From Bacteroidota bacterium (GTDB lineage Bacteria > Bacteroidota > Ignavibacteria > UBA10030 > UBA8401), in NCBI GenBank assembly GCA_008933835.1, contig WBUG01000022.1:1-45964 (forward strand): 45,964 nucleotides of DNA. The letters run 5' to 3'. Shown here in pieces: positions 1-45,964 of the stretch (position 1 is the stretch's first letter; the number at the start of each line of letters is the position of its first letter). Made by a program: the position numbers and the translations under genes. A model generated the notes under the pieces. It was not told the origin of the DNA. It saw only the letters and a list, made by a program, of their open reading frames with translations, and made no database searches.

Positions 1-73
1 TAGGTGGGGAAAGTGAACTGTCTGGCTATATTTCTATCTATACGTTGTCATAGTGTCAGTGCCAAGGTATCTC

Positions 74-113
74 GTCTCAGATTGATGGCACAGCCGTCTC
101 AAAATGATGGCAC
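74..113. repeat. Two 18-bp direct repeats, 22-bp period; possible IS21-like element end
   Basis: Two copies of GTCTCA(G/A)A(T/A)TGATGGCAC lie at 74-91 and 96-113 and match at 16 of 18 bases. A weaker related string (TGTCAGTGCCAAGG) begins near 54. Closely spaced repeats followed by a ribosome-binding site and a start codon resemble the left end of IS21-family elements. That assignment is from memory and is an inference; no transposase is visible. The repeat sits at the very start of the window, where an assembly could have broken at a mobile element. Confidence 0.6.
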
Positions 114-138
114 GTTACACGGGTGAGGAGGTTGAACA

Positions 139-243
139 GTGTCAATCTACGAGGTAAGTGAGCCTTTTCCGCGGTGGAATCGGCAAATGCAGGGGAGGGG
201 TCGGCGAACGGTGGCTCCGCCGGTCCCCGGGGAGAGGGAGTGA
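139..243 (+). pseudogene. Possible truncated start of a transposase gene
   Basis: A GTG codon at 139 lies seven bases after a strong AGGAGG and opens a 34-codon frame beginning VSIYEVSE. It directly follows the direct repeats at 74-113, so it could be the first codons of an IS21-type istA whose remainder was lost. After about eight residues the composition turns Arg/Gly/Pro-rich and looks non-coding. The frame stops just before the converging gene at 252. This is weak evidence and the stretch may simply be non-coding. Confidence 0.15.
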
Positions 244-251
244 AGTGCGGT

Positions 252-581
252 TCACCACTTCTTGAAGATGAAGAACGCGGCGGCGACGATGAAGATGAAC
301 CCGACGATGTGGTTCCACCGGAACTCCTCTTTCAGATAGAGCACGGAGAAGACCGAGAAGACGACCAGCGTGATGATCTCCTGGATGGTCTTGAGCTGCG
401 CGGCGCTGAACTGGCCGTACCCCATCCGGTTCGCCGGAACCATCAGACAGTACTCGGCAAAGGCGATCCCCCAGCTCACGAGCACCACCTTCCACAGCGG
501 AACGTCGGTGTACTTGAGATGCCCGTACCAGGCGAAGGTCATGAAGATGTTGGAGGCGGTCAAAAGCAGGATGGTGTTCAT
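252..581 (-). CDS. DMT-superfamily small membrane protein (DUF486)
   Basis: The 109-residue protein has four hydrophobic helices: about 1-18, 30-50, 66-83 and 92-107. Its family features include the MGYGQFSAAQLKTIQE stretch and a C-terminal lysine/tryptophan end. This is the DUF486 (COG3169) family of the drug/metabolite transporter superfamily, which sits in the inner membrane and has no established substrate. The length equals that usual for the family. The ATG at 581 was chosen because it starts directly with the first helix; the open frame runs further upstream only as a shadow of the opposite gene. It diverges from the response-regulator gene at 696. Family assignment is firm, function unknown. 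Confidence 0.88.
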   Translation of the reverse strand: MNTILLLTASNIFMTFAWYGHLKYTDVPLWKVVLVSWGIAFAEYCLMVPANRMGYGQFSAAQLKTIQEIITLVVFSVFSVLYLKEEFRWNHIVGFIFIVAAAFFIFKKW

Positions 582-615
582 GGCGTCCGTTGCATGAGGT
601 GATCGATGGCGCTCG

Positions 616-644
616 AATATAGGAAAATCGCGCTCCAACGGAAA
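616..644 (-). promoter_or_regulatory. Candidate promoter for the DUF486 gene
   Basis: On the minus strand TTTCCG (639-644) and TATATT (616-621) are separated by 17 bases. The start codon follows about 28 bases after the expected transcription start. The -35 match is weak, so this is tentative. Confidence 0.3.
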
Positions 645-654
645 GAGCCCTCCG

Positions 655-684
655 TTTGCACCCGAAACGGGAATTGGGTATATT
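655..684 (+). promoter_or_regulatory. Candidate promoter for the response-regulator/carA operon
   Basis: TTTGCA (655-660) and TATATT followed by GG (679-684) are separated by 18 bases. The -10 box fits the TAnnTTTG type of Bacteroidota housekeeping promoters. Transcription would begin near 690, only about five bases before the ATG at 696, so the message would be almost leaderless. Confidence 0.45.
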
Positions 685-695
685 GGGCTGTTTCC

Positions 696-2069
696 ATGCC
701 GAAACCGAACCATAGCGCGCGCATCCTGGTCGTCGACGACGAGAACGACTTCCGCACGATGCTCCACAGCATCCTCACCGCCGAAGGGTACACCGTCGAT
801 ACGGCGGAGGACGGCGTCGCCGCCATCAACCGCATCCAGGAACGCCCGTTCGACATCGCCCTGCTCGACGTCCGCATGCCGCGCGTCGACGGCATCGAAG
901 TGCTCAAGTTCATCAAAGAGCAGTACGTGGACATGCAGGTCATCATGCTCACCGCCGTCGCCGAAGTGCGCCTGGCGGTGGACTGCATGCGCTCCGGCGC
1001 CTTCTACTACCTGACCAAACCGTACACGGCGGACGAGCTCCTCTCCCTGGTGGAACGGGCGCTGGACCAGCGCTCGCTCGTCATCGAGAACAAGGTGATG
1101 AAGAGCGAACTCGCCCGCCTTGCGCAGAGCTCGCACCTCATCGGCGCCAGCGCCGAGTTCCAGAAGGTGCTCGAACTCGCCGGCAAGGTCGCCCCCACGG
1201 ATTCCACCGTGCTCGTGCAGGGGGCGAGCGGGACCGGCAAAGAGCTCTTCGCCAACTTCCTCCACAAGAACTCCCCCCGCGAATCCAAACCGTTCGTCGC
1301 CCTCAACTGCGCCTCCATCCCCGACACGCTCATCGAGAGCGAACTGTTCGGCCATGAGAAGGGGGCCTTCACGGACGCGCAGACGATGCGGCAGGGACTC
1401 GTCGAGATCGCCGACGGCGGCACGCTCTTCCTGGACGAGATCGGAGAGATCAGCCCCGTCTTCCAGCCGAAGCTCCTCCGCTTCGTGCAGACCGGCGAGT
1501 ACCGCCGCGTCGGCGGCAACAAGACGCTGAAATCGGACGTCCGCATCATCTCCGCCACCAACCGCGACCTCATGACGGAAGTGCGCGAAGGGCGCTTCCG
1601 CGAAGACCTGCTCTACCGGCTCAACGTCATCACCCTCACCATTCCCTCCCTCATGCAGCGCCGGGACGACATCCCGCTCCTGGCGGAGTCCATCCTCGTC
1701 CGGAAGAACCGCGTCAAGGGGACGAAGAAGCTCCATCCGGAGACGGTGGCGGCGCTGATGGCGTACGAATGGCCGGGGAACATCCGCGAACTGGAGAACG
1801 TGCTCGAACGCGCCCTCATCCTCAGCGCGGACGATTTCATCCGTCCGAAGGACCTTGCCCTGCCGCAGCACTTCGCACGCCCGGCGGCAGGCGGGGAAGG
1901 GACCGGCAAGATCGGCACCGCCGTCACCCTCGACGAGATCGAACGGGACCACATCGCCGGAGTGCTCGCGAACACCAAGTGGAACAAGAACCTGGCGTCC
2001 AAGATCCTCGGCATCTCTCTCAAGACGCTCTACACCAAGATCCAGCACTACCACCTGAACGACGAATGA
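696..2069 (+). CDS. Sigma-54-dependent response regulator (NtrC family)
   Basis: This 457-residue protein has the full NtrC layout. An N-terminal receiver carries the acidic pair D14/D15, phospho-acceptor D58, T86 and K108. A central AAA+ domain carries a Walker A GASGTGKE at 176-183, a GAFTDA loop at 223-228 and a Walker B GGTLFLDE at 241-248. A C-terminal Fis-type helix-turn-helix is seen around 415-457. It should activate sigma-54 RNA polymerase when phosphorylated. The sigma-contacting loop reads GAFTDA rather than GAFTGA, a variant known in other members. ATG 696 was chosen over the upstream frame start at 606 because it places the receiver at the normal distance and follows a promoter. 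No histidine kinase is adjacent. It overlaps carA by four bases. Confidence 0.95.
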
Positions 2070-3196
2070 CCGCAAAATTAGCATTGGAGAACGGGACCGT
2101 CTTCACCGGCGAGCACTTCGGCGCCGCGGGAGAGGTCTCCGGCGAGGTCTGCTTCAACACGAGCATCACCGGCTACCAGGAGATCCTTACGGACCCCTCG
2201 TACGCCGGACAGATCGTGACGATGACCTATACGCAGATCGGCAACTACGGCGTGAACGCGGACGACGTCGAATCGGCCCGCCCCCAGGTGAGCGGCTTCG
2301 TGGTGAAGGAGTACTTCGACTTCCACAGCAACTGGCGCGCCAACATGTCGCTCGGCGAATGGCTGCGGCAGCACAACATCCTCGCCATCGCCGGGGTCGA
2401 CACGCGCATGCTCACCCGCATCCTCCGCACCGAAGGGGCGATGCGCGGTGTCATCTCCACCACGGACCTGGACGACGCCTCGCTCGTCGCGAAGGCGCGC
2501 GGCGCCCGCGAAATGACCGGGCTCGACCTGGCGAAGGAGGTCACCACCGCCGACGCCTACCACTGGAACACGGTGGACCGCACTCCGTACGCGCTCGTGA
2601 CGAAGAACGGCGAAACGAACGACGGGCGGTACCGCGTGGTGGTCATCGATTACGGCGTGAAGCGGAACATCCTCCGCCGGCTCGCCAGCTACGGCTGCGA
2701 CCTCACCGTGGTCCCCGCCTCCACCCCCGCGGAACGCATCCTGGAGATGGACCCGCACGGCATCTTCCTCTCCAACGGTCCCGGCGACCCGGACGCGGTG
2801 AAGTACGCCATCCTCAACATCAAGAAACTGGTGGGGAAGAAGCCCATCTTCGGCATCTGCCTCGGCCACCAGCTGCTCGGCCTTGCGCTCGGCGGCCGCA
2901 CCTACAAGCTCAAGTTCGGACACCGCGGCGGAAACCATCCGGTGAAGAACCTCAAGAACGGCGCCATCGAGATCACCTCGCAGAACCACGGGTTCGCGGT
3001 GGACTGGTCCAGCGTCGACACGTCGCAGCTCGAGCTGACCCACATCAACCTCAATGACAAGACGGTGGAAGGGTTCGAACACAAGCACCATCCCATCTTC
3101 TGCGTCCAGTATCACCCCGAAGCATCGCCCGGACCGCACGACAGCGATTATCTCTTCTCCCGTTTCATTTCGTTGATGGAGAAGCACCGGAACTGA
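2066..3196 (+). CDS. carA: Carbamoyl-phosphate synthase small (glutaminase) subunit
   Basis: CarA hydrolyses glutamine and passes ammonia to the large subunit CarB, which makes carbamoyl phosphate for pyrimidine and arginine synthesis. The 376-residue length is normal. The N-terminal CPSase small domain includes [17 protein letters not shown]. The C-terminal class I glutamine amidotransferase domain has the nucleophile in [11 protein letters not shown] and the His-Glu pair in [10 protein letters not shown]. The ATG lies inside the stop of the preceding regulator (ATGA), so translation is probably coupled. No carB or other pyrimidine gene is in the window. A clear terminator follows at 3226. 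Confidence 0.97.
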
Positions 3197-3225
3197 CACT
3201 TCGCCGGTCTTGCTCTATATATATG

Positions 3226-3254
3226 AACCCCGGACTTCCCGGGGTTTCTTTTTT
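3226..3254 (+). terminator. Rho-independent terminator after carA
   Basis: The eight-base arms AACCCCGG (3226-3233) and CCGGGGTT (3239-3246) enclose a five-base loop. They are followed by a T-rich tail TCTTTTTT to 3254. This ends the regulator/carA operon. Confidence 0.9.
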
Positions 3255-3265
3255 CCCCCTTTTCA

Positions 3266-3294
3266 TTGAAAGTCCCCCCTGTTTTTAATACCTT
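3266..3294 (+). promoter_or_regulatory. Promoter for the DUF4159/DUF4175/lhgO operon
   Basis: TTGAAA (3266-3271) and TACCTT followed by G (3289-3294) are separated by 17 bases, a strong match to the local promoter pattern. The start codon at 3300 is only five bases after the -10 box. Transcription should therefore begin at or next to the A of the ATG, giving a leaderless message. Confidence 0.65.
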
Positions 3295-3299
3295 GTGAA

Positions 3300-3968
3300 A
3301 TGAAATTGGGGCAAATCTTCGTTTTATCGATATTTTTCATCGGTATCCTCCTTCCGCAGACGAAGCGCATCGAATCGCAGTTCCGCATCGCCCGGTTGAA
3401 ATACGCCGGGGGCGGCGACTGGTACAACGATCCCTCCGCCGAAGTCAACCTTCTCACCTTCGCCAAACAGGCCGCCGGCATCGACGCGGACCCGAAGTAT
3501 GAGTTCATAGAAATTTCTAACGATAATTTCTATGCTTTTCCATTTATATTCATGACGGGTCACGGAAACGTCCACTTCACCGATCAGGAGGCCCGCCGGC
3601 TCCGCACGTACCTTGAGAACGGCGGTTTCCTGTACGCGGATGACGATTACGGCATGGACAAGGCGTTCCGCCGGGAGATGAAGAAAGTCTTTCCGGAATA
3701 TGAACTGACAGAGGTGCCTACCGCGTACGGTTTGTACACCTGCCTGTTCGATTTTTCCAGAGGTGTTCCGAAGATCCACGAACACGACAATAAGCCCCCT
3801 CGAGCGTACGGCATCTTCATCAACGGCCGGCTCGCCGTCTATTATACGTATGAGACGAATCCGAGCGACGGCTGGGCGGACCCCGGCGTGCACGAAACGA
3901 CGCCGGAGAAAAGGGAGGAATCGCTCCGGTTCGGGACCAACATCCTGGTCTGGGCGCTGACGCAATGA
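3300..3968 (+). CDS. DUF4159 family exported protein
   Basis: The 222-residue protein starts with a hydrophobic signal-like helix (about 4-20) and continues as one alpha/beta domain. The domain has the DUF4159 features RIARLKYAGGGDWYND, FMTGHGNVHFTDQEARRLR and GGFLYADDDYGMDK. The fold resembles glutamine-amidotransferase-like domains, but the family has no known reaction. It is probably periplasmic. DUF4159 and DUF4175 proteins are usually encoded near MoxR-ATPase/BatA-type membrane clusters; here only DUF4175 follows, seven bases downstream. No ribosome-binding site precedes the ATG, which agrees with the leaderless promoter at 3266-3294. Family assignment is fairly sure, function unknown. 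Confidence 0.85.
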   Translation: MKLGQIFVLSIFFIGILLPQTKRIESQFRIARLKYAGGGDWYNDPSAEVNLLTFAKQAAGIDADPKYEFIEISNDNFYAFPFIFMTGHGNVHFTDQEARRLRTYLENGGFLYADDDYGMDKAFRREMKKVFPEYELTEVPTAYGLYTCLFDFSRGVPKIHEHDNKPPRAYGIFINGRLAVYYTYETNPSDGWADPGVHETTPEKREESLRFGTNILVWALTQ

Positions 3969-3975
3969 CCGACGA

Positions 3976-6900
3976 ATGAAAGAACAGACCGCCGATATCA
4001 TCCGCAGCATCCGCTCCCGCATCGACGAGACGCGGAAGCGACTGTACCGGCAGGAACTGCTCATGCGGTCCGTCACCGCCTATTCGGTGATCGCGCTGCT
4101 CGGCGGCATCCTCATGCTGCTGGAGTCCGTCGCCCATTTCGGCGAACAGGTCCGCACCGTCCTCTTCTATTCCTACTGGACCGTATCGGTCATCATCGCC
4201 GTCGCGCTGGTCGGAAAGCCGCTTCTGCGCGTGCTGGGACTCCTCCCGAAGAGGACCGACGAGGAGATGGCGCGGCTCATCGGCGCGCGGTTCGAAAAGA
4301 TCGGCGACCGGCTCGAGAACGCGCTGGACCTGGCGGACATGCTGCAGAACGGCGACCTCTCCGCCTCGCCGGAGCTCATCGAAGTCTCGCTCGAACATTT
4401 CCAGCGCACCACCTCCCACGTCAACTTCGGCGGCATCGTCTCGTTCTCCGCCGTCAAGTCGCTCCTCCGCGCGGTCGGCGCCGTCACGCTCGTGGCGGGG
4501 GTCATCACCGCGGTGGCGGACACTCCGTTCGGACAGGCGGCGGAACGGCTGTGGAACCATGACGTTCCGTACGATCCGGCGGTCCCCTTCTACATCGAAG
4601 CGCTCCCGGGGAACACGGACATCATCAAAGGGGAACCGGTCACCCTCAGCGCCGTCGTGCGGCTCAATCCCGCGGCCGAGGTCCCGGTGCAGCCTTCCGA
4701 AGTCGTTCTGTCGTTCGCGGACGAAGGGGTGGTGGTGGACCAGACGCTCACCCTCCGTCCCGATTCTGCCGGCATGTTCCGCCACCGCTTCGCGGAGGTC
4801 CGGAATCCCTTCACCTATTCCTTCGCCGCCGCCGGTATCGTCACCGAGCGTTTCACCGTTGCGGTGAACGAGCGTCCCTTCATCCGCTCCCTGTCTGTCT
4901 CGCTCACCCCCCCGGCCTACACCCGCCTCGCGCGGCAGACGCTGGACGAGAACGTGGGGGACATCCTGGCGTTCGCCGGCACTCGCGTTCGGTGGAGCAT
5001 CGTTCCCAGCACGCCCGGCGTCACCGCCTCCGTCGCCCTGCGGAACGGCCGTACAGTCCCGTTCGTCCATGAAGGAGAACGGTACACGGCGGAGTTCACC
5101 CTCACCGCGCCGACGGCCTACCACATCCGTCTCGAGGACGCGAACGGGACCCCTTCCGCTGCCGCCATCGAATACCGTGCGGACATCCTTCCGGACCGTC
5201 CGCCGGCCGTGGACGTCGTACTGCCGGGGCGCAACCTGGACGTGACCAAGGCGATGCAGCTGCCGATGGAGTTCCGCATCGGCGACGATTTCGGCATCAG
5301 CAAGATGGAGCTCGCCTTCCGTCTCGTGCAGTCGCGCCTGGTGCAGGAGGAGAAGACGTACGGCATCATCCTGCCGTTCGACACCCTCAATTCCACGAAC
5401 GACATCGTCAACTACGAATGGGACCTCTCCCTGCTCGGACTCGTTCCGGAGGACGTGGTCGAGTACTATGCGGTGGTGTACGACAACGACCCGGTGGCCG
5501 GACCCAAGTCCGCCCGCAGCCAGACCTACCTCATCCGTCTGCCGTCGCTGGAGGAGGTCTTCTCCGATGCGGACAAGGAGCACGAATCGGCCCTCGCCGC
5601 GATGGAGCAGACGCGCCGCGACGCCGAGGAGATGAAGAAGGAGATCGGGGAACTGGCGAAGGAGCTGAAACGAAGCCAGCAGATGGACTGGCAGAAGGAG
5701 AAGAAGGCCGAGGAGATCGCCCGGCGGTTCCAGGAGGTGCAGAAGCAGGTGGAATCGGTGCAGCGGCGGGTGGACGAGATGACGCAGAACCTCCACCGGA
5801 ACAACACCCTCTCGCCCGAGACGATGGAGCGGTACATGGAGCTGCAGAAGCTGATGCAGGAGCTGAACTCCCCCGAGTTCCAGCAGGCCATGAAGCGGAT
5901 GCAGCAGGCGATGCAGAACGTCTCGCCGGAACAGATGCGCGAGGCGATGCAGCAGATCCAGTTCTCCGAGGAGCAGTTCCGCACCAGCATCGACCGGACG
6001 CTCAGTCTGCTGAAACGCATCCAGGTGGAGCAGAAGGTGGACGAGCTCGTGAAGCGCGCGCAGGAGATGAAGCAGCAGCAGGAGGAGATCGCGGCGCAGA
6101 CCGAGCAGCTCAAGCAGAACGACCCGGCGAAGGCGGCCGAACTCGCCCGGCGGCAGGAGGAGCTCACCCGCCAGCTCGAACAGTTGAAGGGGGCGATGGC
6201 CGAGACCCGCTCGCGCATGGAGGAGTTCCCGAAGGAGATGCCGCTGGACCGGATGGAGGCGGCGCAGCAGGCGGCACGCAGCCGCGAGATGAGCGAGCCG
6301 TTCAAACGGAGCGCGCAGGCCCTCCGTTCCATGCAGACCGAACAGGCCCTCACCGCGCAGCAGCAGGCCTCCAGCCGCATCGGCGACCTGGCGGACCAGA
6401 TCGGCGAGATGCAGGAGCAGATGCTCAACGGACAGATGCAGCAGACGATGAACGGCCTCCGCAACGCGATGAACGACCTGCTGCAGCTCTCGCAGAAACA
6501 GGAGCAGCTCAAGAACCGCTCCCGCACGCTCGACCCGAACTCGCAGCAGTTCCGCGACGTGGCGCAGCAGCAGCAGGCGCTCCGGCAGGACCTGGACGCG
6601 GTCGCCAACGCGCTCGCCGGCGTCGCGGAGCGTTCGTTCGCCGTTACGCCGGAGATGGGGAAGCAGATCGGCCGCGCCATGGCGCAGATGCAGCAGTCCC
6701 AGGAGGCGGTCGAAGCGCGCAACGGTGCGATGGCCTCGTCCGGCCAGGCCGAGGCGATGGCGTCGCTCAACAAGGCCGCCACGCTCGTGCAGGGCTCCAT
6801 GCAGGCGATGCAGCAGCAGGGGGGCGGACAGGGGGGAGGCTCGCTCATGCAGCAGCTCCGCTCCATGGCGATGCAGCAGCAGTCCATCAACATGCAGACG

Positions 6901-7380
6901 CAGCAGCTCGGTCAGCGCCAAGGGATGACGCAGCAGCAGATGGCGGAGGTCGGCCGGCTGGCACGGCAGCAGGACGCCGTCCGCAAGTCGCTCGAACAGA
7001 TGCAGAACGAATCGCGCACCGCTCCGGAACGGCAGCGCGTACTGGGGGACCTCGGCAAGATCGCGGACGAGATGAAGGAAGTGGTGGACCAGCTCCGCCA
7101 GAACGACGTGGACAACGCCACGCTCCAGCAGCAGGAACGGATCCTCTCCCGCCTGCTCCAGGCGCAGCGCTCCACGCGCGAACGGGACTACGAACAGCGC
7201 CGCCGCGCCGTGGCGGGGGTCACCCCCATGCGGCGGCCCGCGGTGCCCGCCGCCCAGCAGCCCGCCGAGGAGCGCCGCCGGCGCGACCTGCAGCGGGCCC
7301 TCGAAGCGGGCTACTCCAAGGAATATCTCGAACTCATCCGGCGGTACTACGAGGCCGTCGACGGAGCAGGCACTCCGTGA
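3976..7380 (+). CDS. DUF4175 family membrane protein with long Gln/Met-rich coiled coil
   Basis: This 1134-residue protein has two transmembrane helices near 30-50 and 62-82 and a third near 160-180. Between the second and third comes a cytoplasmic stretch ending in GDRLENALDLADML. From about 195 to 530 there are beta-rich, Ig-like periplasmic segments. From about 540 to 1075 an almost continuous coiled coil is extremely rich in Gln, Met, Glu and Arg, with runs such as QMQEQMLNGQMQQTMN. The C-terminus ends GYSKEYLELIRRYYEA. This is the DUF4175 architecture; the function is unknown, though the length and coil suggest an envelope-spanning or scaffolding role. It follows the DUF4159 gene closely and its stop overlaps the next start (GTGA at 7377). 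Confidence 0.88.
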   Translation: MKEQTADIIRSIRSRIDETRKRLYRQELLMRSVTAYSVIALLGGILMLLESVAHFGEQVRTVLFYSYWTVSVIIAVALVGKPLLRVLGLLPKRTDEEMARLIGARFEKIGDRLENALDLADMLQNGDLSASPELIEVSLEHFQRTTSHVNFGGIVSFSAVKSLLRAVGAVTLVAGVITAVADTPFGQAAERLWNHDVPYDPAVPFYIEALPGNTDIIKGEPVTLSAVVRLNPAAEVPVQPSEVVLSFADEGVVVDQTLTLRPDSAGMFRHRFAEVRNPFTYSFAAAGIVTERFTVAVNERPFIRSLSVSLTPPAYTRLARQTLDENVGDILAFAGTRVRWSIVPSTPGVTASVALRNGRTVPFVHEGERYTAEFTLTAPTAYHIRLEDANGTPSAAAIEYRADILPDRPPAVDVVLPGRNLDVTKAMQLPMEFRIGDDFGISKMELAFRLVQSRLVQEEKTYGIILPFDTLNSTNDIVNYEWDLSLLGLVPEDVVEYYAVVYDNDPVAGPKSARSQTYLIRLPSLEEVFSDADKEHESALAAMEQTRRDAEEMKKEIGELAKELKRSQQMDWQKEKKAEEIARRFQEVQKQVESVQRRVDEMTQNLHRNNTLSPETMERYMELQKLMQELNSPEFQQAMKRMQQAMQNVSPEQMREAMQQIQFSEEQFRTSIDRTLSLLKRIQVEQKVDELVKRAQEMKQQQEEIAAQTEQLKQNDPAKAAELARRQEELTRQLEQLKGAMAETRSRMEEFPKEMPLDRMEAAQQAARSREMSEPFKRSAQALRSMQTEQALTAQQQASSRIGDLADQIGEMQEQMLNGQMQQTMNGLRNAMNDLLQLSQKQEQLKNRSRTLDPNSQQFRDVAQQQQALRQDLDAVANALAGVAERSFAVTPEMGKQIGRAMAQMQQSQEAVEARNGAMASSGQAEAMASLNKAATLVQGSMQAMQQQGGGQGGGSLMQQLRSMAMQQQSINMQTQQLGQRQGMTQQQMAEVGRLARQQDAVRKSLEQMQNESRTAPERQRVLGDLGKIADEMKEVVDQLRQNDVDNATLQQQERILSRLLQAQRSTRERDYEQRRRAVAGVTPMRRPAVPAAQQPAEERRRRDLQRALEAGYSKEYLELIRRYYEAVDGAGTP

Positions 7381-8579
7381 GCGCGCACCGGTTCGATGCG
7401 GTCATCATCGGCGGCGGCATCGTCGGCACGGCCGTCGCCCGCTCCCTCCTCGCCCTTCGTCCCCTGAAGGTCTGCGTCATCGAAGCCGAGAGGGAACTCG
7501 CGTTCCATCAGACCGGCCACAACAGCGGCGTCATCCACTCCGGTCTCTACTATAAACCCGGTTCCGCCAAAGCGAAGAACTGCGCCGACGGCCGCGAGCG
7601 GATGTACGAGTACTGCGCCGAACACGGCATCCGCCACGAACGCTGCGGCAAAGTGGTCGTCGCGGCGACGCCGGAAGAGATCCCCATGCTCCGCACCCTC
7701 GAGGAGCGGGGGACCGCCAACGGACTCACCGGCCTGCGGCGCCTGTCGAAAGAGGAGCTGCGCGAACACGAGCCGCACGTCGCCGGACTGGAGGGACTGC
7801 TCGTTCCGCAGACCGGCATCGTCCACTACCCGGACGTCGTCCGTTCGTACGCCCGCGAGATCGAAGCGGCCGGAGGGGTGATACGGACCGGCACGCGGTT
7901 CCTCGGTCTGGGGGGCGCCGGACGTCCCTTCACGCTCCTCACCACCGGCGGAGAGGTCACCGCGTCGTTCATCGTGAACTGCGCCGGCCTCCGCTGCGAC
8001 GAGGTGGCCCGCGCCTGCGGCGTGGAGCCGGACGTTCGCATCATCCCGTTCCGCGGCGAGTACTACGAACTGGCGGAGGAGAAGCGGCACCTCGTCCGCA
8101 ACCTCATCTATCCCGTCCCCGACCCGCGCTATCCCTTCCTCGGCGTCCACTTCACCCGCATGGTGCACGGCGGCGTGGAGGCGGGGCCGAACGCGGTGCT
8201 CGCCTGGAAGCGCGAAGGGTACGCGAAGAGCGACGTATCGCTGCGCGACCTGACGGTGATGGCGTCGTTCCCCGGGTTCTGGCGGATGGCGCGGCAGCAC
8301 TACCGCATGGGCATCGCCGAGATGCGCCGCTCCTACAGCAAGCGGCTCTTCGTGCGCGCGCTGCAGAAGCTCGTTCCGGAGATCACCGAGCGCGACGTGG
8401 TCCCCTCCGGCGCCGGCGTCCGTGCGCAGGCGCTGGACCGCAGCGGCAAACTGCTGGACGATTTCTCCATCCGCGAAGGGGACCATATGATCCACGTGCT
8501 CAACGCTCCGTCGCCGGCCGCCACCTCCTCCCTGAGCATCGGCCGCACCGTCGCACGGATGGTGCTGGACCGCTTCTGA
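7377..8579 (+). CDS. lhgO: L-2-hydroxyglutarate oxidase (FAD-dependent)
   Basis: The 400-residue flavoprotein has an N-terminal dinucleotide-binding motif DAVIIGGGIVG (7-17) and the family stretch QTGHNSGVIHSGLYYKPGS. Its C-terminus includes NAPSPAATSSLSIG. This matches LhgO/YgaF, a membrane-associated oxidase that converts L-2-hydroxyglutarate to 2-oxoglutarate and feeds electrons to quinone. The start is GTG at 7377 within the stop of the DUF4175 gene, so it is translated as part of that operon. The frame remains open far upstream, but only as a shadow. Other FAD oxidases of the DAO family are possible; the motif set and length favour LhgO. Confidence 0.9.
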   Translation: MSAHRFDAVIIGGGIVGTAVARSLLALRPLKVCVIEAERELAFHQTGHNSGVIHSGLYYKPGSAKAKNCADGRERMYEYCAEHGIRHERCGKVVVAATPEEIPMLRTLEERGTANGLTGLRRLSKEELREHEPHVAGLEGLLVPQTGIVHYPDVVRSYAREIEAAGGVIRTGTRFLGLGGAGRPFTLLTTGGEVTASFIVNCAGLRCDEVARACGVEPDVRIIPFRGEYYELAEEKRHLVRNLIYPVPDPRYPFLGVHFTRMVHGGVEAGPNAVLAWKREGYAKSDVSLRDLTVMASFPGFWRMARQHYRMGIAEMRRSYSKRLFVRALQKLVPEITERDVVPSGAGVRAQALDRSGKLLDDFSIREGDHMIHVLNAPSPAATSSLSIGRTVARMVLDRF

Positions 8580-8589
8580 CGCCGCGGCG

Positions 8590-8618
8590 TTGCATTTCCC
8601 TCCCGATTCCGTTACTTT
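8590..8618 (+). promoter_or_regulatory. Promoter for the DASS transporter/deacetylase operon
   Basis: TTGCAT (8590-8595) and TACTTT (8613-8618) are separated by exactly 17 bases. The ATG at 8628 would be three or four bases from the transcription start, again nearly leaderless. Confidence 0.5.
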
Positions 8619-8627
8619 CTCCACAGC

Positions 8628-10100
8628 ATGAAAGAGACCATCTCACGGCTTGAAGAACGCTTCGAACAGGTGCGCCGCCGCTCCGGGCTCGTCATCGCGC
8701 CGCTCGTGTTCCTGGCGGTCTGGTATGCGCCGCTCCCGGACCTGAGCGAACCCGCCCACGCCCTGGCGGCGCTCGCCTCGCTCGTCGTCGTCCTCTGGCT
8801 CACGGAAGCGCTGCCGCTCTACATCACCGGCCTGCTCGTGCCGGTCATGCTTGTGGTGCTCGGCGTCGCCGGGCCCGCCAAGGCGTTCGCGCCGTTCGCG
8901 GACCCGATCATGTTCCTCTTCATCGGCGCTTTCGTGCTGGCGCGCTCCATCCAGATACACGGTCTGGACCGGCGGTTCGCCTACGCGGTGCTCACGCACC
9001 GGCTCGTCGGCGGGAATCCCTCCCGCATCATGTTCGCCTACGGTGCCGTCTGCCTCGTCGTCTCGATGTGGATCTCCAACACCGCCACCACGGCGATGAT
9101 GTTCCCCATCGGACTCGCCATCATCTCCATGCTCTACAGCCGGGAGGGGGACCGCTCGCGCGAACGCTACGCCACCGGCATCATGCTCATCTGCGCCTTC
9201 GGCGCCTCCATCGGCGGTCTGGCGACCCCGGTCGGGACCCCCACCAATCTCATCGGCATCGGCTTCATCGAACGGCAGACCGGCTACCACATGCCGTTCT
9301 TCACCTGGATGAGCCTGGCGCTCCCCATCGTCATCGCGATGTTCCTCTTCCTCTTCTTCTACCTGAACGCCACCTGCGGCCTCCGTTCGGAGAACGTGGC
9401 GGGTCTGGAGGCGATGCTCCGCCGGGAGAAGGAACGCCTCGGTCCTCTCTCCGCCGGAGAGCGGAACACGCTCCTGGCGTTCGGCATCACCGTCGTGCTG
9501 TGGGTGCTCCCGGGCGTCTTCGCGCTCACGCTCGGTGACGATCACCCGGTCACCGCCGGCTATAACAAGCGCCTTCCCGAGAGCGTCGCCGCCCTCATCG
9601 GCGCCGTCCTGCTCTTCTTCCTGCCGACGGACCGTGTGAAAGGGGAGTACACCATGTCGCTCCGCCGCGCGGTGGAGATCGACTGGGGCGTGCTGGCGCT
9701 CTACGGCGGCGGCATCACGCTCGGGCAGATGGTGTTCGAGACGCGGCTGGCGGAGACCCTCGGCATGCGGCTCTCCGGCGTGATCCCGTCGGACGGCGTC
9801 GGTCTGACGGCCGCGGCCTCCGTCATCGCCGTGGTGACGAGCGAGCTCACCTCCAACGTCTCCTCCGCCAACATGATCGTTCCGCTGGTCATCGTCCTGG
9901 CGAAGCACGCCGGCGTCCAGGCCGCCATCGCCGCCACCATGGCCTCGTCGCTCGGTTTCATGCTCCCGATCTCCACCCCCACCAACGCCATCGTGTACAG
10001 CTCCGGGTACGTCCCGCTCACCCGCATGATGCGCCACGGCATCGTGCTGGACATCGCCGGCTTCCTCATCATCGTCATCGGCCTGTCGCTGATGCTGTGA
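8628..10100 (+). CDS. DASS/SLC13 family sodium:anion symporter
   Basis: The 490-residue protein has about eleven hydrophobic segments and the paired signature loops of the divalent anion:sodium symporter family. The first is SNT at 150-152 in MWISNTATTAMMF. The second is the repeat-related LTSNVSSANM near 405, where SNT has become SNV. GLATPVGTPTNLIGIG and ISTPTNAIVYSSG are also typical. Such carriers import dicarboxylates (succinate, malate, 2-oxoglutarate), sulfate or related anions with sodium; the substrate cannot be set from sequence. The 5' neighbour makes 2-oxoglutarate, which fits a dicarboxylate role but does not prove it. The next gene begins four bases after its stop. Confidence 0.92.
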   Translation: MKETISRLEERFEQVRRRSGLVIAPLVFLAVWYAPLPDLSEPAHALAALASLVVVLWLTEALPLYITGLLVPVMLVVLGVAGPAKAFAPFADPIMFLFIGAFVLARSIQIHGLDRRFAYAVLTHRLVGGNPSRIMFAYGAVCLVVSMWISNTATTAMMFPIGLAIISMLYSREGDRSRERYATGIMLICAFGASIGGLATPVGTPTNLIGIGFIERQTGYHMPFFTWMSLALPIVIAMFLFLFFYLNATCGLRSENVAGLEAMLRREKERLGPLSAGERNTLLAFGITVVLWVLPGVFALTLGDDHPVTAGYNKRLPESVAALIGAVLLFFLPTDRVKGEYTMSLRRAVEIDWGVLALYGGGITLGQMVFETRLAETLGMRLSGVIPSDGVGLTAAASVIAVVTSELTSNVSSANMIVPLVIVLAKHAGVQAAIAATMASSLGFMLPISTPTNAIVYSSGYVPLTRMMRHGIVLDIAGFLIIVIGLSLML

Positions 10101-10104
10101 CGCG

Positions 10105-11001
10105 ATGACGCTCTTCTATTCGGACCTCTACACCATCCCGCTCCCCGAGGGTCACCGCTTCCCCATGGAGAAGTACCGTCTGCTCCGCGAGGCGCTGACG
10201 GAACGGGGACTGTTCACGGAGGAAGAGATCCGCCCCGCCGTTCCGGCGACGGAGGAACAGCTGCTCCTCGCCCATACGCCCGCGTACGTCCGCTCCATCC
10301 TCGACGGCACCGCCGCTCCGGCGGTGATGCGGCGCATCGGCTTCCCCTGGAGTCCGGCGCTCGCACGCCGTTCCATGATGACCGTCGGCGGAGCGCTCGG
10401 CGCCGCGGACGAGGCGCTCCGTTCCGGCGTCTCCGCCAATCTCGCCGGCGGGACCCATCACGCCATGCGGAACGAAGGGGAGGGGTTCTGCGTCTTCAAC
10501 GACCAGGCGGTGACGGCGCTCCGGCTGCTGAGCGGCGGACGCGTCCGGCGCGTGGCGGTGGTGGACCTGGACGTGCATCAGGGGAACGGGACCGCGGAGA
10601 TCCTCGGCGGACGGGACGACGTCTTCATCCTCTCCATGCACGGCGCGAAGAACTTCCCCTTCCGGAAGGTCCCGTCGACGCTGGACGTGGAGCTCGCGGA
10701 CGGCACCGGCGACGGCGAGTACCTCTCCGCTCTCGCATCCGCGCTGCCGCTGGTGTTCGCATTCCGGCCGGACATCGTGCTCTACCAGATGGGGGTGGAC
10801 GTGCTGAAGGAGGATGCGCTCGGGCGTCTGCATCTCTCCCTCGACGGCATCGCCGCGCGGGAGCAGATGGTGTACGGCGCCTGCCGGCGTCACGGCGTTC
10901 CGGTCTCCGTCGCGCTCGGCGGAGGCTATGCGAAACCCATCGCGCACACCATCGAGGCGCAGCTCCGCTCCTTCGCCGTGCTCCGCTCCGTCTTCGGTTG
11001 A
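10105..11001 (+). CDS. Histone-deacetylase-fold zinc amidohydrolase
   Basis: The 298-residue protein has the complete HDAC/acetylpolyamine amidohydrolase active site. It shows the His pair 118-119 in GGTHHA, zinc ligands D156 and H158 in VVDLDVHQGNGT, a third zinc ligand D232 in QMGVDVLKEDALG, and the transition-state tyrosine Y275 in ALGGGYA. The compact length fits the class IV-like bacterial branch (COG0123). It should deacetylate small acetylated amines or lysines in the cytoplasm; the substrate is unknown. It begins four bases after the DASS transporter gene and is co-transcribed with it. The start at 10105 gives the expected N-terminus MTLFYSDLY. Confidence 0.94.
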   Translation: MTLFYSDLYTIPLPEGHRFPMEKYRLLREALTERGLFTEEEIRPAVPATEEQLLLAHTPAYVRSILDGTAAPAVMRRIGFPWSPALARRSMMTVGGALGAADEALRSGVSANLAGGTHHAMRNEGEGFCVFNDQAVTALRLLSGGRVRRVAVVDLDVHQGNGTAEILGGRDDVFILSMHGAKNFPFRKVPSTLDVELADGTGDGEYLSALASALPLVFAFRPDIVLYQMGVDVLKEDALGRLHLSLDGIAAREQMVYGACRRHGVPVSVALGGGYAKPIAHTIEAQLRSFAVLRSVFG

Positions 11002-11053
11002 ACTCTCCTCCGCGCCGTTAAAATTTCCTAATGAGTACTAGCGCATTCTAAAT

Positions 11054-11220
11054 TGCCTGCGGGCTTTCCTCCGCGTAGATTGCATCCAGTCGAAACGACT
11101 CGGTCCGCTCCGACTGTTGTGGGGTGCAAGATGCCGCGCCAGGGGAGGTGCGCTTGCAGTTCATCGGAGACGGAACGAGCCGGCAACGGCACGGTGAGCG
11201 AACCGTGCCGTTGTCTTTTT
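11054..11220 (+). ncRNA. Candidate structured RNA in the 312-base gap 11002-11313
   Basis: No credible gene lies between 11002 and 11313, but the stretch folds well. CTCG-G-TCCG-CTCCGA (11099-11113) pairs with TCGGAG-A-CGGA-A-CGAG (11165-11180), leaving only one mismatch and one bulge. Inside it TGCAAG (11125-11130) pairs with CTTGCA (11153-11158). Directly within that CGCGCC (11135-11140) pairs with GGTGCG (11147-11152). A 5' hairpin AGTCG/CGACT (11088-11100) competes with the base of the rod, and TTGCA at 11080-11084 could compete for TGCAA. The rod is followed by a strong terminator. It could be a free-standing small RNA or a leader controlling DUF2062. It matches no RNA class I recognise. 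The 5' end is a guess. Confidence 0.35.
11185..11220 (+). terminator. Rho-independent terminator with 12-bp stem
   Basis: CAACGGCACGGT (11185-11196) and ACCGTGCCGTTG (11203-11214) form a perfect 12-base stem with a six-base loop, followed by TCTTTT. It lies about 180 bases after the deacetylase stop and ends either that operon or the candidate RNA at 11054. Confidence 0.88.
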
Positions 11221-11276
11221 AAAATGGCGAAATTCCGCCGTTTCATGCGGTGTGAACCTCCGGTCCCGGTCCGGTG

Positions 11277-11306
11277 TTGAATACCGGGAAAACATTTCCG
11301 AACATT
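11277..11306 (+). promoter_or_regulatory. Candidate promoter for the DUF2062 gene
   Basis: TTGAAT (11277-11282) and AACATT followed by GG (11301-11306) are separated by 18 bases. The ATG at 11314 is seven bases after the -10 box, so the message would be leaderless or nearly so. Confidence 0.45.
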
Positions 11307-11313
11307 GGGGCGC

Positions 11314-11802
11314 ATGGACTGGAACACGACATCGGTCGGACGCTTCTTCGAGCGGTCGCTCGTCACGCCGCTGCTGAACTTCCTCAAGCAAGGGCTCTCG
11401 CCGGACGCGCTCGCCCTCAGCGTCGCGCTGGGACTCACGCTCGGCATCTTCCCCATGCTCGGCGCCACCACGCTCCTCTGCACCGCCGCGGCGCTCCTCT
11501 TCCGGCTCAACATGCCCTCCATCCAGCTCGTCAACTACTTCGCCTATCCGCTCCAGCTCGCCCTGTTCATCCCCTTCATCCGGCTCGGCGAACTGCTCTT
11601 CCAGCAGCCCCCCGTGCCGCTGGACCTGGTGCAGATCTTCGCGATGCTGCAGGATGACATGCTCGGCGCCATCCGTTCGCTCTGGTGGACCAACATGCGC
11701 GCCGTCGTCGTCTGGTCGCTCACCGCACCCCCCGTCTGCGCCGCTGTCTATTATAGTCTTCGTCCCGTCTTCCGCCGCCTCGCCCCCGCCTCCGCCGAGT
11801 GA
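11314..11802 (+). CDS. DUF2062 family membrane protein
   Basis: The 162-residue protein has three hydrophobic segments: about 33-60, 70-90 and 125-145. Its DUF2062 features include ALSVALGLTLGIFPMLGATTLLCTAAA and NYFAYPLQLALFIPFIRLGE. This family is found alone or fused to glycosyltransferases and has no known reaction; it sits in the inner membrane. ATG 11314 was preferred to a TTG three codons upstream because it fits the promoter spacing. It is monocistronic, preceded by a terminator and followed by about 135 bases of non-coding DNA before the next signal peptide. That gap is pyrimidine-rich and AT-richer than its surroundings, and I see no clear promoter in it. Confidence 0.87.
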   Translation: MDWNTTSVGRFFERSLVTPLLNFLKQGLSPDALALSVALGLTLGIFPMLGATTLLCTAAALLFRLNMPSIQLVNYFAYPLQLALFIPFIRLGELLFQQPPVPLDLVQIFAMLQDDMLGAIRSLWWTNMRAVVVWSLTAPPVCAAVYYSLRPVFRRLAPASAE

Positions 11803-11938
11803 CCCCGGTCCCTCTCTTTCTCGCTTTTTTATTCGTACATTCTTGATATCATCAGCGGCATCAGTGCATCAAAGGCCGATAGATGTGTTTTGTGATTTCT
11901 CTCTATCCGTGTTCCTACCTCTAATGTTTCGACATCCT

Positions 11939-13819
11939 ATGCGATCCCTAGTTCTCTATCTCTTTCTCGCTGTATCCCCGCTCGCCGCGCAGGAGCTCCG
12001 CGGCATCTGGCTCTCGCGCAACGAGCTCGGCAGCCGGGCGCAGATCGCGGCGGTGATGGACACCATCGCGGCGAACAACTTCAACACCGTCTATGTGAAC
12101 TGCTGGAGCCGCGGCTATCCGCTCTTCCCGAGCGAGGTCTTCTCCAAGCATACCGGACTCACCATCGATCCGGGCTATGCGGGACGGGACGTGCTGGCGG
12201 AAGCGATCGCCGAAGGGCACCGGCGGGGACTGGCGGTGGAGGCATGGTTCGAGTACGGATTCGTGGGGGGCTGGACCGGTTACTACCCCGGCACGAGCGG
12301 GAAGGGGAAGATCTTCGATGCGCATCCGGACTGGACCGCGAAGAAGTCCGACGGTTCGGAGAAGGACGGCAGCAACTTCACCTGGATGTCCCACGCCCGG
12401 CCGGACGTACAGGAGTTCCTGCTCCAGCTGCATGCGGAAGTGGCGCGGAAGTACGACATCGACGGCATCGAGTTCGACCGCATCCGGTACGCGGGGAACG
12501 TCTACGGGTATGACGCGTACACCGACAGCCTTTGGAAGGCCTCGCACTTCGGCGCCGCTCCTCCCGTCAACGGAGCGGACGCGGAGTGGATGCGCTTCCG
12601 GGCGGACATCCTGAATTCGTTCATGCGCCGCGCGTACGACACGGTGAAAGCGGTCAACCCGAACGTCTCCGTCACCAACGCGCCGGGATTCTACAGCTCG
12701 TCGTCGTACCAGTCCTATAACGACAACCTGCAGGACTGGTTCCAGTGGGTCGAGACCGGCTCGGTGGACCACGTGCAGGTGCAGATGTACGTGAACAACG
12801 ACAACACGCTCAACGCGTACCTGAATTACATCTTCTCCAACCCGGTCCGTTCCGTCACGAAGAAGGAGAAGGTCTTCCCGGCGCTCGCCTTCTCTCCCAA
12901 CGGCGCTGCGACCGCGACGACCGAACTCATGAAGATGGTCTCGTCCACCCGCACCCGCGGGATGCAGGGGAACGCCTGGTGGTACTACGGCGACCTCACG
13001 CCCGAGCTCAACGCGTTCCTCCGCACCCAGGTCTATCCTGCGAAGGCGGGACTGCCGGGCCGCATCCCCAACTGGCGTCCGCCGGGCATCATCGTGCACG
13101 AGACCGACCCCGGCGTGACGAAGTCCGACGGCTGGTCCACCCTCACCACCGTCAAGGGTTTCGAAGGGACGAACTCGCTCGCGGCCGATTCCACCGGGAA
13201 CAAGTGGGTCGAATACACCGCACCGGTCCCCGCGGACGGTTGGTACGAGGTCTATGCGTTCGTCCCTTCCAACCCGCTCCGGTCCCTCCGGACGCCGCAC
13301 GACCTGTATGATTCCTCCGGCATTCCCCGCCGGGTGTACATCGACCAGTCGAGCAATCTGAACAAAGGGTGGAACAAGGTGGGCGACGTCTACCTGAAGC
13401 AGGGCGCGAGGAAAGTGCTCCGCATCAGCAACGACAGCATCGGCTACCAGCGGAGCGCGGCGGCGGACGCCGTGATGCTCACCATCAACCGGAAGCTCAG
13501 TCCCTCCGCGGTCATCACGGAGGTACGACGCGAAAATTTTCCCGGCGCCCGGCCAGATAGGTTCTGGCTCGGGCAGAACTTTCCCAATCCCTTCAATCCC
13601 TCGACCGTCATCCGGTTCGCTCTCCCGGCGGCGGGTCCGGCGGAACTGACGGTGTACGACCTGCTCGGCCGCGAAGTATCGGTGCTCGTGCGGGGAGCGT
13701 TCGCCGCCGGCGAACACGCCGTCCCGTTCGACGCTTCCGCGCTCGCCTCCGGACTCTACCTTTATCGCCTCCGGCACGGTGCGTACTCCGAAGCGAAGAA
13801 AATGATGCTGGTGCGATGA
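11939..13819 (+). CDS. GH10-like (GHL10/DUF187) hydrolase with T9SS sorting domain
   Basis: This 626-residue secreted protein starts with a signal peptide (about 1-18, ending SPLAAQ). The catalytic-like domain (about 20-345) has the GHL10 features LRGIWLSRNE, NFNTVYVNCWSRG, VEAWFEYGF and IDGIEFDRIRYAG. A beta domain around 375-520 resembles golvesin-type carbohydrate-binding modules. The last 85 residues form a type A T9SS sorting domain with NFPNPFNPSTVIRF. GHL10 proteins such as YngK are thought to act on glycans, but the substrate is unknown. The protein should be placed on the cell surface or released. ATG 11939 gives a clean signal peptide; ATG 11924 is an alternative. It overlaps the next gene by four bases. 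Confidence 0.88.
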   Translation: MRSLVLYLFLAVSPLAAQELRGIWLSRNELGSRAQIAAVMDTIAANNFNTVYVNCWSRGYPLFPSEVFSKHTGLTIDPGYAGRDVLAEAIAEGHRRGLAVEAWFEYGFVGGWTGYYPGTSGKGKIFDAHPDWTAKKSDGSEKDGSNFTWMSHARPDVQEFLLQLHAEVARKYDIDGIEFDRIRYAGNVYGYDAYTDSLWKASHFGAAPPVNGADAEWMRFRADILNSFMRRAYDTVKAVNPNVSVTNAPGFYSSSSYQSYNDNLQDWFQWVETGSVDHVQVQMYVNNDNTLNAYLNYIFSNPVRSVTKKEKVFPALAFSPNGAATATTELMKMVSSTRTRGMQGNAWWYYGDLTPELNAFLRTQVYPAKAGLPGRIPNWRPPGIIVHETDPGVTKSDGWSTLTTVKGFEGTNSLAADSTGNKWVEYTAPVPADGWYEVYAFVPSNPLRSLRTPHDLYDSSGIPRRVYIDQSSNLNKGWNKVGDVYLKQGARKVLRISNDSIGYQRSAAADAVMLTINRKLSPSAVITEVRRENFPGARPDRFWLGQNFPNPFNPSTVIRFALPAAGPAELTVYDLLGREVSVLVRGAFAAGEHAVPFDASALASGLYLYRLRHGAYSEAKKMMLVR

Positions 13820-15480
13820 GACGATCTGTCGGAATCGGTACGCTTTACGTGTTGTTTTCGTCGCTGCTCTCCGCCCAACTCGTCTGGACCGACGTCTCGT
13901 CCCAATACCAGCTTCCTCCCGGGGTGAAGATCTCGCGGGGAGAACGGTCGTCGCCGTATCTGCTCGTTCACTCGATCGACGTGAACGGCAAGGATCCTTC
14001 CGTCGCGCTCCGTTCCTATTACTCTTCCACCATCAAGACCGTCGCCCCCTTCGCGCAATCGGTCGGGGCGTACGCCGCGGTCAATGGCGGCTACTTCGCC
14101 ACCGGTACCTCCACCTCCTATTCGGCGGTCGTCTACCCCGATTCGCTCGTCGCCAGGAACATCGGCGGCGTCACCCGGCCCGCCGGCGCTTATACGATGA
14201 CGCGGAGCCTCTTCAGCATGGACGCCGCGCGGCGGTTCCATGTCGACTGGATCTACCATTTCGGTAACACCCCGAAGGATATCCACCGGTACAGCGCTCC
14301 CACGCCGAACACCTCGACGACACCCGCCCCGGCGCCGCTGCAGGCCAGCGGCGCCCGGTACGACAGCATCCTCGTCGGCATCGGCGGCGCCCCCACGCTC
14401 GTGAAGAACGGCCAGGTGCACATCACCTACGACGAAGAGGTGATGTTCGGCTCCGGCGTCGGACGCGACAACGGAGACCCGCGCACCGCCGTGGGGTACA
14501 CGGCGAACGGCCATGTCATCATGCTCACAGCGGACGGCCGCGGAACGAGCGTCGGCGTGTCGCTGCCGGAACTGGCGCAGATGATGATCGACCTCGGCTG
14601 CGTGGAGGCGATGAACCTCGACGGCGGCGGCTCCACCCAGATGGCCGCGAAGACATCCGGCGGTTATACGGTGGTGAACACCCCGAGCGAAAGCCGCCCT
14701 GTCCCCACCATCCTCGCCGTTGTCCCGGCGGATTCCGCGCATCTTCCCGCCATTCCGACCTTCCAGCGCGTCATGGATACAGGGGATGAAGGAGTGACGA
14801 AGTCGGGGGTGAATTGGACGGAGAACGCCACAGCCGGATATTGGGGCGGCACCAAGGCGCTGCTCGCCCTCCTGACCGCGGGACCGCACACCGTCACTTT
14901 TACTCCGCACTCTCTGCCGGCCCTTCCGCTGGAGGTGCACGCATGGTGGCCCGCCGTTTCGTTCAACAGCAAGGATACGCCGTTCATCGTCCGGCATAAG
15001 AACGGTACGGATACGGTCCGCGTCGACCAATCCATGAACGCCGGCAAATGGGTCCCGCTCGGAACGTTCACTTTCGCGGGAGACGGTTCGGACGCCGTCA
15101 CGGTCTCCAACAACGCTTCGACCGGTTTCGCGGTCTGCGCGGACGCCGTCCGGTTCGTCTCGTACGATCCCGCGTTGCTTCCGGTCCGCCCCACAGAGAA
15201 TGCACATCCCTCCGGATACTCGCTGCGGCAGAACTTTCCGAACCCCTTCAACCCGTCCACCACCATTCCGTTCTCCCTGCCCGCCGGACGCCGGCATATG
15301 GTGACGCTGCAGGTGTACGACATGCTCGGCCGCCCGGTCGCGACGTTATGGAACGGCACGCTGGAGGGAGGGGAGCATTCCGTGGTCTGGAACGCCGGAA
15401 CGCTTTCTTCAGGACTGTATATTGTGCATCTTCGCTCCGGCCCGTACATCGCATCACACATCATGACACTCCTCCGATGA
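13816..15480 (+). CDS. Phosphodiester glycosidase (NAGPA family) with T9SS sorting domain
   Basis: This 554-residue secreted protein has a signal peptide of about 20 residues. An NAGPA domain (about 70-300) carries AVNGGYFATG, PRTAVGYTANG, AMNLDGGGSTQM and the closing SESRPVPTILAV. Family members remove sugars from phosphodiesters, for example uncovering mannose-6-phosphate in animals; bacterial members probably act on teichoic-acid-like or glycan phosphodiesters. A golvesin-like beta domain (about 315-450), similar in pattern to that of the preceding protein, precedes a C-terminal T9SS domain with NFPNPFNPSTTIPF. Its ATG overlaps the previous stop and its stop overlaps the next ATG, making a three-gene coupled unit. 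Confidence 0.9.
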   Translation: MRRSVGIGTLYVLFSSLLSAQLVWTDVSSQYQLPPGVKISRGERSSPYLLVHSIDVNGKDPSVALRSYYSSTIKTVAPFAQSVGAYAAVNGGYFATGTSTSYSAVVYPDSLVARNIGGVTRPAGAYTMTRSLFSMDAARRFHVDWIYHFGNTPKDIHRYSAPTPNTSTTPAPAPLQASGARYDSILVGIGGAPTLVKNGQVHITYDEEVMFGSGVGRDNGDPRTAVGYTANGHVIMLTADGRGTSVGVSLPELAQMMIDLGCVEAMNLDGGGSTQMAAKTSGGYTVVNTPSESRPVPTILAVVPADSAHLPAIPTFQRVMDTGDEGVTKSGVNWTENATAGYWGGTKALLALLTAGPHTVTFTPHSLPALPLEVHAWWPAVSFNSKDTPFIVRHKNGTDTVRVDQSMNAGKWVPLGTFTFAGDGSDAVTVSNNASTGFAVCADAVRFVSYDPALLPVRPTENAHPSGYSLRQNFPNPFNPSTTIPFSLPAGRRHMVTLQVYDMLGRPVATLWNGTLEGGEHSVVWNAGTLSSGLYIVHLRSGPYIASHIMTLLR

Positions 15481-18038
15481 ACAACCGTCGCCTTCTCCCC
15501 ATCGTCACCGCCGCTGCGGTGCTTCTCATCGCCGCGATGGTCCTCTTCGCGCCCCGGCCGGTCCCCGTCCGCTTCTCCGGCGCCATGAAGGCGATGCAGT
15601 TGTGGACCGACCAGCGCGCCTATCCGTTCGACCGGCTGGACGACCGGCTGTTCGAGGCCGCCGCGGCGACCGAAAAGAGGGGACGGGCGCTCTTCCGGAC
15701 CGCTGCCGCGCCGGCGCCGTGGAAGCAGATCGGTCCCCACAACATCGGCGGACGGACCCTGGCGGTGGCGGTGAATCCGCAGAATCCGAAGACCCTGTAC
15801 GCCGGTTCCGCCGGGGGCGGACTCTGGAGAAGCCGCACGGAAGGGAAGGGGGCGCTCGCCTGGCAGTACGTTCCGACAGGATTCCCGGTCCTCTCGGTCA
15901 GTTCCATCGCCATCGCGCCGAACGATTCGAACCTCATGTTCATCGGCACCGGCGAGGTGTACGGCTACCGCAACTCCATCGGCGGCATCAGCATCCGCAC
16001 GACGCGGGGTTCCTACGGCATCGGCATCCTCCGTACGACGGACGGCGGCGCGACGTGGACGAAGAGCCTGGACTGGCAGTACGCGGAACTGAACGGCGTG
16101 ATGGCGGTGAAGATGCATCCGCTCCACAGCCGGCTGGTGTGGGCGGCGACGTCGGAAGGGATCTACCGTTCGGCGGACACCGGACGGACATGGTCGCTCG
16201 TCCATACGGTGAAGATGGGGACCGACCTGCTGCTCCACCCGACGGACACGTCCGTCGTGTACGCCGCACACGGGAACCTGAACTCCGCCGGAGGGGGCAT
16301 CTACCGCTCCACGAACGGCGGCGCATCCTGGACCAAGCTCACGAACGGCCTACCCGCGACGTTCGGCGGAAAGATCCTGCTCGCGCTCTATCCTCCCGCT
16401 CCGCATGTGCTCTTCGCGAGCGTCGGCGGCGGCGCGACCAGCGGCTCATGGCTCTGCCGCAGCACGGACGGCGGCGATTCGTGGACGACACTCACCACGC
16501 AGGACTACGCGTCATACCAGGGTTGGTACTCCCATTTCGTCGGCGTCGATCCGTCCGATTCCTCCAAGGTCATCGCGGGAGGGGTGGACCTGTGGAAATC
16601 CTCGACCGGCGGCACGAACCTGTTCGTCAAGTCCGACTGGGCGGCATGGTACTTCGGCGCTCCGGAACCGGGCGCGCCGGAAGGTCCGCCGGAATACTCC
16701 CATGCGGACCATCACTCCATCACCTACCATCCGACGGATCCCTCCATCATCTACTTCGGGAACGACGGAGGGGTCTTCTGCTCCACGAACGGCGGCGAGA
16801 CGTTCGAAGGACGCAACGGAGGATACCAGACGACGCAGTTCTACAACGGCTTCTCCTCCTCGTGGACCGATTCGCTCCTCGCCATCGGAGGTATGCAGGA
16901 CAATGCCACCGCCATCTACAAGGGCGACCTCGGCTGGTACCGCGTCATCGGCGGTGACGGATGCATGACCGCGATGAGTCCGACGAGCAACGACACGCTG
17001 TACGGTTCGTCGCAGAGCCTCAACCTGCTCCGCTCCGTGAACGGCGGCATCTCGTGGAGCGGCATCAGTGTGCCGTCCGGCGGAACGACGAGCTTCGTCG
17101 GACCGTTCGCGCTCGCCCCCTCCGCACCGAAAGTGATGTACGCGGGACGCGAGAAGGTCTTCCGTTCCACGACGGGGGGAGGGGGCTGGACCGCGACGAA
17201 CGGCAACGTGGTGCTCGACGCCGGCAATCCTCTCATCGCCATCACCGTCGCCCCGAACGACGCGCAGACCGTCTACGCCGCCACCACCCCCGTGGCGACA
17301 CGGGCCAAGCTGTTCCGGACCACCAACGGCGGCACGACCTGGTCCAACATCACCGGCACGCTGCCGAACCGCTACCTCATCGACATCGCGGTCCATCCGG
17401 CGGACCGCGACATCGCCTACGTCACCGCGTCCGGGTTCGGCACGTCCCACCTCTACTGCACCACGGACGGCGGGGCCACCTGGTCCGATGCCGGTGCGGG
17501 TCTACCGGACGTACCGACCTCGGCGGTGGTCATCGACCCGGACCTGCCGGACCATCTGTACGTCGGCAACGATCTCGGCGTGTACGTCTCGACGAACGGC
17601 GGAGGAACGTGGTCGTCCTACTCCGACGGTCTGTACGACGCGACGCTCGTCATGGACCTGAGCATCTCTCCGTCGAACCGCGCCATCCGGGCGGTCACGC
17701 ACGGCAACGGCGTGTTCGAGCGGCCGCTGCTCGATGCTTCGGTGGCCGTCCGCCCGTCCCCCGGCACGCTGCCGCCGTCGTTCCAGCTCATGCAGAACTA
17801 TCCGAATCCCTTCAATCCGCTGACCACCGTCGGGTTCGAACTGCCGGAGCGGAGCATGGTTCGGCTGTCTGTGTTCGATCTTACCGGCAGGGAAGTTGCC
17901 GTATTGACGGACGGGATCCGGGAAGCGGGCGCCTACCGGGTGACGTTCGATGGAAGCCGTCTGGCGAGCGGAACGTACGTCTGCCGGCTGCAGGCAGGTG
18001 CGTACGTCGCTTCACGGAAGATGCAGCTGGTGAAGTGA
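15477..18038 (+). CDS. Asp-box (BNR/sortilin-like) beta-propeller protein with T9SS sorting domain
   Basis: This 853-residue protein has an N-terminal hydrophobic segment (about 6-25). A long repeat region (about 80-755) holds around eleven Asp-box motifs of the form S/T-x-D/N-x-G-x-x-W, such as TTDGGATW, STNGGASW and SVNGGISW. These fold as one or two beta-propellers like those of sortilin/VPS10 and sialidase-like proteins. No sialidase arginine triad can be named by eye, so a binding role is as likely as an enzymatic one. The C-terminus is a T9SS sorting domain with NYPNPFNPLTTVGF. It is the third gene of an overlapping set of surface proteins and converges on the minus-strand kinase gene. 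Confidence 0.88.
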   Translation: MNNRRLLPIVTAAAVLLIAAMVLFAPRPVPVRFSGAMKAMQLWTDQRAYPFDRLDDRLFEAAAATEKRGRALFRTAAAPAPWKQIGPHNIGGRTLAVAVNPQNPKTLYAGSAGGGLWRSRTEGKGALAWQYVPTGFPVLSVSSIAIAPNDSNLMFIGTGEVYGYRNSIGGISIRTTRGSYGIGILRTTDGGATWTKSLDWQYAELNGVMAVKMHPLHSRLVWAATSEGIYRSADTGRTWSLVHTVKMGTDLLLHPTDTSVVYAAHGNLNSAGGGIYRSTNGGASWTKLTNGLPATFGGKILLALYPPAPHVLFASVGGGATSGSWLCRSTDGGDSWTTLTTQDYASYQGWYSHFVGVDPSDSSKVIAGGVDLWKSSTGGTNLFVKSDWAAWYFGAPEPGAPEGPPEYSHADHHSITYHPTDPSIIYFGNDGGVFCSTNGGETFEGRNGGYQTTQFYNGFSSSWTDSLLAIGGMQDNATAIYKGDLGWYRVIGGDGCMTAMSPTSNDTLYGSSQSLNLLRSVNGGISWSGISVPSGGTTSFVGPFALAPSAPKVMYAGREKVFRSTTGGGGWTATNGNVVLDAGNPLIAITVAPNDAQTVYAATTPVATRAKLFRTTNGGTTWSNITGTLPNRYLIDIAVHPADRDIAYVTASGFGTSHLYCTTDGGATWSDAGAGLPDVPTSAVVIDPDLPDHLYVGNDLGVYVSTNGGGTWSSYSDGLYDATLVMDLSISPSNRAIRAVTHGNGVFERPLLDASVAVRPSPGTLPPSFQLMQNYPNPFNPLTTVGFELPERSMVRLSVFDLTGREVAVLTDGIREAGAYRVTFDGSRLASGTYVCRLQAGAYVASRKMQLVK

Positions 18039-18043
18039 GGAAT

Positions 18044-18067
18044 GCGCCGGTGATTCACCGCCGGCGC
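18044..18067. terminator. GC-rich hairpin between convergent genes
   Basis: GCGCCGG (18044-18050) pairs with CCGGCGC (18061-18067), and an inner GGTG/CACC pair is possible. It straddles the end of the kinase gene and lies just past the propeller stop, so it could end transcription from both sides. There is no T tract, so this is uncertain. Confidence 0.35.
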
Positions 18068-18918
18068 AGAAGGAGCCGCAGATTCTCCATGACCTGTCCG
18101 GCATACCCTGCACCGAACAGGTTCAGATGGTTGAGCAGATGGTATAGTGTGTACACGTCGAGACGTTCCCGCCACCCCTTCTGTAACGGATACGCTTCGT
18201 CGTACCCTTCGTAGAACGCCGCATCGAACCCGCCGAACAGCACGGTCATGCCCAGCTCCGCCTCACGGTGTCCGTAGTACGCCGCCGGATCGATGAGCGC
18301 CGGAACGTCCCCCTCGCAACAGAGGTAGTTGCCGCTCCACAGGTCGCCGTGGATGAGCGCGGGCGGTTCTCCGTCGGAGGGGATGAGGGAGGGAAGATGC
18401 CGCTCCAGTTCGTGGAACGCGGCGGCGAGCTCCGGACCGGCAAGACGGTTCTTTTCGGCGAGCCGGAACTGGAACAGCATCCGGTGCTCCCAATAGAACG
18501 AACGCCAGTCGGCGGAACGCACCGTGTTCCGCTGCGGCGTCGAGCCGATGAAGTTGTCGTGCGGGAATCCGAAGGAGGGGGCGGTGTGCCGGTGCAGGCG
18601 CGCCAGCCGTGCGCCGAACTCGCGGAAGAAACGGGCGCGGCCGGCCGGTCGGGTGACGGGAAGCAGTTCGAGAACGAGCAGATGCTCGTCCGCATGCCGC
18701 ACGGCGGGGATGCGGATCTCTCCGGTGTACGCGAGCGCGCGAAGTCCCTCCGCCTCCGCCGTGAACATCCCGGCGTGCTGCGCGCCGGTCTTGACGAAGA
18801 GCGCCGGTCCGGAACACATCTCGGCGCGGTACGCGGCGGCGATGGAGCCTCCGCCCGCCGGAACGAGACGGAGCACCTCCGCTCCGGTGACCGATGCGAT
18901 ACGGTCGGTCAGGTTCAC
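18055..18918 (-). CDS. Fructosamine/ribulosamine-3-kinase family protein
   Basis: The 287-residue protein has the aminoglycoside-phosphotransferase-like kinase fold: a glycine loop near 22-28 (PAGGGSIAAAYR), catalytic HGDLWSGN near 195-202, and the metal-binding DPAAYYGHREAELGM near 212-226. It is the length usual for the fructosamine-3-kinase family (PF03881). Many bacterial members phosphorylate ribulosamines or erythrulosamines on glycated proteins, which then decompose and free the amine. It is co-directional with the phosphatase 13 bases upstream, a pairing known from other bacteria. The precise sugar is not deducible. The start at 18918 gives MNLTDRIASVTG. Confidence 0.92.
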   Translation of the reverse strand: MNLTDRIASVTGAEVLRLVPAGGGSIAAAYRAEMCSGPALFVKTGAQHAGMFTAEAEGLRALAYTGEIRIPAVRHADEHLLVLELLPVTRPAGRARFFREFGARLARLHRHTAPSFGFPHDNFIGSTPQRNTVRSADWRSFYWEHRMLFQFRLAEKNRLAGPELAAAFHELERHLPSLIPSDGEPPALIHGDLWSGNYLCCEGDVPALIDPAAYYGHREAELGMTVLFGGFDAAFYEGYDEAYPLQKGWRERLDVYTLYHLLNHLNLFGAGYAGQVMENLRLLLRRR

Positions 18919-18931
18919 CGCCGCTCCCGCA

Positions 18932-19408
18932 TCATCTCGTCGAAATCTCCTTCAGCAGTCCGCGGCATGCGTCCTCCAGAATGTCGATCACATGTTCGAA
19001 CCCTTCCGGTCCGCCGTAGTACGGGTCCGGAACTTCGGTGACGGACATCGTGGTGCAATAGTCGGTCATCATTTTCATCTTACCGCCGTACGCATTCTTC
19101 CTGTCCAGCGCCTTCAGGTTCCGCATGTTCGACGCGTCCATCGCCAGGATGAGGTCGAACCGTTCGAAGTCCGCCGCGTCGAACTGCCGCGCCCGGTGGG
19201 TGAGCGGATAACCGCGCTTCGCGGCATGGGAGCGCATCCGCGCGTCGGGGAGTTCGCCGATGTGGTATCCGGCCGTTCCCGCCGAATCGATCTCCACCGG
19301 CATCCCTGCCGCCATCGCGCGCATCACTCCTTCCGCGGCGGGCGAACGGCAGATGTTGCCGAGACAGACGAAGAGGACCTTGTACGGACGGGAGGCGGCG
19401 GAGGACAT
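18932..19408 (-). CDS. Low-molecular-weight protein-tyrosine-phosphatase family protein
   Basis: The 158-residue protein has the P-loop CLGNICRS with nucleophile C15 and R21, and the general acid D128 in VPDPYYGG. This is a complete LMW-PTP active site. The family dephosphorylates phosphotyrosine, but the branch encoded next to fructosamine-3-kinase homologues has been linked to dephosphorylation of sugar 5-phosphate adducts. The kinase gene begins 13 bases downstream, so the two are one operon. I infer a deglycation repair role over tyrosine signalling, without proof. No clear promoter was found upstream. Confidence 0.93.
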   Translation of the reverse strand: MSSAASRPYKVLFVCLGNICRSPAAEGVMRAMAAGMPVEIDSAGTAGYHIGELPDARMRSHAAKRGYPLTHRARQFDAADFERFDLILAMDASNMRNLKALDRKNAYGGKMKMMTDYCTTMSVTEVPDPYYGGPEGFEHVIDILEDACRGLLKEISTR

Positions 19409-19492
19409 ACGGTGTTCCGGACGATGTGAACGATGGAGGAAGGTACGGAAAAATATCGCGAGGACCCAGACGGAGGGAAGGGCTGTACAGAA

Positions 19493-19518
19493 GAACAGCC
19501 GGACGAGGCCGGCTGTTC
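19493..19518 (-). terminator. Hairpin terminator after the pilin-like gene
   Basis: GAACAGCCGG (19493-19502) and CCGGCTGTTC (19509-19518) form a perfect ten-base stem with a six-base loop. On the minus strand it is followed by TTCTG, a modest T-rich tail. An overlapping alternative hairpin (GGCTGT at 19481-19486 with ACAGCC at 19495-19500) exists. Confidence 0.6.
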
Positions 19519-19541
19519 GGGGTGTTCTACGGTGTAGGGTG

Positions 19542-19937
19542 TCAGGAAAGGGTCTGGGTGAAGGTCCGCAGCACCTTCCAGCGTCCGCCGTGATACTGCA
19601 TCACCGTGGTGATCCGAACCTGTTCGTTATTGAAGAGACCGGTGGAGACCACCTGGGTGAGCGATGCGGGGAACGATGCCGGACGTTCGGCGGAGATGGT
19701 GACGGTGCCGCCGAGCATCGAGACGCGCCGGACGCTGATGGAGCTCTTCGCGGCGTCGCTGCCGAGTTCCGTGAGGGCGAGCGAGACGCCGGCGGTCGCC
19801 AGCTGCTCCGACTGCAGAGAGGACGATACCTCCAGCGCGCGCGCGAAGTTCGCCTGGTCCGCGCCGGAGAAGTTGACGGTGTAGACGCCGAGAATGGTAT
19901 AGACGCCGGTCAGCAGGAGTATCTTAGATGTTCCCAT
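19542..19937 (-). CDS. Small pilin-like membrane-anchored protein
   Basis: The 131-residue protein has a short basic start, one hydrophobic helix (about 5-23), then an amphipathic helix rich in Ala, Ser and Gln (about 25-60), and a beta-rich tail ending RWKVLRTFTQTLS. This layout is like minor pilins or PilX-type proteins, but no GFxxxE prepilin site is visible, so the likeness is only architectural. An excellent ribosome-binding site, AGGGAGGT, lies five bases before the ATG on the minus strand, unusual among these genes. It stands alone between two terminators with its own promoter. Function unknown. Confidence 0.72.
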   Translation of the reverse strand: MGTSKILLLTGVYTILGVYTVNFSGADQANFARALEVSSSLQSEQLATAGVSLALTELGSDAAKSSISVRRVSMLGGTVTISAERPASFPASLTQVVSTGLFNNEQVRITTVMQYHGGRWKVLRTFTQTLS

Positions 19938-20006
19938 CGCGTACCTCCCTGGATGTCAACTTTGAACCGCTGTGCATGTGGAATATATCGCCTTCATCTT
20001 GCTTAC

Positions 20007-20035
20007 AATGTATCCTGTATCACGGGAGGGCACAA
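20007..20035 (-). promoter_or_regulatory. Promoter for the pilin-like gene
   Basis: On the minus strand TTGTGC (20030-20035) and TACATT followed by G (20007-20012) are separated by 17 bases. Transcription would start about 60 bases before the ATG at 19937, leaving a leader with a strong ribosome-binding site. Confidence 0.5.
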
Positions 20036-20067
20036 GGGAACAATCGTTAGAGCTCTTTAAGCCTAAA

Positions 20068-20105
20068 ATTAGAGATTTCTAAGGAGGTTCTTAGAAAGTT
20101 CTAAT
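20068..20105. repeat. Nested inverted repeat, possible operator
   Basis: TTTCTAAG (20076-20083) and CTTAGAAA (20090-20097) are perfect eight-base inverted arms around a six-base spacer. An outer pair, ATTAGA (20068-20073) and TTCTAAT (20099-20105), extends the symmetry. The stretch is AT-rich in a GC-rich genome and lies about 45 bases upstream of the -35 box of the pilin-like gene. It could be an activator site or a weak RNA hairpin. Confidence 0.5.
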
Positions 20106-20125
20106 ATCCGACGGCCTGGTCCGGA

Positions 20126-20154
20126 ATAAAAAACCCCCTTCCAACGGAAGGGGG
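20126..20154 (-). terminator. Rho-independent terminator after the matrixin gene
   Basis: CCCCCTTCC (20134-20142) and GGAAGGGGG (20146-20154) form a perfect nine-base stem with a three-base loop. On the minus strand it is followed by TTTTTTATTCC. It ends the metalloprotease operon. Confidence 0.92.
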
Positions 20155-20180
20155 TCGGGGAAAACCATCGGAATCGGCCT

Positions 20181-22286
20181 CTATTTGAGAAGCACCATCC
20201 GCCGGGTGATGGCTCGGCTCCCGGCCTGTAGACGGTAGAAATAGACGCCGCTGGAGAGGGGCCGGCCGTTGAACGATGCGCGGTGTTCGCCCGCACCGAG
20301 AGTTCCGTTCACGAGCAGCGCCACTTCACGGCCGATCACGTCATGGACCGACAGACGGACATCGGAACGGACCGGCAGCGAGAAGCGGATGGACGTTTCA
20401 GGGTTGAACGGATTGGGATGGTTCTGGGCCAGCGAGAACTCGGCGGGTGGTTCGACAGCGCCCGGAGTACGGAGACCGGTCGAAGCGAACGGCCATCCGG
20501 TACTGACGATAAGACCGTCCACCACCGCCTGCACAGAATTGCTCGAACTCCCCTGACGCAGCGCGACGGCGTTGATGTTGTCCTGTCCGGAGGTGCCGGT
20601 GTTCGAAATGAGCGGGGCGCCGGCGGCCTCTTCGGAGACCGGGACGCCGGACGGGAAGACCCACAGGTCCGCGCGGTCGTTGCCGCTCATGTTGATGGTG
20701 TACTTCATCACCGCAAGGTGCACGGTGTTCTTCGCGAACGTCGCGGCGCCGTACGTCGCGGTGGAGGTGTTGCTGATGCCGAAGTTGACCTGTCCGCCGG
20801 TGATGCGGACGAAGAGGCGCGACGAGAAGGCGGTGAAGGTGGTCGCGTTGCTCCGCTCGCCGATGTGCAGGAACTGGTCGCCGGTCTTCGCGGAGGCGGT
20901 GTCGGTCACGGAGACGAGCACGGCGGTGTAGACCGTCGCGTCCGCGCCGCTCTGCGCTTCGAAGTCGCGGTTCACGTCCTCGCCGCCGAGGTTCTTCAGC
21001 AGTACGGCGGAACCGATGCCGCTGCCGGGGTGTCCGGCGTACGTGAGGCCCGCCGTCGTGGCGGGACTGTTCGTGCCGGCGCCGCTGTGGGCGGACCATC
21101 CGTTCGCCGTGAGCGCGCCGGTGAAGTCGAAGTTCTCCGTCAGCAGTACGGAGGCGGTCGCGGAGCGGCCGTTGGCGACGAGATCGATCCCGGAGGAGGA
21201 CGCGCCGGCGCTGACGCTCACCGCGGTGCGGGCGTTCGGATCGTCCGTCGCGCCGTCGCCCGATTCGCCGGCGCCGTTGTAGTACTCCGGCGTCACCGGA
21301 TTGACGAACGACAGGCCGGTGTCGTCGTACGAGTACGGCCCCACGCTCGAACCTTCGATGAAGTCGGGATCGACGGGCTCGATGCGGACGTGATACAGGC
21401 CCGGAGCCAGTCCGGCGATGACGTAGTCGCCGGTGTTCTGCTCGAAGTAGTCCGTCACGGTGGAGAGCCGGTTCATCAGCGAATCGCTCCCGGTGCTCGA
21501 GGCGATGACGTTCGCTCCCCGGACCGGCGTACCGGCGGAGCGCGTCACCGAGCCGGCGATGGCGCCGGTCGCCGCCGCGAAACCGGGTGCCGGATAGAGC
21601 CGCGAAATGGAGGCGATGTCGTCCGGGTTCAGGTCACCGAGCGGCACGTCGTCGGCGGTGGAGGTGGGGAACATCGTGGGGACGTACTGCGTTGTCGACG
21701 CGTTGTTGACGAACTCGCCGTTGATCTGGCAGTGGTCCAGTCCCAGGAAATGCCCGAACTCATGGACGAAGGTGGACTTCCATTCGTCGTAGGTGAAGCT
21801 GTTGGCGTCCCCCATGGCCATGGAGCCGTTCATGAACGCCTCTCCTTCGTCATAGTAACCGTCGCCGTCCACATCCTCCACCCACGCGAACCCGATGACG
21901 ACCTCTTTCGCTCCGGCGCCGAACATCGCGTCCGTGATTCCTCCGTCGCTGTCGAAGACGATGGGGTTGATGCCGTCGACCTTCACGCTGGCGAGCGTGG
22001 TGTACTGCAGGAAGTTCGAGGCGGTGACGTCCACCGGCAGCGTGTCGCCGGGCTGATGGTTGAAGGTGACGGACGCGGTCGCGACGTCCTCCCAGGTCTG
22101 GAAACTGGACACCGCCAGCGTACGGGCCTGTGCCGAGGTGAAGATGCCGAACGTGCCGCGGTCCAGATGGTAGCGGACGGTGTCCGATTTGAAGCGGACC
22201 GCTTTGCCGTTGTGGGTGGAGAGCGGACCGCCGGCGAACAGCGCCGGGACCGCCAGGAAGAGCGCGAAGGCCAGGAGTTTGTTCAT
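20181..22286 (-). CDS. Secreted matrixin zinc metalloprotease with T9SS sorting domain
   Basis: This 701-residue secreted protein has a signal peptide (about 1-19). A matrixin-type catalytic domain (about 25-230) carries the full zinc site HEFGHFLGLDH (H175, E176, H179, H185) and Met-turn M205 in YVPTMFPTS. An acidic loop DVDGDGYYDEGE (138-149) looks like an EF-hand or dockerin calcium loop inserted before the zinc helix. A carboxypeptidase-regulatory-like beta domain follows (about 240-315), then a long beta-rich region (about 380-600). A T9SS domain with NHPNPFNPETSIRF ends the protein. It should degrade proteins outside the cell. Its ATG overlaps the stop of the upstream secreted partner by four bases. 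Confidence 0.92.
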   Translation of the reverse strand: MNKLLAFALFLAVPALFAGGPLSTHNGKAVRFKSDTVRYHLDRGTFGIFTSAQARTLAVSSFQTWEDVATASVTFNHQPGDTLPVDVTASNFLQYTTLASVKVDGINPIVFDSDGGITDAMFGAGAKEVVIGFAWVEDVDGDGYYDEGEAFMNGSMAMGDANSFTYDEWKSTFVHEFGHFLGLDHCQINGEFVNNASTTQYVPTMFPTSTADDVPLGDLNPDDIASISRLYPAPGFAAATGAIAGSVTRSAGTPVRGANVIASSTGSDSLMNRLSTVTDYFEQNTGDYVIAGLAPGLYHVRIEPVDPDFIEGSSVGPYSYDDTGLSFVNPVTPEYYNGAGESGDGATDDPNARTAVSVSAGASSSGIDLVANGRSATASVLLTENFDFTGALTANGWSAHSGAGTNSPATTAGLTYAGHPGSGIGSAVLLKNLGGEDVNRDFEAQSGADATVYTAVLVSVTDTASAKTGDQFLHIGERSNATTFTAFSSRLFVRITGGQVNFGISNTSTATYGAATFAKNTVHLAVMKYTINMSGNDRADLWVFPSGVPVSEEAAGAPLISNTGTSGQDNINAVALRQGSSSNSVQAVVDGLIVSTGWPFASTGLRTPGAVEPPAEFSLAQNHPNPFNPETSIRFSLPVRSDVRLSVHDVIGREVALLVNGTLGAGEHRASFNGRPLSSGVYFYRLQAGSRAITRRMVLLK

Positions 22287-22846
22287 TGCAGACGCTCCTT
22301 CCGCTCCGCCGCCAGGGTGCGGACGGCCGCAAGGAAATCGTTCAGCGGAACCTGTTGCGGGCCGTCGGAGGGTGCGGCGGTCCGGGCGGCGAACCGCTCG
22401 CGCTGCGCAGCGCTGATGGTCACACGCTTTCCCTGCGCCGTGCCGGTGACGCGGAACGTTCCCTGGCCCATGCCGACCGGGCTGGTCAGACCGAGCGTGC
22501 TCGGTTCGTGGAACATCGCCACCACTTCATCGCCGGGAGCGAAACGGGGAAGCTCGCTCAGTTTACGGCGGCCGCGCGCGTCGGTCCCCGCGACCATCAT
22601 CACGGTGACCTCGCCGGAGGCCCCTCCGAGCAGGTCTTCGGCGACGGCGAAGGTGATGCGGTCCACCGTCAGCGACGTGGCGGGGTCGGTTTCGCGCACC
22701 GTACGGAGCACGGTGCCGTGGAAGGCGGTTCCCGCCTTGGCGACGATGGACTCGAGGGAGAGCCGGACCGTCCGTTGGGCATGGAGCGAAGGAACGAGCA
22801 GCAATAATGCGCAGAACGTTCCGAACATGGCGGTGCGAAGTGTCAT
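22283..22846 (-). CDS. Secreted protein of unknown function, partner of the matrixin
   Basis: The 187-residue protein has a signal peptide (about 1-24, ending SLHAQ) and one small domain with FHGTVLRT, FAVAEDLLGG, VMMVAGTDARGRRK and FAPGDEVVAMFHE. I do not recognise a named family, though the pattern suggests a beta-barrel-like fold. It overlaps the matrixin gene (ATGA), so the two are coupled and may act together, for instance as inhibitor, chaperone or substrate adaptor; that is speculation. ATG 22846 gives a clean signal peptide and is preferred to the frame start at 22903. A good promoter lies at 22952-22980. Confidence 0.8.
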   Translation of the reverse strand: MTLRTAMFGTFCALLLLVPSLHAQRTVRLSLESIVAKAGTAFHGTVLRTVRETDPATSLTVDRITFAVAEDLLGGASGEVTVMMVAGTDARGRRKLSELPRFAPGDEVVAMFHEPSTLGLTSPVGMGQGTFRVTGTAQGKRVTISAAQRERFAARTAAPSDGPQQVPLNDFLAAVRTLAAERKERLQ

Positions 22847-22951
22847 GAGGTTCCTATTCTGTGAATGGTACGTGGAGAAATGCCGGCGGTACACGGAGGT
22901 CAACAGGCAGGGGAGGGACTGGACGCGTCGTCGCGCTGGGCTTTCGTTCCA

Positions 22952-22980
22952 AGAATAGCGAAAATTTGTCTTCTTTTCAA
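22952..22980 (-). promoter_or_regulatory. Promoter for the matrixin operon
   Basis: On the minus strand TTGAAA (22975-22980) and TATTCT followed by TGG (22952-22957) are separated by 17 bases. This gives a leader of about 100 bases before the ATG at 22846. It is divergent to the promoter at 23002-23030. Confidence 0.65.
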
Positions 22981-23001
22981 ACGAATTGCTGGGGAAACCG
23001 A

Positions 23002-23030
23002 TTGCTCCGGTGGAAATTTTCCGATACCTT
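23002..23030 (+). promoter_or_regulatory. Promoter for the small membrane protein/methyltransferase operon
   Basis: TTGCTC (23002-23007) and TACCTT followed by TTGG (23025-23030) are separated by 17 bases; the extended TAnnTTTTG is a very good match to the Bacteroidota type. The leader is about 19 bases and contains GAAAGGA before the ATG at 23056. Confidence 0.68.
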
Positions 23031-23055
23031 TTGGCATACGCACCGAAAGGACCCC

Positions 23056-23343
23056 ATGGAACACATCGCCGACCTGCTTCTGGCCAATGACCTCTATCTC
23101 CTCATCGCCGTCGTGCTGGCGCTGGCCATCGTTTTCTCCATCATCAAGAAGGTCCTGAAACTGCTCCTGTACGCCGTCATCGCGCTCGCGGCGTTCGTCG
23201 CGTACGTCTATTATACCGGTACTCCGGTGCAGGAGGTCATCGAACAGGGGACCGAAGCGGTACGCAAGGCGGAGAAAGAGGTGAAAGAGAATGAAACGGT
23301 GCAGGAAGTGAAGAAGAAAGCGGAACAAGAGCTCAAACAATGA
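23056..23343 (+). CDS. Small membrane protein with charged C-terminal tail
   Basis: The 95-residue protein has two hydrophobic helices (about 14-30 and 36-54) split by a KKVLK turn. A highly charged Lys/Glu helix (about 62-95) follows, with heptad-like spacing such as KAEKEVKENETVQEVKKKAEQELK. It is probably an inner-membrane anchor with a short coiled coil. I do not recognise a family. ATG 23056 follows a GAAAGGA ribosome-binding site and a good promoter. Its stop overlaps the start of the methyltransferase gene by four bases. Confidence 0.75.
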   Translation: MEHIADLLLANDLYLLIAVVLALAIVFSIIKKVLKLLLYAVIALAAFVAYVYYTGTPVQEVIEQGTEAVRKAEKEVKENETVQEVKKKAEQELKQ

Positions 23344-23951
23344 CCGGAACGTCGGATCCATTCTGGGATGCACGGTACTCCGCCGGGGAATATGCCTACG
23401 GCACGGAGCCATCCCTCTATTTAAAAACTTGTCTCGCCGCAATGCCGCCGGGCCGCGCCCTCTTTCCGGCGGAAGGGGAGGGACGGAACGCGGTGTACGC
23501 CGCGCAGTGCGGGTGGGATGTGACCGCGTTCGACGGTTCCTCCGAAGGGAGACGGAAAGCGCTTGCCCTCGCCGCGGTGCGCGGCGTGACGCTGGACTAC
23601 CGGCTGATGCGGTTCGGCGACCTGGACTTTCCGGATGCGTCGTTCGATCTCATCGCGCTCATCTTCGTGCATCCTCCGCCGGAGGAACGGCGCTCGCTCC
23701 ACCGGCGTCTCGCTTCATTGCTGAGACCGGGAGGCCGGGTGCTGCTCGAGGTCTTCAGCGTGGAACAGCTGCGCTTCTCCTCAGGAGGTCCGAAGGATCC
23801 GGCGATGCTCCACACGCCGGATCAGCTGCGCGCCGAGTTCGCCGCGCTCCGCGAAACGCGCTGCACCGTCGAGACGCTCCTGCTCACCGAAGGGGCGTTC
23901 CATCAGGGTGAGGCGAGCGTGCTGCGCGCGGAGTTCGTACGGGAGCGGTGA
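23340..23951 (+). CDS. Class I SAM-dependent methyltransferase (TehB-like)
   Basis: The 203-residue protein begins with FWDARYSAGEYAYGTEPS, the usual start of the TehB/thiopurine-type methyltransferases. Motif I is RALFPAEGEGRNAVYAA and is followed by the acidic end of strand two, VTAFDGS. Later motifs are DFPDASFDLIALIFVH and LRPGGRVLLEVFS. It should transfer a methyl group from S-adenosylmethionine to a small thiol, oxyanion or metalloid, or to another small molecule; the substrate is not deducible. It is coupled to the small membrane protein gene. No neighbouring metal-resistance gene supports a tellurite role. Confidence 0.88.
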   Translation: MTGTSDPFWDARYSAGEYAYGTEPSLYLKTCLAAMPPGRALFPAEGEGRNAVYAAQCGWDVTAFDGSSEGRRKALALAAVRGVTLDYRLMRFGDLDFPDASFDLIALIFVHPPPEERRSLHRRLASLLRPGGRVLLEVFSVEQLRFSSGGPKDPAMLHTPDQLRAEFAALRETRCTVETLLLTEGAFHQGEASVLRAEFVRER

Positions 23952-24021
23952 TGAAGGGAAGGAGCGGATGCGTTCGGCGGATGATACGATGAGGCCCGGA
24001 ATGTACCCCCCTCAATGGAAC

Positions 24022-24042
24022 GCCGGCGGTCTCTCCGCCGGC
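24022..24042. terminator. GC-rich hairpin after the methyltransferase gene
   Basis: GCCGGCGG (24022-24029) and CCGCCGGC (24035-24042) form a perfect eight-base stem with a five-base loop. It lies 70 bases past the methyltransferase stop and about 55 bases before the next start. With no T tract it is a doubtful terminator and could instead lie in the leader of the following gene. Confidence 0.4.
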
Positions 24043-24095
24043 TCCTACCACGCGGTCCGGAAGATGCCTCTGGTCAAATGACAGTCAGGAATCCT

Positions 24096-26417
24096 ATGAA
24101 ACCCTTCCCGTGTTTCCTCTTGGTCCTCCTCTTCGCCGCATCGGCCGCTCCGGCGCAGGGAGTGCCGTTCACCGGCATCCAGACGCATTTCGGACAGTTC
24201 TACCGGGCGGACATGGACTCGGTCAGCATGGAGGCGCAGCTCGACCTCGTCCAGCAGGCGGGCATCGGCGCCGTCCGGGACGAATGCTACTGGGCGGACG
24301 TGGAGAAGGAGCGGGGAGTGTACGTCTTTCCGAAAGCGGTGGACGATTTCGTGGACGCCGCCGCTCGCCGGGGCATCGCCGTGCTCCTCATCCTCGACTA
24401 CAACAATCCGCTCTATGCGCCCCACGCCGGTGCGCAGGTGACCACCGATTCCAACCGCGCGGCGTACGCGAAGTACTGCGTCGAAACGGTGAAGCGTTAC
24501 TCGCCGAAAGGGGTGAAGCAGTACGAACTGTGGAACGAACCGAACCTGCCGATGTTCTGGGACCCGACCCCGAACGCCGCCAACTACGCCGCCCTCATCA
24601 AGGCGGCCTACCCCGAGATCAAGAAAGCGGACTCCTCCGTCACCGTCATCGCCGGCGCCACGTCGCCGCTCGAAGGACAGGCGGCTCCGAACATCCCCTG
24701 GACCACCTTCATCGCGGGCATCGTCTCCAACGGCGGGCTCACGGCGATGGACGCCCTGTCGTTCCATCAGTACCGCGTTGACAAGGCGCCTGAAACGTGG
24801 CTCGGGACCGACGTACAGATGGCGCTCTCGTTGACCGCCGGCGCCAAACCGCTCTGGATCACCGAGGTCGGATACCACACGTCGTCGCTCTGGCCTTACA
24901 CCACCACCGAGACGCAGGCGGACTATGTGACGCGGATGTACCTGTTGGGTCGTTCCTATCCCGCCCTGAAGCGCATCTCGTACTACGACCTGAAGAACGA
25001 CGGAAACGAAGCGAACAACGCCGAACACAACTACGGTGTGCTGCTGTTCGACCGTACGCCGAAGCCGGCGTACACCGCGCTGAAGACGATGAACGCCGCG
25101 CTCGGTTCGAAGCCGTTCGTCTCCCTCACGTCCTCGTCGGACAATTATACGGCGGTGTTCGGTCCCCCCGGTGACCGTACGCTCGCGCTCTGGAACCCCC
25201 TTTCCTCCGTGCAACGCACGGTGAAGATGGCCGCACGCTCCGCGTACGTCTCGGACCGCAACGGTGTCCGGAAACTGTACGTCACCGCCGACAGCACGCT
25301 CACGGTGACGAGTTCACCGTCGCCGAGGTACGTCATGGAACGTGCCGTGACGCCCGGACTCAAATCGCTCACGGTGGAACCGAAGACCCTCCTGCTCGGC
25401 ACCGGGCAATCGTTCGCCTTCCGGCTTTCCGGGAACGACTCGTCCGGCGTACCGGCGGAGATCTCTCCGGCCGCTGCGTCATGGAGCGTCATCGGCGGCG
25501 GAAGCATCGGCGGGGACGGGAAGTACACCGCCGCCGGCGCCGGAACGGTCCGGATCGCCGCGTCGTTCGGCGGGCTCACCGACACCGCGGCGGTGACGGT
25601 GTTCGTGCAGAGCGGGAGTCTGGTGATGACGTCGTTCGATGACGCGGCACCGTGGACGCTCTCCGTGCTCAATCTCGATTCCGCCGCCTCCGCGTTCACC
25701 ATCTCGGCCGAACAGTCGGTGAGCGGCGGAACATCCGGGAAACTGTCGTACCGGTTCAAACACCGGACCGGCCTCGGCGTCTCTTCCTACCGGGCGTATC
25801 TCGGCACGGAGATGCCGGTACCGGGCATCCCCGAATCGTTGTCCGTGAACGTGTACGGGAACGGGCAGCCGCACCGCATCGAGTTCCGGTTCCGCGACCT
25901 GTTCGGCGATTATTTCTCCCGCACCGCCGCAGACCAGCCGGTGAGCTGGAACGGGGAATGGCGCCCTGTCCGCATCTGGATGAAAGGATTCGGTTCCGGC
26001 GTGGACTATCCGCTCACGCTGGACCGGCTGACGGTGTACACGGTGTCGAGCGTGCTTGCGGTGGACAGCGTCTACTCCGGTACCATCTACCTCGACGACG
26101 TGCGGAGCATCTTCGGCCCCGTCCAGGACGTACGGTCGCCGGACGGACCGCCGTCCCGTTTCCGTTTCCTTCCCGCATTTCCCAATCCCTTCAATCCAGA
26201 GACCACCCTGTCGTTCGAGCTGCCGGTCGCGTCCGACGTGTCCGTGACCATGTACGACCTGCTCGGCCGTGAAGTGTCGGTGCCGTTCCGGGAGCATCGT
26301 TCCGCCGGAACCCATTCCTTCCGTTGGAGCGCCTCCGGCCTTCCTTCCGGCCTCTATGTGTGCCGCATATCCGCGGGTGCTCACCACGCGGTCCAGCGAC
26401 TCCTCCTGCTCCGCTGA
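24096..26417 (+). CDS. TIM-barrel glycoside hydrolase (clan GH-A-like) with T9SS sorting domain
   Basis: This 773-residue secreted protein has a signal peptide ending SAAPAQ. A (beta/alpha)8 domain (about 23-345) has the clan GH-A acid/base E148 in ELWNEPN and the nucleophile E257 in WITEVGYHT, 109 residues apart as expected. An Ig-like domain (about 420-510, LTVEPKTLLLGTGQSF) and a jelly-roll-like domain (about 515-680) that may bind glycan precede the T9SS domain with AFPNPFNPETTLSF. GH5, GH39 and related families are all possible; the glycan is unknown. It lies just before the pectin genes, so a pectin side-chain role is plausible. ATG 24096 is preferred over 24078 because it directly starts the signal peptide after CAGGA. 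Confidence 0.87.
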   Translation: MKPFPCFLLVLLFAASAAPAQGVPFTGIQTHFGQFYRADMDSVSMEAQLDLVQQAGIGAVRDECYWADVEKERGVYVFPKAVDDFVDAAARRGIAVLLILDYNNPLYAPHAGAQVTTDSNRAAYAKYCVETVKRYSPKGVKQYELWNEPNLPMFWDPTPNAANYAALIKAAYPEIKKADSSVTVIAGATSPLEGQAAPNIPWTTFIAGIVSNGGLTAMDALSFHQYRVDKAPETWLGTDVQMALSLTAGAKPLWITEVGYHTSSLWPYTTTETQADYVTRMYLLGRSYPALKRISYYDLKNDGNEANNAEHNYGVLLFDRTPKPAYTALKTMNAALGSKPFVSLTSSSDNYTAVFGPPGDRTLALWNPLSSVQRTVKMAARSAYVSDRNGVRKLYVTADSTLTVTSSPSPRYVMERAVTPGLKSLTVEPKTLLLGTGQSFAFRLSGNDSSGVPAEISPAAASWSVIGGGSIGGDGKYTAAGAGTVRIAASFGGLTDTAAVTVFVQSGSLVMTSFDDAAPWTLSVLNLDSAASAFTISAEQSVSGGTSGKLSYRFKHRTGLGVSSYRAYLGTEMPVPGIPESLSVNVYGNGQPHRIEFRFRDLFGDYFSRTAADQPVSWNGEWRPVRIWMKGFGSGVDYPLTLDRLTVYTVSSVLAVDSVYSGTIYLDDVRSIFGPVQDVRSPDGPPSRFRFLPAFPNPFNPETTLSFELPVASDVSVTMYDLLGREVSVPFREHRSAGTHSFRWSASGLPSGLYVCRISAGAHHAVQRLLLLR

Positions 26418-26433
26418 TCTTTCAAAAAAAACC

Positions 26434-26462
26434 TTGACATTACAGCCATTTCGAGTTAAGTT
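26434..26462 (+). promoter_or_regulatory. Promoter of the TonB receptor gene and pectin operon
   Basis: A consensus TTGACA (26434-26439) and TAAGTT (26457-26462) are separated by 17 bases. Transcription would begin near 26469, giving a 30-base leader before the ATG at 26499. Confidence 0.7.
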
Positions 26463-26473
26463 AACGCTAAAGT
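26458..26473. promoter_or_regulatory. Candidate LacI-type operator over the -10 box and start site
   Basis: AAGTTAACGCTAAAGT is an imperfect 16-base palindrome with a central CG step; the core TTAACGCTAA matches its reverse complement at 8 of 10 positions. Central CG palindromes are typical LacI-family operators. It covers the -10 box and the predicted transcription start, ideal for repression. The only LacI regulator in the window is at 35400, in the same locus. Confidence 0.5.
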
Positions 26474-26498
26474 AAACGATATAGTGCGAGAAAACCCC

Positions 26499-29400
26499 AT
26501 GAAACCCACCACCTCCGTCCTTTTTCTCATCATCCTTCTTCTCCTTTCCGCGTCGGTACCCGTGGCCGCGCAGGGAACGCTGCAGGGAGCCGTCGCCGAT
26601 TCCGTCAACAGGGAACGGCTCGTCGGCGCGAACATCTTCCTGAAGGGGACCGCCGTCGGCGCCATCTCGGACATCAACGGCGAGTACCGCATCGGCGGCG
26701 TCAAACCGGGAACGTACACGGTTCGTTTCTCCTACCTCGGGTACAAGACGACGGAGCGGACGGTCACGCTCGGCGACGGCCAGACGCTCGTCGTCAACTC
26801 CGCGCTGGTGCCGGACGTCATCGAAGGGCAGGAGGTGGTCATCACCGCCCAGGCGCGCGGTCAGCTCTCCGCCATCAACCAGCAGCTGAAGTCCACCACG
26901 CTGGTGAACGTCGTCTCCGAAGAGAAGATCAAGGAACTTCCCGATGCGAACGCGGCGGAGGCGATCGGCCGGCTGCCCGGCGTCTCGCTCATCCGGTCCG
27001 GCGGGGAAGCGAACAAGGTCATCCTCCGCGGCATGACGGACAAGTACGCCCGGGTCACCATCGACGGCGTCGGCATCGCCACGACGGACTCCAACGCGCG
27101 CGGGGTGGACCTGAGCATGATCTCGCAGGGGACCCTCTCGGGCGTCGAAGTGTACAAATCGCTCACGCCGGACAAGGACGCCGACGCCATCGCGGGAAGC
27201 ATCAATCTGGTGACGAAGACCGCTCCCGACGAGATGAAGGTGCGCGTGGACGCTCGGGGGAACTACAACCGGCTGAAGCCCACGTTCGAGCAGTACGATT
27301 TCTCCGGCTACTACGGCCAGCGCTTCTTCGACGGCGTGTTCGGCGTGCAGCTCACCGGCAATCTGGAGGCGAAGGACCGGAGCAGCGAGCGGCTGCGGGT
27401 GAACTTCGACAACACGCTGGACCCCGGCACCAGTCATGCCGTCGACTGGGGGGTGGACAACGTCATCCTGAACTTCACCGACGAAGAGCGGACCCGGAAC
27501 GGGCTCAGTCTCTTCTTCGACCTCAACACGCCCGACAGCGGCGTCATCCGGTTCAACAACGTCTACAGCGGGACGGAACGGAACATCCTGTCGCACCTGC
27601 GCGACTACCCGAACGGCGCGTCGGACCTCATCTCCAATGCGAACGGCGTCTCGTACATCTACAACTACTCCGAGCAGGAGATCAAGACCTACAACAGTTC
27701 GCTGCGGGGCGACAACCACCTGCTCGGCCTGGACATCGTCTGGGGCGCCTCGTTCTCGCAGTCCCGTTCGACCACGCCGTTCGAGCACGAACTGCAGTTC
27801 TCCGAGAATTCGGAGACCGGCGTGTCGGGGATGCGGGGTATCGCGGGGGTGCACTACCACGGGCCGCCGGAGGTGTTCATGGACTACGCGTACAACAACT
27901 TCTCGAAGGCGACCCTTTCCTGGGGGTTCTTCAACAACCGCGACAACTACGAGCGGGAGCGCACCGTGTACGTCGATATCTCGAAGAAGTACACGGCCGG
28001 CGACCTGTTCGCCGGCGACTTCAAGTTCGGCGGAAAGTACAAAGGCAAGGACCGCATCCGGAAGAGCCGCCAGGAGTTCTCGCCGTACTATACGCAGGAC
28101 TACAACTTCATCCAGAACGACGACGGTACCCTCTCGCCGAAGAACTACGCCGGAACGTACTTCCAGGACTATCAGGAGCAGAGCGGGCTGGTGATGTTCC
28201 AGAACTTCCTGGCGCCGACGCCCACCCGGCGCGATATCTTCACCCGCTTCGCGATGTATCCCCTCATCGAACGGGAGGCGATCGTCCAGTGGTACAAGCT
28301 CAACCAGAACGGATACGGCACGGTGCCGGAGTACGCGAACAATCCGCTGGAGGACGGGAACTTCTACGACGTGGACGAGCGCATCACCGCGGGGTACGTG
28401 ATGAACACGTTCAACATCGGCGAAGCGGTGACCCTCATCGCCGGTGTGCGGCTGGAGAAGGAGGACAACGACTACCTGGCGCGGTACTCGCTGAACACGG
28501 TCTCCGGTTTCCCGGTGCCGCAGGGGAAGTTCAAGGACACGACCGCGTCGTACAGCGAGACGAACACTTTGCCGCACCTGCACCTGACGCTGCGGCCCAC
28601 GGACTTCCTGAACGTCCGGCTGGCGGCCTACAAGGCGCTGGCGCGTCCGGACTTCAGTTCGCGGCTCGCCTCCTTCATCGCCGACGGCTCGAACTGGGTG
28701 GTGCTCGGCAATCCGAACCTGCGGAACGCGAAGGCGTGGAACTACGAGGTGAACACCACCTTCTTCGGCGGCATCATCGGCATGATCTCCGTCTCCGCCT
28801 TCTATAAGGAGATCACCGACCTCTCCAACACCACCAACCGGATGGTGGCCAACAACAATCCTCTCACCAGCGGCGTCACGCTCTTCGACAGTCTCGGCAT
28901 CGGGTTCAACAATCCGTACGGGAGCAACCAGTTCTCCATGCGGGTGAACGTGCCGTACAACGTGCCGATCCCCGCGAAGGTCTGGGGTTTCGAGTACGAG
29001 CATCAGGCGAACCTGAACTTCCTGCCGGGCTACCTGCAGTACCTGGTGCTGTCGTACAATTTTTCGCTCATCCGGTCCGAGCAGCACACCCTCACCTGGA
29101 AGACGTACACGACGTACGACACCACCGACTCGCCGTTCGGTCCCGTCATCACGCCGACCGCGCACAATTACTACGAGCTCGTGAAGAACAAGCTCTTCAA
29201 CCAGCCCGAGTTCTTCGGCAACTTCGCCGTCGGGTACGACATCGGCGGACTGTCGACGCGCCTCTCCCTCTTCTACCAGGGGGACTTCCCGCGCTCCTAC
29301 TCCGCGGACGGCGAGTTCCAGAGCATCACCAACAAGTTCACGCGGTGGGACCTCTCGGTCAAATACAAGGCGACCGAGTACCTCTCCATCCTGTTCAACG

Positions 29401-29528
29401 TGAACAACCTGAACGATTTCGAGGAGCGGACCTCGTCCGACCATATCGTCGACCCGTACTGGTCGAACAACACGTCGCGCCTGCGGTACGGACTCACGTC
29501 CGACCTCGGAGTGCGCATCGATCTGTGA
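26499..29528 (+). CDS. TonB-dependent receptor with carboxypeptidase-like N-domain
   Basis: This 1009-residue outer-membrane protein has a signal peptide (about 1-26, ending VAAQG). A carboxypeptidase-D-regulatory-like beta domain follows (about 27-105, GTAVGAISDINGEYRIGG). The plug (about 125-235) carries LPDANAAEAIGRLPGVSLIRS and GVEVYKSLTPDKDADAIAG. The rest is a long beta barrel ending SDLGVRIDL. It should import a large ligand with TonB energy; its place at the head of the pectin genes suggests oligogalacturonides. It belongs to the FecA/CirA-like TonB receptors rather than the SusC type, and no SusD gene follows. ATG 26499 starts the signal peptide; a GTG at 26484 is in frame. Confidence 0.92.
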   Translation: MKPTTSVLFLIILLLLSASVPVAAQGTLQGAVADSVNRERLVGANIFLKGTAVGAISDINGEYRIGGVKPGTYTVRFSYLGYKTTERTVTLGDGQTLVVNSALVPDVIEGQEVVITAQARGQLSAINQQLKSTTLVNVVSEEKIKELPDANAAEAIGRLPGVSLIRSGGEANKVILRGMTDKYARVTIDGVGIATTDSNARGVDLSMISQGTLSGVEVYKSLTPDKDADAIAGSINLVTKTAPDEMKVRVDARGNYNRLKPTFEQYDFSGYYGQRFFDGVFGVQLTGNLEAKDRSSERLRVNFDNTLDPGTSHAVDWGVDNVILNFTDEERTRNGLSLFFDLNTPDSGVIRFNNVYSGTERNILSHLRDYPNGASDLISNANGVSYIYNYSEQEIKTYNSSLRGDNHLLGLDIVWGASFSQSRSTTPFEHELQFSENSETGVSGMRGIAGVHYHGPPEVFMDYAYNNFSKATLSWGFFNNRDNYERERTVYVDISKKYTAGDLFAGDFKFGGKYKGKDRIRKSRQEFSPYYTQDYNFIQNDDGTLSPKNYAGTYFQDYQEQSGLVMFQNFLAPTPTRRDIFTRFAMYPLIEREAIVQWYKLNQNGYGTVPEYANNPLEDGNFYDVDERITAGYVMNTFNIGEAVTLIAGVRLEKEDNDYLARYSLNTVSGFPVPQGKFKDTTASYSETNTLPHLHLTLRPTDFLNVRLAAYKALARPDFSSRLASFIADGSNWVVLGNPNLRNAKAWNYEVNTTFFGGIIGMISVSAFYKEITDLSNTTNRMVANNNPLTSGVTLFDSLGIGFNNPYGSNQFSMRVNVPYNVPIPAKVWGFEYEHQANLNFLPGYLQYLVLSYNFSLIRSEQHTLTWKTYTTYDTTDSPFGPVITPTAHNYYELVKNKLFNQPEFFGNFAVGYDIGGLSTRLSLFYQGDFPRSYSADGEFQSITNKFTRWDLSVKYKATEYLSILFNVNNLNDFEERTSSDHIVDPYWSNNTSRLRYGLTSDLGVRIDL

Positions 29529-29586
29529 CCGCAGTGCCATGAACCACCAATCCACACGTTCCCATCAACCATCTCAGGAGGTCGTT

Positions 29587-31221
29587 ATGCGATTGCTACG
29601 CTTCATCCTTCTCGCGGTGCTGGCCGTTCTGCCGGCATCCCTCTCGGCCCAGGAGGCCGTCCTTCGCCTGCCGCCGTACACGGTGAGCGGCAAGTTCCTC
29701 AACCAGCAGATCGCCGAGGACACCGCGGCGAACGGTTTCGTCGCCAACCGCGTCTACGTGCTGCAGCGCGGCGGACTGTACCTCTCCAACGCCATCTTCC
29801 GCAACGTGGGCTGGCATCTCAAGATCCGGGCGAACGACAGCGTCGCCGGCCGTCTGCCGGTGCTGATGCTCTACCCGACCGCTTCGGGCACCCCTCCGGG
29901 ACAGGCGTTCGACGTGCGCGGCGACATCACGCTGAAGAACCTCTTCATCACCGGATACTATGAACTGGTCGATTCCAACCTGAACAACCTGCAGGGTTCG
30001 CTGATGAACACCGGCGCCGCCGGGGCCAACATCACCATCGACAGCTGCGTCCTCTCCAACACCAACGGCAACCATCTCCGTACGGACCAGGCGCCGAAGA
30101 ACGTGAAGATCACCAACACCACGTTCGCCAACATGGGCTTCCTCGGCCGCTCGAACCTCGGCGCGGGCAAGGGGATCGACGTGCGTGCCGGTTCGGTGGA
30201 CACGCTCATCATCCAGAACTGCACGTTCGTGAACTGGCTGGACCGCGTGGTGCGGCACTACAACAGCACCGCCGCCATCAAGTACTTCAAGTTCGACCAC
30301 AACACCCTCGTGAACGGCGGTTCCTTCCACGGCATCCTCTCCCTCGGAAAGGTCGGCTACAAGTCCATCATCACGAACAATCTGCTGTACGACGCCTTCG
30401 GGTTCGGCAACGACACCGACGCCACCCGGCAGGCGGAGTTCACGGACAGCCAGGAAAAGGACCCGTTCGGCAAGGCGCGGATGACGTGGATCATGTCCGC
30501 ACCGAACGACACCACCGTGTGGACGGTCTCGAACAACTACTATGCGGTCTCCGATTCGCAGCAGGGTTTCTACACCCGGTGGGCCTCCGCCGGCGTCACG
30601 GGCGAAGGCTCCCCGCTGACCTGGCACATCAACGCCAAGATCGGCGCCGACTCGACCAACGCGTTCAAGAAGGTCTCGCTCCGCTTCTCCAAGATCCCGA
30701 AGGGGATGTTCAACCTGATGGACTGGTACCGCAGCCCCTCCGGAGGCAACAAGACGAAGAACACGCCGACCACCGCGTGGGTGCGCGCCCTGCATGATTT
30801 CGACCGTAAAGGGTTCCAGTACGTGCGCGACACGCTGAACGGCTCGTTCTATGCGAGCATGAACCTCTCCGCTGCGTCGACGGACGGCAAGGTGATCGGC
30901 GATACGCGCTGGTCGTACCTCGGCTCCACCGGCGTCGGACAGGACGGCGCCGTCCCGGCGGTGTACTCGCTGGAGCAGAACTATCCGAACCCGTTCAACC
31001 CTTCCACCGTCATCACCTACCGGATCCCGGTGACGGGTATGGTGTCGCTGAAGGTGTACAACCTCATCGGCCAGGAAGTGGCGACGCTGGTCAACGGCGT
31101 GCAGACGGCCTCCTCGTACGAGGTGCCGTTCGATGCGTCGAAGCTCTCGAGCGGCATCTATTTCTACACCCTCCGCTCGGGTGACTTCGTCCAGACCCGC
31201 AAGATGATGCTTCTCAAGTGA
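29587..31221 (+). CDS. Secreted beta-helix protein, pectin-linked, with T9SS sorting domain
   Basis: This 544-residue secreted protein has a signal peptide ending SLSAQ. A right-handed parallel beta-helix (about 50-290) shows repeating rungs such as ITLKNLFITG, ITIDSCVLSNTNG, VKITNTTFANMG and LIIQNCTFVNW. It ends with a T9SS domain containing NYPNPFNPSTVITY. The fold is common in pectin lyases and pectin-binding proteins, including DUF5123-type proteins of pectin loci, but I cannot name a catalytic site. It may be a lyase of unrecognised type or a surface glycan-binding protein standing in for SusD. ATG 29587 follows a strong AGGAGG; an in-frame ATG at 29539 lacks one. Confidence 0.83.
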   Translation: MRLLRFILLAVLAVLPASLSAQEAVLRLPPYTVSGKFLNQQIAEDTAANGFVANRVYVLQRGGLYLSNAIFRNVGWHLKIRANDSVAGRLPVLMLYPTASGTPPGQAFDVRGDITLKNLFITGYYELVDSNLNNLQGSLMNTGAAGANITIDSCVLSNTNGNHLRTDQAPKNVKITNTTFANMGFLGRSNLGAGKGIDVRAGSVDTLIIQNCTFVNWLDRVVRHYNSTAAIKYFKFDHNTLVNGGSFHGILSLGKVGYKSIITNNLLYDAFGFGNDTDATRQAEFTDSQEKDPFGKARMTWIMSAPNDTTVWTVSNNYYAVSDSQQGFYTRWASAGVTGEGSPLTWHINAKIGADSTNAFKKVSLRFSKIPKGMFNLMDWYRSPSGGNKTKNTPTTAWVRALHDFDRKGFQYVRDTLNGSFYASMNLSAASTDGKVIGDTRWSYLGSTGVGQDGAVPAVYSLEQNYPNPFNPSTVITYRIPVTGMVSLKVYNLIGQEVATLVNGVQTASSYEVPFDASKLSSGIYFYTLRSGDFVQTRKMMLLK

Positions 31222-31226
31222 CGTTC

Positions 31227-31259
31227 CGCCGCCGGGGGGATTGCCTCTCTCCGGCGGCG
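31227..31259. other. GC-rich hairpin after the beta-helix gene
   Basis: CGCCGCCGG (31227-31235) pairs with CCGGCGGCG (31251-31259) around a 15-base loop, immediately after the stop. No T tract follows, so it may protect the 3' end of an upstream message rather than terminate. Confidence 0.4.
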
Positions 31260-31279
31260 CTGCCGCCTCACGTGCCGCT

Positions 31280-31308
31280 GTGGACGTGATGCCCGTTTTC
31301 CGTACATT
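31280..31308 (+). promoter_or_regulatory. Weak candidate promoter before the GH28 gene
   Basis: GTGGAC (31280-31285) and TACATT (31303-31308) are separated by 17 bases. The -10 box is good but the -35 box is poor. Transcription would start near 31315, which favours the ATG at 31331 for the GH28 gene. Confidence 0.3.
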
Positions 31309-31330
31309 CTGTTCCGAGTTCCCGTCGCTC

Positions 31331-32728
31331 ATGCCGGTCTCCGTCCGACATACCATCCTGTGTTGTGCCCTCTCGCTGCTCAGCGGCGTGCCGATGACGG
31401 CGGGGGAGGATACGCCGACCGCCGCCGGTATCGCCGCCCGCGTCGTGCGTCCCGTCTTCCCGGACCGGACGTTCGACATCACCGCGTACGGCGCGAAGGG
31501 TGACGGAACGGCCGATGCCACGGAGGCGATCCGCAGGGCGGTGACCGCCTGCACGGAATCCGGCGGCGGAAGAGTGCTCGTCCCGTCCGGCACGTACCTC
31601 ACCGGTCCCATCCATCTCGAGAGCGGCGTCGAACTGCACCTGGCCGACGGTGCGGTGGTACGGTTCAGTACCGATCCGTCGCGGTATCTGCCGCTGGTCC
31701 GGACCCGCTGGGAAGGGATGGAAGTGATGAACTATTCGCCGCTCATCTACGCGTTCCGGAAGAAGAACATCGCCGTCACAGGGAAGGGAGTCCTGGACGG
31801 ACAGGGGAGCTCGGAACACTGGTGGCCATGGAAGGGGAAGAGCGACGACGGAGGATGGAAACCGGGCATGCCGCACCAGAAGGCGGGGCGGGACCGTTTG
31901 CTGGCGATGACCGAGAACGGGACGCCGGCGGCGGAACGGGTGTTCGGCGACGGGTACTATCTTCGTCCGAGCTTCTTCCAGCCGTACGAATGCACGAACG
32001 TGCTGGTGGAAGGGGTGACGTTCCGCGACGCGCCGATGTGGTTCATCCACCCGGTGCTCTGCACGAGCGTGACGGTCACGGGCGTGACGGTGCAGGGGCA
32101 CGGTCCGAACAACGACGGCTGCAACCCCGAATCGTCGCGCGACGTGCTCATCGAGGATTGCTTCTTCGACACGGGGGACGACTGCATCGCCGTCAAGTCC
32201 GGACGGAACCGCGATGGGCGCGACATCGGCGTGCCGAGCGAGAACATCGCTGTGCGACGCTGCCGCATGAAGGAGGGGCACGGCGGCGTCGTCATCGGCA
32301 GCGAGGTCTCCGGCGGCGCGCGGAACATCGCGGTGGAGGAGTGCACGATGGACAGCCCGCGTCTCGACCGCGCCATCCGCATCAAGACCAACTCCGTCCG
32401 CGGCGGCACCGTCGAGAACATCGCGGTGCGGAACCTCACCGTGGGGCAGGTGGCCGAAGCGGTGGTGCTGGTGGACTTCAACTACGAGGAGGGGGACGCC
32501 GGCGCCCACACGCCCATCGTGCGGAACATCCTGCTCGAGAACGTCACGGCCCGGTCCGGTCCGTACGCCTTCTTCCTGAAAGGGTACCGCCGTTCCCCTG
32601 TCACCGGCATCACGGCGCGGGACTGCACCTTCGACGGCATCACGGCCGGGAACGTGTTCCAACACACCGATGGCATCCGGTTCACCAACGTCATCATGAA
32701 CGGGAGGCCGTTGAGCGCTCCCCGGTAA
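31331..32728 (+). CDS. Polygalacturonase (glycoside hydrolase family 28)
   Basis: The 465-residue protein has a signal peptide (about 1-25) and the full GH28 beta-helix signature. Visible are FDITAYGAKGDGTADATEAIRRA near the start, N-N-D262 in NNDGCNPESS, D283/D284 in DTGDDCIAVKSG, H317 in EGHGGVVIGSE and RIKTNS. It hydrolyses alpha-1,4-galacturonan or rhamnogalacturonan. No T9SS tail is present, so I place it in the periplasm acting on imported oligomers, in contrast to the PL9 enzyme. ATG 31331 matches the signal peptide; in-frame ATGs at 31289 and 31241 are less likely. The GH105 gene follows after four bases. Confidence 0.94.
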   Translation: MPVSVRHTILCCALSLLSGVPMTAGEDTPTAAGIAARVVRPVFPDRTFDITAYGAKGDGTADATEAIRRAVTACTESGGGRVLVPSGTYLTGPIHLESGVELHLADGAVVRFSTDPSRYLPLVRTRWEGMEVMNYSPLIYAFRKKNIAVTGKGVLDGQGSSEHWWPWKGKSDDGGWKPGMPHQKAGRDRLLAMTENGTPAAERVFGDGYYLRPSFFQPYECTNVLVEGVTFRDAPMWFIHPVLCTSVTVTGVTVQGHGPNNDGCNPESSRDVLIEDCFFDTGDDCIAVKSGRNRDGRDIGVPSENIAVRRCRMKEGHGGVVIGSEVSGGARNIAVEECTMDSPRLDRAIRIKTNSVRGGTVENIAVRNLTVGQVAEAVVLVDFNYEEGDAGAHTPIVRNILLENVTARSGPYAFFLKGYRRSPVTGITARDCTFDGITAGNVFQHTDGIRFTNVIMNGRPLSAPR

Positions 32729-32732
32729 ACCT

Positions 32733-33905
32733 ATGAAGACCGTCATCGTTCTCATCCTGTCCGCCCTCTGTCTGTCCGCCCAGCCCTCCCGGCCGTGGTC
32801 CGTCCGCATCGGGAGCAGCTTCATCGCGCTGCACCCGGACACCATCGTCTATCCGGACGAGGCGAAGTCCCGCCGATGGAACTACGAACAGGGGCTGATG
32901 ATGGAGGCGTTCTACCAGCTGTGGCGCCACACCGGAACGAAGGAGTACCTGTCGTACGTCCGGAAGAACCTGGACCATTACATCGCCGCCGACGGGAGCA
33001 TCCGCACGTACGAGCTGACGGAGTTCAACATCGACAATGTCACGCCGGGGCGCGCCGCGCTGCGGATGTACGCCGAGACCGGCGCCGTGCGGTACCGCGC
33101 CGCGGCGGACACGGTCCGCCGTCAGCTGGCGCTGCATCCCCGCACCGCGGAGGGGGGCTTCTGGCACAAGAAGATCTATCCGTTCCAGATGTGGCTCGAC
33201 GGACTGTACATGGCCGAGCCGTTCTACGCGCTGTACGCGGAGACGACCCGCGACACCGCACTGTTCGACGATATCGTCCGGCAGTTCCGGCTCATCGAAC
33301 GGCACACGCGAGACACGCTCTCCGGACTCTACGTCCACGGCTATGACGAGAGCCGGAACCAGCGCTGGGCGGACCCGGTCACCGGCCGGTCGCCGAACTT
33401 CTGGGGACGTTCGCTCGGCTGGTACGCCATGGCGATGGTCGACGTGCTGGACCACCTTCCCCGGCACCATCCGTACCGTCCGGTGATGGAACGGTCGTTC
33501 CGCCGGTTCATGGAGAGCGTGCTGCGGTACCGGGATGAAGGAAGCGCGGCCTGGTATCAGGTGGTGGACCGGCCCGGAGCGGCGGGGAACTACCTGGAAG
33601 CGTCCGCCTCGGCCATGTTCACGTACGCGTTCGCCAAAGGGGTGAACGCCGGCCTGCTTCCCGTCTCGTTCGCCGCGGAAGCGCGCCGCTCGTTCGACGG
33701 CCTCGTGAAGCGGTTCGTGACCGTCGATCCGGAGGGACGCATCTTCCTCCATGACGTGTGCCGGGTCGCGGGCCTCGGCGGGAATCCGTACCGCGACGGC
33801 AGTTACGAATACTACATCAGCGAACCGCGCCGCACGAACGACTTCAAGGGATACGGTCCCTTCCTCCTCGCGGCCATCGAAGTGGAACGGCTGACGGTGC
33901 GATGA
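32733..33905 (+). CDS. Unsaturated rhamnogalacturonyl hydrolase (GH105)
   Basis: The 390-residue protein has a signal peptide (about 1-16) and an (alpha/alpha)6-barrel with family motifs. These are RRWNYEQGLMMEAFYQLW, PFQMWLDGLYMAEPFY with the presumed catalytic aspartate in MWLDGLYM, HGYDESRNQRWAD, SPNFWGRSLGWYAMAMVDVL and GNYLEASASAMFTY. This is the YteR/RhiN type, which removes the unsaturated galacturonyl residue left by pectate or rhamnogalacturonan lyases. It lacks a T9SS tail and is probably periplasmic. Its stop overlaps the next start by four bases. Confidence 0.94.
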   Translation: MKTVIVLILSALCLSAQPSRPWSVRIGSSFIALHPDTIVYPDEAKSRRWNYEQGLMMEAFYQLWRHTGTKEYLSYVRKNLDHYIAADGSIRTYELTEFNIDNVTPGRAALRMYAETGAVRYRAAADTVRRQLALHPRTAEGGFWHKKIYPFQMWLDGLYMAEPFYALYAETTRDTALFDDIVRQFRLIERHTRDTLSGLYVHGYDESRNQRWADPVTGRSPNFWGRSLGWYAMAMVDVLDHLPRHHPYRPVMERSFRRFMESVLRYRDEGSAAWYQVVDRPGAAGNYLEASASAMFTYAFAKGVNAGLLPVSFAAEARRSFDGLVKRFVTVDPEGRIFLHDVCRVAGLGGNPYRDGSYEYYISEPRRTNDFKGYGPFLLAAIEVERLTVR

Positions 33906-35392
33906 CGCTGCGGCTCATCATCCTGCTCGCGTGTCTCATCGCCGGCGGACCGGACGACGGCGCGGTCGTGCGGATCTTTCTTGCGGGGGACTCGACCATG
34001 GCGGACAAACCGCTGACCGCCAATCCGGAACGGGGATGGGGACAGATGCTGCCCGCCTTCCTGTCGCCGCAGACCGTCGTCTTCAACCACGCGAAGAACG
34101 GACGCAGCACGCGCAGCTTCCAGCATGAAGGGCGGTGGGACGCGCTCCTGTCGAAGCTCCGGACGGGGGATCATGTGTTCATCCAGTTCGGTCACAACGA
34201 TTCGAAGAGGGAGGACACGGCCCGCTTCGCCGATGCGCGGGGCGACTACCGGAAGAATCTCGTTCGTTTCGTGAACGATGTCCGTTCCCGCGGCGGCATC
34301 CCGGTCCTCCTCACGCCGGTGGTGCGGAGGAACTTCACCGACCGGGGTGCGTTCGTGGACAAGCATGGCGAGTATCCGGACGTCGTGAGGGAAGTCGCGA
34401 AGGAGACGGGAGCGGCGCTGATCGACCTGCACCGCTCCAGCCGTGCGAAGCTGGAAGAACTGGGTGATGAACGGTCCAAAGCATTGTTCCTCCTCTCGGT
34501 GCCGGCGGGACGGTACGCCGCTCTGCCGGGCGGGAAAACGGACAACACGCATTTCACCCGGACCGGCGCGATGGCGGTGGCGAAGCTGGCGGCGGACGGC
34601 ATCCGTTCGTCCGGACTCCCGCTGGCGGCGTATGTGACCGACGCTCCTCCGCTCCCCGAGGGCCGATGGACGGTCGGACTGGACCAGTTCTATAATAATG
34701 AGCGGAAGCGCATCGGCGATACGGCGTCGGTGCGGTATCACTACACCTGGAACGACACGGCCGACAGCGGATTCTCGGAGCTGGCGGCGCTGTTCGACCG
34801 GGCGGGTGGGGATATCGACACGCTGAGCAGTGCGCCGACCCGTGAAACGCTGGCGGCGCTCGATGTCTATATTATCGTGGACCCCGACACACCGAAAGAG
34901 AGCCCGTCGCCGAACACGATGCAGGATGCGGAGGCGGCAGCCATCGAGGAGTGGGTGCGAGGCGGAGGGACGCTGCTGCTCTTCTCCAACGACCGGGGGA
35001 ACGCCGAGTTCGAGCGGTTCAACTCGCTGGCGGAGCGGTTCGGTCTTCGGTTCAACGGCGATTCGTACCAGGATGTGAAGAACAACCGGTACGACGACGG
35101 CCGGGTCACCGCGCTGCCGGCGCATCCGCTCTTCGAGGGGGTGGAGCATCTCTTCCTGAAGCAGGTGACGACCATCGACTGCCGCGGTGCGGCCGCTCCG
35201 GTCCTGACCCTCCCGTTCGGGACGGTCATCGCCGAATCGAGGGCCGGCCGCGGACGCGTGCTGGCGGTCGGCGATCCCTGGCTGTACAACGAATACCTCG
35301 ACAACCGCCGACTGCCGGCGGGGTACGAGAACCGCCGTGCGGCGGAACAACTGGTGCGTTGGGTCCGTTCGGACCTGCCGCTCCGTCACTGA
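33902..35392 (+). CDS. Rhamnogalacturonan acetylesterase-like SGNH protein with extra C-terminal domain
   Basis: This 496-residue protein has a short signal-like start. An SGNH hydrolase domain (about 22-245) carries the serine S31 in LAGDSTMAD, the glycine block NHAKNGRSTRSF, FGHNDSK, and D214/H217 in DNTHFT. It should remove acetyl groups from rhamnogalacturonan. A second domain (about 250-490, from GLDQFYNNERKR through YHYTWND to RRAAEQLVRWV) resembles the DUF4350/GATase-like module often attached to GH105 or other pectin enzymes in Bacteroidota. Its function is unknown. It is coupled to GH105 by an ATGA overlap. Family call is firm for the first domain only. Confidence 0.87.
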   Translation: MTLRLIILLACLIAGGPDDGAVVRIFLAGDSTMADKPLTANPERGWGQMLPAFLSPQTVVFNHAKNGRSTRSFQHEGRWDALLSKLRTGDHVFIQFGHNDSKREDTARFADARGDYRKNLVRFVNDVRSRGGIPVLLTPVVRRNFTDRGAFVDKHGEYPDVVREVAKETGAALIDLHRSSRAKLEELGDERSKALFLLSVPAGRYAALPGGKTDNTHFTRTGAMAVAKLAADGIRSSGLPLAAYVTDAPPLPEGRWTVGLDQFYNNERKRIGDTASVRYHYTWNDTADSGFSELAALFDRAGGDIDTLSSAPTRETLAALDVYIIVDPDTPKESPSPNTMQDAEAAAIEEWVRGGGTLLLFSNDRGNAEFERFNSLAERFGLRFNGDSYQDVKNNRYDDGRVTALPAHPLFEGVEHLFLKQVTTIDCRGAAAPVLTLPFGTVIAESRAGRGRVLAVGDPWLYNEYLDNRRLPAGYENRRAAEQLVRWVRSDLPLRH

Positions 35393-35399
35393 CGAACCC

Positions 35400-36443
35400 A
35401 TGGTACGCAAAGGCTTCCAGGTCAAACTCTCCGACATCGCCAAGAAACTGAACGTCACCACTGTGACGGTCTCGAAGGCGCTGCGCGGCCACCCGGACAT
35501 CTCCGCCGAGACGAAGCGCCGCGTGCAGGCGGCGGCGAAGGAGCTCGGCTACGTCCCGAACTTCATGGCGCGGAACCTCTCCTCCAAACAGTCGCGCACC
35601 ATCGGCGTCATCGTGCCGAAGCTGGCGCACTTCTTCTTCTCGGCGGTCATCGAATCCATCTACGACGCCGCGTTCGAGAACGGGTACGAGATCATCCTCA
35701 CCGTGTCGCAGGAGAATCCGGAGCGCGAGATCCAGCACATCCAGACCCTGCTCGCGATGCGGGTGGACGGGCTCATCATCTCCGTCACGGAGAACACCAT
35801 CGATTACTCCATCTTCGACACCATCCGGAAGTCGGGGCTCCCCATCACCTTCATCGACCGCATCATCCCGCTGAAGGAGTTCAACACCATCACGACGGAC
35901 GACTACGCCGGCGCCTTCATGGCGACGGAGCAGGCCATCTCGTGCGGGTACAAGAAGCTCGGCACCATCGGCGGTTTCCAGCACACCAACATCGGCCGTG
36001 ACCGTCTGAAGGGGTACAAGGACGCATTGAAGAAGCACCGGCACGCCATCTATCCCGAGCGTATCGTGCTCGGAGGGTTCGGCGAGCAGGACGGGTATAA
36101 GGGCTTCATGAAGCTGTACAGTTCGGGCAATCTGCCGGAGTTCATCCTGGCGGTGAGCTTCCCGGTGGCGCTCGGCATCTACCGGGCGGCGCAGGAACTG
36201 GGGCTGAAGATCCCGAAGGACTTCGACATCATCTGTTTCGGCACCGGCACGTTCAACCAGCTGCTGAAGCCGACCCTGACGATGATCGACCAGCCCGCGG
36301 CAGCCCTCGGCCGGGCCGCCGTGGAACTGACGCTGGAGCACATCCGCACCGGCGAGAGCTTCGTGCCCAAGCATCTCAAACTGCCGACGAAGATCGTGTA
36401 CGGCGAGACCTGTTTCCGGAAGGAGTTCAAGACGAAGCGATGA
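35400..36443 (+). CDS. LacI-family transcriptional regulator
   Basis: The 347-residue protein has an N-terminal LacI helix-turn-helix (about 8-30, KLSDIAKKLNVTTVTVSKAL). The hinge region PNFMARNLSSKQSRTIGVIVP follows, and then a periplasmic-binding-protein-like effector domain to the end. It probably represses the pectin/galacturonate genes until a uronate such as galacturonate, tagaturonate or KDG binds; the effector is inferred from context. It sits inside the enzyme operon, seven bases after the esterase gene and overlapping the CE8 gene, so it would repress its own transcription. A matching operator candidate is at 26458-26473. ATG 35400 fits the normal HTH position. Confidence 0.94.
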   Translation: MVRKGFQVKLSDIAKKLNVTTVTVSKALRGHPDISAETKRRVQAAAKELGYVPNFMARNLSSKQSRTIGVIVPKLAHFFFSAVIESIYDAAFENGYEIILTVSQENPEREIQHIQTLLAMRVDGLIISVTENTIDYSIFDTIRKSGLPITFIDRIIPLKEFNTITTDDYAGAFMATEQAISCGYKKLGTIGGFQHTNIGRDRLKGYKDALKKHRHAIYPERIVLGGFGEQDGYKGFMKLYSSGNLPEFILAVSFPVALGIYRAAQELGLKIPKDFDIICFGTGTFNQLLKPTLTMIDQPAAALGRAAVELTLEHIRTGESFVPKHLKLPTKIVYGETCFRKEFKTKR

Positions 36444-37447
36444 CGCGGCACGGTCACATCCTGCTCCTGTTGGCGGCGTTCGTGTCGGAAACGCTCTCTG
36501 CGCCGCGGTACGACGCGGTGGTGGCGCGCGACGGGAGCGGCACGGTGCGCACCATCCAGGCGGCGTTGGACCTGGCGCCGTCGCGGGGGGCGGAACCGTT
36601 CATCATCTTCGTGAAGAAGGGGGTCTACAACGAGAAGCTGTTCGTCACGAAGAGCAACGTCGCGCTCGTCGGCGAGCACCCGGACAGCACCATGATCGTC
36701 TTCGCGGAACTGCGCCGCGACTGGAACGCGTCGATGAAAGGGAACGACTGGGGCACGGCGGTGGTGAACATCGACTCGTCCGTCACCGACCTGACGCTGA
36801 TGCGTCTCACGGTGTACAACAACTACGGCGCCCTCTCCGGCGTGCGCGACCACCAGTTCGCCGTCTGGGGGAAGGGGACGCGCATCATCCTGCAGGAGTG
36901 CCGCGTCGTCTCGGAAGGGGGCGACGCGCTCAGTCTCTGGAACGAACGGAACGGGATGTACTACCATGCGGAGTGCCGGTTCGAAGGATGGGTCGATTTC
37001 GTCTGTCCGCGCGGCTGGTGCTACATCACACGGAGCAGTTTCTACGGCCACAACCTCACGGCAAGTCTGTGGCATGACGGGAGCGCCGATCCGGACCAGA
37101 AGTTCGTCATCGTCGATTCCCGCTTCGACGGTGTGTCCGGATTTCCGCTCGGACGGCATCACCGGGACGGACAGTTCATCTTCGTGAACGCGGTGTTCTC
37201 GTCCGCCATGGCCGATTCGGCCATCGCCTATCCGTCGTACTCCCCCAACGCGCGGCCCTGGACGTGGGGCCGGCGGCATTATTATCACAACTGTCACCGC
37301 GAGGGGGGCGATTTCGCATGGTTCGCGGACAACTTCGACCGCTATCCCGGCGGACTCACTCCCGATGCGGTGACGCCGCAGTGGACCTTCGGCGGACGGT
37401 GGGACCCCGAACGGACCCTCCGCACCATCAATGAACGGATCCGATGA
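36440..37447 (+). CDS. Divergent pectinesterase (CE8-like)
   Basis: The 335-residue protein has a signal peptide (about 1-20) and a right-handed beta-helix with CE8 features GTVRTIQAALDLAP, IFVKKGVYNEKLFV, a central HQFAVW, and GWVDFVCPRGWCYI in place of the usual GxVDFIFG. The QDTL motif reads GDAL (EGGDALSLW), and the C-terminal LGRPW is replaced by NARPWTWG. The two aspartates expected for catalysis are thus kept while the usual glutamine is lost. It should demethylate pectin or oligogalacturonides in the periplasm, as no T9SS tail is seen. It overlaps both the LacI and PL9 genes. Confidence 0.87.
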   Translation: MTRHGHILLLLAAFVSETLSAPRYDAVVARDGSGTVRTIQAALDLAPSRGAEPFIIFVKKGVYNEKLFVTKSNVALVGEHPDSTMIVFAELRRDWNASMKGNDWGTAVVNIDSSVTDLTLMRLTVYNNYGALSGVRDHQFAVWGKGTRIILQECRVVSEGGDALSLWNERNGMYYHAECRFEGWVDFVCPRGWCYITRSSFYGHNLTASLWHDGSADPDQKFVIVDSRFDGVSGFPLGRHHRDGQFIFVNAVFSSAMADSAIAYPSYSPNARPWTWGRRHYYHNCHREGGDFAWFADNFDRYPGGLTPDAVTPQWTFGGRWDPERTLRTINERIR

Positions 37448-38958
37448 GAACGTTTCTGGCCATCACCGCCTTTGTGCTCACCGCCGTCGTACCGGCTCGG
37501 ACGGGCGTGTACCATGTCGCTCCGGACGGTCTGGACACGAATCCCGGCACCCTCGTGCAGCCGTTCAAGACCATCACCAAGGCGGTCTCCGTCTCCGTCG
37601 CGGGCGACACCATCCTCCTGCGCGGCGGCAGCTACACGCTCACGTCGCCCGTGAGCATCTCGAAGAAAGGGAACGCCTCGGCGCGCTACCATCTGTTCGC
37701 CTATCCCGGGGAGCGGCCGCTTCTCGACTTCTCCTCCATGCCCGTTTCGGGCAGCAACCGCGGCTTCAACTTCAGCGGGCATTACTGGCACGTTCGGGGG
37801 CTTGACGTGAAGGGGGCGGGGGATAACGGCATGAACCTGAGCGGTTCCAACAATGTCATCGAGTTCTGTTCCTTCTTCGAGAACCGCGACACCGGCCTGC
37901 AGATGGGAGGCGGAGCCTCCAACAACACCGTCATCAACTGTGACGCATACTATAACGCGGACCCCGGCAACGGCAACGCGGACGGTTTCGCCGCGAAGCT
38001 CGACGTCGGCACCGGGAACACGTTCGTCGGCTGCCGCGCATGGCAGAATTCGGACGACGGCTGGGACGGGTACCTGCGCGGCGCGAACGACGTACGGACG
38101 ACGTACGACCGCTGCTGGGTCTTCCGGAACGGCTACCTGAAGGACGGTTCGCCGAGCAGCGGCAACGGCAACGGATTCAAGATGGGAGGCGGAGACACGA
38201 GCAACGTGAGCAACTGGGCGCATCATGTGACGATGACCCGCTGCATCGCCTACGGGAATCGGGTGAAGGGCTTCGACCAGAACAACAACGCCGGGTCCAT
38301 GGTGCTCATCAATTGCACCGGGTACGGCAACGGCACCAACTACAGCATCATCCGTCCGCTCCGCGCGGCCGATTCGGCCGTCGTGACGAACGGCGTCTCG
38401 CTCGGCATCCACGGTTCGCTCAACGGGTTCGTGCGGCAGGACCATAATTCATGGACCATCCCGGTCGAGACGACGGAGCAGGATTTCGTGTCGGTGGATG
38501 CGGCGCTGCTGACGGCCCCCCGCGCCGCCGACGGTTCACTGCCGGAGATCGGATTCCTCCGTCCGGCGCAGGGGAGCGACCTCATCGATGCGGGAATTGA
38601 CGCCGGTCTCCCGTTCTTCGGCGCGGCGCCGGACCTCGGCGCGTTCGAGACCGAGTACACGTCGTGGGTCCGAGAGTCGCCCTCCGTTCCCGCCGCAGTG
38701 ACGCTCCATCAGAACCATCCGAATCCGTTCAATCCCGAGACCGTCATCGAGTTCGTACCGCACCGGAGCGGCGACGCGGTCCTCACCGTCACCGACATGC
38801 TCGGCCGGCGGGTGGAGGAGCCGTTCCGGGGACCGGTCACGGCGGGCGTGCGGTACCGGGTCCGTTTCTCCGGCCGCGACCTCTCGAGCGGCGTCTACCT
38901 GTACTCCGTCCGCTCCGGCGGAACGGTCCAATCCCGACGAATGCTGCTGATGCGATGA
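37444..38958 (+). CDS. Pectate lyase family 9 protein with T9SS sorting domain
   Basis: This 504-residue secreted protein has a signal peptide (about 1-19). A PL9 beta-helix starts with YHVAPDGLDTNPGTLVQPFKTI. Its calcium-site motifs are NADGFAAKL, GCRAWQNSDDGWDGYL and GNGNGFKMGGGDT, the last holding the lysine expected to act as base. It cleaves polygalacturonate by beta-elimination, giving unsaturated oligogalacturonides. The C-terminal T9SS domain (NHPNPFNPETVIEF, last 85 residues) places it on the cell surface. It overlaps the CE8 gene by four bases and is followed at once by uxaC. Confidence 0.93.
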   Translation: MRTFLAITAFVLTAVVPARTGVYHVAPDGLDTNPGTLVQPFKTITKAVSVSVAGDTILLRGGSYTLTSPVSISKKGNASARYHLFAYPGERPLLDFSSMPVSGSNRGFNFSGHYWHVRGLDVKGAGDNGMNLSGSNNVIEFCSFFENRDTGLQMGGGASNNTVINCDAYYNADPGNGNADGFAAKLDVGTGNTFVGCRAWQNSDDGWDGYLRGANDVRTTYDRCWVFRNGYLKDGSPSSGNGNGFKMGGGDTSNVSNWAHHVTMTRCIAYGNRVKGFDQNNNAGSMVLINCTGYGNGTNYSIIRPLRAADSAVVTNGVSLGIHGSLNGFVRQDHNSWTIPVETTEQDFVSVDAALLTAPRAADGSLPEIGFLRPAQGSDLIDAGIDAGLPFFGAAPDLGAFETEYTSWVRESPSVPAAVTLHQNHPNPFNPETVIEFVPHRSGDAVLTVTDMLGRRVEEPFRGPVTAGVRYRVRFSGRDLSSGVYLYSVRSGGTVQSRRMLLMR

Positions 38959-38969
38959 CAAGGAACCCT

Positions 38970-40418
38970 ATGGCACACACCGATTTCATCACCGAGAACT
39001 TCCTGCTGACCAACCGCACGGCCGAGAGACTGTACCACGACCATGCGGAGCACCAGCCCATCATCGACTACCACTGCCACCTTTCCCCTGCGGAGATCGC
39101 GCAGGACAAGCGGTGGGAGAACATCACGCAGATATGGCTGTACGGCGACCATTACAAATGGCGCGCCATGCGGACGAACGGCGTACCGGAGGAGTTCATC
39201 ACCGGACCGGCGTCCGACCGTGAGAAGTTCCAGCGCTGGGCGGCGACGGTGCCGAAGACCCTCCGCAATCCGTTGTATCACTGGACGCACATGGAGATGA
39301 AGAAGCCGTTCGGCATCACGGGACCCCTCCTGAACGAACGGACCGCGCCCGAGGTGTGGGAGCGCGCCAACGCGTACCTCGCCTCGCCGGCCGGCTCCTG
39401 CCGCGGCATCATGCGGACGTTCGACGTCCGGCTGGTGGTGACGACCGACGATCCGACGGACACGCTCGAACACCACCGGCAGATACGCCAGGACGCCGCA
39501 TGTCCCACCATCGTGCTCCCGGCGTTCCGTCCGGACAAAGCGATGGCGGTGGAGGATCCGGCCGCGTTCCGCACCTGGACGGAAAAACTGGCAGCGGCCG
39601 CCGGCGTCTCCATCTCATCGTACGGCGATTTCCTGACCGCGCTCCGGAAGCGGCACCAGTTCTTCCATGAAATGGGGTCCCGGGTGTCGGACCACGGGCT
39701 CGAGACGGCGTACGCGGAAGAGTACACCGAGAAGGAGGTCTCCGCCATCTTCACGAAGGTGTTCGGCGGCGCACGGCTCTCGCCGGACGAGACGCTCAAG
39801 TTCAAGTCCGCGATGATGTACGAGTTCGGCGTCATGAACCACGAACGGGGCTGGGTGCAGCAGTATCACCTCGGCGCGCTCCGCAACGTGAACCGGCGGA
39901 TGTTCCGCACGCTCGGCCCGGACACCGGCTACGACGTCATCGGCGATTTCGAGATCGCCCGTCCGCTGGCCGCATTGATGGCCCGACTCGACGACGAGGA
40001 CAAGCTGGCGCGGACCATCGTCTACAACCTCAACCCCCGGGACAACGACCTGATGGCGGCGATGATCGGCGCGTTCCAGGACGGGCGCATCGCCGGGAAG
40101 GTGCAGTACGGCAGCGCGTGGTGGTTCCTGGACCAGAAGGACGGCATCGAGAAGCAGCTCAACGCCCTCTCCAACCTGGGCCTGCTCAGCCGCTTCATCG
40201 GCATGCTGACCGATTCGCGCAGCTACCTCTCATATCCGCGGCACGACTACTTCCGGCGCGTCCTCTGTTCCGTGCTCGGCGACGAGATGGAGCGCGGGCT
40301 GCTTCCGAACGACCTTCCGCTCGTCGGCCGGATGGTGGAGGACATCAGTTACAACAACGTGAAAGAGTACTTCGGATTCCGGGTGAACGAACCACGATCG
40401 GCAGGAGCGGCAGCATGA
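38970..40418 (+). CDS. uxaC: Glucuronate/galacturonate isomerase
   Basis: The 482-residue cytoplasmic enzyme matches UxaC along its length. Motifs include IIDYHCHLSPAEIAQD near the start, GDHYKWRAMRTNGVPEEF, VVTTDDPTDTLEHH and GDFEIARPLA. It converts D-galacturonate to D-tagaturonate and D-glucuronate to D-fructuronate. ATG 38970 was chosen because it follows AAGGA and gives the expected N-terminus MAHTDFITENFLL; an in-frame ATG at 38955 overlapping the PL9 stop is possible. It is translationally coupled to uxaA. Confidence 0.97.
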   Translation: MAHTDFITENFLLTNRTAERLYHDHAEHQPIIDYHCHLSPAEIAQDKRWENITQIWLYGDHYKWRAMRTNGVPEEFITGPASDREKFQRWAATVPKTLRNPLYHWTHMEMKKPFGITGPLLNERTAPEVWERANAYLASPAGSCRGIMRTFDVRLVVTTDDPTDTLEHHRQIRQDAACPTIVLPAFRPDKAMAVEDPAAFRTWTEKLAAAAGVSISSYGDFLTALRKRHQFFHEMGSRVSDHGLETAYAEEYTEKEVSAIFTKVFGGARLSPDETLKFKSAMMYEFGVMNHERGWVQQYHLGALRNVNRRMFRTLGPDTGYDVIGDFEIARPLAALMARLDDEDKLARTIVYNLNPRDNDLMAAMIGAFQDGRIAGKVQYGSAWWFLDQKDGIEKQLNALSNLGLLSRFIGMLTDSRSYLSYPRHDYFRRVLCSVLGDEMERGLLPNDLPLVGRMVEDISYNNVKEYFGFRVNEPRSAGAAA

Positions 40419-41908
40419 GTCAATCCGTGATGAAGATACGGCCGGAGGACAACGTCGGCATCGCCATCCGTCCGGTCGCGAAGGGCGAGACGGTGACCGT
40501 GGACGGCATCACCGTTACGGCGGCGGACGACGTGGCGGTGGGACACAAGATCGCGCTGCGGGCGCTCGCGGCGGGGGAGGGCGTGTACAAGTACGGCATG
40601 CGCATCGGTTCGCTCTCCGAAGCGGCGGCGGCGGGCGAGTGGATCCATTCCCACAATCTCAAGACCGACCTGAACGATGCCGTCGAGTACTCGTACGTTC
40701 CCGTACCCGCGCCGCCGAAACGTCCCGGACCGTCCCCGGTCTTCCGCGGGTACCGCCGCGCCAGCGGACGGGTCGGCGTACGGAACGAAGTGTGGATCAT
40801 CAACTCGGTGGGATGCGTCAACCGTTCCGCCGAACGCATCGCGAAGCTCGCCAACCAGCGGTTCGTCCGCGAGAACTTCGACGGGGTCTTCACCTTCTCT
40901 CATCCGTTCGGCTGCAGTCAGCTCGGCGACGACCTGGTCAACACCCGCGCGGTGCTCGGCGGACTCGCGCGCAATCCGAACGCCGGCGGCGTACTGGTGC
41001 TCGGCCTGGGATGCGAGAACCTGCAGCTCGACGCGCTCATCAGGAGCATCCCGGACATCGACCCGAAGCGGCTGCGGTTCTTCAATTCACAGGCGGTGTC
41101 GGACGAAGTGGAGCAGGGACTGGCGATGGTGCAGGAGCTCTTCGACGCGATGAAGGACGACGTGCGTGAGGAGGTCCCGCTCTCGGAACTGACCATCGGC
41201 GTGAAGTGCGGCGGGTCGGACGGTTTCTCCGGCATCACGGCGAACCCGCTCGTCGGACGCATCACGGACATCGTCACGGGATACGGCGGCACCGTGCTGC
41301 AGACCGAGGTCCCCGAGATGTTCGGCGCGGAGCAGCTGCTGATGAACCGCGCGGCCGACCGCGGGGTCTTCGACGGCATCGTCGCGCTCATCAACGAGTT
41401 CAAGGCGTACTTCGTGCGGCACGGACAGCCGGTGTACGAGAACCCGTCGCCGGGCAACAAGGCGGGGGGCCTCACCACGCTGGAGGAGAAATCCCTCGGC
41501 GCCATCCAGAAGGGGGGCGCGGCCGCCGTCACACAGGTGCTGAAGTACGGCGAGACGGCGACGAAGCGGGGACTGGTGCTCATCAATGCTCCCGGCAACG
41601 ACGGCGTCTCCTCCACCGCGATGGCCGCCGGCGGTGCGGTGTTGCTCCTTTTCACCACCGGACGCGGCACGCCGCTCGGCTTCCCTGTTCCGACCGTCAA
41701 GATCTCCACCAATACGGACCTGGCGAAGAACAAACCGGGATGGATCGACTTCAACGCCGGCGCCGTGGTGGACGGAACCGCGACGTTCGAATCGCTCACG
41801 GACGAGTTCCTGCGCTACCTCATCGGCGTCGCCTCCGGCGAACGGACCAAGAACGAGATCAACGAGTACAAGGAGATCGCCATCTGGAAGACGGGTGTGA
41901 CCCTCTGA
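40415..41908 (+). CDS. uxaA: Altronate dehydratase
   Basis: The 497-residue enzyme has an N-terminal SAF domain (about 5-95) and a C-terminal altronate/galactarate dehydratase domain with GYRRASGRVGVRNEVWI, FSHPFGCSQLGDD, VKCGGSDGFSGI and GRGTPLGFPVPTVKISTNT. It dehydrates D-altronate to 2-keto-3-deoxygluconate (KDG), using iron. The length equals that of the fused single-chain form. The ATG overlaps the uxaC stop. uxaB follows after 18 bases. Confidence 0.97.
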   Translation: MSQSVMKIRPEDNVGIAIRPVAKGETVTVDGITVTAADDVAVGHKIALRALAAGEGVYKYGMRIGSLSEAAAAGEWIHSHNLKTDLNDAVEYSYVPVPAPPKRPGPSPVFRGYRRASGRVGVRNEVWIINSVGCVNRSAERIAKLANQRFVRENFDGVFTFSHPFGCSQLGDDLVNTRAVLGGLARNPNAGGVLVLGLGCENLQLDALIRSIPDIDPKRLRFFNSQAVSDEVEQGLAMVQELFDAMKDDVREEVPLSELTIGVKCGGSDGFSGITANPLVGRITDIVTGYGGTVLQTEVPEMFGAEQLLMNRAADRGVFDGIVALINEFKAYFVRHGQPVYENPSPGNKAGGLTTLEEKSLGAIQKGGAAAVTQVLKYGETATKRGLVLINAPGNDGVSSTAMAAGGAVLLLFTTGRGTPLGFPVPTVKISTNTDLAKNKPGWIDFNAGAVVDGTATFESLTDEFLRYLIGVASGERTKNEINEYKEIAIWKTGVTL

Positions 41909-41926
41909 CGGCGAACGAAAGGACCT

Positions 41927-43429
41927 ATGACACCGCTCACCCGTTCCATCCTCCCGTCCATCCTTCCGTCGACCGGCGTCACCGTCGGCCGTACGCCCGC
42001 CGGTCCGGAGCGCGTGATGCAGTTCGGCGAAGGGAACTTCCTCCGCGCGTTCGTGGACTGGATGTTCCAGGAGCTCATCGACCGCGGACTCTATGACGGA
42101 CGCATCGTGGTGGTGCAACCCCTCGAGAACGGTATGGTCGCCGCGCTCAACCGGCAGGAGGGGCTCTACACCGTCGTGCAGCGCGGATATGAAGGCGGCA
42201 CGCTCACGGAACGGCGGAACCTGATCGCCGCGGTCAGCCGGGGCATCGACCCGTACACGCGGTACGAAGATTTCCTGGCGGCCGCCCGGAACCCCGATCT
42301 CCGCGTCATCGTCTCCAACACCACCGAATCGGGCATCCGTTACACCGCGTGCGAACGTCCGGCGGAGCGGTGTCCCGCGTCGTTCCCCGCCAAGGTCACG
42401 GCGCTCCTCTTCGAACGCTTCACCGCGTTCACCGGCGACCCGTCGAAAGGGATGCTCATCATCCCGTGCGAGCTCATCGAACGGAACGGCGACGAACTGA
42501 AGCGGTGCGTCCTGCGGCATGCGGAGGATTGGAACTGCGGCGGCGCGTTCACCGCCTGGGTGGAAGGGCACTGCCGGTTCTACAACACGCTGGTGGACCG
42601 CATCGTACCCGGGTTCCCCAAGGAGGAAATGGCGGAACTCACCGCGCAGTTCGGATATCGGGACGACCTGCTCGTCGCCTGCGAGGTGTTCCACAAGTGG
42701 GTCATCCAGGGCCATCCCGACGCGCAGCGCGAACTCCGCTTCACGGAAGCGGGATTGAACGTCGTCTGGACGGACGACATCACACCGCACCGGACGCTGA
42801 AGGTGCGCATCCTCAACGGCGCCCACACCACGTTCACCATCCCGGCGTACCTGGCGGGGAAGGAGTTCGTGAAGGAGAGCATGGAGGATGAGCTCATCGG
42901 CCGGTTCATCCGCGATGCGGTCGGCGCAGAGATCCTGCCGACGCTCGCGTTCCACGAACAGGAGAAGATCGCCTTCGCGGAGGCCGTGCTGGAGCGTTTC
43001 CGTAATCCGCACATCAAGCATGCGCTGCTGAGCATCACGCTGAACACCCTCTCCAAGTACGCCGTCCGCGTGCTCCCCTCGCTGTTGGAATATCACCGGC
43101 TCAACGGCACCGTTCCGGCGAGGCTCAGCTTCGGTCTGGCGGCGCTCATCCGCTTTTACCGGCCGGCGGGAACGGACGCGAACGGATCAGTAGGTGAATA
43201 CGACGGACGCCGGTATCCCATCCAGGACGTGCCGGAGGTCCTCTCCGCGTTCCGGACGCTGTGGGAGACGCACGGCAGCGACCACGCCGCTCTCGCCGAA
43301 GCGGTGCTGTCGCGCAACGACTGGTGGGGAACGGACCTGCGGAATGTCTCCGGACTCTCCGCCGCCGTCCGGCAGTATCTGGACCGAATCGCTTCCGGCG
43401 GCATCCGGAACGTCATCGCACACTTCTAA
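41927..43429 (+). CDS. uxaB: Tagaturonate reductase
   Basis: The 500-residue protein is a long-chain mannitol-dehydrogenase-type enzyme of the UxaB branch. It shows MQFGEGNFLRAFVDWMFQ for nucleotide binding, VSNTTESGIRYT, PCELIERNGDELK, and KVRILNGAHTTFT around the active site. It reduces tagaturonate to altronate with NADH, between UxaC and UxaA. A GAAAGGA ribosome-binding site precedes the ATG. Fructuronate reductase UxuB of the same family is the main alternative, but the NGAHT region and neighbouring uxaA favour UxaB. Confidence 0.93.
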   Translation: MTPLTRSILPSILPSTGVTVGRTPAGPERVMQFGEGNFLRAFVDWMFQELIDRGLYDGRIVVVQPLENGMVAALNRQEGLYTVVQRGYEGGTLTERRNLIAAVSRGIDPYTRYEDFLAAARNPDLRVIVSNTTESGIRYTACERPAERCPASFPAKVTALLFERFTAFTGDPSKGMLIIPCELIERNGDELKRCVLRHAEDWNCGGAFTAWVEGHCRFYNTLVDRIVPGFPKEEMAELTAQFGYRDDLLVACEVFHKWVIQGHPDAQRELRFTEAGLNVVWTDDITPHRTLKVRILNGAHTTFTIPAYLAGKEFVKESMEDELIGRFIRDAVGAEILPTLAFHEQEKIAFAEAVLERFRNPHIKHALLSITLNTLSKYAVRVLPSLLEYHRLNGTVPARLSFGLAALIRFYRPAGTDANGSVGEYDGRRYPIQDVPEVLSAFRTLWETHGSDHAALAEAVLSRNDWWGTDLRNVSGLSAAVRQYLDRIASGGIRNVIAHF

Positions 43430-43447
43430 CCTGAACGGAGTCCCTTC

Positions 43448-44707
43448 ATGGACCAGAACGCTCCCATGACACGATACCGATGGACCGTCGTCGCGCTCCT
43501 CTTCTTTGCGACGACCATCAACTATATGGACCGCCAGATCCTCGGGCTGCTCGCGCCGGTGCTGCAGAAGGAGATCGGATGGAGCGAGAGCGAGTACGCG
43601 TGGATCGTCACGTCGTTCCAGGCGGCGTACGCGCTCGGTCTGGCGGTGTTCGGCTGGTTCATCGACAAGTACGGGACGAAGATCGGCTATGCGGTCTCCA
43701 TCACCGGATGGAGCATCGCGGCCATGCTGCACGCCGCGGTCTCGACGGTGTTCGGGTTCGGTCTGGCGCGCTTCGGACTCGGCCTGGCCGAAGCGGGGAA
43801 CTTCCCTGCGGCGCAGAAGGCGACCGCCGAGTGGTTCCCCAAGAAGGAACGCGCGCTCACGACCGGCATCTACAATTCCGGCGCCAACATCGGCGCGGTG
43901 GCCGCCCCGGCGGTGGTGCCGTGGCTGACGGTCACCTACGGCTGGCAGGAGGCGTTCATCGTGGTCGGCGCGCTGGGCTTCGTCTGGATCCTCTTCTGGT
44001 GGATGATGTACGACCGGCCGGAGAACAAGAAGCAGGTCTCCGCGGCGGAACTGGCGCACATCCACAGCGATCCGCCCGAACCGCCGGCCGAGAAGATCCC
44101 GTGGGCGAAGCTGCTCACCTATAAGCAGACGTGGGCGTTCATGATCGGGAAGTTCCTCACCGATCCCGTCTGGTGGTTCTACCTGTACTGGCTGCCGAAG
44201 TACCTCAACAAGGAGTACGGCCTCACCATCACGGCGCTGGGACTGCCGCTCATCGTCATCTACACCATGACGAGCGTCGGCAGCATCGGCGGCGGTTGGC
44301 TCTCGTCGAAGCTCATCAAGAGCGGATGGAGCATCAACAAGGCGCGCAAGGTGACGATGCTCGTCTGCGCGACGGCGGTCGTCTCCATCATCGTGGCGTC
44401 GCAGGTGACGGACCTCTGGACGGCGGTGCTCCTCATCGGCATTGCGGCCGCGGCGCACCAGGGATGGTCCGCCAACATCTTCACCACGGCGTCGGACATG
44501 TTCCCGAAGCGCGCCGTCGGTTCGGTCACCGGTCTCGGCGGCATGGCGGGTTCCATCGGCGGACTCATCTTCGCGCCGTTCATCGGCTACGTGCTGGAAT
44601 GGACCGGCAGTTACTTCGTTCCGTTCGTCATCTCCGGTTCGGCGTACCTCGTGGCGCTCGCGGTGATGCATCTCATCGTGCCGAAGCTGGAGCAGGCGGA
44701 GATCTGA
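43448..44707 (+). CDS. Hexuronate transporter of the MFS (ExuT/ACS type)
   Basis: The 419-residue inner-membrane protein has twelve predicted helices and the ExuT-type start TTINYMDRQILGLLAPVLQKEIGWS. Other motifs are GWFIDKYGTKIGYA between helices 2 and 3, GLAEAGNFPAAQKATAEWFPKKERA, and GGWLSSKLIKSGW. The anion:cation symporter family imports galacturonate and glucuronate with protons. Its place between uxaB and a UxuB-like gene supports this substrate. ATG 43448 follows CGGAG; a second ATG at 43466 is possible. Confidence 0.92.
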   Translation: MDQNAPMTRYRWTVVALLFFATTINYMDRQILGLLAPVLQKEIGWSESEYAWIVTSFQAAYALGLAVFGWFIDKYGTKIGYAVSITGWSIAAMLHAAVSTVFGFGLARFGLGLAEAGNFPAAQKATAEWFPKKERALTTGIYNSGANIGAVAAPAVVPWLTVTYGWQEAFIVVGALGFVWILFWWMMYDRPENKKQVSAAELAHIHSDPPEPPAEKIPWAKLLTYKQTWAFMIGKFLTDPVWWFYLYWLPKYLNKEYGLTITALGLPLIVIYTMTSVGSIGGGWLSSKLIKSGWSINKARKVTMLVCATAVVSIIVASQVTDLWTAVLLIGIAAAAHQGWSANIFTTASDMFPKRAVGSVTGLGGMAGSIGGLIFAPFIGYVLEWTGSYFVPFVISGSAYLVALAVMHLIVPKLEQAEI

Positions 44708-44714
44708 CGGAACG

Positions 44715-45494
44715 ATGAACGGATATCTCGACCGGCTCTTCGGACTGCACGGAAAGACCGCCGTGGTCATCGGCGGCGGCGGCGTGCTCGGCGGAAGGAT
44801 GGCGGCGGCGCTCGGGAAAGCGGGGGCCGCCGTCGTCGTGTCATACCGTACCTCGAAGGAGTCCGCGGAACGCGTCGTGAAGGAGATCGTCGGGGCGGGA
44901 GGGAAGGCCGAAACCGTAGCGGCCGACACCACGGACAAGGGGGCGCTGGAGCGGCTCGTCGATGCGGCATCGGAGCGGTTCGGCGGCGTGGACATCCTCG
45001 TCAACGCCCCCGGCGTGAACTCCGCCACCCCCTTCTTCGACATCGAAGCGGAGGAGTGGGACCGCGTCATGGAGAACAACCTGAAAGGGATGTTCCTCGC
45101 CTGTCAGGTGTTCGGTGCGCTCATGCAACAGCGGCGGAGCGGAAGCATCATCAACATCTCCTCGGTCGTCGCGGACATTCCGCAGTCGAAGGTCGCCGTC
45201 TATAATATCTCGAAGGCGGGCGTGAACAGTCTCACACGCTTTCTCGCGCGCGAACTGGCGCCGGACAACGTCCGCGTCAACGCCCTCCAACCGGGCATCT
45301 TCCCGGCGGAACAGAACCGCGCACTGCTGACCGAAGAACGGAAACGCGCCATCCTCGCCCATACACCGATGAACCGGTTCGGCGAACCGGACGAGCTCGC
45401 GGGGGCGGCGGTCTGGCTCGCGTCGGACGCGTCGTCGTTCGTCACCGGAGCGTTCATCACGGTGGACGGCGGTTTTTCGGCGATGAGGATCTGA
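44715..45494 (+). CDS. SDR oxidoreductase, fructuronate/mannonate (UxuB/YjmF)-like
   Basis: The 259-residue short-chain dehydrogenase has an unusual all-glycine cofactor loop GGGGVLGG (20-27) and an active site of S149/S150, Y163 and K167 in YNISK. The C-terminal half reads LQPGIFPAEQNRALL and TPMNRFGEPDELAGAAVWLASD. These tail motifs are typical of the SDR-type D-mannonate oxidoreductases of Bacillus and Bacteroidota, which interconvert fructuronate and mannonate. This would add the glucuronate branch to the galacturonate branch. No uxuA is in the window. KduD is an alternative, but the loop and tail fit UxuB-like enzymes better. Confidence 0.83.
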   Translation: MNGYLDRLFGLHGKTAVVIGGGGVLGGRMAAALGKAGAAVVVSYRTSKESAERVVKEIVGAGGKAETVAADTTDKGALERLVDAASERFGGVDILVNAPGVNSATPFFDIEAEEWDRVMENNLKGMFLACQVFGALMQQRRSGSIINISSVVADIPQSKVAVYNISKAGVNSLTRFLARELAPDNVRVNALQPGIFPAEQNRALLTEERKRAILAHTPMNRFGEPDELAGAAVWLASDASSFVTGAFITVDGGFSAMRI

Positions 45495-45522
45495 ACATTC
45501 CATTGAAACGAAGAGGAGCACC

Positions 45523-45964
45523 ATGTCACTGACGATCAAAACGAAGAATGAGACCGCGTTTGACCTCATCGCTCTCGGCGAGACGATGATCCGCCTGTCG
45601 CCTCCGGGCCACCAGCGCATCGAGTTCGCGCCGCTGCTGGAGGTGTGGGTGGGGGGCGGAGAGTATAACGTCGCCTACGCGCTCTCCCGCCTGGGCCTCC
45701 GCACCGGCTGGGTCGGCGGCCTGAACGACTCCCCGATGGGCGCCATCGTCAGGAACCACGCCCGCGCGGTGGGAGTGAACGTCGAATACGCCGTCACGCG
45801 CAAGTATGACGGCATGGGGAAGAAGGACCGTATCGGCCTGAACTTCACCGAGGTGGGGTTCGGTCCGCGAGCCTCGGTGACGCTGTATGACCGCGCATAC
45901 TCGGCCACGGCCGGCATCAAGCCGGGGGAGGTCGATTGGAAGGAACTGTTCGGGAAGAAGGGGG
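45523..45964 (+). CDS. kdgK: 2-keto-3-deoxygluconate kinase, 5' part (cut by window end)
   Basis: The first 147 residues of a PfkB-type sugar kinase are present: FDLIALGETMIRLSPPGHQRI at 13-33, VGGGEYNVAYALSRLGLRTGWVGGLNDSPMG at 46-76, and VEYAVTRKYDGMGKKDRIGLNFTE. This matches KDG kinase, which makes KDPG, the last step before aldol cleavage. The catalytic C-terminal GAGD motif lies beyond the window. An AGAGGAGC ribosome-binding site precedes the ATG. Context (uxaC, uxaA, uxaB) supports KdgK over other PfkB kinases. Confidence 0.9.
   Translation, partial: MSLTIKTKNETAFDLIALGETMIRLSPPGHQRIEFAPLLEVWVGGGEYNVAYALSRLGLRTGWVGGLNDSPMGAIVRNHARAVGVNVEYAVTRKYDGMGKKDRIGLNFTEVGFGPRASVTLYDRAYSATAGIKPGEVDWKELFGKKG

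Follow-up and report, generated by a model that had tools for sequence, protein, structure and literature searches.

In the stretch of DNA analysed here (hereafter the window, 45,964 nt, to whose full length all whole-window counts refer), a gap of 312 bases separates the end of the stop codon of an HDAC-family gene (11001) from the ATG of a gene encoding a DUF2062 protein (11314). The HDAC-family gene abuts a DASS transporter gene on its other side (stop 10100, start 10105), and the gap embeds the predicted elements listed in Table 1, that is, a promoter, a rod-shaped fold, and an intrinsic terminator whose U-tract ends 94 bases before the DUF2062 start. The sequence-only reading had described a rod of about 80 bases with nested complementary arms preceding a perfect 12-bp terminator at this distance from DUF2062, and both the coordinates of the rod and the terminator agree with our analysis; the three short motifs on which that reading had built a switch, i.e., TGCAA (11125-11129), CTTGCA (11153-11158), and TTGCA (11080-11084), also lie at the positions claimed for them.

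Table 1. Positions of the HDAC-family gene and of the predicted elements of the gap (window numbering).
Feature	Position	Strand	Details
HDAC-family gene (PF00850)	10105-11001		Between the DASS transporter gene and DUF2062
Predicted promoter TTGCCT-N17-TAGATT	11053-11081	+	-35 at 11053-11058, -10 at 11076-11081; matches tRNA promoters
Predicted sRNA transcript, ~130 nt	11088-11220	+	Start ~11088, end in the U-tract; both ends placed from promoter and terminator
Possible 5' hairpin AGTCG-AAA-CGACT	11088-11100	+	Near-isoenergetic suboptimal folds; last bases contested with the rod base
Imperfect rod	11099-11179	+	11099-11140 pairs with 11147-11179; -41.9 kcal/mol
Rod stems	11099-11113/11164-11179; 11120-11130/11153-11163; 11135-11140/11147-11152	+	Predicted fold
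Rod bulges	11114-11119 and 11131-11134	+
Rod apical loop AGGGGA	11141-11146	+
Intrinsic terminator	11182-11220	+	14-pair stem 11182-11215, loop GAGCGA, then TTTTT 11216-11220

In a search of 60 genomes, only this genome yielded a match to the HDAC protein at E <= 1e-30, the other 59 giving none. In the named collection, the closest relatives of this protein belong mostly to Ignavibacteria and Kapaibacterium MAGs, with 50-61% identity. Moreover, in two family members (L034 and L036), the DASS transporter gene is located directly before DUF2062, with neither the HDAC gene nor the RNA in between. The HDAC gene seems to have been either inserted or retained specifically in this lineage.

The structure of the rod is more than chance would produce. 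Its z score is -3.6, with 12 of 5000 dinucleotide shuffles being equally stable, and none of 400 shuffles of the gap contained an equally stable 82-nt window; once GC content was allowed for, 0.14% of the 82-nt windows taken from both strands of the whole window were as extreme as the rod, and these fall in eight places, one of which is the terminator of the gap itself. The terminator (-28 kcal/mol, z -5.9) has a core of 12 perfect base pairs (11184-11195/11202-11213) and is strong on the + strand only. Another strong intrinsic terminator was observed at 20132-20156 on the - strand, after a gene whose product carries a C-terminal sorting-type tail; it belongs to the most structured spot of the window after GC correction.

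As for the promoter, a generic sigma-70 scan returned nothing at its own threshold. A consensus was then taken from the genome itself, using the sites upstream of its tRNA genes, six of which share the promoter TTG-N20-TATATT (that is, TTGnnn-N17-TATATT). The site in the gap, which had already been picked out before this comparison, matches these six promoters in spacing and consensus, its -10 box being off by one base (TAGATT vs TATATT). When the first 98 bases of the gap (11002-11099) were shuffled 20,000 times, the pattern TTG-N20-TANATT appeared in 24 cases. In the whole window it was found three times vs 0.08 expected, each time upstream of a transcription unit and in the orientation of that unit. 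One of the other two (656-684, +) lies just before a response-regulator-like gene starting at about 697, named from its translation alone, and only 12 bases separate its -10 box from the ATG, which points to a very short leader; the other (20035-20007, -) precedes a gene on the - strand with a start near 19937. Given the promoter in the gap, a transcription start near 11088 is expected.

The composition of the region is that of non-coding DNA: the open reading frame of the gap has a GC3 of 0.61 vs about 0.9 in the neighbouring genes, and Pfam returned no match for it. The region of the RNA is present in a single copy in the genome and, at the sensitivities applied, had no match in collections of phages, plasmids, and viral contigs, so we rejected the idea of a mobile element or repeat.

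The search for relatives of the RNA retrieved very little. The comparison by blastn with 60 genomes yielded only short chance matches, and a covariance model of the rod, built from the single sequence, found only itself in 22 genomes of the family and 391 of the class, besides two weak matches (L043, 22.9 bits; L044, 26.6 bits) which both seem to fall within coding sequence and which we attribute to chance; the E value of 0.09 of the latter holds for one genome, among 391 searched. A single-sequence model of the SRP RNA built in the same way, used as a control, matched 21 of the 22 family genomes, including the one of the same genus; since the rod model found only itself, the rod lacks the conservation expected of a housekeeping RNA, even though a fast-evolving sRNA could still escape such a model. 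Covariation support is absent because no homologue was found. The gap with the RNA is absent upstream of eight DUF2062 orthologues of the family (one having only 232 nt of upstream sequence). For HDAC genes from other organisms, 80 loci were retrieved; blastn detected no significant similarity in the 3' flanks of any of them, and the model, run on 50 of the loci, gave no convincing match (best E 0.59).

Based on these data, we suggest, with a probability of roughly 0.6, that the gap harbors a stand-alone, lineage-restricted intergenic sRNA gene (about 11088-11220), in a junction shared with an HDAC gene that is likewise lineage-restricted. The sequence itself shows the structure, the terminator, and the match to promoters of this genome, whereas the production of the RNA and its action are what we infer. 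RNA polymerase would start near 11088 from a housekeeping-type promoter, the RNA of about 130 nt would fold into the rod and the terminator hairpin, and transcription would stop in the U-tract. The RNA might then accumulate and act in trans through the exposed 5'-side bulge CUGUUG (11114-11119) and the apical loop; because the search of this genome for an Hfq gene found none, any action in trans would have to occur without Hfq. Conservation, a supporting rather than a strictly defining feature, need not be present in lineage-specific sRNAs, but the support it would give is absent here. It is also possible that the RNA may be a young transcript without a selected function, and part of the structural signal could belong to the 3' untranslated region of the transporter-HDAC operon.

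The last idea, taken to its end, is the main rival to the sRNA gene: the rod and terminator would represent the 3' untranslated end of the DASS-HDAC operon; the hairpin ahead of the terminator would be incidental, and there would be no RNA gene in its own right. Two abutting genes need some terminator after HDAC, and the HDAC gene is lineage-restricted, like the RNA. However, a promoter of the type used by the tRNA genes of this genome stands between HDAC and the rod, and the terminator is located 181 nt beyond the HDAC stop codon, so that we regard this interpretation as rather unlikely. A different scenario assigns the whole arrangement to the downstream gene, i.e., the promoter at 11053 would drive DUF2062, and the terminator would be conditionally bypassed, as in an attenuator or riboswitch. 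The order of the elements (promoter, rod, terminator, gene) is that expected for such a leader, and the promoter of DUF2062 itself is weak at best (TTG-N21-AACATT, with four of six positions matching in the -10 box). The possible alternative pairings of TGCAA, either with CTTGCA or with the upstream TTGCA, had been proposed as the exclusivity typical of switches, and this proposal found no support. The upstream partner TTGCA shares bases with the -10 box and lies before the predicted start, and would therefore fall outside the RNA; when the pairing was forced in 11060-11222, the fold became 4.7 kcal/mol worse (-73.1 vs -77.8) and the terminator was unchanged. The geometry allows this 5-bp pairing, but it is unremarkable, 7.6% of the 5-mers of the window having a perfect complement 10-60 nt upstream. 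In successively longer nascent chains, the rod was complete before the terminator, no antiterminator appeared and nothing competed with the terminator, which was complete in all the lowest-energy folds listed. Furthermore, the DUF2062 orthologues of the family (53-71% identical) have other upstream contexts, lacking such a leader, the gap, and the HDAC gene. An attenuator of DUF2062 is possible, its positive support going no further than gene order, and we consider a cis-acting leader of this kind improbable.

Translation within the rod deserves a separate comment. A Shine-Dalgarno-like GGAGGTG followed by a TTG (11144-11156, +) is situated towards the apex of the rod, probably by chance. If used, the TTG at 11154 would open a frame of 22 codons ending at 11222, and the transcript would be a short mRNA or encode a leader peptide. 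The spacing is suitable in that GGAGG ends 5 nt before the TTG, but the frame crosses the terminator stem and its TAA (11220-11222) lies at or past the end of the U-tract, so that an RNA ending at the terminator would probably have no stop codon; in addition, the gap has no longer open reading frame with a coding composition. We therefore hold this possibility to be very improbable. The same applies to its combination with the previous scenario, namely, a lineage-specific conditional leader in which a ribosome starting at the loop-borne signals would cover the terminator and allow read-through into DUF2062, which we find equally hard to credit.

If expressed, the candidate would add one more sRNA gene to a poorly studied lineage without a detected Hfq; it touches no larger open question. 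It would then also provide a usable promoter consensus for this genome, the TTG-N20-TATATT shared by its tRNA genes.

The comparison with known RNA classes is in agreement with the description of the element as an unassigned structured RNA, a label that stands, given its stable structure, its genome-matched promoter, its terminator, and the fact that no Rfam family fits the locus, either at the gathering threshold or at E values up to 10. A match to Thermales-rpoB (23 bits vs a cut-off of 77) aligns to the terminator and is due to chance. The candidate resembles 6S RNA (RF00013) in being a rod-shaped single hairpin, but its rod is about 81 nt long and without the large central bubble, and 6S RNA had no match at the locus or, up to E 10, in the genome. 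The bacterial small SRP RNA (RF00169) is likewise a hairpin of about 100 nt; the genome has its own copy elsewhere (G000:C39:26993-27090, 65.3 bits), and the locus lacks the GGAA-loop domain. A CsrA sponge was also considered and rejected: CsrA is present in this genome, but the RNA exposes a single GGA in a loop (AGGGGA). With terminator-based riboswitches and attenuators, the locus shares a structure and then a terminator upstream of a gene, and it differs from them in having no exclusive antiterminator, no Rfam class, and no conservation before DUF2062. In the library searched, no paper mentions both DUF2062 and an RNA motif. An intergenic location, an own promoter, a structured body, and an intrinsic terminator make up the general anatomy of intergenic trans-acting sRNAs. 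Such sRNAs are among the transcripts mapped in Bacteroides thetaiotaomicron (PMC7366714). Compared with generic RNAs of this type, the candidate differs in being known from sequence alone and in having no homologue in the family searched, and it is like them in being intergenic, about 130 nt long, structured, and provided with a predicted promoter of its own and an intrinsic terminator.
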